51,461 nt of DNA from an uncultured Oscillospiraceae bacterium (GTDB taxonomy: Bacteria; Bacillota; Clostridia; Oscillospirales; Oscillospiraceae): positions 1 to 51,461 of the forward strand of contig CANRHH010000017.1 of the NCBI GenBank assembly GCA_947630375.1. The letters are read 5' to 3'. Numbering within the stretch: position 1 is the first letter of the stretch; each line of letters starts with the position of its first letter. Below are positions 1-51,461 of this stretch, piece after piece. The position numbers and the translations under genes were made by a program. Under the pieces are notes generated by a model that had not been told where the DNA came from, did no database searches, and was given only the letters and a program-made list of their open reading frames with translations.

Positions 1-133
1 TTGTCATGCCTATTCTTCCGTCGTTATTTTTCGCTGTCTTCTTTCATTTTCCTCTTGACTTTTTATTTGCAGACTTTCTTTTGGAAACTATCAGAGAGTA
101 TACACCCAGACTACGACTTTTTCAATATATCGT

Positions 134-456
134 TTAGACAAATATATAAATTTGTACAATTCCTTTGCCGAGGCGCAGATAGTCCTGCCGCTCGTCTAAA
201 ATTCTTGCGATACGCACCGTGTGCCCTTTTGTGTCATAAATGGAGATATACTTGCCGCAGACAAGAGTGCGCAAGGACGTGGGGGACCTTGTCAAAGCCT
301 CAAGGGATGGTCCCGCCTCTGCGTGCCCCTCTAAAATACGCAGATCATTTTTCATGTTTTGGACAAACTTTCTGGCAGCAACGGGATTTTTTAAGTCATG
401 ATGGATGTACTCTCTGATTTGCATGCAGAAGGCACAGCTAAGACGTGATAGCCAGA
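134..456 (-). pseudogene. RelE/ParE-type toxin remnant with broken N-terminus
   Basis: The minus-strand frame ending at 134 encodes REYIHHDLKNPVAARKFVQN and later LVCGKYISIYDTKGHTVRI followed by ILDERQDYLRL, the helix and beta-sheet pattern of RelE/ParE (plasmid stabilisation) toxins that cleave mRNA or poison gyrase. In that frame the residues before MQIREYI do not fit the family. The expected first strand, YHVLAVPSA, is found just upstream in another frame (about 425-450), so a small deletion or frameshift probably separates start from body. No antitoxin gene fits in the 120 bases before hsdS. A non-functional leftover is the simplest reading; a functional downstream start is unlikely because the first strand would be lost. 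Confidence 0.5.
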
Positions 457-519
457 TAATTTCCAACCGAGACTCTCAAAAAATTGCGGTCCTTGCGATT
501 TAAACTTTACAAAAATGAA

Positions 520-555
520 AATGCCACTCACTTGTAAAAACAAGAGGGAGGCATT
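520..555 (-). terminator. Terminator after the restriction-modification operon
   Basis: Imperfect hairpin with arms at 520-535 and 540-555, loop AAAA, followed on the minus strand by a T-rich stretch (GGCATTTTCATTTTTG). It lies 25 bases beyond the hsdS stop and has T runs on both sides, so it may act in both directions. Confidence 0.65.
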
Positions 556-579
556 TTTATTAAAATCTATATTTATAAC

Positions 580-1866
580 TCATATTTCGTTAAGATTTAC
601 CGTCGCATCAGTAAACGATTTCTCAACTTTTTCTTTGACCTTTTTTATTATCTTATAAGAGTCACCTTTCCTTTCAAATAATGACCCTAATGGAATAATA
701 TATTTCTCCCTTATATCTTGTGTTACTTGTGGAATCTTAAAGTCACTGAAAAAATCGTTTCTTAGATGTAGCATGGTAGATGCGATCACAAACCATTTTT
801 TGAAGTAGGCTTCGCCATACTTGCTGACTAATAGTAGGAACACCCAGAATCGTTCTTCATCGTTTAGAGGATGATATTTTACTAATCCACTTGAAATTAC
901 AACTTTATTATCCTCTTCAATAATAGCAACTTCTCCAGGCTTTCCATCTTTTGCAAAAATGATATCTCCTTTTCTTATATTTTGACCTAATTGATTAACA
1001 AAATAATCCGGACAATAACAATCAGGTTCATAATCCACATCAAAATTTATTATATCGCTTGTTTTTATAAAAGGTGTTCCCTCATCAGTATAGTTTACGC
1101 TCCCAACCTCATCTCCTTTGCTTAGTCGTTCTCTATCCAGTAAATTATATTTTCTCGTCTGCAATACCGAGCTTATCGTGGCCGACACGTCATTTCTATA
1201 AAAGTTAGGAGATAGCATCTTTCTTTCAAAAACATTTGGTTTTACTGTAAACCCATACTGTGCAGTATCAGAAAAAGCCAACTGATAGTCCTTGTTAAAT
1301 AAAGCAACCAAATCTTTAATTTGCTTAACTGCTATATAATATGTATCAAAAGCATCCAAATACTGTTTCATGAGATAATTGTACTTAGATGCATAAGGGA
1401 AAACTTTCAGGCCTGCAATTTTAGATTGATTCATAAACTTTTGCTTAGTAATTGAGTATGTACCTCTTACCTGAATTCGGTTTATTTCAGAATTTAGAAA
1501 TATTGTCAAAAACGCAGCTTCTTCTTTACTATTCGTATGAAAAACAACACTGTTCTGACTCATGTTCATCTCACTTATTGTGCATGGACACATAGCAGCT
1601 TTTCCCATAAACTTGCCTGTCATGGTGTAAATTATGTCATACGGCGTAGTAATTGACCGTTTAATATTTTTTCTGTGGAAAGACTCATTGATTGATTGCA
1701 AGTCGTTTACATTTATAAAGTGCCTTGTGATAGCAGATGTTTTTATAAAAGGTATTCCTTCATTTTCACTGCAAAAAAGAAAAGCCGGTGGCGTAGAACC
1801 TCCATTAATATCACCGCTGATATAGTCAGCAACTGTGGGATTTTCTTTCATTCCATCCTTAACCAT
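580..1866 (-). CDS. hsdS: Restriction-modification specificity subunit (HsdS-like)
   Basis: Recognises the DNA target for the methyltransferase encoded just upstream. The 428-residue protein has the two-repeat layout of HsdS: a first target-recognition domain beginning near ISGDINGGSTPP with GIPFIKTSAI, a helical spacer around residues 165-200, then a second domain with the matching GTPFIKTSDI and KGDIIFAKDG, and a C-terminal helical conserved region rich in Lys and Glu. The PFIKTS repeat in both halves is direct evidence for the duplicated structure. The gap to the methyltransferase stop is 59 bases, so the two share an operon. The ATG at 1866 has no obvious ribosome site; the ATG at 1851, preceded by AAGGATGG, is an alternative start. 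Codon use is AT-rich like its partner. Confidence 0.88.
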   Translation of the reverse strand: MVKDGMKENPTVADYISGDINGGSTPPAFLFCSENEGIPFIKTSAITRHFINVNDLQSINESFHRKNIKRSITTPYDIIYTMTGKFMGKAAMCPCTISEMNMSQNSVVFHTNSKEEAAFLTIFLNSEINRIQVRGTYSITKQKFMNQSKIAGLKVFPYASKYNYLMKQYLDAFDTYYIAVKQIKDLVALFNKDYQLAFSDTAQYGFTVKPNVFERKMLSPNFYRNDVSATISSVLQTRKYNLLDRERLSKGDEVGSVNYTDEGTPFIKTSDIINFDVDYEPDCYCPDYFVNQLGQNIRKGDIIFAKDGKPGEVAIIEEDNKVVISSGLVKYHPLNDEERFWVFLLLVSKYGEAYFKKWFVIASTMLHLRNDFFSDFKIPQVTQDIREKYIIPLGSLFERKGDSYKIIKKVKEKVEKSFTDATVNLNEI

Positions 1867-1925
1867 TAAAAAGTTGGGGCTATAATTTCTGGGATAAAAT
1901 GATTTGGCCGATATTTTTTATGGGG

Positions 1926-3740
1926 TTAGTTATAAATATTTCGTGATTTGACATGATCAACCAACCTTTTTGTTATTTCCTCGAAATCGTTATCAATAAT
2001 AGGAGCACCGTCTTTCAATATCGGATTACCATTCTCGTCTCTCTGATAAATTTCCTTTCCTCTTCTGTCATGTCCACATGTTTTTGCTATAGCCATAAAA
2101 GCGTCAAAAGTTTGAGGCAATCCAGCAGCTTTTTTCTTTTTAAGTATCAATAATGATGTTTTCGTGTCTGTAGAAGGCAAAAATGATTCCACGGGGCAAT
2201 CTATAATTGCAACTACGTCTGCATTTTCAAGGATATAATGACGGACATACTCCAACCCATTATTTCCTAATATTCCATCAGGTAACACAATTGCCATTCG
2301 TCCGCCAGGTTTTAAAAGATCAAGACATCTCTCTATGAATAAAATATCAGGAGTACGGCTTTCATCAACTTTCTTAGTTTCTACCCAAGTTCCGTTACCA
2401 TTTTGCTCCCACTTATGACCAAGATGGTAATGTTCAAGAATCTTTTTGTCGTCAATCACACATTTCTTTCCGAAAGGCGGATTGGTCATAATAATATCTA
2501 CGTTTCCTTTCTTTATTTTTGCGGTTATTTTATTCGGCCATTCTTTAAATGGAGTTAGAGAGTCATAGTGAAAAATTCCTGTATGGCCATCATCATTTAA
2601 AACCATGTTCATTTTTGCGACTCGTGAGAGATCGGGGTTGAAATCTATCCCTCTAATATACTTGTCTGCATACTCTCTAAAAAGACCCACTACATTTAGC
2701 CCTGGGCGTTTCTTTTCGAGTTCTTCATACTGATTTCTAATATATTTAAGGGCCATAACCAGAAAACCACCAGAACCACATGCCGGGTCACATACAGTCT
2801 CGTCAATTCTGGGCATTAATACTTCAGTGGCCATAGTAACTATTTCTCTTGGGGTAAAGAATTCTCCATGTTCTCCTCTCAAATTTGCACCGACGAAAGT
2901 TTCAAAAGCCATTCCTTTTACATCAACATTTGTATCAAGGAGAGAATACTTTTGAAGTTCTGCAATAGCATAGCATAAGCAGCGATCGTTCAATTGTATG
3001 TCGTCATTTGCTTCAAAAATATTGTCCTCTTGAAATCTTTGCTTTACTTTATTGAAGAGAGAAGATATTCTATCTCGTGCATTTTTTGTTCCTTCTGCAT
3101 CATGTTGTTCATCTGGTGTTATATAGAAAACACACTTCTCTGTAAACAAATCTTTTTCGTCTTCGATTTTACAGAACAGTATCTTAATAATTTCAGAAAA
3201 CCGTTTATCTTGTGTAAGTCCCTGGTTGCTGAAGAAATAATTATTGCATCTTTTAAAAACTCCTTTTAAGTCTGTACACCGAACAAGATCACTTTTCTGA
3301 TATTTTCCAATAGAGTCAACGCTTTCTTTGTATTTGGGAACATCCGGTAATTCATCATATCTGTTTGAACGCTTTCCGTCTTTATAATAGTAAAGAATTC
3401 CATCCCCGTTTGTCCATGTACCAAATTTAGCCGTTGTCGCAGACATGTAGCTCCAAAGCTGCTCAACGCCTTCCTTTTTATCTTTCTTTTTTGTCTCAAT
3501 TATCCAAAGAATATTATCCTGTGATTTATTATCATCACAGAAAACAACTATATCGCATCGCTTATCCGTTGAGCCAACTTTAATAGGGTATTCTACTTCG
3601 ATCTGGCTTCTTGGATATTTATATACGTCAAGAAGGACACGACAGTATTCTTGCCTGACATATTCTTCAGGTGTTTCTTTACGCATCTTCCCAGTTATAA
3701 GGCACTTAATCTTACCTTCATCAACTATTATTTCTTGCAT
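1926..3740 (-). CDS. N6-adenine DNA methyltransferase with N-terminal nuclease-like domain
   Basis: Adenine-N6 methylation of DNA, probably with endonuclease activity in the same chain. The 604-residue protein (from the ATG at 3740, preceded by GGAGAAGAG) has an N-terminal HsdR_N-type PD-(D/E)xK pattern: E31, D63 in CDIVVF, E82 and K84 in IIETK, and Q94. A helical region follows, then the methyltransferase fold with SAM motif DPACGSGGF near residue 318 and catalytic NPPF near 420. There is no Walker or helicase motif, so it is not HsdR. A GTG-started extension to 3785 runs through the palindrome and lacks a ribosome site, so I reject it. With the separate specificity subunit downstream the layout resembles BcgI-type (type IIB/IIG) enzymes; a plain HsdM with hsdR outside the window is the alternative. 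Confidence 0.85.
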   Translation of the reverse strand: MQEIIVDEGKIKCLITGKMRKETPEEYVRQEYCRVLLDVYKYPRSQIEVEYPIKVGSTDKRCDIVVFCDDNKSQDNILWIIETKKKDKKEGVEQLWSYMSATTAKFGTWTNGDGILYYYKDGKRSNRYDELPDVPKYKESVDSIGKYQKSDLVRCTDLKGVFKRCNNYFFSNQGLTQDKRFSEIIKILFCKIEDEKDLFTEKCVFYITPDEQHDAEGTKNARDRISSLFNKVKQRFQEDNIFEANDDIQLNDRCLCYAIAELQKYSLLDTNVDVKGMAFETFVGANLRGEHGEFFTPREIVTMATEVLMPRIDETVCDPACGSGGFLVMALKYIRNQYEELEKKRPGLNVVGLFREYADKYIRGIDFNPDLSRVAKMNMVLNDDGHTGIFHYDSLTPFKEWPNKITAKIKKGNVDIIMTNPPFGKKCVIDDKKILEHYHLGHKWEQNGNGTWVETKKVDESRTPDILFIERCLDLLKPGGRMAIVLPDGILGNNGLEYVRHYILENADVVAIIDCPVESFLPSTDTKTSLLILKKKKAAGLPQTFDAFMAIAKTCGHDRRGKEIYQRDENGNPILKDGAPIIDNDFEEITKRLVDHVKSRNIYN

Positions 3741-3770
3741 TTTCTCTTCTCCATCCATTTTCATTTTGTT

Positions 3771-3805
3771 GGCCCTCAACCTCACGTAACGTGAGGTTGA
3801 GGGCC
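3771..3805. repeat. Perfect 35-bp palindrome in the restriction-modification leader
   Basis: Two 17-base arms, the left one GGCCCTCAACCTCACGT, flank a single central A and are exact reverse complements. The palindrome lies between the operon's promoter (3826-3854) and the chosen start at 3740, so it would be transcribed about 13 bases into the mRNA. It is followed by no T tract on either strand, so it is not an intrinsic terminator. It could be an operator for a dimeric regulator or a leader hairpin delaying expression. Confidence 0.85.
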
Positions 3806-3825
3806 TATTGACATCTTACACAGGC

Positions 3826-3854
3826 ATTGTATCATAAGCATTCAGCTTTATCAA
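3826..3854 (-). promoter_or_regulatory. Promoter of the restriction-modification operon
   Basis: On the minus strand TTGATA (3854-3849) is followed after 17 bases by TACAAT (3831-3826). The predicted start near 3818 leaves a leader of about 80 bases containing the palindrome. Confidence 0.65.
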
Positions 3855-3962
3855 TTTTTCATATTGCCCCACTTTCAGGGCCGTTTTTACTCTACACGAT
3901 TACCTGCTACTTCCAAAAAACAGGCTCGGTGGTTTTTTAAAGAAAATTGATAGTGAAAAAGT

Positions 3963-3998
3963 AAAAACCGGCAGGCTTCTTGCGAAGCCTGCCGGTTT
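3963..3998 (-). terminator. Terminator of tRNA-Ala
   Basis: On the minus strand the perfect 14-bp stem AACCGGCAGGCTTC / GAAGCCTGCCGGTT with loop GCAA ends in a run of T. It starts directly after the encoded CCA of the tRNA. Confidence 0.9.
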
Positions 3999-4074
3999 TG
4001 GTGGACCTGAAGAGACTCGAACTCTCGACCTCTCGGATGCGAACCGAACGCTCTCCCAGCTGAGCTACAGGCCC
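3999..4074 (-). tRNA. tRNA-Ala (anticodon CGC)
   Basis: A 76-base cloverleaf with encoded CCA. The acceptor arm is GGGCCTG / CAGGTCC and contains the G3-U70 wobble that identifies alanine tRNA. The anticodon stem TTCGG / CCGAG holds loop TTCGCAT, giving anticodon CGC, which reads GCG, a codon suited to this GC-rich genome. The T arm GAGAG / CTCTT carries TTCGAGT. It has its own promoter and terminator and marks the boundary between the AT-rich island and the GC-rich core. Confidence 0.95.
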
Positions 4075-4126
4075 AAATATAAAATTTTTACAGGCTGCCG
4101 CCGCTCTTTCACCTGGTAGCTTTAAC

Positions 4127-4154
4127 ATTATAACACAAAATTTTCGTTTGTAAA
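4127..4154 (-). promoter_or_regulatory. Promoter of tRNA-Ala
   Basis: Minus-strand TTTACA (4154-4149), 16-base spacer, perfect TATAAT (4132-4127), about 50 bases before the tRNA. Confidence 0.7.
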
Positions 4155-4165
4155 GAAAAATTTCA

Positions 4166-4194
4166 TTGATTATATGGAAAGAATGGTGTAGAAT
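4166..4194 (+). promoter_or_regulatory. Promoter of the SRP RNA
   Basis: TTGATT (4166-4171), 17-base spacer, TAGAAT (4189-4194). The predicted start, about 4201, coincides with the 5' end of the SRP RNA closing helix. Confidence 0.7.
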
Positions 4195-4200
4195 AGCACC

Positions 4201-4500
4201 GTGGCTTTTGACAAGGCTGCACTAATCGGGGAGCCAGCGGTGCCCTGTAGCCTGCAATCCGCTACAGCAGGGATGAATTCCCGCGCCGAGGGTGTGTTCT
4301 GTGCTGTCCGACTCCGGTGAGCAGCGTTGAAGACCCGGTCCCGCGCAACGGAAACCCGTGAACCATGTCAGGCGGGGAACCGAGCAGCATTAAGCGGTGC
4401 TTTTCGTGTGCCGTGGGATCGCCGGGTCCGAGCCAGCTGCCGGAGCAGCGGGTATAGGATCTCATTCGAAGCCGGGTGTGCAGTCTTGTCAAGAGCCACC
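4201..4500 (+). ncRNA. ffs: Signal recognition particle RNA, large bacterial type
   Basis: This RNA is the scaffold of the signal recognition particle and binds Ffh. The 5' end GTGGCTTTTGACAAGG pairs with the 3' end CTTGTCAAGAGCCAC, closing a molecule of about 300 nt as in Bacillus and Clostridia, where an Alu domain is present. The Ffh-binding domain IV is visible at 4365-4390: GTCAGG, a GGAA tetraloop within CGGGGAACCG, then AGCAGCA. It lies directly upstream of dnaX, a common arrangement in Firmicutes. No strong terminator separates it from dnaX; only a T-rich stretch (ATTCTATTCTTTT) follows. Confidence 0.93.
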
Positions 4501-4533
4501 ATTCTATTCTTTTGCGCGCGGGGGGGTGAAGGC

Positions 4534-6177
4534 GTGTACCAGGCTCTATATCGCAAATGGCGGCCCCAGACCTTTGACCAGGTGATCGGCCAGGAGCATA
4601 TTACCGAGACCCTGAAAAACCAGGTCCGGTCCGGCCGCTTGTCCCACGCCTATATATTTATCGGCACCCGGGGCACCGGGAAGACCACCTGCGCCCGGAT
4701 CCTGGCCCGGGCGGTCAACTGTGAGCATCCGGTGGACGGCAACCCCTGCGGCGTCTGCCCGGCCTGCCGGGGGATCAGCGACGGGTCTGTGCTGGACGTA
4801 GTGGAGCTGGACGCGGCTTCCAACAACGGAGTGGACAATGTGCGTGCCCTCCGGGAGGAGGCGCTTTTTTCCCCGGCCACGGTAAAAAAACGGGTGTACA
4901 TCATCGACGAGGTGCACATGCTCTCCACGCCGGCCTTCAACGCGCTGCTGAAGATCCTGGAGGAGCCGCCGGAGCATCTGATGTTTATCCTGGCCACCAC
5001 GGAGCTGCAAAAGGTCCCGGCTACCATCCTCTCCCGTTGCCAGAGGCACAGCTTCCGGCGGATCGACTCGGCCCGGATCGCGGCCTACTTGGGGGAGATC
5101 GCCCAAAAAGAGGGGCTGGATTTGCGCCCGGAGGCGGCGGAGCTTATTGCCCGGTTGGCCGAGGGCGGCGTGCGGGATGCGCTGAGCCTGCTGGACCAGT
5201 GCTCCGGGGCCCAGGTCATCGACCTGGAGGCGGTGTACTCCGCCATGGGCCTGGCCGGGAACCAGCGCATTTCAGCGCTGCTGGAACATATCCTGCGGCA
5301 CGATGCGGCCGCCGCTTTAAGCGGCTTTTCTGCCATGTGGATGGATGGGAAGGACCCGGCCGGCTTTTTGAACGAGCTCAGCGGCCTGCTGCGGGATGTG
5401 CTGATGGTGCGGGTAGCCCTCCGGGGAGGGCGGGAGCTGCTCTCCGGCGGCTACGATCTGGCGACCTTGGAGGGCTTCGCCAAGCGCATGACCACGGAGG
5501 AGCTGCTCTGCGCGATGGGGACGGTGCAAAACGCCCTGGGCGGCATGAAGGACGCCAAAAATCCCCGGACGGCGGCGGAGCTGTGCCTGATCTCCCTGTG
5601 TGACGACACGGCAGGGGAGAGCGTGGCCCAGCTGCGTGCCCGGCTGTCCCGGCTGGAGGAGCGGGCGGAAGCGGGGGCCTTTGCGGCCCGGCCGGCGCCT
5701 GCCGCGGCCCGGGAGGACTGGGAGGAGGCACCGCCCCCGCCGGAGAGCCCGGCCTGGGAGGATGAGGACGAGCTGGACCCGGCGGACTTCTATGAGGAGC
5801 AGCCGGAGGACGTCTATCTCCCGCCCGCCGCTGCAAAGGCACCGGCGGAAGAGGTCCGGCCTGCCCCGCCTGCGTTCAGCTGGGAGGAACTCTGCGCCCG
5901 GGTGAAGGGCGCTCTGCCCATGGATCTGCAGATCAGCCTGGGGGACGAGGGCCGGATCCGGGGCCGTCTGGATGGAAATGTGCTCCGCTTGGAGGCGGCG
6001 CCGGGCTTTGTATACGGCCGCTTTAACCGGCCGGAGGTGCTGGAGAAGTTCTCCGCCGCCGCCGGGGAGATCGCCGGGAAGCCGGTCCATGCCCAGCTGA
6101 GCGAGTTGAAGCCCCAGGAGCGGCAGGTCCGCAGCCTGGAGGAGCTGGCAAAGTTTGACGAAGTAAGATTTATATAG
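4534..6177 (+). CDS. dnaX: DNA polymerase III gamma/tau subunit
   Basis: ATPase of the clamp loader that loads the sliding clamp and organises the replisome. The 547-residue protein starts at GTG 4534 (YQALYRKWRPQTFDQVIGQ is the family N-terminus). The reading frame stays open upstream to 4327, but that part is the SRP RNA. Visible motifs are Walker A GTRGTGKTT near residues 44-52, a four-cysteine zinc module in CEHPVDGNPCGVCPAC, Walker B IIDEVHML and sensor-1 LSRCQRH. An acidic, proline/alanine-rich linker lies around residues 370-450, followed by a tau-like C-terminal domain. It is likely co-transcribed with the SRP RNA and ybaB. Confidence 0.95.
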   Translation: MYQALYRKWRPQTFDQVIGQEHITETLKNQVRSGRLSHAYIFIGTRGTGKTTCARILARAVNCEHPVDGNPCGVCPACRGISDGSVLDVVELDAASNNGVDNVRALREEALFSPATVKKRVYIIDEVHMLSTPAFNALLKILEEPPEHLMFILATTELQKVPATILSRCQRHSFRRIDSARIAAYLGEIAQKEGLDLRPEAAELIARLAEGGVRDALSLLDQCSGAQVIDLEAVYSAMGLAGNQRISALLEHILRHDAAAALSGFSAMWMDGKDPAGFLNELSGLLRDVLMVRVALRGGRELLSGGYDLATLEGFAKRMTTEELLCAMGTVQNALGGMKDAKNPRTAAELCLISLCDDTAGESVAQLRARLSRLEERAEAGAFAARPAPAAAREDWEEAPPPPESPAWEDEDELDPADFYEEQPEDVYLPPAAAKAPAEEVRPAPPAFSWEELCARVKGALPMDLQISLGDEGRIRGRLDGNVLRLEAAPGFVYGRFNRPEVLEKFSAAAGEIAGKPVHAQLSELKPQERQVRSLEELAKFDEVRFI

Positions 6178-6183
6178 TATAAT
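6155..6183 (+). promoter_or_regulatory. Internal promoter for ybaB
   Basis: TTGACG (6155-6160), 17-base spacer, TATAAT (6178-6183), overlapping the end of dnaX and lying 40 bases before ybaB. It would let ybaB be expressed apart from dnaX. Confidence 0.6.
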
Positions 6184-6224
6184 AAAGTATCAAGTCAATT
6201 CTGATCATAACGGAGGAAGAAAAA

Positions 6225-6572
6225 ATGGCAAAAGGCGGTTTTCGGGGGGGCTATCCCGGCGGTGGCAATCAGATGAACATGATGCGGCAGGCCCAGAAGA
6301 TGCAGCAGGAGTTCCTGAAAATGCAGCAGCAGTTGGAGAGCACGAAGTTCGAGTTCACGGCCGGCGGCGGCGCGGTCAAGGCCACGATCGTGGGGACCCG
6401 GGAGTTCCAGTCCATTGAGATCGACCCGGAGGTCGTGGATCCGGACGATGTGGAGATGTTGCAGGACCTGATCTTGGCGGCGGTCAACGGCGCGTTGAAG
6501 GAAGCCGACGACAGCACCGGCAAGGCGATGGCAAAGCTTCAGGGCGGCATGGGGATGCCGGGCCTGTTCTAA
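6225..6572 (+). CDS. ybaB: YbaB/EbfC family nucleoid-associated protein
   Basis: Small DNA-binding protein of the YbaB/EbfC family, proposed to act in nucleoid organisation and recombination. Its 115 residues show the family pattern: a glycine-rich start (GGFRGGYPGGG), a Met/Gln-rich helix (MMRQAQKMQQEFLKMQQQ), the strand region FTAGGGAVKATIVGTREFQSIEIDPEVVDPDDVEMLQDLI and the C-terminal helix followed by GGMGMPGLF. The ribosome site GGAGG lies 8 bases before ATG. In most bacteria dnaX-ybaB is followed by recR; here a strong terminator and a glycoside hydrolase follow instead. Confidence 0.95.
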   Translation: MAKGGFRGGYPGGGNQMNMMRQAQKMQQEFLKMQQQLESTKFEFTAGGGAVKATIVGTREFQSIEIDPEVVDPDDVEMLQDLILAAVNGALKEADDSTGKAMAKLQGGMGMPGLF

Positions 6573-6578
6573 GAGCTC

Positions 6579-6620
6579 CGGCCCCGAAAGCGTTCTTTCG
6601 GGGCCGAACGCGCGTTTTTT
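6579..6620 (+). terminator. Terminator after ybaB
   Basis: Perfect 12-bp stem CGGCCCCGAAAG / CTTTCGGGGCCG with loop CGTT, then TTTTTT at 6615-6620. Confidence 0.88.
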
Positions 6621-6734
6621 GAAAAACGGTCCTTCTTTCGACGGATCTCTCCTTTCTTGTGTGCTAAAATATCGCCAGGATCGCAGGTACAGAAGAGGAT
6701 GCGCCCCGCTTCCGCGGCGGCCGATGGAGGCAGT

Positions 6735-8429
6735 ATGAATACACCCTGGACGGATAAAGTGGATAGAAACAACCCTCTGCCCGAATATCCCAGGCCCCAG
6801 ATGGCCCGGGCGGGGTGGATGAGCCTGAACGGCCCCTGGGAATACGCCATCAACCGGTCTACCCGGTTCCCGAAAGCGTTCGAGGGGGAGATCTTGGTGC
6901 CCTTTTCTCCGGAGACGGAGCTCTCCGGCGTGGGCAGGAGCCTGAAAAGCGGGGAGTATCTCTGGTACCGGCGCACGGTGGCGGTGCCGCCCGCCTTTTC
7001 CGGCAAGCGGATCCTGCTGCACTTCGGCGCGGTGGATCAGGCGGCGGTGGTCTGGGTCAACTCCATGCAGGTGGCCTCCCACGTGGGCGGCTATCTGCCC
7101 TTTGAGGCGGATGTGACCGAGGCGGTGGAGGACGGCCAAATGACCATTACGGTCCGGGTCACGGACGACACGGACAAAGGGGGGCACACCCGGGGCAAGC
7201 AGAAGACCCGCCGGGGCGGCATTTGGTATACGCCCCAAAGCGGGATCTGGCAGAGTGTCTGGATGGAGGCCGTGCCCGCGTGCTACATAAAGTCTCTGCG
7301 CGTCACGCCCCTGTTTGACGACGGAGAGGTGGAGATCGAGGCGGAGGTATCGGGCGAGGAAGAGGCCATGGCGACGCTGGACGGGCAGAGCTATGCCCTG
7401 CCGGCGCGGATCCCTGTGCCCGGCTTTGAGCCCTGGACTCCGGAAAATCCCCGGCTCTACGGCTTTACAGTCAGCTGCGGGGAGGACAAGGTCCAAAGCT
7501 ATTTTGCCATGCGGAAGTTCTCTGTGGGCAAAGACGAGAAGGGTGTGCCGCGGCTGCTTTTGAACAACCGGCCCTATTTTCACAACGGCCTTCTGGATCA
7601 GGGCTACTGGCCGGACGGGCTGTATACCGCGCCGACGGACGAGGCGATGGTCTATGACATCCGCATGGCTAAGTCCATGGGCTACAATATGCTCCGCAAG
7701 CACATCAAGGTGGAGCCGCTGCGCTGGTATTACCACTGTGACCGGATCGGGATGCTGGTGTGGCAGGATATGCCCAACGGGGGCGGAAGCTACAGCGCCC
7801 CCATCGTGCAGGCACCGCTGGTCACGGGTATCCACCTGAAGGACAGCGCTTACGCGCTCTTTGGCCGGGGTGATCAGAAGGCCCGGGAGGAGTTCAAGGC
7901 GGAGCTGGCCGGGATGATCCGCCATCTGTACAACTGTCCCTGCATCGCCATGTGGGTGCCCTTTAACGAGGGCTGGGGGCAGTTTGACGCCCGGAAAATG
8001 TATGAGCTGATCCGCAGTATCGATAAGACCCGCACCGTTGACCACGCTTCCGGCTGGCATGATCAGGGGATCGGCCAGGTGAAGAGCGAGCACGTGTATT
8101 TCCGGGTCTATGACTATAAGCCGGACAAAAAGGGAAGGGCAGTCCTGCTCAGTGAGTTCGGCGGCTATGCCCAGCAGGTGCAGGGCCACTGCTATAACCG
8201 AAAGGCCTTTGGGTACAAAAAGTTTGCCACGCCCGCCCAGCTCCAGATCGGCCTGGAGGATCTGTACCAGAAGGAGATCGGGCCGGCCAAGCTCCAGGGC
8301 CTGGCCGCGGCGGTCTATACCCAGCTCAGCGATGTGGAGGACGAGATCAACGGCCTGCTGACCTATGACCGGCGGGTGGTCAAGGTGGCCCCGGAGATCA
8401 TGCGGGAGATCATAAACGTAGGAAACTGA
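6735..8429 (+). CDS. Glycoside hydrolase family 2 enzyme
   Basis: Retaining exo-glycosidase of the beta-galactosidase/beta-glucuronidase type; the substrate cannot be read from sequence. The 564-residue protein begins with a sugar-binding jelly-roll domain (GWMSLNGPWEYAI, LWYRRTVAVP, LHFGAVDQAAVVWVN), continues with a short immunoglobulin-like domain around residues 180-260, and ends with a TIM barrel. The acid/base is E412 in FNEGWGQ and the nucleophile is E474 in LLSEFGGY. MLRKHIKVEP and GMLVWQDMPNGGG are barrel motifs typical of GH2. No signal peptide is present, so it acts in the cytoplasm on imported oligosaccharide. ATG 6735 is preceded by GGAGG and opens at a conserved family start; the frame is open upstream. 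It is flanked by terminators and stands alone. Confidence 0.92.
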   Translation: MNTPWTDKVDRNNPLPEYPRPQMARAGWMSLNGPWEYAINRSTRFPKAFEGEILVPFSPETELSGVGRSLKSGEYLWYRRTVAVPPAFSGKRILLHFGAVDQAAVVWVNSMQVASHVGGYLPFEADVTEAVEDGQMTITVRVTDDTDKGGHTRGKQKTRRGGIWYTPQSGIWQSVWMEAVPACYIKSLRVTPLFDDGEVEIEAEVSGEEEAMATLDGQSYALPARIPVPGFEPWTPENPRLYGFTVSCGEDKVQSYFAMRKFSVGKDEKGVPRLLLNNRPYFHNGLLDQGYWPDGLYTAPTDEAMVYDIRMAKSMGYNMLRKHIKVEPLRWYYHCDRIGMLVWQDMPNGGGSYSAPIVQAPLVTGIHLKDSAYALFGRGDQKAREEFKAELAGMIRHLYNCPCIAMWVPFNEGWGQFDARKMYELIRSIDKTRTVDHASGWHDQGIGQVKSEHVYFRVYDYKPDKKGRAVLLSEFGGYAQQVQGHCYNRKAFGYKKFATPAQLQIGLEDLYQKEIGPAKLQGLAAAVYTQLSDVEDEINGLLTYDRRVVKVAPEIMREIINVGN

Positions 8430-8434
8430 AAAAC

Positions 8435-8465
8435 CGCGGCCTAAACTTAGCTTAGGCCGCGATTT
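8435..8465 (+). terminator. Terminator after the GH2 gene
   Basis: Stem CGCGGCCTAA / TTAGGCCGCG (8435-8444 and 8452-8461) followed by ATTT; the T tract is short. Confidence 0.65.
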
Positions 8466-8472
8466 AACGCGG

Positions 8473-8512
8473 AAAAATGCACGCCGCCCTGCCTTATCAG
8501 AGGCAGGGCGGC
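8473..8512 (-). terminator. Terminator after secG
   Basis: Minus-strand stem GCCGCCCTGCCT / AGGCAGGGCGGC (8512-8483), loop of six bases, then TTTTT at 8477-8473. Confidence 0.8.
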
Positions 8513-8521
8513 GTTCCGTGT

Positions 8522-8758
8522 TCAGATCAGGTTGAGGATCAGGGTCAGCAGAGCGAAAGCCAGCGCAAACCACTTGGTAGCCTTGGCGAGCTTCGCGTCC
8601 AGACTCTTGGCCTTGCCCTTGGACATAAAGGTCTCCGCGCCGCCGGCGATAGCGCCGGAGAGGCCGGCGCTCTTGCCGCTCTGGGCAAGGACGACGACGG
8701 TGACGGCGATCCCGGAGAGGGCCTGAAGCACAGCGAGAATAATGGTAAGGACAGACAT
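8522..8758 (-). CDS. secG: Preprotein translocase subunit SecG
   Basis: Small membrane subunit of the SecYEG protein-export channel. The 78-residue protein has two membrane segments, ILAVLQALSGIAVTVVVLAQ near the start and FALAFALLTLILNLI at the end, with the conserved cytoplasmic loop SGKSAGLSGAIAGGAETFMSKGKA between them. The open frame extends upstream to 8827, but ATG 8758 gives the family start MSVLTIILAVLQ and has an AAAGGAA element upstream; the extension would run across the promoter. It is monocistronic, with its own promoter and terminator. Confidence 0.94.
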   Translation of the reverse strand: MSVLTIILAVLQALSGIAVTVVVLAQSGKSAGLSGAIAGGAETFMSKGKAKSLDAKLAKATKWFALAFALLTLILNLI

Positions 8759-8798
8759 ATAGCGGGATTCCTTTCCTGTTGCATTTCTAAACAGTTGG

Positions 8799-8827
8799 AT
8801 TATAGCACAGGATTTTGGGCAATTCAA
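8799..8827 (-). promoter_or_regulatory. Promoter of secG
   Basis: Minus-strand TTGAAT (8827-8822), 17-base spacer, TATAAT (8804-8799). Confidence 0.75.
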
Positions 8828-8888
8828 GAGTTTTCTTTACAAAATATCCGGAAAACAGCGCCGGAAAGGACGGGGCGGGAGAAACGGC

Positions 8889-8917
8889 TTGACAAGCGGC
8901 GGCGGGGCGGCTATGAT
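8889..8917 (+). promoter_or_regulatory. Promoter of the pyridoxamine kinase gene
   Basis: TTGACA (8889-8894), a very GC-rich 17-base spacer, TATGAT (8912-8917). Confidence 0.75.
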
Positions 8918-8948
8918 TATGTTCAAATGTTTGCTCTTGGAGGCAACT

Positions 8949-9782
8949 ATGCCGTATCAAAGGATTCTCACCGTGCAGGATATCTCCTGCCTGGGCCAAT
9001 GCTCCATCACCGCCGCGCTGCCGATCCTCTCCGCCTGCGGCCATGAGACCTGCATCATCCCCTCCGCGGTCCTCTCTACCCACACGGGGGGCAGCTTTTC
9101 CGGCTATACCTTTCGGGATCTGACAGAGGATATCCCCGCCATCCGGCGGCACTGGCAGAGCCAGGGCATCCGGTTCGATGCGGTGTACGCGGGATATTTG
9201 GGCAGCGTGAAGCAGGCGGCCTATGTGCGGGAGCTTTTTGACACGCTCCTGCGCCCGGGAGGCAAGATCATCGTGGACCCGGCCATGGGGGATAACGGCG
9301 CGCTCTACGCGGGCTTTGACGGGGCCTATGCCGCCGCCATCGCGAGGCTGTGCCGGGGGGCCGATGTGATCCTGCCCAATATTACGGAGGCCTGCTTTAT
9401 GACGGGGACAGAGTACCGGGAGAGCTATGAGCAAAGCTATATAGACGATCTCCTCCAGGCGCTGCTGGCCCTGGGGGCGAAGAGCGTGGTCCTGACCGGG
9501 GTGAGCTTTGAGCCGGAGAGCACCGGCGTGATCGCCTGGAGCGAAGGGGAGAGCTGCTATTACCGGCACCCGCGCATCCCGCGCATGTTCCACGGCACCG
9601 GGGATGTGTACGCCTCGGCTTTTACCGGGGCCTGGCTCAAAGGCGTGGAGCTTTTCCGGGCGGCCCGGATCGCCGCGGATTTCACGGTTTCCGCCATCCG
9701 GTACAGTCTGGACGACCTGGAGCACTGGTACGGGGTGAAATTCGAGCTGGCCCTGCCCGAGCTGATCAAAGCGCTGCCATAA
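8949..9782 (+). CDS. Pyridoxamine/pyridoxal kinase (PfkB superfamily)
   Basis: ATP-dependent 5'-phosphorylation of vitamin B6 vitamers (salvage of pyridoxal phosphate). The 277-residue protein begins RILTVQDISCLGQCSITAALPIL, typical of PdxK/PdxY. It carries AGYLGS, the acceptor-domain segment IIVDPAMGDNG, the segment DVILPNITEACFMTG, and the PfkB signature FHGTGDVYASAFTGAW with catalytic Asp in GTGD near residue 218. Length matches the family. ATG 8949 has GGAGG six bases upstream and lies 32 bases after the -10 box; the longer open frame starts in the promoter and is rejected. It ends in a terminator shared with the convergent LUD gene. Confidence 0.88.
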   Translation: MPYQRILTVQDISCLGQCSITAALPILSACGHETCIIPSAVLSTHTGGSFSGYTFRDLTEDIPAIRRHWQSQGIRFDAVYAGYLGSVKQAAYVRELFDTLLRPGGKIIVDPAMGDNGALYAGFDGAYAAAIARLCRGADVILPNITEACFMTGTEYRESYEQSYIDDLLQALLALGAKSVVLTGVSFEPESTGVIAWSEGESCYYRHPRIPRMFHGTGDVYASAFTGAWLKGVELFRAARIAADFTVSAIRYSLDDLEHWYGVKFELALPELIKALP

Positions 9783-9822
9783 AAAATTCCCTCCGCGACG
9801 TGAAGCGCGGAGGGAATTTTTT
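9781..9822. terminator. Bidirectional terminator between pyridoxamine kinase and LUD genes
   Basis: Perfect 17-bp stem from 9781-9797 and 9806-9822 (core TTCCCTCCGCG) with an 8-base loop and six A/T at each end, so it gives a T run on both strands for the two convergent genes. Confidence 0.9.
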
Positions 9823-10417
9823 AAAGACCCAGATCCTCGTCTATGAGGAGGACTTCGTTTTCCATGGCCATGGAGGGCCCCAGCAAGGTCACCAGGCCGC
9901 GGCAAATACGGCCGGGACTCTTGCAGTCGTAGCATCGGTCAGCCTTCGCGGCGCAGGGCGTTTTGGCGTTCATCTGTTGGGCCCGCTTGGGGGAAGCCAC
10001 GTTCCGCACACGCCAGACCGCCTCCTCGTAGCTGGGGACAAGCTTATTGCGGCCAATCAGGAAACAGACTTTTTTGTGCCCGAACAGCGTACCGGCGACC
10101 CGGTTGCAGTTGCCGTCCATGTTGACAATCTCGCCGGTCTCGGCCAGGGCGTTGGCAGAGGAAAGATAGACGTCTGCCGTCATGGCCTGGGCCCGGGCGG
10201 TGTTGGCGTCTTGCTGCCAGTGCCAATAGACGGTGTTGTGCTTCTCCAGCAGTTCATAGAGTCCCAGATCCCGGACGGTGGCGCTGCCGCCGATGCCGAT
10301 GCTCACGCCGTCCAGCTCCCGGTCCAGATAGGCCGCGGCCTCGGCGCCGGTGGCGAAGGTTTTGACGGTATATCCCCGCTCCTTCAGGCTTTTCTCTACT
10401 TTATCAAAAACAGACAT
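9821..10417 (-). CDS. LUD-domain protein (LutC/YkgG-related)
   Basis: Member of the LUD (formerly DUF162) family, relatives of lactate-utilisation proteins LutB/LutC; the substrate of these stand-alone clostridial members is not known. The 198-residue protein shows GVSIGIGGSATVRDLGLYELL, ADVYLSSANALAETGEIVNMDG and GTLFGHKKVCFLIGRNK, which form the LUD nucleotide-like fold. A cysteine cluster follows near the C-terminus (TPCAAKADRCYDCKSPGRICRG), four Cys in a spacing that could bind metal. ATG 10417 is chosen for its AGGAGGG site; the upstream ATG at 10438 is possible. It has its own promoter and is probably transcribed apart from the MarR gene upstream. Confidence 0.85.
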   Translation of the reverse strand: MSVFDKVEKSLKERGYTVKTFATGAEAAAYLDRELDGVSIGIGGSATVRDLGLYELLEKHNTVYWHWQQDANTARAQAMTADVYLSSANALAETGEIVNMDGNCNRVAGTLFGHKKVCFLIGRNKLVPSYEEAVWRVRNVASPKRAQQMNAKTPCAAKADRCYDCKSPGRICRGLVTLLGPSMAMENEVLLIDEDLGL

Positions 10418-10446
10418 ATTCGATCCCTCCTGTTTCATTTGCTCCT

Positions 10447-10475
10447 ATCATATACCACATGCCGCGCTTTGACAA
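10447..10475 (-). promoter_or_regulatory. Promoter of the LUD gene
   Basis: Minus-strand TTGTCA (10475-10470), 17-base spacer, TATGAT (10452-10447). Confidence 0.7.
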
Positions 10476-10491
10476 GAGGGATCTCGCCGGA

Positions 10492-10941
10492 TCAGCCCAG
10501 CCGGCCAGGGGTGCGGTCCAGCACTTTGTAGAGCAGGCCGTAGAGGGTGCGCGCGTCCTCCGGCGAGAGTTTGGAGCAGCCGGCCATTTTCTCCGGAATG
10601 GAGAGGGCCCGCTCTTTCAGGGCCTCGCCCTGGGGGCTGATGGTGACGATCAGATTGCGCTCATCCTTGGCGGAGCGGGTCCTGGTCAGATAGCCCTTGG
10701 CTTCCATCTTTTTCAGCATCGGCGTCAGGGTGCCGGAATCCAAAAGCAGGCGCTCGCCCAGCTCCTTGACAGTGACACGGCCCTGCTCCCACAGGACCAT
10801 CATGGCGATATATTGGGTATAGGTCAGATCCAGCTCGTCCAGAAAAGGCTTGTACAGCTTGATGACCTCCCGGGAACAGGCATAGAGGGGAAAGCAAATC
10901 TGATTTTCCAGTTTCAGCGTTTCATATCTGCTGTCATTCAT
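10492..10941 (-). CDS. MarR-family regulator, OhrR-like
   Basis: Winged-helix repressor of the OhrR branch, which senses organic peroxides by oxidation of an N-terminal cysteine. The 149-residue protein opens with LENQICFPLYACSREV, matching the OhrR region around the reactive Cys (here C16), followed by LTYTQYIAMMVLWE, the recognition-helix region LGERLLLDSGTLTPMLKKME and the wing TRTRSAKDERNLIVTI. The DERN motif is the MarR wing signature. No ohr gene lies nearby, so its target may be itself or a distant gene. It has its own promoter with a short leader hairpin CCGGCT / AGCCGG (10958-10972). Confidence 0.9.
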   Translation of the reverse strand: MNDSRYETLKLENQICFPLYACSREVIKLYKPFLDELDLTYTQYIAMMVLWEQGRVTVKELGERLLLDSGTLTPMLKKMEAKGYLTRTRSAKDERNLIVTISPQGEALKERALSIPEKMAGCSKLSPEDARTLYGLLYKVLDRTPGRLG

Positions 10942-10990
10942 AAGAACCTCCAGCGAGCCGGCTCAAAGCCGGTAATATACATTCTTATTT

Positions 10991-11019
10991 ATTTTACCAT
11001 AATCTGGAACAAAGCTCAA
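10991..11019 (-). promoter_or_regulatory. Promoter of the OhrR-like gene
   Basis: Minus-strand TTGAGC (11019-11014), 17-base spacer, TAAAAT (10996-10991); the AT-rich bases just downstream (AATAAATAAGAATGTATATT) are where autoregulation would be expected. Confidence 0.65.
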
Positions 11020-11112
11020 GTATTTTTTTGCGTTTTTCACAAAAAACAGAGCAGAAGGGGGCAGTTGAAAAAGCCGGACCCTGCCCATTGCCTTTAAGGA
11101 TCGTCTGACAGG

Positions 11113-11141
11113 TTGCCGGGAGCGGATTTTTCTGTTATAAT
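11113..11141 (+). promoter_or_regulatory. Promoter of the MBL-fold gene
   Basis: TTGCCG (11113-11118), 17-base spacer, TATAAT (11136-11141), 22 bases before the ATG. Confidence 0.72.
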
Positions 11142-11163
11142 AAATGAAAAGGAGGGGAGCGCC

Positions 11164-12042
11164 ATGTATGAATTGGTTCAGATAACGGACAGGAGCTACT
11201 ATATCCAGAGTCCTGCCAAGATCGGGCTGGTGCGTTTAGGCGGAGAAGATGTCTGCCTGATCGACAGCGGCAACGACAAGGATGCCGGGCGCAAGGTCCG
11301 GCAGGTTTTGGATGCCCGGGGGTGGAAGCTTCGGGCGATTTACAATACCCATTCCAACGCCGACCACATAGGCGGCAATCTCTATCTCCAGCGGCAGACC
11401 GGATGCAGGATCTATGCCCCGGGGATCGAGTGCGCGTTTACCAAATATCCGCTTTTGGAGCCGGCCTTTTTATACGGGGGCTATCCCTGCGGGGATCTGC
11501 GGCACAAGTTCCTGCTGGCCCAGGACAGCGAGGCGGAGGAGCTGACGGAGCAGGTCCTGCCGGAGGGGTTCTCGCTGCTCCCGCTTCCCGGGCATTTCTT
11601 TGATATGGTGGGCTTTCGCACGCCGGATGACGTGGTCTATCTGGCCGACTGCCTGTCCAGCCGGGAGACCCTGGAGAAGTATCGAATCGGTTTTCTCTAC
11701 GATGTGGCGGCGTATCTGAACACCCTGGAAAAGGTAAAGACCATGACCGCCCGTCTGTTTGTCCCGGCCCACGCGGCAGCCTCGGAGGAGATCGCCGGCC
11801 TGGCCCAATATAACATCGACACGGTGCTGGAGATCGCGGAGAAGATCCTGGAGCTCTGCCGGGAGCCCATAGGGTTTGAGGCGCTGCTGCAAAAGCTGTT
11901 TGAGTTCTACAGCCTGCGGATGGATTTTGAGCAGTATGTTCTGGTGGGCAGCACGGTCCGCTCCTATCTCTCCTGGCTGAAGGATACGGGAAAAATGACC
12001 GCCCTGTTTGACAGCAGCCGGCTGCTCTGGCAGAGCGTGTGA
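11164..12042 (+). CDS. MBL-fold metallo-hydrolase
   Basis: Metallo-beta-lactamase-fold hydrolase of unknown substrate. The 292-residue protein has an N-terminal MBL domain with IDSGNDKDAGRKV, the metal motif THSNADHIGGN, LPGHFFDMVG and VYLADCL, the expected order of metal ligands; a helical C-terminal part of about 90 residues follows. The usual HxHxDH is HSNADH here, so the second histidine is Asn, a substitution that should alter one metal site. ATG 11164 follows GGAGGGG, and the frame is open upstream. It stands alone with its own promoter; no clear terminator lies between it and the convergent EamA gene. Confidence 0.85.
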   Translation: MYELVQITDRSYYIQSPAKIGLVRLGGEDVCLIDSGNDKDAGRKVRQVLDARGWKLRAIYNTHSNADHIGGNLYLQRQTGCRIYAPGIECAFTKYPLLEPAFLYGGYPCGDLRHKFLLAQDSEAEELTEQVLPEGFSLLPLPGHFFDMVGFRTPDDVVYLADCLSSRETLEKYRIGFLYDVAAYLNTLEKVKTMTARLFVPAHAAASEEIAGLAQYNIDTVLEIAEKILELCREPIGFEALLQKLFEFYSLRMDFEQYVLVGSTVRSYLSWLKDTGKMTALFDSSRLLWQSV

Positions 12043-12066
12043 GGAGGATCTTTTACCGTTCACGCC

Positions 12067-12480
12067 TTATAAAACCATCAGCAGAGTCCCCGCGCCGATG
12101 AGGATGCAGCCTGCCAGAGACTTCGGGGTGACTTTTTCGTGCAGGAACACAAAAGCCAGCACCAGCGTGATCACAACGCTCAGTTTGTCGATCGGCACGA
12201 CTTTTGACGCCTCCCCGATCTGCAGCGCTTTATAATAGCACAACCATGAAGCCCCGGTGGCCAAGCCGGACAGGATCAAAAACAGCCAGCTTTTCCTGCT
12301 GATATCCGGAATCCCGTTTTGGGCGTCTGTCAAAAACACCATGCCCCAGGCCATGACGATGACTACCATGGTCCTGATGGCTGTAGCCAGATGAGAGTTT
12401 ACCCCTTCGATCCCGACTTTGGCCAGGATAGAGGTGAGCGCCGCAAAGACAGCGGACAAGAGCGCCAAAATCATCCACAT
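12067..12480 (-). CDS. Half-size EamA/DMT-family transporter
   Basis: Membrane protein of the drug/metabolite transporter superfamily with one EamA domain. The 137 residues contain five hydrophobic segments, from WMILALLSAVFAALTSILAKVG to LAGCILIGAGTLLMVL, with the EamA signature GEASKVVPIDKLSVVITLVLAF and FLHEKVTPKSLAGCILI. Full-length EamA proteins have two such domains and ten segments, so this one must pair with itself or another copy. ATG 12480 is preceded by GGAGG at good spacing, and the longer frame is rejected. Substrate unknown. Confidence 0.87.
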   Translation of the reverse strand: MWMILALLSAVFAALTSILAKVGIEGVNSHLATAIRTMVVIVMAWGMVFLTDAQNGIPDISRKSWLFLILSGLATGASWLCYYKALQIGEASKVVPIDKLSVVITLVLAFVFLHEKVTPKSLAGCILIGAGTLLMVL

Positions 12481-12531
12481 ACGATCTGCCTCCAAGTCCC
12501 CGTTGCCGGTCTGTTCTGTAACAACACCGGC

Positions 12532-12560
12532 ATTGTACCACAAGCCCCTGATTTTATCAA
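12532..12560 (-). promoter_or_regulatory. Promoter of the EamA gene
   Basis: Minus-strand TTGATA (12560-12555), 17-base spacer, TACAAT (12537-12532). Confidence 0.7.
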
Positions 12561-12568
12561 TGCATAAG

Positions 12569-12602
12569 AGGGCCGCCTGCGCTGTTTCGCGCAGGCGGCC
12601 CT
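12569..12602 (-). terminator. Hairpin after the lipoprotein gene
   Basis: Perfect 14-bp stem AGGGCCGCCTGCGC / GCGCAGGCGGCCCT with a six-base loop, 33 bases beyond the lipoprotein stop. The T tract on the minus strand is poor (CTCTTATG), so it may terminate weakly. Confidence 0.6.
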
Positions 12603-12634
12603 TTGCTATATACAACACTGGGGCAGGTAAATGC

Positions 12635-14845
12635 TCAGCTGTGTTCCGCCCGGTACACCCGGAGTCGGGAGGCGATATCCGCCGCGGCCTGGTCCAACGG
12701 CTTGTCCCCGGCGAAAAAGCTCCGGGCCAGGCTGTTTACCGCCGTATAGAGCTCATCCGGGCCCCGCTGCACACCCTCCGCCCCGTCTAAAAGCTGCCGG
12801 AAAAGAGCGTCGCAGTTGGCCGGATCGTAGCTCAGGCTATAGTCCGCCCCGTCGGCCGAGCCGGAGATCACGCCGTTTAATTTCTCCCAAGCCCTGGCCC
12901 CCTGCTCATAGGCGGAGCGGGTCAGGGGGATCCCGTGGCGAAAGCCCATGCCGTAGCTCATATCCGTCAGATACCGGTCCTGGAGCGCGAAGCGGAGAAA
13001 GGCCCAGGCCCCGTCCTTGTTTACGGCCTTCAAAGGCATCATCATCTCCTGGGCGGGGCAGAGGGCAAAGCCGCTCCGGCCCGGCAGAGGCAGGGCCGTG
13101 AGCTTCTGCCCAAAGACGCCCTCCTCGTAGCCCAAGCCCACGGCGGTATAGTCTTCGCCGTTGCTCTGGGGGATGACCGGCCCTGAGACCACGGCCAGCT
13201 CAAAGCACTGCAGCCCAGCCAGGATGGGACGGTGATCCAGCTCGAAAAATATGCCCTCTTCCGCCATCTGCTCCAGCTCCTCCTGGGGCAGGTCATAGGG
13301 ATTTTGCAGGGCCTGTTCCGGCAGCGCGGCGGCAAAGGCCAGGATGTCCGCCACCTGCTCCTCTGTGTAGTCCCGCTGTCCGCCGGCAAAGACGGCCTTC
13401 AGGAGATCTTCTCTGGATACGCTGCTGTAAAACACCTGCTCCGCGCTCCCGGCCAGGGCGGAAAGGGCGGCCCAGCTGCCGGTGTCCTGCCCATTTACCA
13501 AGGCGGCGGGGGCCAGCAGCGCCTGGACGGTGAAGCTGGGCATCAGGCTGAAGAGCTTCCCGTCTGTCTCCATGGCTTTCAGCGGCCCGGGCAGGAGGGC
13601 GTCTTTATCATAGTCCCGCTCCACATAGGGCAGCAGATCCTCGGCATTGGCAGCTGTGGCCAGGCCGGAGGAAAAGCCCTCCAAGTCGATCAGATCCGGC
13701 ACGTCTCCGGCGGCGATATCCGCGTTCAGGGCTGTCTGGGGATCCGGGCAGTCCGCATAATTTTTCACCACCACTTCATAGTCCCGGCTGACGGTGTTGA
13801 AGTCCGCGATGGCCTCCCAAAAGGAGGAGGGATAGGGCCGGTTGAAGTTGGCCGCCTCCGGGTCATTGCAGGCCAGGGTCACTGTCTGCCGGGCGGCGGG
13901 GAGGGTGCTTTTGTCCACCGGCCGGGCGATCTTATAGGGGCTGACCTCGTTGGTGAACTCATGGAACAAAAAGCAGCCGCTGTCCCCTATGGGGATGGGC
14001 GCCAGCCCCGGCGTCAGGTACAGGGCGTCGTAGCGAAACAGGGCCTCCCGCTCCGCTCCGCCCACAGGCCGCCGGTAGACGCAGGTCCCGTCGTTGCTGA
14101 AGAGCAGGCCGCCGGAAATGCCGTTCAGGCTCTCGTCCTCTTTCAGGCTGTCCACCTTGTTGAGGGAGAAGTTCTGCCCGTCCAGCCGGAAGAACTCATA
14201 GCTCTCCCGGCCGAAGAAATAGAGCTCCCTGCCGTCCCGGTAGAGCTGGAACCACTCGCTCAGGTCCTGCTCATGCAGCAGCTGACCGGCAGGATCGTAG
14301 GCCGCCAAGGAGTAGTGCCCTGTGTTGCTCTCGTCCCACCACTGTCTGGTGATCAGCAGAAAGCCGTCTCCCACTGTCAGCTCCGCCGTGCCCTGTTCGG
14401 TGGTGAAACGCAAGACCGGCTCCGCCTCCCCCTGCCGGTAGACGGCATAGTCTGTGTGCCGGTCGTTGTGGTCCTCGGTGTACTCCAGCCGCCAGGCGGA
14501 GCCGTCCGGCCCGATCCACTCGGGCCGGGTATCCCCCAGCTCCCGCAGGCAGCGGCCATCAGCGTCAAACTCCCGGAGCGTGCCGTCCTGGTCCAGAGGG
14601 TCCAGCACATAGACGCCGCCGGGAGAGGGCAGCACCTGAGCGGCGGGGCTCACCGGCCGGTCAAAGCTGAAGATGTCCGCCGCGTAGACCGTCCCGATGG
14701 AAGCGGCCTGGCTGGCCGGGACAGTCTGTCCGCCGCTATCCTCCGGCGTTTTTTTCTGAAAAATGGGCATGCAGCCGCCCAGGGTCAGGCACAGCGCCAG
14801 AAAAAGCGTCGGCAGGCCCCTGAAAAACCGTATCGATTTGTTCAT
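12635..14845 (-). CDS. Large extracellular solute-binding lipoprotein 1, in ECF operon
   Basis: Surface lipoprotein with a family 1 solute-binding fold, ligand unknown. The 736-residue protein has a signal ending in lipobox LTLGGC. An N-terminal half of about 300 residues follows with repeated aromatic/acidic strands suggestive of a beta-propeller (inference). The C-terminal binding-protein half contains DFNTVSRDYEVVVKNYA, ALNADIAAGDVPDLIDLEG, WAFLRFAL and a closing helical segment QAAADIASRLRVYRAE. Two paralogues with the same layout lie at 20061 and 48889. No ABC permease or ATPase is adjacent. It is the last gene of the sigma/anti-sigma operon, 18 bases after the anti-sigma gene, so expression is probably tied to that sigma factor. 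Confidence 0.85.
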   Translation of the reverse strand: MNKSIRFFRGLPTLFLALCLTLGGCMPIFQKKTPEDSGGQTVPASQAASIGTVYAADIFSFDRPVSPAAQVLPSPGGVYVLDPLDQDGTLREFDADGRCLRELGDTRPEWIGPDGSAWRLEYTEDHNDRHTDYAVYRQGEAEPVLRFTTEQGTAELTVGDGFLLITRQWWDESNTGHYSLAAYDPAGQLLHEQDLSEWFQLYRDGRELYFFGRESYEFFRLDGQNFSLNKVDSLKEDESLNGISGGLLFSNDGTCVYRRPVGGAEREALFRYDALYLTPGLAPIPIGDSGCFLFHEFTNEVSPYKIARPVDKSTLPAARQTVTLACNDPEAANFNRPYPSSFWEAIADFNTVSRDYEVVVKNYADCPDPQTALNADIAAGDVPDLIDLEGFSSGLATAANAEDLLPYVERDYDKDALLPGPLKAMETDGKLFSLMPSFTVQALLAPAALVNGQDTGSWAALSALAGSAEQVFYSSVSREDLLKAVFAGGQRDYTEEQVADILAFAAALPEQALQNPYDLPQEELEQMAEEGIFFELDHRPILAGLQCFELAVVSGPVIPQSNGEDYTAVGLGYEEGVFGQKLTALPLPGRSGFALCPAQEMMMPLKAVNKDGAWAFLRFALQDRYLTDMSYGMGFRHGIPLTRSAYEQGARAWEKLNGVISGSADGADYSLSYDPANCDALFRQLLDGAEGVQRGPDELYTAVNSLARSFFAGDKPLDQAAADIASRLRVYRAEHS

Positions 14846-14863
14846 ATCAAAAAATTTATCCTT

Positions 14864-16483
14864 TCAATCCAAAAGCGAAAAGTCCAGCATGTTCGCCGTG
14901 GCCTCGATTTCATAGGCCGTGTTGTACCAGGCAGGGCGGCCGATCACCCAGGCGTTCTCCCCCTCATAGAGGATCATCGCGCCCCGGTCCGGCCCGTGAG
15001 GATTCGCCAGATTGGCCCGGATGGTCACCACCGCGCCTGTCTCCGTCCGGTAAAACCAGCTCTCCCAGCCGTCCTCCCCGGGCAGGGGACCCAGGTCGAT
15101 GCACAGGGCCCCTTTGGGGATGATCTGCCAGAGGGAGCTGTCCAGGACTCCGTTGTCAAAGAACAGGTCCATGGGGGAGAGCTGCTCCAGCAGGGCCCGG
15201 CGGTAGCCCCGGTGCTCTAACTCGTCTAGGGTCACCACCCGGCCCGGCCACTCGGCGGGGGCCTCCTCCTTTTCGGACAGCACCAGGGCACCGAAGCGGC
15301 TGGGGGCCGTCAGGCCGTATGCCTCCGAGAGCTGCCCCATCTTTTCCAGCAGCGCCTCTTGGGGTGCCGCCCAGGGGTTATATTCCTGGTACGCCGCCTC
15401 GCCCAACTGCCCGGCGGCAAAGGCCGCGTATTCCGCCGCGGCCTTCCCCTCCGGAGAGGCCAGAAAGTCCTCCCACACGGCCGCGCTGCCTGGGTTCTTG
15501 CAGACTGTGGGGCCGTGGGAGAGCCAGGCCACGTCCGCCTCATGGGGCAGCGCCTCGTGGAACAGGAACAGATCCGCCAGCCGCTCCATGGTCTCCGGGC
15601 TGTCTCTGCCCTCCCAGGGGCCGCCGGTCACGTTCATGTACACGCCGTCCCGGTCAAAGAAGATCTCCCCGGCCTGCTCCTGCTCGTTGAAGCAGATGAG
15701 CACCGTATCCCCCCAGACGTTGGTGTACTCCCATTCGGTATAGGCCTCCGGATCAAAAGCAATGCCGGCGTAGGGCATGACCGTCCCCGCCAGGTGCCGG
15801 TGGAAGGTAAAGCCGTAGTCGGGTCCGCCGTCCTCTGAGGAAGCTTCTCCCTCCATTTTAAAGGAGCCGTCCTCGTAGATATAGCCGTTGCCGGTGAGGC
15901 CGGGGGCCAGGAAAGCCCCGGTGCCCGCGCCCCGGTAGAAATCTTCCAGCGTGACCGGCGTCAGGCGCAGAGTGTGGAGCTCCAGGCCATAGCGCCCGGC
16001 GATCTCATAGAGCTTGTCCGCCATGGCCTGGTCGCAGCAGCCGTAGTAGTGGCAGGTCTCCACAAAGTCGGCGCTCTGGCCGTCCAGAAAGCCAGAGTCG
16101 AAGTCGATCTCCGTGCTCGCCATATACTCGTCATAGAAGGCGGTCCACTCGGCGTTGGCCAGGTACTCCGGGGAATCCCGATAGCCGTTGAGGGACAGAT
16201 AGACCCTCTTTTTCTCCGGCTGGGAGGCAGTCTGGGCGGACTGGGGGCGCGGCCTCTCAAAGCTCCGCTCCCGGAGGCCGAACCAGCCCAAGGCGTAGGC
16301 GGTGACCGTCAGCAGGGAGAGGAGCACCGCCGCCAGCAGCCCATAGCTCACCAGCCGCCGGACGCTGTGCCGCCGGGGCGCGGCCGCTTCCGCCGCCCCA
16401 TACCCCAGGAAATCCCCGGCCAGAAGCAGCTGTTCGGGCCGGATGCCCTCCATGGCCTCCAATAAAAGCATCTCGTTTACCAT
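14864..16483 (-). CDS. Membrane-anchored anti-sigma-like protein
   Basis: Probable anti-sigma factor for the ECF sigma encoded immediately upstream. The 539-residue protein has a short cytoplasmic N-terminus (residues 1-40, including EAMEGIRPEQLLLAG), one membrane segment (LVSYGLLAAVLLSLLTVTAYAL, about 46-67) and a large extracellular part with SPEYLANAEWTAFYDEY and several Tyr/Trp-rich stretches. No zinc-finger (ZAS) motif is visible, so the assignment rests on topology and context. It overlaps the sigma gene by 7 bases (ATGGTAA), indicating translational coupling. The large outer domain could be the sensor. Confidence is high for the operon and moderate for the role. Confidence 0.72.
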   Translation of the reverse strand: MVNEMLLLEAMEGIRPEQLLLAGDFLGYGAAEAAAPRRHSVRRLVSYGLLAAVLLSLLTVTAYALGWFGLRERSFERPRPQSAQTASQPEKKRVYLSLNGYRDSPEYLANAEWTAFYDEYMASTEIDFDSGFLDGQSADFVETCHYYGCCDQAMADKLYEIAGRYGLELHTLRLTPVTLEDFYRGAGTGAFLAPGLTGNGYIYEDGSFKMEGEASSEDGGPDYGFTFHRHLAGTVMPYAGIAFDPEAYTEWEYTNVWGDTVLICFNEQEQAGEIFFDRDGVYMNVTGGPWEGRDSPETMERLADLFLFHEALPHEADVAWLSHGPTVCKNPGSAAVWEDFLASPEGKAAAEYAAFAAGQLGEAAYQEYNPWAAPQEALLEKMGQLSEAYGLTAPSRFGALVLSEKEEAPAEWPGRVVTLDELEHRGYRRALLEQLSPMDLFFDNGVLDSSLWQIIPKGALCIDLGPLPGEDGWESWFYRTETGAVVTIRANLANPHGPDRGAMILYEGENAWVIGRPAWYNTAYEIEATANMLDFSLLD

Positions 16484-17034
16484 AGCCCTTCCTCCTGCAG
16501 CCTGTCGCGCAGCCGTCCACGGAGGCGGAACAGGGCGCTTTTGGTCCTGCTTCGGCTCCAGCCCAACCGGCGGGAGATCTCCTCGATGGAGGCCAAGTAC
16601 CAGTACCGGGAGACAAAAAGCTTCTGCTCCGTCTCGTTCAAGGAGGCGGCAAAGTCCCCGATGGCCCGCTTCAGCTCCTCCAATTCACAGTGCCGGGCCG
16701 GGTCGGTCCCGCCGGGGAGGCAGTCGCTCAGCTCCTCTAAAGCCAGAGGGACCTGGCCGCCGCCCCGCTTCTGCCGCTGGTAAGTTTTCACCTTGTCCAG
16801 GGCAAAGTGCCGGGTGATCCCTCCCAAAAAGGGCGGCAGGACGGCCGGACGCTTGTCCGGCATTAAGTTCCAGGCCCGAAACCAGGTGTCATTGACGCAC
16901 TCCTCCGCGTCCTCCGGGCTGGCGCAGATGTTGCGGGCAATGGCCTGGCAATACCGGCCGTATTTCCGGTCTGTCTCCGGAATGGCCCGGTCGGACCGCT
17001 GCCAATACAGCTCCACAATGGCGGAATCTTCCAT
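16477..17034 (-). CDS. ECF-type RNA polymerase sigma factor
   Basis: Alternative sigma-70 factor directing RNA polymerase to stress or envelope genes. The 185-residue protein has region 2 (YGRYCQAIARNICASPEDAEECVNDTWFRAWN), a linker and region 4 (LNETEQKLFVSRYWYLASIEEISRRLGWSRSRTKSALFRLRGRL) with a helix-turn-helix; there is no region 1 or 3, as in ECF factors. ATG 17034 has AGAGGAGG-like bases upstream (GAGGAGGTGCCCT) and gives the normal family length; the longer frame is rejected because it crosses the promoter. It heads an operon with the anti-sigma-like gene and a solute-binding lipoprotein and is probably autoregulated. Confidence 0.93.
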   Translation of the reverse strand: MEDSAIVELYWQRSDRAIPETDRKYGRYCQAIARNICASPEDAEECVNDTWFRAWNLMPDKRPAVLPPFLGGITRHFALDKVKTYQRQKRGGGQVPLALEELSDCLPGGTDPARHCELEELKRAIGDFAASLNETEQKLFVSRYWYLASIEEISRRLGWSRSRTKSALFRLRGRLRDRLQEEGLW

Positions 17035-17073
17035 AGGGCACCTCCTCTGCTGTTTGAGCGCTCTCATCCTACT

Positions 17074-17099
17074 ATACGACAAAACCGGGGACAGGTTGC
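17074..17099 (-). promoter_or_regulatory. ECF-type promoter of the sigma operon
   Basis: Minus-strand AACCT (17099-17095) followed by GTCCCCGGTTTTGT and CGTATAG (17080-17074). AACCT-like -35 and CGT-type -10 elements are the usual ECF signature, and no TTGACA/TATAAT pair is present. I infer recognition by the sigma factor it drives. Confidence 0.6.
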
Positions 17100-17157
17100 G
17101 AAAAAAAGAAAAATTTTTTCGCTTTCCCGGCCCGGACCTGCAAAAGTTGAGAAGAAA

Positions 17158-17179
17158 TTTGTGGGAAATTTGTGGGAAA
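17158..17179. repeat. Two tandem copies of TTTGTGGGAAA
   Basis: The 11-base unit TTTGTGGGAAA occurs at 17158-17168 and again at 17169-17179, exactly one helical turn apart. It lies between the divergent sigma and P-type ATPase-like genes, 12 bases upstream of the latter's -35 box, where an activator could bind. Confidence 0.6.
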
Positions 17180-17191
17180 CACAAGATATGG

Positions 17192-17220
17192 TTGACAAAA
17201 ACTTGAAAATGTGAAATGAT
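17192..17220 (+). promoter_or_regulatory. Probable promoter of the P-type ATPase-like gene
   Basis: TTGACA (17192-17197), 17-base spacer, AATGAT (17215-17220); GATAAT at 17218-17223 is an alternative -10 with longer spacing. Confidence 0.5.
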
Positions 17221-17277
17221 AATATGAAATGTTTTTTACTGCCGCGGTTTGGGCGCACATAAAGGAGAGACCGTCCC

Positions 17278-19266
17278 ATGTCAAAACATCTTCCCCCGCC
17301 TAAAAATAAACATGTGAAGCAGGCGCAGCCCGCCCTGAAAACGGTGGCCGAGGCGGCGGACGCGGCGGAGCGCGTCAAATCCGTGCGGAAAATGCCGGAG
17401 ACCGCGTTCTCTCTGCGTTCCGCGCTGCCGGTCATGGCGGCGCTGGTCGTATATGTCCTGGCCCTGGCCCTCAAGGCGGAGGGATTGAAGCGGCTGATCT
17501 CCTTCCTGCTCCCGGCGCTGATCGCCGGGGCGCCGGTCCTGTTCCGGACGGTGCTGGGCGCCTTGAAAAAAGAGTTTGCCGAGGGGAATCTGCTGCTCCT
17601 TACAGCGGCCGCTGCGGCCTTCTGCCTGGGGGAGTACGCCACGGCGGCCGCCGCGGTGGTCCTGTACCGGGTGGTGGAGCTGCTGGAGGCATTTCTGCTC
17701 TCCAGGCGGGAAAAGACCCTGCGCCGGCTCCGGGAGGCCCTGCCGAAGCGGGCCGGGGTGGAGACCCCGGAGGGAGTCAGCCAGGTGTCTCCCCAGGAGC
17801 TGACCGTGGGGGAGACCGTGGTGGTCATGCCCGGGGAGGCTGTCCCGGCGGACGGGATCGTGGTGGAGGGCATGAGCTCTCTGGACCCCACGCTGCTGAC
17901 CGGGAACGGCGCGCCTCTGACCGTGGCCCCGGGGAGCCGGGTCTTGTCCGGGTGCGTGAATCTGACCAATATGCTCCGGGTGCAGGTGCAGCGCGGCGCC
18001 GAGGAGTCGGCCGCCCAGCGGCTGATCGAGATGGTGGAGATCTCCAACACCAACCGCAGCGGCCGGGAGAAATTCATGGCCCGCTTTACCGCCGTTTTCC
18101 CGCCGGTCGCGGCCGCCGCCGGGCTGCTGATCGCGCTGCTCCCGCCGCTGTTTCAGGGCGGGGGCTGGCTGGACTGGCTTCGCCGGGCCGTGGCGGTCTG
18201 GCTGCTGGCCTCTCCCTGCGGCCTGCTGGCCTCTGTGCCGGAGACCTATTTCGGCGGCATTGCCAGCGCGGCGCGCTTAGGCGTGTTCCTGAAAGGGACC
18301 CGGTTCCTGGAGACCCTGGCCAAAGCCCGGACGATGATCTTTGAAAAGACCGGCGTCATCACCGAAAAAAGCTATCATATCCTGGAGGCTGTGCCCGCCA
18401 ACGGGGACGCCCAGGTCCTGCTGCGCACGGCGGCCCTGGCCGAGTCTCATTCCGACCATCCCATTGCCCAGGCTCTGCGGGCGGCCAGCGGCATGCAGGA
18501 AGAAGAGAGCATACAGGTGGACGAGCTGCCGTGCCGGGGGGTCAGCGCCTTTACGGAGGGGAAACACGTCTATGTGGGCAACGCCGGCCTGATGGCCGAG
18601 CATAATATCTCCTGCGCCGTGCCCCGCCGGAAGGGAGTTGCCATCCATGTGGCGGCGGACAACCGGTATTTGGGCTATCTTGTTCTGGAGAACAAGGTGC
18701 GGGACGGCGCTTTTGACGCGCTGGAGTCTATGCGCCGCTGGGGCGTGAAGAACCTGGTGATGCTGACAGGGGATCTGCACTCGGTCGCCCGGCAGATCGC
18801 CTCCTCCCTGAGCTTTGACATGGTCAAGACGGAGCTCAGCCCCGCCGGAAAGATGGCGGCGGTGGAGTATCTGATGGCCGCGAAAGGGGATAACGCCACC
18901 TTAGTCTATGTTGGCAGCGGCAGAAACGACGCGGAGCTCTTTGAACGGGCGGACGCGGGCGTCGTGCTGGACGCGCTGGATACGCCTCAGGCCCTGGACG
19001 GCGCGGATGTGATCGTCATGGGCGAGGATATCCGGACTGCGGCGGAGCTGATGCGGATCGCCAAGCAGTCGGATCTGACCGCCCGGCTCAGCATTTTGGT
19101 CTCTTTTTGCGCGCGCTTAGGCGGCATCGCGCTGGCGCCCTTCGGCCTGGTCCCCCTGTGGGGGGCTGTGGCCCTGTCGGCAGGCGCGGCGCTGTTCTCC
19201 GGCGTAAACGCCCTGCGGGCCCAGGGCGGGTTCCGGGCCGGACGGGAGGACGGAAGCAGACTGTGA
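17278..19266 (+). CDS. P1B-type ATPase homologue with altered catalytic residues
   Basis: The 662-residue protein has the full fold of heavy-metal P-type ATPases: N-terminal membrane segments, actuator domain (MPGEAVPADGIVVEG), the SPCGLL metal segment with C314, P and N domains (SHSDHPIAQAL), hinge and two C-terminal segments. Yet key residues differ. The phosphorylated Asp of DKTG is Glu356 (FEKTGVIT), the TGE loop reads TGN (N210), and GDGxND reads GSGRND (S547). The last membrane segment has WGAVALSAG where metal ATPases have an Asp. TGD (497-499) and HP are kept. It should not form the aspartyl phosphate, so a transport cycle is unlikely. The frame is intact throughout, arguing for a retained non-catalytic role. 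The stop overlaps the HAD gene start by 4 bases. Confidence 0.88.
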   Translation: MSKHLPPPKNKHVKQAQPALKTVAEAADAAERVKSVRKMPETAFSLRSALPVMAALVVYVLALALKAEGLKRLISFLLPALIAGAPVLFRTVLGALKKEFAEGNLLLLTAAAAAFCLGEYATAAAAVVLYRVVELLEAFLLSRREKTLRRLREALPKRAGVETPEGVSQVSPQELTVGETVVVMPGEAVPADGIVVEGMSSLDPTLLTGNGAPLTVAPGSRVLSGCVNLTNMLRVQVQRGAEESAAQRLIEMVEISNTNRSGREKFMARFTAVFPPVAAAAGLLIALLPPLFQGGGWLDWLRRAVAVWLLASPCGLLASVPETYFGGIASAARLGVFLKGTRFLETLAKARTMIFEKTGVITEKSYHILEAVPANGDAQVLLRTAALAESHSDHPIAQALRAASGMQEEESIQVDELPCRGVSAFTEGKHVYVGNAGLMAEHNISCAVPRRKGVAIHVAADNRYLGYLVLENKVRDGAFDALESMRRWGVKNLVMLTGDLHSVARQIASSLSFDMVKTELSPAGKMAAVEYLMAAKGDNATLVYVGSGRNDAELFERADAGVVLDALDTPQALDGADVIVMGEDIRTAAELMRIAKQSDLTARLSILVSFCARLGGIALAPFGLVPLWGAVALSAGAALFSGVNALRAQGGFRAGREDGSRL

Positions 19267-19829
19267 ACGCGTATGATTTTGACCAGACCGTTTTTTTCCC
19301 GGACAGCTCCTACTGCTTTGTGATGTATTGTCTGAAGCACCATACCCGGGCGGTGCTGCGGGCGATGCCCGGGGCGGCGCTGGCGGGCATAAAAGTGCTG
19401 CGCAAGAGGGTAGAGGTCAAGGAACTCAAGGAGAAGACCTTCGCCTTTCTGCGGGAGCTGCCGGATGTGGATGAGGCGGTCCGGGCCTTTTGGGAGGAGC
19501 ACCGGGAAAATTTGGCCTCCTGGTATCTGGAGCAAAAGCGGCCGGATGATCTGATCATTTCCGCCTCGCCGGAGTTCCTGCTGCGGCCCATCGCCGAAGA
19601 GCTGGGCGTGCGTCTGCTGGCCACCCGGATGGATAAGCGCACGGGCCGCATTACCGGCGCCAACTGCCACGATGAGGAAAAAGTCCGCCGGTTTCGGGAG
19701 GCATACCCGGAGGAGCGGGTGGAGGCCTTTTATTCCGATTCTCTGTCGGATAGCCCCATGGCCCGCCTGGCCGAAAGGGCTTATCTGGTGAAGAAAAACG
19801 GGATCGTCCCTTGGCCGGAACAGGACTGA
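19263..19829 (+). CDS. HAD-superfamily phosphatase (subclass IB)
   Basis: Aspartate-nucleophile phosphatase related to phosphoserine phosphatase and other HAD-IB enzymes; the substrate is not readable. The 188-residue protein starts at GTG 19263 and has motif I DFDQT (nucleophile D5, acid D7) at its very N-terminus, a helical cap, motif II IISASPEF, a lysine in RMDKRTGRITG, and motif IV YSDSLSDSPML-like (YSDSLSDSPMA). All catalytic residues are present, in contrast to the preceding ATPase homologue. The start overlaps the ATPase stop (GTGA), so the two are translationally coupled and probably work together. A strong terminator follows. Confidence 0.88.
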   Translation: MNAYDFDQTVFFPDSSYCFVMYCLKHHTRAVLRAMPGAALAGIKVLRKRVEVKELKEKTFAFLRELPDVDEAVRAFWEEHRENLASWYLEQKRPDDLIISASPEFLLRPIAEELGVRLLATRMDKRTGRITGANCHDEEKVRRFREAYPEERVEAFYSDSLSDSPMARLAERAYLVKKNGIVPWPEQD

Positions 19830-19852
19830 AAAGCAAAATATCCAATATAATA

Positions 19853-19894
19853 ACACCGTGGAAACCGCAAAAGACGGCTTCCACGGTGTTTTTT
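19853..19894 (+). terminator. Terminator after the HAD gene
   Basis: Stem ACACCGTGGAA / TTCCACGGTGT with a 15-base loop, followed by TTTTT. Confidence 0.85.
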
Positions 19895-19925
19895 GCCGAT
19901 TTATTAAAATTTCTTAAATTTAAAA

Positions 19926-20060
19926 CCGCGGTGTATACCGCGGCGCGTTTTCGGGGTCTTATAACAGTGAGAGCTCCTCCGCGCGGAAAACGCGTAGGGG
20001 GAGCAGCGCATCCCCTGTAAGACGGATGCGAAAGAAAAACAGAAAAAAATGGAGGAGCCT
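19926..20060 (+). promoter_or_regulatory. Structured region upstream of lipoprotein 2
   Basis: Three inverted repeats occur in order: CCGCGGT / ACCGCGG at 19926-19943, GCTCC..CGCG / CGCG..GGAGC at 19973-20004, and GCATCC / GGATGC at 20008-20029. TTATAA at 19959-19964 could be part of a promoter, but I see no matching -35 box. The function is unknown; a structured leader or operator cluster is possible. Confidence 0.4.
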
Positions 20061-22226
20061 ATGAAGAAGATCACAGCGGTATTTTGTATGTTGTGCCTGG
20101 TCCTGTCTCTGACGGCCTGCGCCGGGAGAAAGGACAGGGGCGAAACCGGCCTGCCTGATTATACCGGCGGCCAGGTCGTGGGCAGCGACCTGCGCGGCAG
20201 CGGCGGGGCCCGGCTGTTTTCGGCCCAGCCGGTGGAGCTTCCGGACACCGGCGCCCAGGTCCGGCAGGCGGTGAAAGCGGGGGACGGCGTGTTCCTCTAT
20301 GCCAAAACCGGCGACCCGCTGTATATGGACCAGGGCGAGACCTGCTTTTATTTTCTTGGCGCGAACGGGACGGTGACGAAAGCGGAGATCCAGCCGGGCC
20401 GGGTGCTCGCCATAGACGGCGGCCCGGACGGGAGCGCCTATGTCCTGTTCACGGATAAAAACGGGACCCCTATTCTGGACCGCCTCACAGACGCGGGAGA
20501 TACGACCATCTTCCCGATGGGCTTCCTGGCGGACCGGGCGGAGGACATTTTGGGGCTGACGGTGACGGAGGAGGGCTATCTGGTGCAGACCGCCGGGAGC
20601 ATCCTGTGTTACGATCCGGACGGAGATCTGCAAGCGGAGCTGGGCCCCTTTACCGGGGCTTGCTGGCTGATCAAAAATCCCTCTGAGCTGGTGCTGGCCA
20701 TCGGGCAGGCGGAGGGCACGGAGTTTCAGGTGCTGGGGCCGGACTATGAAGGGACCGCCAGCTATAAGGTGCCGCAGCAGGTCAACGGCCTGTCTGCCGG
20801 GAGCCGGGACGGCCATGTGTTCTACGCGGACGCAGGCATCCTCTACGACCTGGACTTTACCACCGGAGAGCGGGCGGCCTACGCCAACGAGCAGGCCAGC
20901 GGCGGGACGGGCCGCTTCCTCTACCTGGCGGACGACCTGTATTTCGAAACTGCCGATGGTCAGGCTGCCCTCTATACCCTGGCCGGGGAGGAGGCCCGGG
21001 AGATCCGGGCCCTGAGCCTGGCGGTCTACGCGCCGGATGAAGCGGACGCCAGCGAGCTGCTGGACCGGGTGCGGCAGTTTAATTCCACAAGCCGGGCCTA
21101 TCGTATTGAGGTGGTCAACTATGGCGCGGAGGACGAAAAAGGCGGGGCCCAGACCGGGCTCCAGCGGCTCAATGCCGATATTATCTCCGGCAAGACCCCG
21201 GATATCTACGACCTTTCCTGCCTCAACGCCCTGTCCCTGATGGACAAGGGCCTGTTGGAGGACCTGCTGCCCTGGTTCGAGAGCTCCGAAGAGGTCCGCA
21301 TAGAGGATCTGACGGAAAGCGCGGTCCGGGCCCTGACGTATAAAGGGGCTCTGTACAGCCTGGTCCCGTCCTATTCCGTCGTGACCGTGTACGGCCCGTC
21401 TGCCCTGGCCAGCCCCGACACCTGGGGGCCGGACGCTTTTTTGGAGACGGCCAATTCCTCGGCCCAGTACATATTCGGCCCCTATGAGACAAAAGCGGCG
21501 TATCTCCGGCACCTGCTGACGCTCACGGGGGACACCTATGTGGATTTGGAAAACGCCCGCTGTGATTTCGTCAACTCCTCTTTCCCCGCCATGCTGGCTC
21601 TGGCGGCCAGGCTGCCCGACGATGACAGCGCCGGCTATGCGTCCGACGATTGGGGCCGGGTCTTCTGCGGCCAGCAGCTGTTTCTCCTGGTGGGCTCCGG
21701 GAACCTGATAGACGCCCTGTGCAGCGCCGGCACCGCTTACAGCGGCAACATGGCGGTTTTGGGCTTTCCCTCCGGGGGAAACGGCGTGAGCCTGGACCCG
21801 TTCCTCCATCTGGGCATGTCCTCCTCCAGCGCCTGCAAGGAGGGGGTATGGAGCTTCTTTGCGTATCTGCTCAGTGACAGCGTCCAAAACAACCTGGAAC
21901 GCAAAAATATCCTCCCCATCCGAAACGACGCCCTGGAGACCCTGCTGGACAAACAGTTGGACAGACAGGCAGAGATGGTCAGCCTGGCGGGCTTCGCGGA
22001 CAACCAACTATACAGTATTCCTTTCCCGGCGCTGACACCGGAGGTCAAGGACCGGGCGCTGGAGCTCATCGGCCGCATCGACTGTGTGAGTTTCTACAGT
22101 CCGGACCTGTATGACCTGGTCCTGCGGGAGGCGACGCCCTTTTTCCAGGGCGGGATCAGCGCCCGGCAGGCGGCGGAGAACATCCAGTCCAAAGTGAGCA
22201 TCTATCTTTCGGAGCAGTTCGGCTGA
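20061..22226 (+). CDS. Large extracellular solute-binding lipoprotein 2
   Basis: Paralogue of the lipoproteins at 12635 and 48889. The 721-residue protein has a signal peptide with lipobox LSLTAC, an N-terminal half of about 320 residues with repeating short strands such as DGSAYVLFTDKNGTP and EGYLVQTAGSILCYD (propeller-like, inference), and a C-terminal solute-binding half with VRQFNSTSRAYRIEVVNYG, RLNADIISGKTPDIYDLS, GVWSFFAYLL and the closing segment AAENIQSKVSIYLSEQ. ATG 20061 is chosen because GGAGG sits five bases upstream; ATG 20049 would place that site inside the gene. No transporter genes accompany it. The ligand is unknown; oligosaccharides are typical for family 1 proteins. Confidence 0.87.
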   Translation: MKKITAVFCMLCLVLSLTACAGRKDRGETGLPDYTGGQVVGSDLRGSGGARLFSAQPVELPDTGAQVRQAVKAGDGVFLYAKTGDPLYMDQGETCFYFLGANGTVTKAEIQPGRVLAIDGGPDGSAYVLFTDKNGTPILDRLTDAGDTTIFPMGFLADRAEDILGLTVTEEGYLVQTAGSILCYDPDGDLQAELGPFTGACWLIKNPSELVLAIGQAEGTEFQVLGPDYEGTASYKVPQQVNGLSAGSRDGHVFYADAGILYDLDFTTGERAAYANEQASGGTGRFLYLADDLYFETADGQAALYTLAGEEAREIRALSLAVYAPDEADASELLDRVRQFNSTSRAYRIEVVNYGAEDEKGGAQTGLQRLNADIISGKTPDIYDLSCLNALSLMDKGLLEDLLPWFESSEEVRIEDLTESAVRALTYKGALYSLVPSYSVVTVYGPSALASPDTWGPDAFLETANSSAQYIFGPYETKAAYLRHLLTLTGDTYVDLENARCDFVNSSFPAMLALAARLPDDDSAGYASDDWGRVFCGQQLFLLVGSGNLIDALCSAGTAYSGNMAVLGFPSGGNGVSLDPFLHLGMSSSSACKEGVWSFFAYLLSDSVQNNLERKNILPIRNDALETLLDKQLDRQAEMVSLAGFADNQLYSIPFPALTPEVKDRALELIGRIDCVSFYSPDLYDLVLREATPFFQGGISARQAAENIQSKVSIYLSEQFG

Positions 22227-22260
22227 GTCAAAACCTCCGGCTTAGCCGGAGGTTTTGACT
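22226..22260. terminator. Bidirectional terminator after lipoprotein 2
   Basis: Perfect 16-bp stem AGTCAAAACCTCCGGC / GCCGGAGGTTTTGACT with loop TTA, placed between the convergent lipoprotein and cobalamin genes. T-rich lower stems on both strands fit use in both directions. Confidence 0.8.
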
Positions 22261-22265
22261 GTATA

Positions 22266-22784
22266 TTAATAATTCCGGCTGATGAAATCGACCTCGTCCA
22301 CGCCTGCGGCGTCGTTGAGGGAGAGGGCCAGGTAGAAAAAGTACCCGGAGAGAAGATTGGCCAGGTCCAGGAGCCGGGGATCCGCCTCATGGCTCTGCCA
22401 AAGGTGGCGGTAGAGGAGCCGGACCAGTTCCTTGGCCCGCACCCGCAGAATATGGGCCAGGCAGGCGCTCTCACAGCCCTGAGTGAGGACAAAGCGGCGG
22501 CAACGGCTGCCGCAGCGGGCCCGCAGATGCTCCGTGGCGGCGAGAAGCCGCGCCGTCTCCGCCTCCGTCACTTTTAAGGAGGTGCGCAGGGCGGGATTCA
22601 TGTGGTAGATCAGCTCACAGATCCAGAGCAGCTCCTCCCGCAGCTCCGGTTCCGCCGCCTTGGCCCGCAGCAGGCCCGTGAGACTGGCCATGCCGTCGGT
22701 CAGCAGCTCAAAGTCACAGCGCAGATCCTCCGGCGCGTCGCTCAAAAAGGGATACGCCTCGTAAGGGCTTCTGTACAACTCCAT
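22266..22784 (-). CDS. PduO-like cobalamin adenosyltransferase, divergent
   Basis: Probably acts on cob(I)alamin, transferring adenosyl from ATP or handling the cofactor after import. The 172-residue helical protein resembles the core of PduO-type enzymes: RFVLTQGCESACLAHILRVRAKELVRLL corresponds to the family's FILPGG..A..LH.AR...RR.ER helix, and LLDLANLLSGYFFYLAL to its last helix. The family's N-terminal ATP motif (TRxGDxGxT) is absent, and several Arg/Asn active-site positions look changed, so catalysis is uncertain. It starts 2 bases after the BtuD-like stop with GGAGG upstream, as last gene of a riboswitch-controlled B12 operon, which is the strongest argument for its role. Confidence 0.6.
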   Translation of the reverse strand: MELYRSPYEAYPFLSDAPEDLRCDFELLTDGMASLTGLLRAKAAEPELREELLWICELIYHMNPALRTSLKVTEAETARLLAATEHLRARCGSRCRRFVLTQGCESACLAHILRVRAKELVRLLYRHLWQSHEADPRLLDLANLLSGYFFYLALSLNDAAGVDEVDFISRNY

Positions 22785-22786
22785 GT

Positions 22787-23554
22787 TCAGCCTCCTAACT
22801 GTTCCCATCTCTCCCGGGAAGCGCGCATATAGGCGGGCACGTCCATCTCAAACACCCGGCTCAAAAGGGCCGGATCCAGGCCCTTCACATCGCCTAAATA
22901 CACGGCCTGGCCCCGGTCCATCAGCAGCACGGTGTCGGCAAAGGACAGGGCCAGGTCCAGGTCGTGAAAGACACCTGCCGCGGCCCGGCCGGACCCGGCG
23001 GTCCAGCTTTTCAGCGCCTCCACCAGCTCCGCCTGGTACTTCAGGTCCAGATGGCTGGAGGGCTCGTCCAAAAGAATGATCTCCGGCGTCTGGGCAAAGG
23101 TCCGGGCCAGAAGCACCCGCTGGAGCTGGCCGCCGGAGAGCTCTGTAATGGGCCGGTCCCGCTCCGGCCAGAGCTCCAGCTTTTTCAGGCAGTCTTCCGC
23201 CACCTGCCGGTCCCCGGCAGAGGGGGCGGCGAAGATGCCCCGGCCCAGATGGGGATACCGGCCCATGAGGACTGTCTCCCACACGGTAAAGGAGAAGCCG
23301 GGCGGGCTCATCTGGGGGAGCAGGGCGATCTTCTTTCCCCGCTCCCGGGCGGACAGGCTCCGCAGATCCCGCCCGTCCAGCTCCAGCAGGCCGGTGGAGG
23401 GCAGGATCCCTGTGACGGCGCGCAGGAGCGTGGTTTTTCCGCAGCCGTTGGGGCCCAGGATCACCAGGCGCTGGCCCGGGGAGAGCGTAAAGGAGAGTTC
23501 CCGGACCACCGGCTTGCCGCCGTAGCCGCAGGAGAGCTTTTCCACCTTCAGCAT
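22787..23554 (-). CDS. Cobalamin/siderophore-type ABC transporter ATPase (BtuD-like)
   Basis: Energises import through the permease encoded just upstream. The 255-residue protein has Walker A GPNGCGKTT, Q-loop LLPQM, signature LSGGQ, Walker B ILLDEPSSHLD and the switch histidine in VFHDLDLAL, in standard order, and matches FepC/BtuD length. It overlaps the permease gene by 7 bases. The riboswitch ahead of the operon points to cobalamin or a corrinoid as substrate; sequence alone would not separate B12 from iron-siderophore transport. Confidence 0.9.
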   Translation of the reverse strand: MLKVEKLSCGYGGKPVVRELSFTLSPGQRLVILGPNGCGKTTLLRAVTGILPSTGLLELDGRDLRSLSARERGKKIALLPQMSPPGFSFTVWETVLMGRYPHLGRGIFAAPSAGDRQVAEDCLKKLELWPERDRPITELSGGQLQRVLLARTFAQTPEIILLDEPSSHLDLKYQAELVEALKSWTAGSGRAAAGVFHDLDLALSFADTVLLMDRGQAVYLGDVKGLDPALLSRVFEMDVPAYMRASRERWEQLGG

Positions 23555-24549
23555 CTTGCCGCCCCCCTTTTTTTAAAGAAGATCAGCAGGAAGAAGGGGG
23601 CACCCAGCAGCGCCGTCACGGCACCCACCGGGATCTCCCGGGGGGAGGCCAGGGTCCGGGCGGCCAGATCGCACAGCACCATAAAGCTCCCGCCCAGCAG
23701 AGCCGCGGCGGGGAGCGTCCTCCGGTGAGCGGCGCCGAAGAGCCGCCGGGCCACATGGGGCGCCACCAAATCCACAAAGCCGATGATGCCGGCGAAGGCC
23801 ACCGCCGTGCCCGTCAGCACCGCCACCAAAGCAATCAAAAAGCGCCGGGAACGCCGGGGGTCCATGCCGATGGCCTGGGCCTGCTCATCCCCAAAGGTGA
23901 GCAGATCCAGCTCTCTAGCCCGGCCCAAAAAGACGCCCAGGCACAGCAGCAGCACCGGCAGCAGCACCCATACGCCCTGCCAGCCCCTGGCCGCGAAGCT
24001 CCCCATCTGCCAAAGACCGATACGCTGGGCATAGTCCGGGTTCATGGCGGACATCAGGTCCAAAATGGCGGAGAAAAACAGGGACAGCACCATGCCGGTC
24101 AGCACCACCGTGACGCTGGAGAGCCGGGAGTCAAAGGCACGGGCCAAGGCCAGGGCCAGCAGCACCGCCGCTAAGCCTCCGGCAAAGCCCGCCGCCGGGA
24201 GGGCAAAGGCCCCCACAGCGCCGGTGACGCCCAGCACCATGACAGCGCTGGCTCCCAGCCCCGCCCCGGCGGAGACACCCAGACCGAAGGGGGAGGCCAG
24301 CGGGTTTTCCAGGGCCGACTGCATCACGGTGCCGCCCACGGAGAGGGCGGCGCCGGTGAGAAAGGCCAGGACCACCCGGGGCAGCCGCAGGCCCAGGACG
24401 AGAGCACGGATGCCCTCGTCCCCGCCGCCGAGGAGGGCGGAGAAGATCCCGGCCGGGGAGATGGAGACGCTCCCCAGCCCCACGCCCAGCAGGAGCGAAC
24501 CGGCGGCAAAAAGCCCCAGGGCCAGGCATTTTCCCCCGGCCTTACGCAC
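23548..24549 (-). CDS. FecCD/BtuC-type ABC transporter permease
   Basis: Membrane channel of the corrinoid importer. The 333-residue protein has about nine to ten hydrophobic segments and family motifs LRLPRVVLAFLTGAALSVGGTVMQSALENPLASPFGLGVSAGAGLGA near the N-terminus and the coupling-helix region GFVDLVAPHVARRLFGAAHRRTLPAAALLGG near the C-terminus. It overlaps both neighbours (8 bases with the binding protein gene, 7 with the ATPase gene), a tightly coupled operon. Confidence 0.92.
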   Translation of the reverse strand: MRKAGGKCLALGLFAAGSLLLGVGLGSVSISPAGIFSALLGGGDEGIRALVLGLRLPRVVLAFLTGAALSVGGTVMQSALENPLASPFGLGVSAGAGLGASAVMVLGVTGAVGAFALPAAGFAGGLAAVLLALALARAFDSRLSSVTVVLTGMVLSLFFSAILDLMSAMNPDYAQRIGLWQMGSFAARGWQGVWVLLPVLLLCLGVFLGRARELDLLTFGDEQAQAIGMDPRRSRRFLIALVAVLTGTAVAFAGIIGFVDLVAPHVARRLFGAAHRRTLPAAALLGGSFMVLCDLAARTLASPREIPVGAVTALLGAPFFLLIFFKKRGAARC

Positions 24550-25471
24550 CGTATGCCTCCGGGTAAATGGCCTGGGCCATCTCCAGCATGGCCTTTACTA
24601 CATTCTGATCGGGCACGGAGGAGGCCATGTTGTCGATGAAATAGACTGCGCCGTCCTTTACGGCGGTCACGGCGTCCCAGCCCGGGCGGCTCATGATCTC
24701 GCTAACGGGGTCTTCGATGTAGTTGACATTGGTGAGGATCACATCCGGGTCGGCGGCCACCACAGCCTCCTCTGTGACGCTCAGCCAGCCCTCCTCGGCG
24801 CCCAGGATATTCTTCGCGCCGATCAGGCTGAGCATCTCGTCCAGGAACACGCCGGAGCCGAAGCTGTACAGATAGGGGGCGGCGGAGATCTCAAAATAGA
24901 CGGACTTTTTCTCGGAGATGGTCTCGCCGATGGCGGCGATCCGGTCCACCTCCGCCTGCATACTGTCTATGATCTCCTGGCCTTTGTCCTCTTCCCCCAG
25001 GACCGAGGCCACAAAGGCGATATCGCTCTCTATGTCGGCAAGGCTGTCGCTGGTGGGCACACAGGCCACGCAGACCCCCAAGTCGATCAGCGGCCGGTAG
25101 GGGTTCTCCTGATCGTAGAGGGACATATTCGTCACCAGCAGCAGATCGGGTTTCAGGGCCGTCAGCTGCTCCATATCCGGGTTTGACAGGTCCAGCACCA
25201 GAGCGCCGGTGGGGAGACCCTCCAGCCCCGCGCTGGAGGTATCGCAGGCCACGATCTCCTCGCCGTGCCCTAATGCGGCCACCATCTCCGCCAGGGAGGG
25301 GGCCAGGACGGCCACGGTCCGGATCTGCGCCGGGACAGCGATCTCAGCGCCGCTGGGGTCGGTCAGCGTGCGGGGGGCGGAGTCTGACGCGCTCGTGCCC
25401 CCGCAGGCGGCAAGGCCCAGGACCAAAGTCAGGGCCAGGACCAGGGAAAGTGCTTTTGTGCTTTTTTTCAT
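24542..25471 (-). CDS. Cobalamin-binding lipoprotein (BtuF-like)
   Basis: Surface-anchored binding protein of the corrinoid ABC importer. The 309-residue protein has a signal peptide with lipobox LGLAAC and a class III periplasmic-binding fold typical of BtuF/FepB: RTVAVLAPSLAEMVAALGHGEEIVACD, then LTALKPDLLLVTN, a long linking helix, and the second lobe VVAADPDVILTNV. ATG 25471 is preceded by GGAAAG and starts the signal peptide; the longer frame crosses the riboswitch terminator and is rejected. It is the first gene after the B12 riboswitch. Confidence 0.92.
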   Translation of the reverse strand: MKKSTKALSLVLALTLVLGLAACGGTSASDSAPRTLTDPSGAEIAVPAQIRTVAVLAPSLAEMVAALGHGEEIVACDTSSAGLEGLPTGALVLDLSNPDMEQLTALKPDLLLVTNMSLYDQENPYRPLIDLGVCVACVPTSDSLADIESDIAFVASVLGEEDKGQEIIDSMQAEVDRIAAIGETISEKKSVYFEISAAPYLYSFGSGVFLDEMLSLIGAKNILGAEEGWLSVTEEAVVAADPDVILTNVNYIEDPVSEIMSRPGWDAVTAVKDGAVYFIDNMASSVPDQNVVKAMLEMAQAIYPEAYGA

Positions 25472-25495
25472 GTTCTTTCCATCCTTTCTGCCGGC

Positions 25496-25529
25496 AAAAA
25501 AGAACACCCCTTCCAAACAAAGGGGTGTT
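25496..25529 (-). terminator. Riboswitch-controlled terminator
   Basis: Minus-strand stem AACACCCCTT / AAGGGGTGTT with a seven-base loop followed by CTTTTTT, between the riboswitch and the btuF-like gene. It is the likely expression platform: cobalamin binding would favour this terminator. Confidence 0.82.
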
Positions 25530-25555
25530 TTTGCCATCAAAAACCGGCCCCAGGA

Positions 25556-25735
25556 GACCCTGCGGCGGATACAAAAACAGGCACAGGCCCATTCATCGTG
25601 GGCATGTGCAGGACAGACTCAGCATTCTGGCTGAACACCCGGCGGGTGTATCACAGTGGCGGGACCGTGCGGGATTTGCACCCGGCTTTCCTGAATAAAC
25701 GCCTGCCCCTTGGTTGGAATGTATTCTGTTTTTCC
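25556..25735 (-). promoter_or_regulatory. Cobalamin (adenosylcobalamin) riboswitch
   Basis: The minus strand carries the conserved core GGGTGCAAATCCCGCACGG, followed by TCCCGCCACTGTGA (the GCCACTG element of the B12 box region), then CAGCCAGAATGCTGAGTC and TCCTGC. A long GCACATGCCCA / TGGGCCTGTGC hairpin completes the 3' part. It lies between a strong promoter and the terminator before the btuF-like gene. High cobalamin should reduce uptake-gene expression. Boundaries are approximate. Confidence 0.9.
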
Positions 25736-25767
25736 CGGAAATTTCGCCCAAAAGCGGACGTACTGCC

Positions 25768-25796
25768 AGTATAGCAAAAAACGCCCCTGCTGTCAA
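25768..25796 (-). promoter_or_regulatory. Promoter of the B12 operon
   Basis: Minus-strand TTGACA (25796-25791), 17-base spacer, TATACT (25773-25768). Its -35 overlaps the last codons of the HxlR gene. Confidence 0.78.
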
Positions 25797-26152
25797 TCCG
25801 CGCCCGGTTCTCCGCCGGGGGCGGCCTGCTGGGCCGCCTGGTAGGCCAGGCCCCAGTGCTCCATGGCGTCCATGATTGGGCGCATGGACCGGCCAAGCTC
25901 CGAGAGGGAATACTCCACCCGGGGCGGTACCTCCTCATAAACCCTGCGGATCACCAGGCCGTCCGCCTCCATGGAGCGCAGACTGTCGGTGAGCACCTTC
26001 TGACTGATCCCGGGCAGGCCCCGCATCAGCTCGTTAAAGCGCCAGGGATGCTGCATCAGATTGCGTATAATGAGCAGCTTCCATTTGCTGCCGATGAGCA
26101 TGACGGTGGTGGCTACCGGGCACTCCGGCAGCAACTCGGCCTTGGTTTTCAT
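25793..26152 (-). CDS. HxlR-family transcriptional regulator
   Basis: Winged-helix regulator of the HxlR (DUF24) family, many of which sense electrophiles or redox change through an N-terminal cysteine. The 119-residue protein has CPVATTVMLIGSKWKLLIIRNL with the conserved Cys, the recognition helix region RFNELMRGLPGISQKVLTDSLRSME, and the wing EEVPPRVEYSLSELG, all hallmarks. ATG 26152 follows GGAGGGG; an in-frame TTG at 26167 is rejected. It is divergent from the osmoprotectant ABC operon across a 200-base region, so it may control that operon. Confidence 0.92.
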   Translation of the reverse strand: MKTKAELLPECPVATTVMLIGSKWKLLIIRNLMQHPWRFNELMRGLPGISQKVLTDSLRSMEADGLVIRRVYEEVPPRVEYSLSELGRSMRPIMDAMEHWGLAYQAAQQAAPGGEPGAD

Positions 26153-26197
26153 AGGCGCCCCTCCCAAGACATGAAAATATATAGAAAAGGCAGCAAG

Positions 26198-26226
26198 ATT
26201 ATACGATGCTTTTTATGAAAAAGCAA
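26198..26226 (-). promoter_or_regulatory. Promoter of the HxlR gene
   Basis: Minus-strand TTGCTT (26226-26221), 17-base spacer, TATAAT (26203-26198). Confidence 0.7.
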
Positions 26227-26256
26227 TAAGGGGACGGGTTACAAAAAAGTGCCTGC

Positions 26257-26285
26257 TTGCGCTTCTTTCAAAGCTTTGCTATACT
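26257..26285 (+). promoter_or_regulatory. Promoter of the osmoprotectant ABC operon
   Basis: TTGCGC (26257-26262), 17-base spacer, TATACT (26280-26285), about 65 bases before the first gene. Confidence 0.68.
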
Positions 26286-26301
26286 TACATACAAGAAAGT
26301 A
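26282..26301 (+). promoter_or_regulatory. Candidate HxlR operator
   Basis: TACTT and AAGTA form an inverted repeat with a 10-base spacer, overlapping the -10 box and start of the ABC operon. Spaced TACTT/AAGTA-like half-sites at the promoter suit a dimeric winged-helix repressor. Assignment to the divergent HxlR protein is inference. Confidence 0.4.
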
Positions 26302-26355
26302 ACCGGGGGCGGCAGAGACGGCCCCGGCGCAGGTGCGGAAGGAGGCAGAGAGACC

Positions 26356-26994
26356 ATGTTCGGGCAAATTGAAGAATATTTCCGCACCAGTTTGGACCGC
26401 TGGACGGGGATGCTGGCGGCCCATGTGGAGGTGAGCCTTCTGGCTCTGGCGATCGCCGCCGCCCTGGCGGTGCCCGCCGGCATTCTCTGCGCCCGGTATG
26501 AGAGGCTGAAGGGGCCTCTCACCGGCCTGTTCGGCGCCCTGCGGGTGGTGCCCAGCCTGGCGATCCTGCTGCTGATGCTGCCCGTTTTGGGCACCGGTAC
26601 CGCCCCGGCGGCGGTGGCCCTGGTGCTGCTGGCGGTGCCGCCGGTCCTGATGAACACGGTGGCGGGGCTGGAGAGCGTACCGGCCCCGGTGCTGGAGACG
26701 GCGGCCGCCATGGGGATGGAAGAGAGGCAGATCTGGCAGAAGGTGCGCCTGCCTCTGGCCATGCCCATGATCCTGGCCGGACTGAAAACCGCGGCGGTGG
26801 AGATCGTGGCCAGCGCGGCGCTGGCGGCTAAGATCGGCGCCGGGGGCCTGGGGGAGCTGATCTTCACCGGGATCGGCCTGTTTCGCACGGATCTGCTGCT
26901 CATCGGCGGCGGCTCGGTGGCGCTGCTGTCGCTGCTGACGGGCGTGCTGTTTGAGCTGTTGGACAAGCTGCTGCTGAAATATAAAAATGTGTGA
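26356..26994 (+). CDS. Osmoprotectant ABC transporter permease 1 (OpuB/OpuC type)
   Basis: Membrane subunit of a glycine betaine/choline/carnitine-type importer. The 212-residue protein starts at ATG 26356 after GGAGG and has about six hydrophobic segments. The BPD coupling motif reads ETAAAMGMEERQIWQKVRLPLAMPMILAGLKTAAVEIVASAALAAKIGAGGLGELI, and RVVPSLAILLLMLPVLGTGTAPA is typical of OpuCB/OpuCD. It heads a four-gene operon: permease, binding protein, ATPase, second permease. Confidence 0.9.
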   Translation: MFGQIEEYFRTSLDRWTGMLAAHVEVSLLALAIAAALAVPAGILCARYERLKGPLTGLFGALRVVPSLAILLLMLPVLGTGTAPAAVALVLLAVPPVLMNTVAGLESVPAPVLETAAAMGMEERQIWQKVRLPLAMPMILAGLKTAAVEIVASAALAAKIGAGGLGELIFTGIGLFRTDLLLIGGGSVALLSLLTGVLFELLDKLLLKYKNV

Positions 26995-27007
26995 GAGGAG
27001 ACAGAAA

Positions 27008-27898
27008 ATGAACGGGAAAAAACTTTGCGCGCTGCTGCTTCTGGCGGCTCTGGTCCTGCCCCTGGCCGCCTGCGGCGCCGGGAAAACGGAGAGCGCGGTC
27101 ATCAAGGTGGGCTCCAAGGACTTTACCGAGAGCCTGATCATCGGGGAGATCTATGCCCTGGCCCTGGAGGATGCGGGGTACACCGTGGAGCGGAAGATGG
27201 ATATCGCCGGCTCCCTGGTCCACACCGCCATCACCCAGGGGGACATCGACCTGTACCCGGAGTACACCGGAACGGGGCTGATGACAGTGCTGCAAATGGA
27301 CATGATCAGCGACCCGGACGAGGTGTACCGGGTGGTGAAGGAGGAGTATGCCAAGCAGTTTGCCCTGACCTGGCTGGACGCCTCCCAGCTCAACAACACC
27401 AACGGCTTTGCCATCCGCCGGGAAGTGGCGGATGAGTATGGCATCCGGACCATCTCCGATCTGCAAAAAAACGCGGATAAGATCCGCGTCTGCTCCCAGG
27501 GAGAGTTCGAGTACCGGGAAGACGGGCTGCCGGGCCTGGAAAAGCTCTACGGGCCTTTTGACTTCCAGTCCATCAACGTGTATGACAGCGGCATCAAGTA
27601 CCAGGTGCTGGAGAACGATGAAGCGGATCTCTGCTTTGGCTATTCCACCGACGCCCAGCTGGCCCAGACGGACAAATTTGCCTATCTGGAGGACGATCTG
27701 CATTTCTTCCCGCCTTACTATCTGGCCCCGGTGGTGCGCAGTGAGCTGTTGGAGGCCCACCCGGATATCGCGGAGGTGCTGAACAAGGTCAGCGCCGCCC
27801 TGGACACCCCGACGGCCATCTCCCTCAACGCCAAGGTGGACCTGGACAAGCGGGAAGTGGACGAAGTGGCCAAAGAGTTTTACGACTCCCTTTCGTGA
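27008..27898 (+). CDS. Osmoprotectant-binding lipoprotein (OpuBC/OpuCC type)
   Basis: Captures a quaternary ammonium osmolyte for the flanking permeases. The 296-residue protein has lipobox LPLAAC and the OpuAC fold: IKVGSKDFTESLIIGEIYALALEDAGYTVERK, GDIDLYPEYTGTG, the second-lobe hinge INVYDSGIKYQVLENDEADLCFGYSTDAQL, and FFPPYYLAPVVR. GSKDFTE and YPEYTGT are hallmarks of this family. ATG 27008 follows GAGGAGA and lies 13 bases after the permease stop. The precise ligand (betaine, choline, carnitine or other) cannot be assigned by eye. Confidence 0.92.
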   Translation: MNGKKLCALLLLAALVLPLAACGAGKTESAVIKVGSKDFTESLIIGEIYALALEDAGYTVERKMDIAGSLVHTAITQGDIDLYPEYTGTGLMTVLQMDMISDPDEVYRVVKEEYAKQFALTWLDASQLNNTNGFAIRREVADEYGIRTISDLQKNADKIRVCSQGEFEYREDGLPGLEKLYGPFDFQSINVYDSGIKYQVLENDEADLCFGYSTDAQLAQTDKFAYLEDDLHFFPPYYLAPVVRSELLEAHPDIAEVLNKVSAALDTPTAISLNAKVDLDKREVDEVAKEFYDSLS

Positions 27899-27904
27899 CG
27901 CACT

Positions 27905-28669
27905 ATGACCGCCATCGAGTTTCAAAACGTCTCCAAGCGCTTTCCGGGCGCCGGGCGCAATGCGCTGGAGGACCTCAGCTTTGCCGTCTCCGAGGGGGAG
28001 TTTGTCACGGTCCTGGGCCCCTCCGGCTGCGGCAAGACCACCCTGCTGAAGCTGATCAACCGGCTCTATGAGCCGGACAGCGGCCGGGTCCTGCTGTTCG
28101 GGGAGGATATCCGGACCGCGGATCTGGTGCAGGTCCGGCGGCGGACCGGCTATGTGATCCAGCAGATCGGGCTTTTTCCCCACTGGACCATCGGAGAGAA
28201 CGTGGCCACGGTGCCGAAGCTCCTGAAATGGGACAAGGCACGCATAGAGGCGCGGACCGACGAGCTGCTGCGTTTGGTGGGCCTGGAGCCTGAAGAGTAT
28301 AAGAAACGATACCCCTCCCAGCTCTCCGGCGGGCAGCAGCAGCGGGTGGGACTGGCCAGGGCTTTGGCGGTGGACCCGAAGATCATGCTCATGGACGAGC
28401 CTTTCGGGGCCCTGGACTCCATCACCCGGGGCAAGCTCCAGCGGGAGCTGCTTACCCTGCACCGGGAGACGGGCAAGACCTTTCTCTTTGTGACCCACGA
28501 TATCGACGAGGCCTTTCTCTTAGGGAGCCGGGTACTGATCCTGGACGGGGGGAAGATCGTCCAGTTTGACACGCCGGAGGCCATCATCCGCTGCCCAGCC
28601 CAGGGCTTCGTCCGGTCCCTGGTGGACGCGGCCAAGGAGAGGGGCCGGTTCTGGGAGGCGTACCTGTGA
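27905..28669 (+). CDS. Osmoprotectant ABC transporter ATPase (OpuBA/OpuCA type)
   Basis: Energises the importer. The 254-residue protein carries Walker A GPSGCGKTT, Q-loop VIQQIGLFPHWTIGENVA (diagnostic of the glycine betaine/proline subfamily), signature LSGGQQQR, Walker B ILMDEPFGALD-like (IMLMDEPFGALD) and switch VTHDIDEAF. It stops soon after the ABC domain, lacking the CBS pair that senses ionic strength in OpuA/OpuCA, so osmotic gating through CBS domains is not expected. It begins 6 bases after the binding-protein stop and overlaps the next permease by 4 bases. Confidence 0.93.
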   Translation: MTAIEFQNVSKRFPGAGRNALEDLSFAVSEGEFVTVLGPSGCGKTTLLKLINRLYEPDSGRVLLFGEDIRTADLVQVRRRTGYVIQQIGLFPHWTIGENVATVPKLLKWDKARIEARTDELLRLVGLEPEEYKKRYPSQLSGGQQQRVGLARALAVDPKIMLMDEPFGALDSITRGKLQRELLTLHRETGKTFLFVTHDIDEAFLLGSRVLILDGGKIVQFDTPEAIIRCPAQGFVRSLVDAAKERGRFWEAYL

Positions 28670-29277
28670 TCAACTACCTTGTGCGTTACTATGACCGGCT
28701 GTTGACGGCGCTGCTGGAGCATCTGGAGATCGTGCTGCTGGCCATGGTCTTTTCTGTGATCTTAGCGGCGGGGCTGACGCTGCTGTGCCAGTTCTCCCGG
28801 CGCTTTGCCCGGCTGCTGGTGCACGGCCTGTCGGTGCTGTACTCGGTGCCCAGCCTGGCGCTGCTGGCCCTGCTGATCCCCCTCACCGGCCTGGGAAAGA
28901 CCACGGCGGTGATCGTGCTGGTGCTCTATAACCAGTATTTGCTGCTGCGAAATATCCTGGCCGGGCTGGACCAGGTGGACCCGGGCGTGGTGGAGGCGGC
29001 CACCGGCATGGGCATGACCCGCTGGCAGCTGCTGCGGCAGATCAAGCTCCCCCTGGCAAGGAAAGCCGTGATAGCCGGGCTGCGGATCGCCCTGGTGTCC
29101 ACCGTCAGCATCGCCACCATCGCCGCCGCCATCAACGCCGGCGGCCTGGGCACCGTGCTCTTTGACGGACTGCGGACCATGAACACGGCCAAGATCCTCT
29201 GGGGCAGCCTCCTGTCGGCGGCGCTGGCCTTAGGGGCGGACCGGCTGCTGGCCCTGGCCGAGAGAAAAACGGAATAA
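28666..29277 (+). CDS. Osmoprotectant ABC transporter permease 2
   Basis: Second membrane subunit of the importer. The 203-residue protein starts at GTG 28666, overlapping the ATPase stop (GTGA). It has about six membrane segments and the coupling motif EAATGMGMTRWQLLRQIKLPLARKAVIAGLRIALVSTVSIATIAAAINAGGLG. It resembles permease 1 closely, the usual OpuCB/OpuCD pairing. A terminator follows. Confidence 0.92.
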   Translation: MINYLVRYYDRLLTALLEHLEIVLLAMVFSVILAAGLTLLCQFSRRFARLLVHGLSVLYSVPSLALLALLIPLTGLGKTTAVIVLVLYNQYLLLRNILAGLDQVDPGVVEAATGMGMTRWQLLRQIKLPLARKAVIAGLRIALVSTVSIATIAAAINAGGLGTVLFDGLRTMNTAKILWGSLLSAALALGADRLLALAERKTE

Positions 29278-29284
29278 TAAAAGG

Positions 29285-29323
29285 AACGGGGGCCAAACAC
29301 AGGTTTGGCTCCCGCCGTTTATT
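29285..29323. terminator. Terminator between the ABC operon and the M28 peptidase gene
   Basis: Near-perfect stem built from GGGCCAAAC / GTTTGGCtCCC with outer AACGG / CCGTT pairing, loop ACAG, then TTTATTT. It overlaps the stop of the convergent peptidase gene by a few bases. Confidence 0.7.
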
Positions 29324-30542
29324 TCCGGCGCTTGCGGACCAGATAGTAATCCAGCTCCTGCCGCATGTTCTCGGGGATCTCCCGGCTCACCGGGCACTGC
29401 CGGGCATCGGCCATGCGCTCGGCAAAGGCGGTGATAAAGGCGATATCCTGCTCCAAATGCTCGGCCAGCAGGAGAGCGGCGGTATCGTAGCGGTTGTGGA
29501 TGGTCCCGGCGCCCTTCGGGGCGTTGCGGGCAAAGGATACGGCGGGCACACCCCGGTCGGCAAAGGAAGTGGAGTCGCTGGAATAGACCCCTTGCCGGGC
29601 GGAGACGCCAAAGCCAAGTTCCGCGCCTAAATAACGGATATAATGGACCAGACCCTCTTCGCTGGTGCAGCAGGCGATAAACCGGCCCAGAACGCTGCCG
29701 ATCATGTCCAGGTTGATATTCAGCACAAAGCGCTCCAGCTCCGCCTCATGGGCGGCGGCATAGGCCTTGGAGCCCAGCAGGCCCCGCTCCTCGCTGCCGC
29801 ACCAGACAAAACGCAGGCTGTGCCGGTGGGGGCGGGCGGCAAAGTGCCCGGCCAAGGCCAGCAGACCCACGCTGCCGGACATGTTGTCGTAAGCGCCGAT
29901 GGACAGGGGAGAGGAGTCATAATGGGCGGTGAAGACGAGAGCCTCCGGGATCTCGCCGGGCATCTCCAGCACCACGTTGCGGGACTGGCCCTCGCCCTCC
30001 TCCTGCTCCAGCAGGAGCTCCACGGAGCCGGGCGCTTTCCGCACCAGGTCAAAGGCGGATTTCACGTTGATATTCACGCCGGGCAGCTTGCCGTCCCGGC
30101 CAAAATGGGCCCGCAGTTCCCGCTGCTCCACGTCAAAATGAGGGGCGTTCACGTCCCCGTCGCAGGTGATGAAGGCCAGAGCGCCGTTGGAGAGCAGGTC
30201 CTGATACTTCCAGTAGCCCACATGCCCGTCCACCAGGACGATTTTCCCCCGGCAGGCGGCCAGAGAGACCGGGTCATCCCCGGAAAGATAATACAGCGGC
30301 GCCTCGATCCGGGCGCTGCCCGCGCAGCGGTAACCGGTACAGGGGATCTCCTCCCCGTCCGCCCGGAGGGCGGCCCGGCGGATCTCCGCCGTCTGGACAG
30401 GAAAGCTCTCCAGCCGGGCCTCCAGGCCCATCGCCCGGCAGCGGCCGATCAGAAACTCCGCACAGCGCAGCTCCTCCGGGCTGCCGCCGGTGTGCACATA
30501 GGCAGTCTCCTCAAAGATCCGCATCATCTCTTTTTTATCCAT
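29319..30542 (-). CDS. M28-family zinc aminopeptidase
   Basis: Di-zinc exopeptidase, probably cytoplasmic since no signal peptide is present. The 407-residue protein has a PA-like insert in its first half (residues about 60-190) and the catalytic M28 core after it. Metal ligands and catalytic residues are all visible in order: His in TAHYDSSP, Asp in GAYDNMSG, the Glu pair in CGSEERGLLGS, Asp in NINLDMIGS and His in TIHNRYDT. Peptide specificity is unknown. It has its own promoter and stands alone. Confidence 0.9.
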   Translation of the reverse strand: MDKKEMMRIFEETAYVHTGGSPEELRCAEFLIGRCRAMGLEARLESFPVQTAEIRRAALRADGEEIPCTGYRCAGSARIEAPLYYLSGDDPVSLAACRGKIVLVDGHVGYWKYQDLLSNGALAFITCDGDVNAPHFDVEQRELRAHFGRDGKLPGVNINVKSAFDLVRKAPGSVELLLEQEEGEGQSRNVVLEMPGEIPEALVFTAHYDSSPLSIGAYDNMSGSVGLLALAGHFAARPHRHSLRFVWCGSEERGLLGSKAYAAAHEAELERFVLNINLDMIGSVLGRFIACCTSEEGLVHYIRYLGAELGFGVSARQGVYSSDSTSFADRGVPAVSFARNAPKGAGTIHNRYDTAALLLAEHLEQDIAFITAFAERMADARQCPVSREIPENMRQELDYYLVRKRRK

Positions 30543-30620
30543 GGTCTCACGTATCCTATTTCTTTATTCTTCCCGGGGCGGCGCGTTGAGAGAGCAGGGC
30601 CCCGCCCGGTTGACGGAAAC

Positions 30621-30649
30621 ACTATAGCCTTTTTTCTCCGCCATGGCAA
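30621..30649 (-). promoter_or_regulatory. Promoter of the M28 peptidase gene
   Basis: Minus-strand TTGCCA (30649-30644), 17-base spacer, TATAGT (30626-30621). Confidence 0.68.
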
Positions 30650-30673
30650 GACCTTTTTCGGGAAAATGCGCGC

Positions 30674-30721
30674 AAAAAAGCCCCCGGTCCGTGTGCAAAA
30701 CACGAAAACCGGGGACTTTTT
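30674..30721 (-). terminator. Terminator after the 30730 membrane gene
   Basis: Long stem with AAAAAGTCCCCGGT on one side and ACCGGGGGCTTTTTT on the other, and an inner CGTGT / ACACG pairing, ending in TTTTTT on the minus strand. Confidence 0.78.
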
Positions 30722-30729
30722 CAAAATTT

Positions 30730-31209
30730 TTATGCTTTTTCTTTTTTAAACGCCGGGATAAAGCTGCCCTGGATCCCCATGGCCCGCAGACGGTTTTTGA
30801 TCTGCCCGGTCTTTTTGTTATACATGGCCGTGCGCAGCTCATCGTCCGGCACAAAGCGGTAATATCCGCTGCAAAAGATATCAAACATGGGGCGGTTGTT
30901 CGGCGTGAGCTTATTCAGGAACATCGCCAGGCCCAGCAGCGCGCCCACGGCAAAGCCGATCTGCATGTACAGCGGGCAGAGCCAAAGGATCAAAGCCAGG
31001 ATGACCGCCGAGACGACAACGCACACCACCACAGAGATCACCGTATACCGGACGGCTCCTACCGCAATCAGGTCCTTTTGCAGGGACTGCATTTTTTTGA
31101 TCAGCGGGAACGCCGTGAGGATATTAAAAAGGAACTGACGCAAAAACAGATAAAACCAGAGCCAGCCCAGGAAAAACAAGCCGGCGCCGTACATGATCTT
31201 GACATCCAT
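30730..31209 (-). CDS. Membrane protein of unknown function
   Basis: I do not recognise the family. The 159-residue protein has an N-terminal membrane segment (MYGAGLFFLGWLWFYLFLRQFLFNIL) and two more close together (YTVISVVVCVVVSAVILALILWL and MQIGFAVGALLGLAMFL), then a soluble C-terminus of about 60 residues with FDIFCSGYYRFVPDDEL and many Lys/Arg. ATG 31209 has GGAGG seven bases upstream (an ATG six bases earlier is too close to it), and the longer frame crosses the promoter. It is divergent from spoIIIAA, monocistronic, with a clear promoter and terminator. Confidence 0.75.
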   Translation of the reverse strand: MDVKIMYGAGLFFLGWLWFYLFLRQFLFNILTAFPLIKKMQSLQKDLIAVGAVRYTVISVVVCVVVSAVILALILWLCPLYMQIGFAVGALLGLAMFLNKLTPNNRPMFDIFCSGYYRFVPDDELRTAMYNKKTGQIKNRLRAMGIQGSFIPAFKKEKA

Positions 31210-31285
31210 TGCCATGCCTCCGTTATCCGATAAAGCCTTGGCCGGTCCCGCCTTTCGCGGCCGGCTCGCTGCAAAGCTTGTCTGT

Positions 31286-31314
31286 ATCATACCATAGAGC
31301 GCGAAAAGATTCAA
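31286..31314 (-). promoter_or_regulatory. Promoter of the 30730 membrane gene
   Basis: Minus-strand TTGAAT (31314-31309), 17-base spacer, TATGAT (31291-31286). Confidence 0.72.
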
Positions 31315-31342
31315 GAATATTTCAGGAGGGGCGGCATAGATT
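31315..31342 (+). promoter_or_regulatory. Candidate sigma-E promoter of the spoIIIA operon
   Basis: GAATATT (31315-31321), 13-base spacer, CATAGATT (31335-31342) approximates the mother-cell sigma-E consensus (ATATT-type -35 and CATACAAT-type -10). The predicted start near 31350 leaves a short leader with GGAAGTGA before the ATG. No vegetative promoter is seen here. Confidence 0.5.
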
Positions 31343-31361
31343 TTTCACAGGAAGTGACGCT

Positions 31362-32231
31362 ATGGATGGATTCGAAAAGGCTCTGACCCTGCTCCCGGAG
31401 GGGCTGCGCCGGAAAACGCGGGCCTTTCAGGGACTGCCGGTGGAGGAGATCCGGCTTCGGACCGGGCGACCGCCTACGGTGCTCCGGGAGGGGACCGAGA
31501 CCCCTTTTGCCCGGGAGCCGGTGACGGGAGAGGACCTGCAGCGGCTGCTGGAAAAGGCCACCGGCGCCTCACTGCACACGGCGGCGGCGGCCCTGGCCGA
31601 GGGCTACCTCAGCTACCGGGGGCTCCGTATAGGCCTCTGCGGCGAGGTGATGGTGCAAAGGGGGGAGTGGAAGGGGTTTCGCAGCTTCTCCTCCGCCGCG
31701 ATCCGCATCCCCCGGGAGGTCCGGGGCGTGTGCGACGGGGTTATACGGCAGCTGTTTGAGGGCGGCTTTGAAAACACCCTGCTCATCTCCGGGCCCGGCG
31801 GCGGTAAGACCACCGCCCTGCGGGAGATGATCCGCCGCCTTTCCGACCGGGGGATGCGCGTGGCCGTGGTGGACGAGCGCAACGAGCTGGCCGCTTCGGA
31901 CGGTGGGGAAGCGCAGTTCGATTTAGGGGCCCACACGGACGTTCTCATCGGTGTGCCAAAAGCGGAGGGGGCGTTGATGCTGCTGAGGGCCATGAACCCG
32001 CAGATCATCGCCGTGGACGAGATCACCCGCCCGGAGGATACGGAGGCCATGGCCCAGGCCGCCGGCTGCGGGGCGGGGATCCTGGCCAGCGCCCATGCCT
32101 CCGGTCTGGACGAGCTGCAGAGGAGGCCCCTGTACCGGGCACTGCTGCGGCGGGGGATCTTTACAAATCTGGTAGTCATAAGCGGCGCCGGAAACGCGCG
32201 CCGCTATACGGCGGAGAGGTTGGAGCCATGA
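31362..32231 (+). CDS. spoIIIAA: Stage III sporulation protein AA
   Basis: Secretion-type ATPase of the SpoIIIA-SpoIIQ channel linking mother cell and forespore. The 289-residue protein has an N-terminal region with VEEIRLRTGRPPTVLR, a central GLRIGLCGEV motif, Walker A GPGGGKTT (about residues 144-151), VVDERNELA and the Walker B region QIIAVDEITRPED. Length is close to the family norm. ATG 31362 is chosen because it follows GGAAGTGA and the candidate sigma-E promoter; the frame is open upstream. It overlaps spoIIIAB by 4 bases. Confidence 0.94.
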   Translation: MDGFEKALTLLPEGLRRKTRAFQGLPVEEIRLRTGRPPTVLREGTETPFAREPVTGEDLQRLLEKATGASLHTAAAALAEGYLSYRGLRIGLCGEVMVQRGEWKGFRSFSSAAIRIPREVRGVCDGVIRQLFEGGFENTLLISGPGGGKTTALREMIRRLSDRGMRVAVVDERNELAASDGGEAQFDLGAHTDVLIGVPKAEGALMLLRAMNPQIIAVDEITRPEDTEAMAQAAGCGAGILASAHASGLDELQRRPLYRALLRRGIFTNLVVISGAGNARRYTAERLEP

Positions 32232-32737
32232 AATACTTGGGCGCGGCGCTGATCTTGGCGGGCTGCCTGCTTGCAGGGACGCTCTGGACCCGGACAAAGA
32301 GCCGGCGCATCCGAACGCTCCGGCAGCTCTGCGCCGCCCTGGAGCTGCTGGCGGGGGAGCTGGAGACCAGGGCGCCGCCTCTGCCGGAGTTGGCCCGGCT
32401 CCTGTCAGAGCGGGCCGGGGGACAGGCCGGGACCTTTTTCACGCTGCTCTCCGCCTCTCTGGAGCAGCTGGGGCAGGAGAGCTTTTCCCGGCTGTGGAGC
32501 CGGGCGGCAGAGGCGGCGCTTGGATGCCTGAACTTGGAGGAGATCGAGGAGATCTCCGGACTGGGGCTGATCTTAGGGCGCTGTGAACTGGGCAGACAGC
32601 TGGCCGCTCTTGATTCCTGCACAGCCGTCCTGCGGACAAACCTGCGCGAGGCCGAAGGCGCGTATCCCGGCCAGCGCCGGCTGAGCCTGGGCCTTGGCGG
32701 GGCCGCGGGGGCCCTGCTGATCATCGTCTTACTTTAG
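32228..32737 (+). CDS. spoIIIAB: Stage III sporulation protein AB
   Basis: Membrane-anchored partner of SpoIIIAA in the mother-cell side of the channel. The 169-residue protein has an N-terminal membrane segment (YLGAALILAGCLLAGTLW), a helical body with LCAALELLAGELETRAPPLPEL, and a C-terminal membrane segment (LSLGLGGAAGALLIIVLL), the same topology as known SpoIIIAB. Its ATG overlaps the spoIIIAA stop (ATGA). Confidence 0.93.
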   Translation: MKYLGAALILAGCLLAGTLWTRTKSRRIRTLRQLCAALELLAGELETRAPPLPELARLLSERAGGQAGTFFTLLSASLEQLGQESFSRLWSRAAEAALGCLNLEEIEEISGLGLILGRCELGRQLAALDSCTAVLRTNLREAEGAYPGQRRLSLGLGGAAGALLIIVLL

Positions 32738-32745
32738 GAGACAAA

Positions 32746-32940
32746 ATGGATATTGATTTGATTTTCAAAATAGCGGCGGTGGGGATCTTAGTAGCGGTGC
32801 TGAACATCCTGCTTCAGCGCTCCGGCCGGGAGGAGCAGGCGCTGATGACTACCATCACGGCCCTGGTGGTGGTGCTCATGATCGTGGTGCAGAAGATCAG
32901 CGAGCTGTTTTCCATGATCAAGACCCTGTTCGGCCTGTAG
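32746..32940 (+). CDS. spoIIIAC: Stage III sporulation protein AC
   Basis: Small membrane protein of the SpoIIIA channel. The 64 residues form two membrane segments, IDLIFKIAAVGILVAVLNILLQ and LMTTITALVVVLMIVVQKI, with RSGREEQA in the loop, matching the family length and sequence. It lies 8 bases after spoIIIAB with AGGAG as ribosome site. Confidence 0.95.
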   Translation: MDIDLIFKIAAVGILVAVLNILLQRSGREEQALMTTITALVVVLMIVVQKISELFSMIKTLFGL

Positions 32941-32943
32941 CCG

Positions 32944-33330
32944 ATGGAGCTGATCGTCAAGGCTGCGGCCGCCGCCCTGGCCGCGGCGGCGGTGGGGCTG
33001 ATCATAAAGCGCAGCAATCCGGAGCTGACCCTGCTGCTCAGCGCGTGTACGGCTGCGCTGATCCTGCTGGCCTCTTCCGGATTCTTAGGCGGACTGAAGG
33101 AGTTGGCGGCCGCGGTGAAGACCATTGCCGGCAGCAACGAGACCCTGACGGGTCCAGTGCTGAAATGCGTGGCCATCGCCATCGTCACACGGCTGGCCTG
33201 TGAGCTGTGTAAAGACGCCTCGCAAAACGCGGCGGCCGCGGCGGTGGAGCTGGCGGGGACAGTCTGCGCCCTGGGTACGGCGCTGCCGCTGGTCATGAGT
33301 ATGCTGCAAATGATAGGGAGGATGATATGA
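32944..33330 (+). CDS. spoIIIAD: Stage III sporulation protein AD
   Basis: Membrane protein of the SpoIIIA channel. The 128-residue protein has four hydrophobic stretches and the conserved segment LKCVAIAIVTRLACELCKDASQNAAAAAVELAGTVCALGTALPLVMSML. It starts 3 bases after the spoIIIAC stop and overlaps spoIIIAE by 4 bases. Confidence 0.94.
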   Translation: MELIVKAAAAALAAAAVGLIIKRSNPELTLLLSACTAALILLASSGFLGGLKELAAAVKTIAGSNETLTGPVLKCVAIAIVTRLACELCKDASQNAAAAAVELAGTVCALGTALPLVMSMLQMIGRMI

Positions 33331-34424
33331 AGATCCTTTTGTGCCTGCTGCTTCTCTGCCCCCTCTTTCATGCCACGGCTTACGCGGAGGGCATATACGG
33401 GCAGACAGCGGCGGAGACGGGCATAGAGGCCGTGGAGGAGGCCCTGCCGGAGGAGGCCCGGGAAATCAGCGGCGCGCTGGTCTATGACGGCGGATATGAC
33501 GCCCAAAGGGCGCTGAAAAGGCTGTGGCATTCCTTCCTGGAGACGGCGACGGAGCAGCTGCGGAAGGATCTGAAGGTGGCGGGCGGCCTGGTTTCCATCG
33601 CGGTGCTGTGCGCCATGGCGGGGACGCTGTGCTCCGGCAGAAGCACCCCCCAATATATCGGCCTGGCAGGCTGCTGCGCCGCGGCCGTAAGCATTGCCGG
33701 AAACATAGACAGCATCATCGCCCAGGCCTCTTCGGCCCTGGCCCAGCTTTCGGATTACTCCAAGGCGGCCATGCCGGCGCTTTTCGCCGCGGCGGCCGCC
33801 AGCGGGGCGGTGGTCTCCGCCTCCGCGAAATACGCGGCGGTGTGCCTGACGATGGATGTGCTGATGAGCGCGGCCCAGCGCTTCATCATCCCGCTGATCT
33901 ATGCCTATGTGGCCATCTCCGTCAGCGACAGCCTCTTTTCCAATCCTCTGCTGAAAGCGGCGGGACGCATGACCAAATGGTGTGCCACCACCGCCATGAC
34001 CGTGCTGACCATTGCTTTCAGCGGCTATATCACGGTCACCGGTGTGATCGCCGGCAGCAGCGATGCAGTCGCTGTCAAGACGGCCCGGACCGTGATCTCC
34101 AGCACGCTCCCGGTGGTGGGCGGCATCGTCTCAGACGCGGCCTCGGTGGTCCTGTCCGCGGCCTCCGTCATCAAAAACTCCGCCGGCGCGTTCAGCCTGA
34201 TCGCCGTATGCGCTCTGTGCGTGGGGCCATTCGCAGTGCTGTCGGTGAAGATGCTGGTGTTTCGGGCGGCGGCCGCGGCGGCGGACATGCTGCCGGGGGC
34301 GCGCCTGTCGGCGCTGATCAACGATGTGGGAACCGCTCTGAGTATGCTGCTGGGCCTGGTGGGCTGCTGCGGGATCATGCTGTTTATCTCCATTATGTCC
34401 GGCATCAAGGTGGTGACGCCGTGA
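33327..34424 (+). CDS. spoIIIAE: Stage III sporulation protein AE
   Basis: Largest membrane protein of the SpoIIIA channel. The 365-residue protein has a signal peptide (ILLCLLLLCPLFHATAYA), an outer segment, and about seven membrane helices with motifs such as SDYSKAAMPALFAAAAASGAVVSA and FSLIAVCALCVGPFAVLSVKMLVFRAAAAAADMLPG. Length is near that of known SpoIIIAE. Its stop overlaps the spoIIIAF start (TGATG). Confidence 0.94.
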   Translation: MKILLCLLLLCPLFHATAYAEGIYGQTAAETGIEAVEEALPEEAREISGALVYDGGYDAQRALKRLWHSFLETATEQLRKDLKVAGGLVSIAVLCAMAGTLCSGRSTPQYIGLAGCCAAAVSIAGNIDSIIAQASSALAQLSDYSKAAMPALFAAAAASGAVVSASAKYAAVCLTMDVLMSAAQRFIIPLIYAYVAISVSDSLFSNPLLKAAGRMTKWCATTAMTVLTIAFSGYITVTGVIAGSSDAVAVKTARTVISSTLPVVGGIVSDAASVVLSAASVIKNSAGAFSLIAVCALCVGPFAVLSVKMLVFRAAAAAADMLPGARLSALINDVGTALSMLLGLVGCCGIMLFISIMSGIKVVTP

Positions 34425-34912
34425 TGGCCGGGGTCATCCGGCAGCTTTGCGCCCTGTCCCTGTTCTGCGGCGCGGCCATCAGCATCACCCCGGAAGGAAC
34501 GGTGAAGCGGGTGCTGGAGATCGTCTGCTCTGTGGTGCTCCTGACGGCGGTGGTCCGGCCGCTCATAGGAATGGATTTTGCCGCATACGCTTTACAGCTG
34601 GCAAAATTCGAGGAGAAGGAGGCGGAATTTCTGGACCAAAGCGCCGGTTTGAACGACAGGCTCAACAGGCTGGTCATAGAAGAGAAATATGAGACATATA
34701 TTATGGACAAAGCCGAAGAACTGGACGCCGGGCTTGACAGCGCCCAAGTGACGGTGGAGTGGAACATGGAGGGCTTCTGGGTGCCCTACGCGGCGCAGCT
34801 GAACTGCCGCAGCGAGAGCGGACAGAAGATCCTCAGCGGCGTTTTGGAGGCGGAGCTGGGTATCCCGGTGGAGAGACAGCAATGGAGCTGCAATGGAAAA
34901 ACGAAGGATTGA
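34424..34912 (+). CDS. spoIIIAF: Stage III sporulation protein AF
   Basis: Component of the SpoIIIA channel with a ring-forming domain in other species. The 162-residue protein has two N-terminal membrane segments (LCALSLFCGAAISIT and VLEIVCSVVLLTAVVRPLIG) followed by a soluble domain of about 110 residues. ATG 34424 overlaps the spoIIIAE stop. The gene overlaps spoIIIAG by 20 bases. Confidence 0.88.
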   Translation: MAGVIRQLCALSLFCGAAISITPEGTVKRVLEIVCSVVLLTAVVRPLIGMDFAAYALQLAKFEEKEAEFLDQSAGLNDRLNRLVIEEKYETYIMDKAEELDAGLDSAQVTVEWNMEGFWVPYAAQLNCRSESGQKILSGVLEAELGIPVERQQWSCNGKTKD

Positions 34913-35219
34913 CCTGGCGAAGCTGGAAAAATTCAAATATCCGCTGCTGATCCTGGTCCTGGGGGTGGTGTTGATGCTGCTCCCCGGCGGCAGCCGGGAG
35001 GAACCGGCCGGCGAGGACAGCGAGCGGCTCCAGCAGCTGCTCGCCTGCGCGGAGGGCGTGGGGGAGGTCCGGGTCCTGGTATCGGAACAGGGCGTGGTGG
35101 TGGTTTGCAGCGGCGCTGAGGACGCCCGGGTACGCCTGCATATCCTGAAGGCGGTGAGCGCCTACACCGGAACCGGCTCGGACAGGATTACGATCCTGAA
35201 AATGGCGGAACAACCTTAA
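34893..35219 (+). CDS. spoIIIAG: Stage III sporulation protein AG, short form
   Basis: Ring-forming membrane protein of the SpoIIIA channel. The 108-residue protein has an N-terminal membrane segment (YPLLILVLGVVLMLLPGG) and a compact ring-building domain with GEVRVLVSEQGVVVVCSGAEDARVRLHILKAVSAYTG. It is about half the length of Bacillus SpoIIIAG (roughly 230 residues): the linker and the long insert in the ring domain are missing. Position between spoIIIAF and spoIIIAH supports the assignment. Confidence 0.85.
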   Translation: MEKRRIDLAKLEKFKYPLLILVLGVVLMLLPGGSREEPAGEDSERLQQLLACAEGVGEVRVLVSEQGVVVVCSGAEDARVRLHILKAVSAYTGTGSDRITILKMAEQP

Positions 35220-35240
35220 AAGTATGGGAGGAGAAGCGAA

Positions 35241-35780
35241 ATGAAAAATCGGAAAAGGAATATCACCATGGTGGCCGTGCTCCTGTTCGTGTGCGCGGCG
35301 GTGGCGCTGAACTGGTCCTACAACAACCGCTGGGGGACTCCGGACTCGGAGATGGTGGCCGCAGAGGACGAGGCTATGATGGATGCCGACGCCAAGTTCC
35401 TCCAGAGCGCCAGCGGCACGGCTTCTGCCTATTTTGCCGAGGCGCGGCTGACCCGGCAGGTGTCCCGGGATGAGGCGCTGGAGCTGCTGCAGACGGCGGC
35501 CACGGCAGAGACGGCCTCCCAGGAGACCATCGACAGCGCCATGAACGCCATCTCAGCAATGGCCACCTGCTCCATGCAGGAGTCTCAGATCGAAAATCTG
35601 CTCATCGCCAAGGACTTCGAGGACTGTGTGGTCTACATAGGCAACGACTCCGTGACGGTGGCGGTGCCGGCGCCTGCGGAAGGGCTGAGCGAGGAGGCGG
35701 TGGCCCGCATCACCGATATCATCTGCAACGAGACCCAGTACACCGCCGAGCAGATGAGCATCATCGAAGTAAAGGCTTGA
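35241..35780 (+). CDS. spoIIIAH: Stage III sporulation protein AH
   Basis: Mother-cell membrane protein whose outer YscJ/FliF-like domain docks with SpoIIQ of the forespore. The 179-residue protein has one N-terminal membrane segment (ITMVAVLLFVCAAVALNWSY), an acidic linker, and the C-terminal domain with QESQIENLLIAKDFEDCVVYIGNDSVTVAVPA and the ending AVARITDIICNETQYTAEQMSIIEVK. GGGAGGAG precedes the ATG. It closes the operon before a strong terminator. Confidence 0.95.
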   Translation: MKNRKRNITMVAVLLFVCAAVALNWSYNNRWGTPDSEMVAAEDEAMMDADAKFLQSASGTASAYFAEARLTRQVSRDEALELLQTAATAETASQETIDSAMNAISAMATCSMQESQIENLLIAKDFEDCVVYIGNDSVTVAVPAPAEGLSEEAVARITDIICNETQYTAEQMSIIEVKA

Positions 35781-35790
35781 ATAGGGAAGA

Positions 35791-35830
35791 CCCGAAGCGG
35801 CAAGAATATGCACCGCTTCGGGAATTTTTT
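35791..35830 (+). terminator. Terminator of the spoIIIA operon
   Basis: Perfect 10-bp stem CCCGAAGCGG / CCGCTTCGGG with a 12-base loop, then AATTTTTT. Confidence 0.88.
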
Positions 35831-35895
35831 GCATAAACGACGGGACAAAAGATTCGATATTTATAGAAAAAAGCCAGAAGATTTTCGAATAAGGC

Positions 35896-35924
35896 TTTAT
35901 TTTTTGCAAAAGGCATGTTACAAT
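35896..35924 (+). promoter_or_regulatory. Promoter of the Asp23-nusB-xse operon
   Basis: TTTATT (35896-35901), 17-base spacer, TACAAT (35919-35924), 30 bases before the ATG. It probably drives the long run of genes up to tyrS, as I find no terminator until beyond 46498. Confidence 0.6.
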
Positions 35925-35953
35925 ACACAGAGCTGATTTAGGAGGAATATGCA

Positions 35954-36316
35954 ATGGGCGAAAATTATATTACCTGCCAGGAAGAAAACGGCAGTATCAA
36001 CATATCCGAAGAAGTGATCTCCAGTATGGTGCGCGCCGCCATCTCCGAGGTGGAGGGCGTGGCCGGCCTGTCCAACACCTACGGGGCCGAGATCGCAGAG
36101 CTGATCGGGCTCAAGTCCCTGTCCAAGGGGGTCAAGGTCCAGTTTACGGACGGGAAAATCATTGTGGACACCATTATCACCGTCACCTACGGCTGCAACG
36201 TGGTGGCCGTGGCGAAAGCGGTGCAGGAAAAGGTGATGAACGCGGTCCAGGCTGCCACCGGGCTGGAAAACGCCGCCGTAAACGTGCACGTCTCCGGCAT
36301 CGCCTTTGATAAATAA
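35954..36316 (+). CDS. Asp23/Gls24 family protein (YqhY-like)
   Basis: Member of the Asp23/Gls24 family; the Bacillus YqhY relative lies in the same neighbourhood and is linked to control of acetyl-CoA carboxylase. The 120-residue protein has the family core INISEEVISSMVRAAISEVEGVAGLS, GVKVQFTDGKIIVDTIITVTYG and VAKAVQEKVMNAVQAATGLENAAVNVHVSGI. GGAGG sits 8 bases before the ATG. The accBC genes that often accompany it are absent here. Confidence 0.93.
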   Translation: MGENYITCQEENGSINISEEVISSMVRAAISEVEGVAGLSNTYGAEIAELIGLKSLSKGVKVQFTDGKIIVDTIITVTYGCNVVAVAKAVQEKVMNAVQAATGLENAAVNVHVSGIAFDK

Positions 36317-36335
36317 GCGCCGGGGGACACGGAAC

Positions 36336-36806
36336 ATGAAGAGAACCACGGCCCGGGAACTGGCCGTTCAGCTGTGCTTTGCCTCCGCTTCCTCTGGCGT
36401 CCCTGCCGGGGAGATGGCGGACCGCTTCTTTGATGCGGAGCACTACCCCAGCTTAGGCGGGGTGGACAAGCTGTACGCGGAGATGCCCGGCAAAAAACAG
36501 ATGGCCTATATCCGCCGCCTCTGCCAGCTGACCGAGGAGAAGCGGCCGGAGATCGATGCGCTGATCAGCAAATACGCCAAGGGCTGGCGGCTGGAGCGAA
36601 TCTCCAGGACCGCCCTGGCGGTTTTGCGCTGCGCGGTGTGCGAGATCCTGTACTTAGAGGACGTGCCCGCCTCTTCCGCCATCGATGAGGCGGTGGAGCT
36701 GGACAAGGGTTATGATACGGCGGAGACGGTGGCCTTTGTCAACGGCGTGCTGGGCGGGATCATGCGCGGTGAATTTGCCGCGCCGCCGGAGGAGAGCCGG
36801 GAGTAG
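36336..36806 (+). CDS. nusB: Transcription antitermination factor NusB
   Basis: RNA-binding factor for antitermination, chiefly in rRNA operons. The 156-residue all-helical protein has RTTARELAVQLCFA at the N-terminus, where TARE is typical, and the C-terminal signature WRLERISRTALAVLRCAVCEILYLEDVPASSAIDEAVELDKGYDTAETVAFVNGVLGGI. ATG 36336 gives the conserved start; the frame is open 30 bases further upstream. It is followed 2 bases later by xseA. Confidence 0.95.
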   Translation: MKRTTARELAVQLCFASASSGVPAGEMADRFFDAEHYPSLGGVDKLYAEMPGKKQMAYIRRLCQLTEEKRPEIDALISKYAKGWRLERISRTALAVLRCAVCEILYLEDVPASSAIDEAVELDKGYDTAETVAFVNGVLGGIMRGEFAAPPEESRE

Positions 36807-36808
36807 GG

Positions 36809-38044
36809 ATGGAGAGGCAGACGTTTACCGTCACGGAACTGAATGAGCGGATCAAGGGCCTGCTGGAGATGGACCCGGCCTTAGCGGACGTGTGCGTCCA
36901 GGGTGAGCTGTCCAATTATAAGATCTATCCCTCCGGCCACCACTATTTTACGCTGAAGGACAGCGAGAGCAGCCTGCGCTGCGTGATGTTTCGCAGCAGC
37001 GCCTCCAAGCTCCGCTTCCGTCCGGAGAGCGGCATGGGGGTGACCGCTTTTGGCCGTGTCTCCGTCTTTCCCAGAGACGGGGCCTATCAGCTGTATTGCA
37101 GCTCCCTCGTCCCGGAGGGGACCGGGGATCTGCAGATCGCTTTTGAACAGCTCAAAGTCAAGCTCTCCCAGGAGGGCCTTTTTGATGAGGGGCACAAAAA
37201 GCCCCTGCCCCGCTTCCCGGGGCGCATCGCCATCATCACCTCCTCAGCGGGGGCGGCGGTGCATGATATGATCCGTATTTTAGGCCGCCGCTGGCCCCGC
37301 TGCAAGGTGCTGCTGCTGCCGGTGCGGGTCCAGGGCGTGGAGGCGCCGCCGGAGATCGTGGGCGCTATCCGCTACGCCAACGAGTTCAAGGTGGCCGATG
37401 TGATCATCACCGGCCGGGGCGGCGGCTCTATCGAGGACCTGTGGGCCTTCAACGACGAGCGGGTGGCCCGGGCCATCTATGCCTCTGAGATCCCGGTCAT
37501 CTCCGCTGTGGGCCATGAGCCGGACGTGACCATTGCCGACTATGTGGCCGACCGGCGGGCCTCCACGCCCTCCAACGCGGCGGAGATCGCCGTGCCGGAC
37601 TGGCGGGAGATGAGCGAGCTTCTGCAAAGCCTGCAGATCCGGGCGGGCCAGGCCATGACCGGCCGCCTGAAGGGCTATGCCCAGCGGCTGGAGGCCATCC
37701 GTTCCCAGCGGGTGATGACCGATCCCTCCGCCCATCTGGACAACCGGAGGCTGGAGCTGGACCGGATGCGGGACCGGCTCACCGCTGCCCAGGAGACCCG
37801 GCTGGCCGCCGGAAAGCAGCGGTATGTGCGCCTGGCCGCATCTTTGGACGCGATGAGCCCGCTGCGGGTGCTCGCCCGGGGCTATGCCATTGCCAGTGAC
37901 AGCCGGGGGCAGACGGTGCGCAGGGCCGGGGCCCTCACCCCGGGGGACCGGCTGGAGCTGCGCTTTGCCGACGGCCGGGCCCGCTGCCTGGTGGAGAGCA
38001 CAGCCGCGGAACAGGAAAGGAGGTTTCTCAATGGCGGAAAATGA
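36809..38044 (+). CDS. xseA: Exodeoxyribonuclease VII large subunit
   Basis: Catalytic subunit of exonuclease VII, which degrades single-stranded DNA from both ends. The 411-residue protein has an N-terminal OB fold (FTVTELNERIKGLLEMDP, GELSNYKIYPSGHHYFTLKD), the catalytic domain (IAIITSSAGAAVHDMIRILGRRWP, ITGRGGGSIEDLWAFNDE, SAVGHEPDVTIADYVADRRASTPSNAAE), a long coiled-coil region and a short C-terminal domain (ARGYAIASDS). It overlaps xseB by 14 bases, so the two subunits are translationally coupled. Confidence 0.96.
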   Translation: MERQTFTVTELNERIKGLLEMDPALADVCVQGELSNYKIYPSGHHYFTLKDSESSLRCVMFRSSASKLRFRPESGMGVTAFGRVSVFPRDGAYQLYCSSLVPEGTGDLQIAFEQLKVKLSQEGLFDEGHKKPLPRFPGRIAIITSSAGAAVHDMIRILGRRWPRCKVLLLPVRVQGVEAPPEIVGAIRYANEFKVADVIITGRGGGSIEDLWAFNDERVARAIYASEIPVISAVGHEPDVTIADYVADRRASTPSNAAEIAVPDWREMSELLQSLQIRAGQAMTGRLKGYAQRLEAIRSQRVMTDPSAHLDNRRLELDRMRDRLTAAQETRLAAGKQRYVRLAASLDAMSPLRVLARGYAIASDSRGQTVRRAGALTPGDRLELRFADGRARCLVESTAAEQERRFLNGGK

Positions 38045-38258
38045 ACTGAGTTTTGAGCAGGCGCTGGGCCGGCTGGAGGAGATCATCAAACACCTGGAAA
38101 AGGGCGATCTGCCGCTGAACGAGTCCATGACCCTGTTTGAAGAGGGGACCGGCCTTCTCAACCGCTGCGGGACTATGCTGGAAGAGGCGGAGCAGAAGGT
38201 GGTCAAGCTGAAAAAGGGGCCGGACCGGGCCCCGGTCGAGCTGCCCTTTGAGGAATGA
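38031..38258 (+). CDS. xseB: Exodeoxyribonuclease VII small subunit
   Basis: Small helical subunit that binds the XseA coiled coil. The 75-residue protein has the family core SFEQALGRLEEIIKHLEKGDLPLNESMTLFEEGTGLLNRCGTMLEEAEQKV. GGAGG within the end of xseA serves as its ribosome site. Confidence 0.95.
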   Translation: MAENELSFEQALGRLEEIIKHLEKGDLPLNESMTLFEEGTGLLNRCGTMLEEAEQKVVKLKKGPDRAPVELPFEE

Positions 38259-39136
38259 CCATGGGTATGACCGCGCAAGAGTATAAAAAGAGAATCGATG
38301 AGGCCCTGGCCGGCTGCTTTCAGGGGGCGGCGGAGTTGCCCCTGGCCGGGCTGGCCGAGGCGATGAGATACAGCCTGCTGGCGGGCGGCAAGCGGATCCG
38401 GCCCATGCTGGTGCTGGAATTTTGCCGGATTTCCGGCGGGGATGTCCAGGCCGCGCTGCCGGTGGCCTGCGCCATCGAGATGCTGCACACCTACAGCCTG
38501 ATCCACGACGATCTGCCCTGTATGGATAACGACGATCTGCGCCGGGGCCGGCCCACCAACCATGTGGTGTACGGCGAGTGCACCGCCGTGCTGGCGGGGG
38601 ATGCCCTGCAGGCGGAGGCTTTCGGGGCCATTCTGCGCAGCCCGCTCCCGGCGGAGCGCCGGGCAAAGTGCGCGGAGGCGCTGGCCGACGCGGTGGGGAT
38701 CGACGGCATGTGCGGCGGCCAGTACCTGGACATGCTCTGGGAGGGCAAGCCCCTCAGTGAGGAGGAGCTGACCGAGATAAACGGCCGCAAGACCGGCGCG
38801 CTGCTGACGGCCGCCTGCCGCATGGGCGTGGCAGCCGCCGGCGGTGGGGAGGCCCTGGATGAGGCGGCCGCGCGTTACGGCGCCGCCTTAGGCATGGCCT
38901 TCCAGATCCGGGACGATGTGCTGGACGTGCTCAGCACCGATGAAGAGCTTGGCAAGCCCGTGGGCTCGGATGCCCAGGAGGGCAAGTCCACTTATATGGC
39001 CATGTTCGGCCTGGAAAAGTGCCAGGACATGATCGCCAGGCTTACCGAGCACGCCAAGCAGGTCCTCAAAGAGCATTTTGAGGATACGGCATTTCTCTGC
39101 GCTCTGGCAGATTCGCTGGCTGTCAGAAGCAATTAA
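38255..39136 (+). CDS. ispA: Farnesyl diphosphate synthase-type prenyltransferase
   Basis: Condenses isopentenyl diphosphate with allylic diphosphates to make geranyl/farnesyl diphosphate for isoprenoid lipids. The 293-residue protein has the chain-length region LLAGGKRIRPMLV, the first Asp-rich motif HDDLPCMDNDDLRRGRPTNH, the second one QIRDDVLDVLS and the helix KSTYMAMFGLEKC. The first ATG overlaps the xseB stop; ATGs at 38261 and 38264 are possible alternatives. Its neighbour dxs feeds the same pathway. Confidence 0.95.
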   Translation: MTMGMTAQEYKKRIDEALAGCFQGAAELPLAGLAEAMRYSLLAGGKRIRPMLVLEFCRISGGDVQAALPVACAIEMLHTYSLIHDDLPCMDNDDLRRGRPTNHVVYGECTAVLAGDALQAEAFGAILRSPLPAERRAKCAEALADAVGIDGMCGGQYLDMLWEGKPLSEEELTEINGRKTGALLTAACRMGVAAAGGGEALDEAAARYGAALGMAFQIRDDVLDVLSTDEELGKPVGSDAQEGKSTYMAMFGLEKCQDMIARLTEHAKQVLKEHFEDTAFLCALADSLAVRSN

Positions 39137-39167
39137 GCGCCGCAGGGCGGTTGGATAGAGGGATATT

Positions 39168-41033
39168 TTGGCTATATTAGAAAGAATCCATTCATCGGAG
39201 GATATAAAAAAACTCTCCGACAACGAGCTGGAGCCGCTCTGCGCGGAGATCCGGGCATTTCTGGTGGAGAAGGTCTCCCGGACCGGGGGGCATCTGGCCT
39301 CCAACCTGGGCACGGTTGAACTGACCGTCGCCCTGCACCGGGTCTATGACAGCACCCGGGACCGGCTGCTGTTCGACGTGGGGCATCAGAGCTATACCCA
39401 TAAGATCATCACCGGCCGGCGGGACCGGTTTGACACGCTCCGGCAGTATGGGGGACTCTCCGGCTTCCCCAAGCCCTATGAGAGCGTGGACGACCCCTTT
39501 GTGGCCGGCCACGCGTCCGACTCCATCTCGGTGGCGCTTGGAATGGCCAAGGCCAGGACCCTGGCCGGGGAGGACTACCGGGTGGCCGCCGTTATCGGAG
39601 ACGGGGCCCTGACCGGGGGCCTGGCCTATGAGGGCCTGGCCGGGGCCGCCGCCAGCGGGGAGCCGCTGGTCATTATCCTCAACGACAATGAGATGTCCAT
39701 TGACCACAATGTAGGCGGCATCGCAAAGCTTCTGCAAAAGCTCCGGGTGCGGCCCGGGTATATCAGCTTTAAGCGCTGGTACCGGGGCCTGCTCTCCGGT
39801 CTGCCCGGGGTCTATCATATGACCCATACCGCCAAGGAGTGGCTGAAAGGCAAGCTGCTGCCCGGCAACATGTTCAGCGCCATGGGCCTGGAGTATATAG
39901 GCCCGGTCAACGGACACGATGTGCGGGCGCTGGAGACCGTCATCCGCTGGGCGGAGGAGATGGAAAAGCCGGTGATCGTCCATGTGCTCACCAAGAAGGG
40001 CAAGGGCTGCCCCTATGCGGAAGAGCACCCGGAGCTCTACCACGGGGTAGGGCCCTTCGACCCGGAGACCGGGGAGATCCAGCCGGTGGGGGAGAGCTTT
40101 TCTGATGTGTTTGGCCGGACCCTGTGCCGCCTGGCGGAGCGGGATAAGCGGGTGGCCGCCGTCACCGCTGCAATGGCCTTGGGGACGGGGCTGGACGGCT
40201 TTGCGAAAAAATTCCCCGACCGCTTTATCGACGCGGGCATTGCCGAGGGCCACGCAGCGGCCATGGCCGCCGGAATGGCCAAACAGGGCGCTCTACCTGT
40301 CTTTGCCGTGTACTCCAGCTTTTTCCAGCGCAGCTACGATATGCTGATCCACGATGTGGCGCTGCAAAAGCTGCATGTGGTCTTCTGTGTGGACCGGGCC
40401 GGGATCGTCGGCAGCGACGGGGAGACCCACCACGGAATTTTTGACGTAGACTATCTGAACTCTGTGCCCGGGATGACGGTGTTTTGCCCCGCCAGCTTCC
40501 GGGAATTAGAGGATATGCTGGAGCAGGCGCTGTTTGCCTGCACCGGACCGGCTGCCGTGCGCTATCCCCGGGGCGGGGAAGGGCGCTATACCGCGTCCCA
40601 CCCGGAGGCGGAGACGCTTCTGCGCCCTGGCCGGGACCTGACCCTGGCCTGCTACGGTACCATGGTCAACGAGGCCCTGAGCGCCGCGGATGCGCTGGAA
40701 AAGCAGGGGATTTCAGCCGAAGTGATCAAAATAGGCGTGCTGGGTCCGGCGGGTTTCCCGCAGACGGTGGTGTCCGTCGCAAAGACTGGCCGCTTTGTCA
40801 TGGCCGAGGAGGTCTGCGCGGCGGGCTGCGTAGGCCAGCGGGTCCTGGCGGAGGCGGCCTCCGCCGGCACGGAGATCCGTTGCGCCCGGCTTTTGAACCT
40901 GGGCGAGGGGCTGGTGCCCCACGGGGACCGGGCCCTGCTGATGCGGGACTATGGGATCGACGCCCGGGCTATTGTGGACGCGGCGGCATGCTGCTGCCGG
41001 GACAGGCGGGAAGATGAAGAAAGTCAGACTTGA
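39168..41033 (+). CDS. dxs: 1-deoxy-D-xylulose-5-phosphate synthase
   Basis: Thiamine-diphosphate enzyme that joins pyruvate and glyceraldehyde 3-phosphate, the first step of the MEP isoprenoid pathway. The 621-residue protein has HLASNLGTVELTVALHRV, DVGHQSYTHKI, the TPP motif GDGALTGGLAYEGL ending in NDNEMSIDHNVG, and the transketolase central part VDRAGIVGSDGETHHGIFD. It starts with TTG at 39168 (AILERI), which fits the normal N-terminus and has GAGGGAT upstream. The 3' end overlaps tlyA by 20 bases. Confidence 0.96.
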   Translation: MAILERIHSSEDIKKLSDNELEPLCAEIRAFLVEKVSRTGGHLASNLGTVELTVALHRVYDSTRDRLLFDVGHQSYTHKIITGRRDRFDTLRQYGGLSGFPKPYESVDDPFVAGHASDSISVALGMAKARTLAGEDYRVAAVIGDGALTGGLAYEGLAGAAASGEPLVIILNDNEMSIDHNVGGIAKLLQKLRVRPGYISFKRWYRGLLSGLPGVYHMTHTAKEWLKGKLLPGNMFSAMGLEYIGPVNGHDVRALETVIRWAEEMEKPVIVHVLTKKGKGCPYAEEHPELYHGVGPFDPETGEIQPVGESFSDVFGRTLCRLAERDKRVAAVTAAMALGTGLDGFAKKFPDRFIDAGIAEGHAAAMAAGMAKQGALPVFAVYSSFFQRSYDMLIHDVALQKLHVVFCVDRAGIVGSDGETHHGIFDVDYLNSVPGMTVFCPASFRELEDMLEQALFACTGPAAVRYPRGGEGRYTASHPEAETLLRPGRDLTLACYGTMVNEALSAADALEKQGISAEVIKIGVLGPAGFPQTVVSVAKTGRFVMAEEVCAAGCVGQRVLAEAASAGTEIRCARLLNLGEGLVPHGDRALLMRDYGIDARAIVDAAACCCRDRREDEESQT

Positions 41034-41808
41034 CCAGCTGATCTACGACCTGGGGTATGCCGAGAGCCGGGAGCGGGCCAAGACCACGGTGATGAGCGGT
41101 CTGGTGTTTGTCAACGGCCAGCGGGCAGACAAGCCCGGCACGGCGGTGGACCCGGCGGCCAAGATCGAGGTCCGGGGCGCGGCCCTGCCTTTTGTGAGCC
41201 GGGGCGGCTATAAGCTGGACAAGGCGCTGAAGGTCTTTCCCGTGGAGGCGGAGGGCAAGGTCTGTATCGACTGCGGCGCCTCCACCGGTGGCTTCACGGA
41301 TGTGCTGCTTCAGCACGGCGCCGCGCGGGTCTACGCGGTGGACGTGGGCTACGGGCAGCTGGCCTGGAAGCTGCGCACCGATGAGCGGGTCGTCAATTTA
41401 GAGCGGACCAACCTCCGCTATATCACCCGGGAGCAGATCCCGGAACCGCTGGATCTGGCGGTGATGGATCTCTCCTTCATCTCCCTGCGGCTGGTGCTGC
41501 CGGCGGTGAAGGCCCTGCTGAAACCGGGGGCCGATCTGGTCTGCCTGATCAAACCTCAGTTTGAGGCCGGCCGGGAAGAGGTGGGCAAAAAAGGCGTCGT
41601 TCGGGACCGGCAGGTCCACCGGCGGGTGATCGAGGAGATCTTAGCTTTTGCCCCCGGCATCGGCCTGATGCCGGTGGGGCTGGACTTCTCGCCCATCAAG
41701 GGCCCGGAGGGCAACATCGAATATATCTGCCATTTGAAAAACGGCGTGTACGAAGCGGCGGCTCTGGATGCTGCTGCGGTGGTGGACGCCTCGCATGAAG
41801 CGCTGTAA
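41014..41808 (+). CDS. tlyA: TlyA-family rRNA methyltransferase
   Basis: Member of the TlyA (hemolysin A) family; characterised members 2'-O-methylate cytidines in rRNA. The 264-residue protein has an N-terminal S4 RNA-binding domain (RLDQLIYDLGYAESRERAKTTVMSGLVFVNG) and an FtsJ-like SAM domain with CIDCGASTGGFTDVLLQHGAARVYAVDVGYGQL, VMDLSFISL and LIKPQFEAGREEVGKKGVVRD. ATG 41014 opens right at the S4 domain; the longer frame lies in dxs. The name hemolysin is historical. Confidence 0.94.
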   Translation: MKKVRLDQLIYDLGYAESRERAKTTVMSGLVFVNGQRADKPGTAVDPAAKIEVRGAALPFVSRGGYKLDKALKVFPVEAEGKVCIDCGASTGGFTDVLLQHGAARVYAVDVGYGQLAWKLRTDERVVNLERTNLRYITREQIPEPLDLAVMDLSFISLRLVLPAVKALLKPGADLVCLIKPQFEAGREEVGKKGVVRDRQVHRRVIEEILAFAPGIGLMPVGLDFSPIKGPEGNIEYICHLKNGVYEAAALDAAAVVDASHEAL

Positions 41809-41826
41809 ACAGCCGGAGGAAACACT

Positions 41827-42672
41827 ATGATCGCGGTATGCCCCAATCCGTTTCGGGACAGCGGGCTGGAAATAACAAAGCGGGTGACAGAGATCCTGCG
41901 CCGGGAAGGGTCGGAGACGGTGGTCTGCCCGGTGTTTGCCGACCAGGCTCCGGGAGAACTGCCGGGCGGCCTGGAGATCCGGAGCCTGAAGAGCGCCGCC
42001 GCCGGCTGCGATCTGGCGGTGGTCATCGGCGGGGACGGGACGCTGCTGGCTGTGGCCAGAGAGCTGTACGACCTGCCCATCCCTGTTCTGGGCATCAACT
42101 TAGGGACCAAGGGCTTCATGTGCGCCCTGGAGCCTGGGGAGCTGGATTTAGTGGCCCGGGCGGCCAGGGGCGAATACCAGCTCAGCCGCAGGATGATGCT
42201 GGACGTGAAGCTCAAACGGGCCGGGGAGACGGTCTACAGCGACTGTGCCCTCAACGACGCGGTGCTGCACGGCTACCGGGACTGCATCCGCATGACCGCT
42301 TTTTGCGGTGATGCCCGGATCATCCGCTTCAGCGGGGACGGGATCGTGCTTGCCAGCCCTACCGGCTCCACCGGGTATTCCATGTCCGCCGGAGGGCCCA
42401 TCGTGGAGCCCACCGGCGCCTGCATCATCGTCAGCCCGATCTGTGCCCATATGATGGGGGCCCGCTCCTTCGTGCTGGACCCCCAGCGGAAAATTTCCGT
42501 GGTGGCGGAGCGGCTGCACGGGCGCCCGGCCTATCTGTCGGTGGACGGGACCGCCGGGGTGGACCTGGCCAACGAGGACGTGCTGGAGATCTCCCGTTCG
42601 GAGCACTGCACCTTGATGGCCGATCTGGGCCTGAAAAGCTTTTTTGACATTGCTTATGAAAAACTGAACTGA
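41827..42672 (+). CDS. nadK: NAD kinase
   Basis: Phosphorylates NAD to NADP. The 281-residue protein has the nucleotide motif VVIGGDGTLLAVAREL, GINLGTKGFMCALEPGEL, the NAD site ALNDAVLHG and the glycine-rich TGSTGYSMSAGGPIVEP. Length is normal. GGAGG lies nine bases before the ATG. It sits between tlyA and argR, as in other Clostridia. Confidence 0.95.
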   Translation: MIAVCPNPFRDSGLEITKRVTEILRREGSETVVCPVFADQAPGELPGGLEIRSLKSAAAGCDLAVVIGGDGTLLAVARELYDLPIPVLGINLGTKGFMCALEPGELDLVARAARGEYQLSRRMMLDVKLKRAGETVYSDCALNDAVLHGYRDCIRMTAFCGDARIIRFSGDGIVLASPTGSTGYSMSAGGPIVEPTGACIIVSPICAHMMGARSFVLDPQRKISVVAERLHGRPAYLSVDGTAGVDLANEDVLEISRSEHCTLMADLGLKSFFDIAYEKLN

Positions 42673-42690
42673 AAGGAAGGAGAACGGATC

Positions 42691-43143
42691 ATGAAGCCGG
42701 GGAGACAGAGCGTTATACTGGAGATCATTTCCCAGCAGGATATAGAGACGCAGAATCAGCTTCTGCGGGCCCTGGAGGCCAGGGGCATCAAAAGCACCCA
42801 GGCCACTCTCTCCAGAGATATCAAGGATATGCGTCTGGTGAAGGAGCTGGGGCAGAACGGCAAATACAGATACACCGCCGCGCCGGCCCAGCCGGTGGCG
42901 GACGACTTTACTCAGCGCCTGCGGAAAATCTTCAAGGAGAGCGTTGTGTCCTACGATGTGGCCCAAAATCTGTTTGTGATCCGGACTTTGCCGGGTCTGG
43001 CCCCCGCCGCCTGCTCCGCCATCGACGGGATGGAGGTCAAGGGGCTTGTGGGGACCTTGGCCGGGGATGACACCGCCTTTTTGGCTATGAAAGACAACGA
43101 GGCGGCCCAGGCCCTGTTTCATGAGATTGAGATGCTGTTTTAA
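42691..43143 (+). CDS. argR: Arginine repressor ArgR
   Basis: Hexameric arginine-sensing regulator of arginine genes. The 150-residue protein has the N-terminal winged helix (RQSVILEIISQQDIETQNQLLRALEARGIKSTQATLSRDIKDMRLVKE), where SRDIKD is the recognition helix, and the C-terminal arginine-binding domain with RTLPGLAPAACSAIDGM and the ligand motif GTLAGDDTAFLAM. AAAGGAAGGAG precedes the ATG. Confidence 0.96.
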   Translation: MKPGRQSVILEIISQQDIETQNQLLRALEARGIKSTQATLSRDIKDMRLVKELGQNGKYRYTAAPAQPVADDFTQRLRKIFKESVVSYDVAQNLFVIRTLPGLAPAACSAIDGMEVKGLVGTLAGDDTAFLAMKDNEAAQALFHEIEMLF

Positions 43144-43165
43144 TTGAAACAGCGGGGGCGGGAAG

Positions 43166-44851
43166 ATGCTGAACGAGCTGCATATCGAAAATATAGCGGT
43201 CATCGAACGGGCGGAGATCCGCTTTACCGGGGGCCTGAACGTGCTCACCGGCGAGACCGGCGCCGGCAAATCCATCGTCATTGACGCCATCGGGGCCGTA
43301 TTAGGCGGCCGGGTGAGCCGGGAGCTGGTACGACAGGGGGCCGAAAAGGGCCTGGTCTCCGCCGTGTTTGACAGCGCCCCTGCCCAGGCCTGGCTGGAGG
43401 AGAACGACATCGAGGCCGACGATGGGGAGCTGATCCTCCAGCGGCGCATCGGCTCGGACGGAAAGAGCGCCTGCCGGGTCTGCGGGACTCCGGTCACTGC
43501 CGCCCAGATGAAAGACTTAGGGGCGCTGCTGGTGGATATCCACGGGCAGAACGACGGCCGGCTGCTGATGGACGAGCGGCTGCACCAGGGCTATCTGGAC
43601 CGATTCGGCGCCCTGGAAGGGGAGCTGGGCCGGTTTCAGGGGGAATACGGGAAATATACCGCGCTCAGGAAAGAGATCCGCGGCCTGAGCATGGATGAGA
43701 TCGAAAAGGAGCGATTGAGCGACAGCCTTCAGGCCCAGATCCAGGAGCTGGAGGTTGCCGATCTGAAGGCTGGGGAGAAGGAGAGCCTCAGCGCCCGGCG
43801 GGACCTGCTGCGCAACGCCGAAAAGCTGACCGAGGCCCTGGATACGGCTTATGAGGCCCTGTACGGCGGAGAGGAAAACGCCGTGACCCTGTCCCAAAAC
43901 GCTTCATATTATGTAAACCGAGCCGCTGCCCTGGCGCCGGAGTTAGAGGCGGCGGCCAAGGGGATCGACGAGGCGGTATTCGGCCTGACCGACGCGGCGG
44001 AGCTGCTGCGGGATTTTCGCGCCGGGCTGGATTTTTCCCCGGAGGAATACGACCGGCTGGAGAGCCGGATCGCCCAGATCAACCGGCTGGAGCGCAAATA
44101 CGGCCGGGATGAGGAGGCGCTGCCCGGATATTTGGACGCCTGCCGCGCCCGGCTGGAGGAGCTTCAATACGCCGACGACCGGCTGGAAAAGCTTCAGAAG
44201 GAGCTGCAGGCCCAGGTCCTGCGCTGCCGGAAGGCGGCGGAGGCCCTGGGGCAGGCCCGGCAAAAGGCGGCGGCGGAGCTGGAGAGGCGGATCGTTCGGG
44301 AGCTGCGGGAGCTGAACATGCCCTCGGTGCGCTTCGCGGTGGAATTTGAGCCGGTGGAGGCGGAACCGGGCTTTGACGCCCAGGGCGGCGAAAAGCTGCG
44401 TTTTCTGATGTCCGCCAACGCTGGGGAGGAGCTGGGGCGGATCAGCCGCATCGCCTCCGGCGGCGAGCTGAGCCGGATCATGCTGGCGATGAAGAATGTT
44501 TTCGCGGAGAAGGACCCGGTCTCCACGCTGATTTTTGACGAGATCGATACCGGCGTCTCCGGTATCGCGGCCCAGCGGGTAGGGGAGAAGCTGTTCAGCG
44601 TCTCCAAAGGCAAGCAGGTGCTGTGCGTGACCCATTTGCCCCAGATCGCCGCCATGGCCGACAACCACTATCTGATCTCCAAAGAGGAGCGGCAGGGCCG
44701 GACCTATACCCAGGTGGACCGGCTGGACCGGCAGGGGCGGCGCCGGGAGCTGGCCCGGCTCCACGGGGGCGAGCACGTGACCGAGCTGACCCTCCTGAGC
44801 GCGGAAGAGCAGCTCAAGGCGGCCGAAGCGTTCAAACGCTCGGGAAGATAG
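43166..44851 (+). CDS. recN: DNA repair protein RecN
   Basis: SMC-like ATPase acting in double-strand break repair. The 561-residue protein has Walker A LTGETGAGKSIVIDA at the N-terminus, two long coiled-coil arms around residues 160-220 and 300-380, the signature RIASGGELSRIMLAMKN and Walker B TLIFDEIDTGVSGIAA with LCVTHLPQIAA. The order argR-recN is conserved in Firmicutes. The spoIVB-spo0A pair that often follows recN is not here. Confidence 0.96.
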   Translation: MLNELHIENIAVIERAEIRFTGGLNVLTGETGAGKSIVIDAIGAVLGGRVSRELVRQGAEKGLVSAVFDSAPAQAWLEENDIEADDGELILQRRIGSDGKSACRVCGTPVTAAQMKDLGALLVDIHGQNDGRLLMDERLHQGYLDRFGALEGELGRFQGEYGKYTALRKEIRGLSMDEIEKERLSDSLQAQIQELEVADLKAGEKESLSARRDLLRNAEKLTEALDTAYEALYGGEENAVTLSQNASYYVNRAAALAPELEAAAKGIDEAVFGLTDAAELLRDFRAGLDFSPEEYDRLESRIAQINRLERKYGRDEEALPGYLDACRARLEELQYADDRLEKLQKELQAQVLRCRKAAEALGQARQKAAAELERRIVRELRELNMPSVRFAVEFEPVEAEPGFDAQGGEKLRFLMSANAGEELGRISRIASGGELSRIMLAMKNVFAEKDPVSTLIFDEIDTGVSGIAAQRVGEKLFSVSKGKQVLCVTHLPQIAAMADNHYLISKEERQGRTYTQVDRLDRQGRRRELARLHGGEHVTELTLLSAEEQLKAAEAFKRSGR

Positions 44852-44871
44852 AAACAGGAGAGGAGAACAAA

Positions 44872-45261
44872 ATGGGAGTAAAGGAAGAGGCCAACCGGCT
44901 CCACGGTGAGGGATTCAACTGTGCCCAGAGCGTGCTGGCCGCGCTGCGGGGCCATACCGGCCTGGACGACGCCACGGCCCTGGCCATATCCGGCGGATTT
45001 GGCGGCGGGGTCCGCTGCGGGGAGATCTGCGGCGCGGTCAGCGGCGCGGTCATGGCCATCGGCATGGCAAACCCATATAACGACGCCGGAGACCAGGACG
45101 CCAAGGCCAAGATCGCCCGGCTGACCGGGCAGTGCACACAGGCTTTCCAGGAGCAGTTCGGCTGCATCCGCTGCGCGGATCTGAAAAGGAACGGCCATCC
45201 CTGCCCGGAGCTGATCGCCTATGCGGCGCAGCTGGCAGAGGACACGATCACTCAGGAATAA
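44872..45261 (+). CDS. C_GCAxxG_C_C family redox protein
   Basis: Small protein of the C_GCAxxG_C_C family, predicted to have redox function; no defined role. The 129-residue protein shows the family cysteine pattern: FNCAQSV near the N-terminus, VRCGEICGAVSGAVMAIGM with CGxxCGA in the middle, then GQCTQAFQEQFGCIRCADL and HPCPELI. No selenocysteine is needed, as all positions are Cys. ATG 44872 has GGAGAGGAG upstream. It lies between recN and tyrS on the same strand. Confidence 0.88.
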   Translation: MGVKEEANRLHGEGFNCAQSVLAALRGHTGLDDATALAISGGFGGGVRCGEICGAVSGAVMAIGMANPYNDAGDQDAKAKIARLTGQCTQAFQEQFGCIRCADLKRNGHPCPELIAYAAQLAEDTITQE

Positions 45262-45274
45262 GGAGAGGACAAAC

Positions 45275-46498
45275 ATGGGAATTTATGAGGAGCTGGTGGC
45301 CCGGGGCCTGATCGCCCAGGTGACCAATGAGGATGAGATCCGCCAAATGATCAACAACGGCAAGGCCACCTTCTATATCGGCTTTGACTGCACGGCAGAC
45401 AGTCTGACCGCCGGGCATTTCATGGCGCTGGCGCTGATGAAGCGGCTCCAGATGGCCGGCAACCGGCCCATCGCCCTTATCGGCGGCGGCACCACCATGA
45501 TCGGCGACCCCTCCGGCCGCAGCGACATGCGCAAGATGCTCACTAAGGAGGATATCGACCACAACGCCGCCTGCTTCAAGCGGCAGATGGAGCGGTTCAT
45601 CGACTTTGGCGAGGGCAAGGCCCTGATGATCAACAACGCTGACTGGCTGCTGAAGCTGAACTATGTGGAGCTGCTGCGGGAGGTGGGCGCCTGCTTCTCT
45701 GTGAACAACATGCTCCGGGCCGAGTGCTACAAGCAGCGGATGGAGAAGGGGCTCAGCTTCCTGGAGTTCAACTACATGATCATGCAGAGCTATGACTTCT
45801 ACTATCTGTTCCAGCACTACGGCTGCAACATGCAGTTCGGCGGGGACGACCAGTGGAGCAACATGCTGGGCGGCACGGAACTGATCCGCCGCAAGCTGGG
45901 CAAGGACGCCCACGCCATGACCATCACCCTGCTGACCGACTCTCAGGGCAACAAAATGGGCAAGACCGCCGGCAACGCGGTCTGGCTGGACGCCAACAAG
46001 ACCAGCCCCTATGAGTTCTACCAGTACTGGCGCAATGTGGGCGACGCGGATGTGCTCAAGTTCATCCGGATGTTGACCTTCCTGCCTCTGGAGCAGATCG
46101 ACGAGATGGCGGCCTGGGAGGGCAGCCAGCTGAACCGGGCCAAGGAGATCCTGGCCTTTGAGCTGACCAGCATAGTCCACGGCGAGGAGGAAGCCAGAAA
46201 GGCCGAGGCCTCCGCCAGGGCCCTCTTTGCCGGCGGCGGGGACAGCCAGCACATGCCCACCACGGAGCTGACCGAGAGCGAGCTGGTAAACGGCGCGCTG
46301 GACATTTTGACGCTGCTGGTCCGCTCCGGGCTCTGCGCCACCAAGTCCGAGGCCCGGCGGAACATCCAGCAGGGCGGCGTCGCGGTGGACGGGGAGAAGC
46401 TGACGGACTTTAACAAGGTCTACGACGCTTCGGCCCTGAAAGCCGGCCTGCTCCTGCGCCGGGGCAAGAAAAATTACAACAAAGTCCTCTTAAAATAA
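45275..46498 (+). CDS. tyrS: Tyrosyl-tRNA synthetase
   Basis: Class I synthetase charging tRNA-Tyr. The 407-residue protein has the HIGH-like SLTAGHFMAL, the tyrosine site with YMIMQSYDFYYL and GGDDQWSNMLGG, the KMSKS-like NKMGKTAGN (second Ser replaced by Thr, third position Gly), and a C-terminal S4 domain (CATKSEARRNIQQGGVAVDGEKL). ATG 45275 follows GGAGAGG. No T-box leader precedes it, so it probably relies on readthrough from the upstream operon. Confidence 0.96.
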   Translation: MGIYEELVARGLIAQVTNEDEIRQMINNGKATFYIGFDCTADSLTAGHFMALALMKRLQMAGNRPIALIGGGTTMIGDPSGRSDMRKMLTKEDIDHNAACFKRQMERFIDFGEGKALMINNADWLLKLNYVELLREVGACFSVNNMLRAECYKQRMEKGLSFLEFNYMIMQSYDFYYLFQHYGCNMQFGGDDQWSNMLGGTELIRRKLGKDAHAMTITLLTDSQGNKMGKTAGNAVWLDANKTSPYEFYQYWRNVGDADVLKFIRMLTFLPLEQIDEMAAWEGSQLNRAKEILAFELTSIVHGEEEARKAEASARALFAGGGDSQHMPTTELTESELVNGALDILTLLVRSGLCATKSEARRNIQQGGVAVDGEKLTDFNKVYDASALKAGLLLRRGKKNYNKVLLK

Positions 46499-46532
46499 GG
46501 AACAAAGCGCAGCTGCCGGCGTCTTACAGCCA

Positions 46533-46593
46533 GGGCTTGACAAAATATGTCAGGCCCCGGCGGAAGGCCCGGCAGTCGCTTTTTTGCGGCTGC
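46533..46593 (+). other. Two hairpins between tyrS and the MFS-like gene
   Basis: The stem GGGCTTGACA / TGTCAGGCCC (46533-46557) and the stem GCAGTCGC / GCGGCTGC with an all-T loop (46572-46593) follow one another before the next gene's GGAGG. Neither ends in a T tract, so they do not look like standard terminators. TTGACA at 46537 has no -10 partner. Confidence 0.45.
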
Positions 46594-46608
46594 TTTAAGG
46601 AGGAAGGT

Positions 46609-47643
46609 ATGGAGCAGAAAAGAACGCCCGGCGTCCTAAGCCTGGGGCTTTACAGCGCGGCCCATTTCTGGGTGGATCTGAGCTGCGCGGCGCTGTTTTT
46701 CCATCGCCTGTACGCTTCCCCGGCGTTTTCTGTGTGTCTGCTGGTGTATAACTTCTGCGCTTTTGCGCTGCAAATGCCCCTGGGCCTGCTGGTGGACCGG
46801 CTGAACAAGAACCGCCTCCTGGCTGTCGCCGGCTGCTGGCTGACAGCCTTGGCCTGGCTGTCGCCCCTGCCGCTGCTCACCGCTGTTGCGGCCGGGGTGG
46901 GAAACGCCCTGTTCCACCTGGGCGGCGGGATAGATGTTTTGAACCAAAGCCGGGAAAAGGCTGCCGCGCTGGGCATTTTTGTCTCTCCCGGAGCACTGGG
47001 CCTGGCCCTGGGCAAGCTCTGGGGACGGGCGCAGGGCCTGCCTGTCTGGCCGGTCCCGGCAGGCTTGCTGTTGGCGGGAGCGATGCTGCTCTTGCCCGGG
47101 CGGCAAGGGGGCCTTTCCTCCGGCAACAGGCCGGTGTCCCTGGAGACCCCCTTTGGCCTCTGGCCCCTGCTGCCCCTGTTTTTGGTGGTGGTCCTGCGCT
47201 CCTATATGGGGATGAACCAGGCGTTCCCCTGGGGCAGCGGCGGCTGGGGGATGCTTTTGGTGCCGGCGCTGGCGTTGGGAAAGGCGGCGGGCGGCTTTTT
47301 GATGGATACGGCCGGCCCGCGCCGGGCCGCTGTGGGCTCCCTGGGGTTGGCCGCCGGGCTGTATCTGCTCTCTGCCCTGCCTTTGCCGGGTCTGCTGGCG
47401 GTGTTCCTTTTTAATATGACCATGCCCATCACTCTCTGGGCCGCGGCCCGGATCCTGCCCGGGGCGAAGGGCTTTGCCTTCGGGCTGCTGACCTTTGGGC
47501 TGTTTTTGGGCTTTCTGCCTACCTGGCTGGATTGGCCGGGGCTGTTGACCGGGCCCCTGGGTCCTGCCGCCGGGGCGCTGCTGTCCCTGGGGCTGTTGTG
47601 GCTGGGGATCCTGTGGTGCAGAAAGGGCGGAGATCCATGCTGA
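46609..47643 (+). CDS. MFS-like membrane protein of unknown function
   Basis: Polytopic membrane protein resembling a reduced major facilitator. The 344 residues form about ten hydrophobic segments. The first is GLYSAAHFWVDLSCAALFF, and an MFS-like A-loop LGLLVDRLNKNRLL follows the second. Later parts include GALGLALGKLWG and LGKAAGGFLMDTAGPRRAAVGSLG, the latter like the second A-loop of MFS proteins. Typical MFS proteins have 12 segments and about 400 residues, so it is short. ATG 46609 has AAGGAGG upstream. It overlaps the next membrane gene by 7 bases. Confidence 0.75.
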   Translation: MEQKRTPGVLSLGLYSAAHFWVDLSCAALFFHRLYASPAFSVCLLVYNFCAFALQMPLGLLVDRLNKNRLLAVAGCWLTALAWLSPLPLLTAVAAGVGNALFHLGGGIDVLNQSREKAAALGIFVSPGALGLALGKLWGRAQGLPVWPVPAGLLLAGAMLLLPGRQGGLSSGNRPVSLETPFGLWPLLPLFLVVVLRSYMGMNQAFPWGSGGWGMLLVPALALGKAAGGFLMDTAGPRRAAVGSLGLAAGLYLLSALPLPGLLAVFLFNMTMPITLWAAARILPGAKGFAFGLLTFGLFLGFLPTWLDWPGLLTGPLGPAAGALLSLGLLWLGILWCRKGGDPC

Positions 47644-47972
47644 AAAGCTTGATCGTGTCCCTGGCCCTGACGCTGCTGCTGGAGGAGCTGTTTGCCCTGG
47701 CCTGGGGGCTTCGGGGCCGCCGGGAGCTGACTTTGGTGGCTCTGGTCAATTGCCTGACCAATCCGGCGGCGGTGCTTCTTTACCGAACTGTGGTCCACCG
47801 GCTGGCCGTGCCCGCGCCCCTGACTGCTCTGGCGCTGGAGGCCGCCGTGGTCGGGACAGAGTGGCTCCTTTTTCGGCGAGGTTCCGAAAAACTCTGCCGC
47901 CCTTTCCTGTTCGCGCTGCTGTGCAACGCTTTTTCCTTCGGAATGGGGCTGGTTTTAAAAAGTGTTTTGTGA
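47637..47972 (+). CDS. Small membrane protein coupled to the MFS-like gene
   Basis: I do not recognise the family. The 111-residue protein has about four hydrophobic segments: LIVSLALTLLLEELFALAWG, LVALVNCLTNPAAVLLY, LTALALEAAVVGTEWLLF and FLFALLCNAFSFGMGLVL. Charged residues in membrane regions (EE near residue 16, E in LALEAAVVGTEWL) are notable. Its start overlaps the MFS-like stop, so the two are translationally coupled. The secreted protein gene follows after 30 bases. Confidence 0.7.
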   Translation: MLKSLIVSLALTLLLEELFALAWGLRGRRELTLVALVNCLTNPAAVLLYRTVVHRLAVPAPLTALALEAAVVGTEWLLFRRGSEKLCRPFLFALLCNAFSFGMGLVLKSVL

Positions 47973-48002
47973 TATGTACCATGTGTACGGGAGGAAAAGG
48001 AA

Positions 48003-48794
48003 ATGAGAAAAGCGCCGCGCTTTCTTCTGTGCCTGACGGCCTTCTGCCTGCTGCTGGCAGCCGGGGCGCCGGCCGCCCGGGCAGATGTACTCTGGGAGCC
48101 CCGGAACAGCTTTTATGAGGACCATTATGACGCATGCACCTATGAGGACCGGAGTTACACCGCCAACGGTCCGGAGGGCTTCGTCACCCTATGGGACGCG
48201 CCCAACGGGCTGGAGGACGTCCGCCAGTACGAAAACGGCACAGAGCTCCGGATCTATTGGCTGTATAAGGACTGGGGCTGTGCCAGTATCTGGGAGGACG
48301 GAGGGAAGGAGATCTCCGGCTGGGTGCCAATGGAGCAGCTGCTTTTGGTCTACGACCATATCTCCTTTGAGGAGGAGTACGGCGACCGGTTCAAGCCCTA
48401 CAACGGGGAATTTGCCTCGTACCATGGGGCAGCGGAGCAGGTCAACTTCTTCGAATACCCGGGCGCGAAACAGGTCAAGGACAGCCGGACGCTGGCCGAG
48501 GTGCAGGAGAACGACTATACCAGCGACCTGTTTATAGATGAGCAGGGCCGGACCTGGGGCTATATCGGCTATCTGCACGGCCATATCGACGGCTGGTTCT
48601 GCCTGGAGGAGCCGGACGGGACCGATTTCCCTCTCCGGCAGGTGGAACAGGAGCCGGGCGTGCCGGCCCAGGCGCCTACGCTGCCTCTGCGGGCTCTGAT
48701 CCCCTGCCTGCTGGTGGGGGCCGCAGTGCTCGTCACCGGGATCCTGCTGCTGCCCTATTTGCGCCGAGGAAAAGGAAAGATTAAGAAATCTTAA
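48003..48794 (+). CDS. Secreted, membrane-anchored protein with SH3-like domain
   Basis: Function unknown. The 263-residue protein has a signal peptide (FLLCLTAFCLLLAAGAPAARA), an outer domain whose segment GFVTLWDAPNGLEDVRQYENGTELRIYWLYKDWGCASIWEDGGKEISGWVPMEQL resembles a bacterial SH3 repeat, a second half with DEQGRTWGYIGYLHGHIDGWFCLEEPD like another such repeat, and a C-terminal membrane anchor (LIPCLLVGAAVLVTGILLLPYL) followed by a basic tail RRGKGKIKK. This places it on the outer face, perhaps binding cell wall. GGAGG precedes the ATG; it probably belongs with the two membrane genes upstream. Confidence 0.75.
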   Translation: MRKAPRFLLCLTAFCLLLAAGAPAARADVLWEPRNSFYEDHYDACTYEDRSYTANGPEGFVTLWDAPNGLEDVRQYENGTELRIYWLYKDWGCASIWEDGGKEISGWVPMEQLLLVYDHISFEEEYGDRFKPYNGEFASYHGAAEQVNFFEYPGAKQVKDSRTLAEVQENDYTSDLFIDEQGRTWGYIGYLHGHIDGWFCLEEPDGTDFPLRQVEQEPGVPAQAPTLPLRALIPCLLVGAAVLVTGILLLPYLRRGKGKIKKS

Positions 48795-48802
48795 TGTCTT
48801 TT
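48779..48802 (+). terminator. Weak AT-rich hairpin at the end of the SH3-like gene
   Basis: ATTAAG / CTTAAT with loop AAAT spans the stop codon and is followed by GTCTTTTT. Stability is low, so termination is uncertain. Confidence 0.4.
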
Positions 48803-48856
48803 TGAGGAAATCTCCAGATTCTATTCATATTCCGGCCTTATTTCCCCCTTAAAATG

Positions 48857-48881
48857 CCTCCTGTAAAACCTTTACAGGAGG
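48857..48881 (+). promoter_or_regulatory. Hairpin sequestering the ribosome site of lipoprotein 3
   Basis: CCTCCTGTAAA and TTTACAGGAGG pair perfectly over 11 bases with loop ACC. The second arm is the Shine-Dalgarno sequence of the gene starting at 48889, so the folded mRNA would hide it. No comparable hairpin is seen at the other lipoprotein genes. Confidence 0.7.
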
Positions 48882-48888
48882 TGTTTTC

Positions 48889-51273
48889 ATGAAAAGCATC
48901 CAAAGAATCGCCGCCGGGCTGCTGGCTTTGGTGCTGCTTCCGGGCCTGGCCGGCTGCGGCAAAAAGGCGGAGGAAGTGGCCCGGCCCTCAGGTCCTGCCG
49001 CAGCGGAGACCGGGGAGCCCGGATCCCGGTATGAGGCCGCGTTTACGGAGCTTCGCAGCGGCATCAGAAGCTCGCTTATGCCGCTGCTGTATACCGAAGA
49101 GGGCTTTTATGCCAAGGGCTACGATAAAGTGGGCCAGCGTGTGCTGGGGGAGGGTGTGCAGCCGGCCTATGAGGGCCAGTACGACCTCTATCAGTACCGG
49201 CTCTATTTTGCCGGCTATGACGGCGGTCTCCGCCTGTTAGAGGACTACAGCCCCGCCTATCTGCCGGAAAATACCGAGGGCTATGCCTCCTTTTCCGCCA
49301 GCAGCGACATCTGTGGCCTCTTTCTCAACGCTGCGGGGGAACTGCTGCTCCTGGAGAACAGCCTGGTCTCCTACTATACAGGCCCGGCAGATCTGACCGA
49401 GAACGACGAGGAATATTGGCAATACTTCCAGACGGAAAACCGCTATTTTCTCCGCTACCTGGATGAAAACGGGGGAGAGCTGAGCCGGGCGGAACCGGAT
49501 TTGAGCGACTGCCTGTATGCCAACGAGGGCTGCGTCCGGGATGAGGCGGGAAATATCCTGCTGTCCTATATGGCGGACACCGGGGACAGCTGCGTGGCGG
49601 CTTTGGCGGAGGACGGCTCCGTGGCCTACCGGCTGCGGGTGGACGGCTATGTCAGCGGCCTTGTGCGCCTGGGGAACGGGCAGCCGGCGGTGACAGGCGA
49701 TCTACCCATAGGATGGGGCGTGCAGGTGATCGAGCCCCAGACAAAGAGCCTGGGAGAGAGCTACCCGCTGCCTTCCGGCGCATCAGAACTGCTCCCCGGG
49801 GACGAACAATGCGATTTTTATTACAGCAGCGGCTCCAGACTCTACGGCTGCCGGCTGGAGGAGGGCGAGACGCCGGAGATCCTCAACTGGCTGGACTGCG
49901 ACGTGAATAGCAACGACTTAAACGGCCCCTGTGTCCGGGAGGATGGAACAGTCCTCGCCGTGGAAAACGACTGGGTGGGGGATACGGTCACGGCCTCCCT
50001 GGTCATCTTGCGCCCGGTGCCGGCCAATACGGCCGGGGAGAAGCGGGTCCTGACCCTGGCGGTGGTCAACCAGGACTATGATCTGCAGTCCGCCGTCATT
50101 GCTTTTAATCGGAAAAGCGAGGACACCCGCATCCAGGTGCTGGATTATTCCCAGTATAACACCGATCCGGAGGACACCGCCGGGCTTACCAAGCTGACCA
50201 CAGAGATCCTCTCGGGCGCGATGCCGGACCTGCTGGCTCTCAGCGGCCTGCCCTATGACCAGTTGGCCGCCAAGGGCCTGCTGGAGGACCTGTACCCCTG
50301 GCTGGACGGGGACGCGGGGCTGGACCGGAGCGATTTCTTTCCCTCGGTGCTCAGCGCCATGGAGGTAGGCGGGGGCCTGTATCAGGTCTGCCCATACTTC
50401 TCCGTCCGCACTGCCATCGGGGCCCGGGACCTGGTAGGGGACCGGAACGGCTGGACCTATGAGGACCTGTACGCGGCGCTGGACACCCTGCCGGAGAGCA
50501 GTACCATCTTTTCTCCTAAAACCACCAAGCTCGACGCGCTGACCAACTGCCTGAACGTGAGCATGGACAGTCTGGTGGACTGGGCCTCCGGTACCTGCCG
50601 CTTTGACAGCGAGGACTTTCTGGCCCTGCTGGAATTTGCCAACCGTTTTCCGGCGGAGGCGCCTGAGGACGTGGAGAGCGGCGGCGTACAGCTGCTGCGG
50701 GACACCACGGTCAACGAATTTCGGAGCATGGCCTTTGATGAGCTGTACTTCGGCGGCGAGGGGAGCACGGTGTACATCGGCTATCCCACCTTTGACGGCA
50801 GCTGCGGCAGCGCCATCGACCTGGACGCGGGCTACGCCATGAGCGCCGCCTGCGCCGATAAAGAGGCTGCCTGGGCCTTTTTGCGGACCTTTATGACGGC
50901 GGAGTACCAGACCAACGCCTATCGGTTCCCCAGCAACCGGGGTCGATTTGAAAAGACTCTGGCCCAGGCCATGATCCCCACCTATGAGCTGGACGAGAAC
51001 GGAAACTACATTCTGGACGAAAACGGCCAGCGGATCCAGGAGCCCATCGTCTACATGGACGGGATCCCGCTTTACTGCACCACCCAGGACCAGGCGAACC
51101 GGCTGACCGCCCTGGTGGAAAACTGCACCAAGGCGGTCCGTCCGGCGGCGGAGAGCATCCGGAACATTGTGGCGGAGGATGCCCAGGCCTATTTCGCCGG
51201 GCAGAAGACTGCCCAGGAGGCAGCTAAACTGATCCAGAGCAAGGCGAGTTTGTATATCAGCGAGCAGAGCTGA
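48889..51273 (+). CDS. Large extracellular solute-binding lipoprotein 3
   Basis: Third paralogue of the lipoproteins at 12635 and 20061. The 794-residue protein has a signal peptide with lipobox PGLAGC, an N-terminal half of about 380 residues rich in short beta strands (YDLYQYRLYFAGYDGGLRLL, EDGSVAYRLRVDGYVSGLVRL), and the C-terminal solute-binding half with VIAFNRKSEDTRIQVLDYS, KLTTEILSGAMPDLLALSG, KEAAWAFLRTFM and the closing AAKLIQSKASLYISEQ. The last segment matches lipoprotein 2 almost residue for residue. Its ribosome site lies in a hairpin. No transporter partner is adjacent; the ligand is unknown. Confidence 0.88.
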   Translation: MKSIQRIAAGLLALVLLPGLAGCGKKAEEVARPSGPAAAETGEPGSRYEAAFTELRSGIRSSLMPLLYTEEGFYAKGYDKVGQRVLGEGVQPAYEGQYDLYQYRLYFAGYDGGLRLLEDYSPAYLPENTEGYASFSASSDICGLFLNAAGELLLLENSLVSYYTGPADLTENDEEYWQYFQTENRYFLRYLDENGGELSRAEPDLSDCLYANEGCVRDEAGNILLSYMADTGDSCVAALAEDGSVAYRLRVDGYVSGLVRLGNGQPAVTGDLPIGWGVQVIEPQTKSLGESYPLPSGASELLPGDEQCDFYYSSGSRLYGCRLEEGETPEILNWLDCDVNSNDLNGPCVREDGTVLAVENDWVGDTVTASLVILRPVPANTAGEKRVLTLAVVNQDYDLQSAVIAFNRKSEDTRIQVLDYSQYNTDPEDTAGLTKLTTEILSGAMPDLLALSGLPYDQLAAKGLLEDLYPWLDGDAGLDRSDFFPSVLSAMEVGGGLYQVCPYFSVRTAIGARDLVGDRNGWTYEDLYAALDTLPESSTIFSPKTTKLDALTNCLNVSMDSLVDWASGTCRFDSEDFLALLEFANRFPAEAPEDVESGGVQLLRDTTVNEFRSMAFDELYFGGEGSTVYIGYPTFDGSCGSAIDLDAGYAMSAACADKEAAWAFLRTFMTAEYQTNAYRFPSNRGRFEKTLAQAMIPTYELDENGNYILDENGQRIQEPIVYMDGIPLYCTTQDQANRLTALVENCTKAVRPAAESIRNIVAEDAQAYFAGQKTAQEAAKLIQSKASLYISEQS

Positions 51274-51287
51274 CACCTCGCTATAAG

Positions 51288-51325
51288 AAACATGCTCCAC
51301 GTCTTTTGAGACGTGGAGCGTGTTT
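51288..51325 (+). terminator. Terminator after lipoprotein 3
   Basis: Stem AAACATGCTCCACGTCT / AGACGTGGAGCGTGTTT, 16 of 17 positions paired with Watson-Crick or wobble, short TTTG loop; the T tract is only GTTT. Confidence 0.7.
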
Positions 51326-51334
51326 CAGCCTGTC

Positions 51335-51365
51335 AAAAAAGCTCGCCGAAAGGCGGGCTTTTTGG
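51335..51365 (+). other. Hairpin near the probable left end of an insertion sequence
   Basis: AAAAAGCTCGCC / GGCGGGCTTTTT with loop GAAA lies just upstream of the transposase start. It could protect the element from outside transcription or be part of its terminal sequence. Confidence 0.5.
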
Positions 51366-51371
51366 TATAAT
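51363..51371 (+). promoter_or_regulatory. Extended -10 promoter of the transposase
   Basis: TGGTATAAT is a TGnTATAAT extended -10, 21 bases before the ATG at 51393; no clear -35 box is seen. Confidence 0.5.
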
Positions 51372-51392
51372 GGAGGAGGGGGGATAGAAAAG

Positions 51393-51461
51393 ATGGATGA
51401 ATGGAAGAAAGACGCACGGCGGGATGTAGTGATGGTAGACATAGATGCGCTGGTGCCGGCA
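51393..51461 (+). mobile_element. Start of an IS1182-like transposase, cut by the window edge
   Basis: Only the first 23 codons are present. The residues VVMVDIDALVPA match the N-terminus of IS1182-family DDE transposases, where a short basic start is followed by a conserved hydrophobic-acidic segment and LVP before HLLRKI. GGAGGAGGGG lies upstream. Nothing can be said about the catalytic domain or whether the element is complete. Confidence 0.6.

Follow-up and report, generated by a model that had tools for sequence, protein, structure and literature searches.

Degenerate P1B-type ATPases kept beside a HAD phosphatase gene in most genomes of an Oscillospiraceae genus

An invariant Asp is a hallmark of the P-type ATPases, a textbook family of catalytic proteins. 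The stretch of DNA analysed here (51,461 nucleotides, hereafter the window) encodes a homologue of these pumps in which this Asp is a Glu, in an open frame that runs into a HAD-IB phosphatase gene. The locus thus raises the question of what a pump-like protein is kept for when the residues of the pump cycle are gone, and of its relation to the phosphatase gene. The features used below are the following.

17192..17220, forward strand: promoter-like sequence TTGACA-17-AATGAT with TG before the second hexamer (consensus match only)
17278..19266, forward strand: degenerate P1B-type ATPase homologue of 662 amino acids (open reading frame, profile matches)
17899..17907, forward strand: TGN for TGE, residues 208-210, actuator loop (motif reading)
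18211..18219, forward strand: SPC for CPC, residues 312-314, membrane metal site (motif reading and alignment)
18343..18345, forward strand: E356 for the phosphorylated Asp of DKTG (motif reading and alignment)
18913..18930, forward strand: GSGRND for GDGxND, residues 546-551 (motif reading and alignment)
19177..19179, forward strand: S634 for the membrane Asp, D714 in ZntA (alignment; role of D714 from PMC8880997)
19263..19829, forward strand: HAD-IB phosphatase gene with a GTG start and a 4-base overlap (open reading frame, profiles, intact catalytic residues)
19852..19890, no strand assigned: predicted 17-pair hairpin past the HAD gene, terminator-like and near-palindromic (reported on the minus strand)

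The pump-like protein of the window

Direct reading of the ATPase frame gave 662 amino acids without an internal stop. Profile matches and structure-sequence alignment identify the product as a homologue of P1B-type (Zn/Cd-type) ATPases: it scores 368.7 bits against the heavy-metal ATPase profile TIGR01525 (cut-off 346.25), which places it by descent among the P1B ATPases, and 342 bits against the cadmium-family profile TIGR01512 (cut-off 313.5). The closest solved structures by sequence are ZntA (4umv) and 7qbz. The initial annotation had reported E356, TGN, GSGRND and a missing membrane Asp in an open frame, and we confirmed all of these by reading the sequence directly. The DKTG motif reads FEKTG and has lost the phosphorylated Asp, the dephosphorylation loop reads LTGN at residues 207-210, and S634 aligns with D714 of ZntA in the alignment to 4umv. 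The first Cys of CPC is also gone, leaving S312, C314 and S634 in the place of the membrane metal site (CPC and the transmembrane Asp), and a Cys replaces Gly419 of the nucleotide site. Hence, the statement that the whole ATPase layout is kept holds for the fold, but not for CPC and Gly419. One study describes a pump cycle centred on this Asp and on the TGE loop, to which the D714/K693 pair also belongs (PMC8880997).

A further suggestion was that a lineage with EKTG, TGN and GSG together might exist, and we did not find one. Of the three changes, the window's five nearest relatives (56-64% identity) share only EKTG, which all five have. They otherwise carry TGK, SGE or TGE, and GDG or GNG, so that TGN with GSG is peculiar to the window.

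One clade of degenerate pumps under selection

We searched 102 genomes of the genus for ATPases and found a match at 1e-80 in 94 of them, canonical pumps included. The loci gathered comprise 91 degenerate rows, one per genus genome, and 71 canonical rows in which DKTG, TGE, CPC and GDG are all retained; the latter are a selection that includes other genera, with L002-L004 coming from other groups. The row table omits L005-L007, L012, L112, the duplicates L088-L091, L105, L177, L219 and L220, the CopA-like or partial L010, L011 and L013, as well as L142-L170 and the HAD-only loci L113-L141, and an early linkage count by genome omitted L002-L007. In all three trees the degenerate rows lie on one side of a branch with an SH-aLRT of 100. 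These trees were quick ones, with SH-aLRT as their only branch support. They comprise 75 versus 21 rows (without the duplicates L088-L091 and L105 and the CopA-like or partial L010, L011 and L013), 37 degenerate and 40 canonical rows picked by hand, and 89 degenerate and 10 of the 71 canonical rows after removal of seven motif columns. Frames shorter than 500 amino acids (the fragments L207 and L218) were dropped from the last tree and from the dN/dS analysis. The degenerate proteins are therefore one clade, present in 91 of the 102 genomes of the genus and represented by 89 members in the largest tree.

The losses within this clade are a mosaic, with EKTG, GKTG, SKTG and NKTG motifs, and also DKTG motifs accompanied by the loss of TGE. 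Position 356 is an Asp in 29 of the 90 readable rows and otherwise G (25), S (14), N (11), E (9), T (1) or C (1), and at least seven changes are needed to explain its state on the 89-versus-10 tree. The TGE Glu is retained in 8 of 80 readable rows, C312 in 18 of 89, C314 in 7 of 89, and D634 in 32 of 91, while the GDG and ND Asp residues are kept in 62 and 70 of 91. The metal site (C312, C314 and D634) is complete in none of the 80 fully readable rows, which makes the suggested pseudotransporter binding metal through the usual site unlikely. In contrast to these losses, K357, T358 and E389 are retained in 90/90 rows and G421, D499 and K525 in 91/91. H394 is kept in 83 of 90 rows (lost in 7), as is G419 in 83 of 91, being Cys in the window and seven others. 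We take these eight positions to be nucleotide-contact and P-domain residues.

Could these proteins still be active P-type pumps, with unusual residues or another cargo? Among the 80 full rows, 51 lack the Asp, 26 have it without the TGE Glu, and two have both without the GDG Asp. The remaining one, L027, has all three and no CPC. Since DKTG persists in 29 of 90 rows and L027 keeps the Asp, the TGE Glu and GDG, some members could still be phosphorylated, and the invariance of D499 and K525 would also fit an active pump. Set against this are the central place of the Asp and the TGE loop in the cycle as described in PMC8880997, the evolutionary rates given below, and the loss of a whole domain in part of the clade. 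Nine loci (L203-L206, L208, L209, L211, L216 and L217) have only 14-16 of the 107 positions of the actuator (A) domain, with near-full membrane, P and N regions and an adjacent HAD gene. The Pfam E1-E2_ATPase domain was not found in four of the five actuator-less proteins tested and reached 22 bits in the fifth (L205), short of the cut-off of 28.1. A single change on the 89-versus-10 tree explains the loss in all nine. We know of no P-type cycle that proceeds without an A domain, hence these members are the clearest evidence of a non-pumping role. Overall, we consider continued pumping very unlikely.

The clade thus resembles the ZntA/CadA P1B ATPases (4umv, 7qbz, TIGR01525, TIGR01512) in fold by sequence, in length, in most nucleotide-site residues and, in most members, in the A/P/N domain order, with the window protein above the NCBIfam cut-offs. 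It differs from them by the absence of the phosphorylated Asp, the TGE Glu, CPC and the membrane Asp in the window, and of the A domain in nine members.

The initial annotation had proposed a dN/dS analysis as a check for purifying selection, and this check indicated such selection. Using NG86 on pairs with at least 74% identity and dS between 0.15 and 1.5, the median omega was 0.091 for Asp-less pairs (n=18, range 0.040-0.249), 0.132 for degenerate pairs with the Asp (n=12, range 0.074-0.252), and 0.220 for canonical pairs (n=73, range 0.020-0.505). The median ratio of dN in the membrane helices to dN in the P and N domains, with domain borders set approximately by alignment, was 0.77 in canonical pumps versus 2.13 and 2.98 in the two degenerate classes. 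In other words, the membrane helices evolve more slowly than the P/N head in canonical pumps and faster in the degenerate ones, and column entropy agrees with this shift. Constraint has moved from the membrane helices to the nucleotide-binding P/N head.

These results exclude that the window carries a decaying single copy, as there are 91 degenerate homologues in the genus and they are under purifying selection. A decaying relic, whose frame stays open only through the translational coupling of the HAD gene, would be in line with the 4-base overlap in the window and with the mosaic of catalytic losses. This reading is already contradicted by the dN/dS of 0.040-0.249 in the 18 Asp-less pairs, by positions that are invariant across 91 genomes, and by the survival of the linkage in 23 rows despite 493-562 bases between the genes, and we regard it as extremely improbable. 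Conversely, the earlier proposal that the protein is kept for another purpose gains strong support from the 91-member clade, the purifying selection and the actuator-less subclade. The pseudo-pumps are retained under strong selection by most species of the genus. Judging from the residues, catalysis has presumably been lost while selection was maintained, as in a pseudoenzyme.

The linked HAD gene and the origin of the pair

The overlap of the ATPase frame with an intact HAD-IB gene was also confirmed: the GTG start at 19263 sits in the ATPase stop codon, and the four shared bases read GTGA. The window HAD has all of motifs I-IV (DxDxT, S/T, K, D..xD), which identifies it as a HAD-IB protein, and scores above the cut-off of TIGR01488 and below that of TIGR01490. 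Against the PgpC profile (TIGR01545) it reaches 20.6 bits, for a cut-off of 259.25, and does not qualify at the equivalog level. A sequence search of the PDB with this HAD gave no match at an E-value of 0.1. It shares the four motifs with the PgpC, TIGR01488 and TIGR01490 phosphatases, and its scores for PgpC and the histidinol-phosphatases are far below the cut-offs. Its relatives beside the degenerate pumps have kept the motifs as well. The catalytic residues are intact in all 91 HAD rows (89 degenerate loci and two from g234, another genus of the family), with S100 being Thr in four rows and the L212 HAD lacking part of the cap. Around the pair, promoter-like sites number two between 17000 and 20100 on both strands, versus 0.6 expected in shuffles. 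Terminator-like sites number four versus 3.7, which is not above chance, and the hairpin at 19852..19890 is a possible end of the two-gene unit.

In 89 of the 91 degenerate rows the ATPase gene is followed, on its own strand, by a HAD gene, versus 2 of the 71 canonical ones, both of which are from g234 (in this count L100, L223 and L004 have less than 600 bases of sequence beyond the ATPase gene). This strongly supports, at the gene level, the idea of a two-protein unit. The genes are separated by -4 to +19 bases in 62 of the 89 linked rows, by 33 in L208, by 174 in L078 and by 285 in L072, and the computed distance for L212 is -66. In the other 23 rows the gap spans 493-562 bases and holds a gene of the nitroreductase family (PF00881 confirmed in one of them, L016), so that contact between pseudo-pump and HAD need not be direct. 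The initial annotation asked whether the protein is always followed by this HAD gene; this holds in 89 rows and fails in L054 and L059, where the HAD of the genome lies directly behind obg (L214 and L215).

The association can also be viewed from the HAD side. It has a match in 93 of the 102 genus genomes, including 34/34 of the complete and clean ones, and the degenerate gene lies upstream in 89 of the 93. The other four are the genomes of L054 and L059 together with G070 and G098. In the latter two the HAD is distant (40% and 36%, respectively) and groups with those of other genera, and the ATPase (L242 and L243) is canonical. Nine genus genomes have no HAD match. In the six inspected (L235-L240) the best ATPase match is a canonical pump, and G007, G014 and G082 have no ATPase match at 1e-80. 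Upstream of the degenerate gene the neighbours vary: obg is found within 2.6 kb in 25 of the 91 rows, VanZ in 22 and ArsR in 8, in a count where many loci extend just 1.5 kb upstream. A coupling of HAD and ATPase wherever the HAD occurs was rejected, since 29 loci of other genera, drawn from 48 foreign HAD matches, have no ATPase frame within 1.5 kb upstream. In one of these, L136, an ATPase frame lies about 400 bases downstream.

In the two g234 loci, L198 and L221, the HAD gene comes after a pump that is canonical throughout, and L221 in addition shows a His-rich N-tail and an ArsR-family gene (HTH_5) in overlap. In L222, from a third g234 genome, the canonical pump belongs to a different branch and comes without a HAD. 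The L198 and L221 ATPases are the nearest branch to the degenerate clade in the 37/40 and 89/10 trees, and their HADs nest among those of the genus in a weakly resolved HAD tree that leaves the genus HAD L084 outside. Accordingly, the pair probably predates the death of the pump, with the intact ATPase-HAD pair of this other genus as the probable ancestral state. ArsR lies upstream of 50 of the 71 canonical rows, and the 8 degenerate rows that retain it have it in the same place as L221. The ArsR motif beside them is CVLD (6) or RVLD (2), against CVCD in L221 and L171. Yet two of the four canonical-row ArsRs compared also lack CVCD (CVVN in L009 and L103, of a longer type), and these replacements are therefore no clear sign of lost metal sensing, which is at most suggested.

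What the pair may do

Eight residues are typical of the clade (present in at least 85% of 87 rows and rare in 69 canonical pumps): R475, F479, D480, E483, S502, S509, F513 and Y531. Such residues map mostly to positions 475-531, within or next to the P domain, and F479, D480, E483, S502, F513 and Y531 occur in 89-100% of the 87 rows. L054 and L059, which have no adjacent HAD, still carry E483, S502, S509, F513 and Y531, and none of the eight occurs in the g234 pumps that are intact and HAD-linked. A HAD-binding surface common to the clade and these intact pumps was thus rejected, as the residues are mostly not shared.

The explanation to which we give about half of our confidence, drawn from sequence comparisons, is that one genus gave up the pump and kept the pseudo-pump as a membrane platform or regulator of the HAD phosphatase. 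The starting point would be a Zn/Cd-type P1B ATPase with the HAD-IB gene already directly downstream. Pumping would then have been abandoned in this genus and the catalytically dead membrane protein retained. Its P/N head may still bind nucleotide without turnover, and may dock on the HAD to hold or tune the phosphatase at the membrane, in the manner of a pseudokinase-type regulator or scaffold. The Cys at position 419 in the window and seven other rows, and the missing His394 in 7 of 90, count against this reading, as does the DKTG motif kept by about a third of the clade. Like pseudokinases, these proteins keep nucleotide-site residues, have lost catalytic ones, and have an active relative as partner, the P domain of P-type ATPases being itself a HAD fold. 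KdpB and other multisubunit P-type ATPases similarly keep a P-type polypeptide with a fixed partner gene, but KdpB is catalytically active and is joined by transport subunits, whereas the partner here is a phosphatase. Searches of the open-access PMC literature gave no precedent for a comparable family of dead P-type ATPases.

A doubtful alternative, if the most serious one, is that the two proteins have separate tasks, the pseudo-pump acting alone (as a ligand sensor, a channel, or in lipid or metal handling) and having only the operon in common with the HAD. The nitroreductase gene between the partners in 23 of 91 rows, the retention of the degenerate protein without an adjacent HAD in L054 and L059, and the diverse neighbours of HAD relatives elsewhere in the order (29 loci) all agree with it. 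It sits poorly, however, with a HAD gene downstream in 89 of 91 rows while the upstream neighbours vary, and with the canonical pump as best match in the six HAD-less genomes inspected.

More speculatively, the substrate of a HAD held by such a platform could be a membrane phosphate such as phosphatidylglycerophosphate. YqeG is the usual phosphatidylglycerophosphate phosphatase of Firmicutes, and a sharper form of the platform explanation, which we consider unlikely, is that the HAD took over from YqeG in the genus, anchored to the membrane by the pseudo-pump. YqeG (TIGR01668) was found at 1e-15 in 0/55 genus genomes versus 31/35 other genomes of the order, all sampled outside this family. The near-universal presence of the HAD in the genus (93/102 genomes, 34/34 of the complete and clean ones) fits this replacement, and so do the presence of PgsA and absence of PgpA in G000 and the weak matches of the PgpC model to 33 of 44 HADs. 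PgpC is described as a peripheral membrane protein (PMC11629553). However, the matches of the PgpC model stay far short of its cut-off, and all 44 HADs are also matched by two histidinol-phosphatase models, with better best E-values though again below cut-off. Moreover, G000 encodes further proteins of the HAD fold, with nine PF12710 matches, six of them over the cut-off, including the HAD of the pair and the canonical pump, and G130 and G132 lack YqeG, yet are absent from the 43 genomes with the HAD among the matches listed. Phosphatidylglycerophosphate hydrolysis is thus a speculative lead. The fullest version, in which the pump became, across most of the genus, a nucleotide-responsive membrane regulator of a HAD in charge of this essential lipid step, the pump shedding its metal site, its catalytic residues and finally its actuator stepwise but keeping the nucleotide head and the partner, seems to us quite unlikely.

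The initial observation is thus confirmed, and its interpretation, though supported only in part, is much strengthened at the level of the family, with the mechanism put forward here as a proposal. Annotations such as those of P0027 and P0055, which label these proteins as pumps for cadmium or heavy metals, would mislead inventories of transporters and resistance. A selected, genus-wide dead lineage would show that the P/N head has uses beyond pumping, and, with some members lacking the actuator domain, it would provide a natural deletion series for studying that role.

Genes flanking the pair in the window

The pseudo-pump gene and the HAD-IB phosphatase gene behind it have the following neighbours.

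12635-14845: lipoprotein-like protein with an SBP_bac_8 solute-binding domain
14864-16483, minus: protein after the sigma factor gene, no Pfam match
16477-17184, minus: Sigma-70 family factor (Sigma70_r2/r4 matches)
20049-22226: lipoprotein-like protein with an SBP_bac_8 solute-binding domain

The sigma factor gene and the one downstream of it (14864-17184), whose product could be the anti-sigma partner, are oriented divergently relative to the pair. The two lipoprotein-like proteins lie on either side of the region, on opposite strands.

Homologues and genomic context in relatives

P-type ATPase homologues at nine of the compared loci (numbered L) lack the actuator domain, the remainder being nearly complete; two examples follow.

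L203:3153-4889: actuator-less P-type ATPase homologue
L209:3194-4942: actuator-less P-type ATPase homologue

Upstream of the ATPase and HAD genes there are often obg (PF01018) and VanZ-like (PF04892) genes, for example in L203, L204, L209, and L211; in two genomes (L214, L215) the HAD gene directly follows obg. None of the 55 genomes of the window's genus matched the YqeG family (TIGR01668) at 1e-15, and a match was found in 31 of the 35 genomes from other families of the order.

ArsR and the probable ancestral arrangement

At eight loci (L016, L020, L027, L038, L039, L057, L062, L066) the ArsR regulator adjoining the pseudo-pump is missing at least one of the two CVCD cysteines; of the four ArsR of canonical pumps compared, two do not have CVCD either. 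Another genus of the same family carries an intact operon.

L221:3537-6535: ArsR, Zn/Cd-type ATPase, and HAD

This organization is probably the ancestral one.
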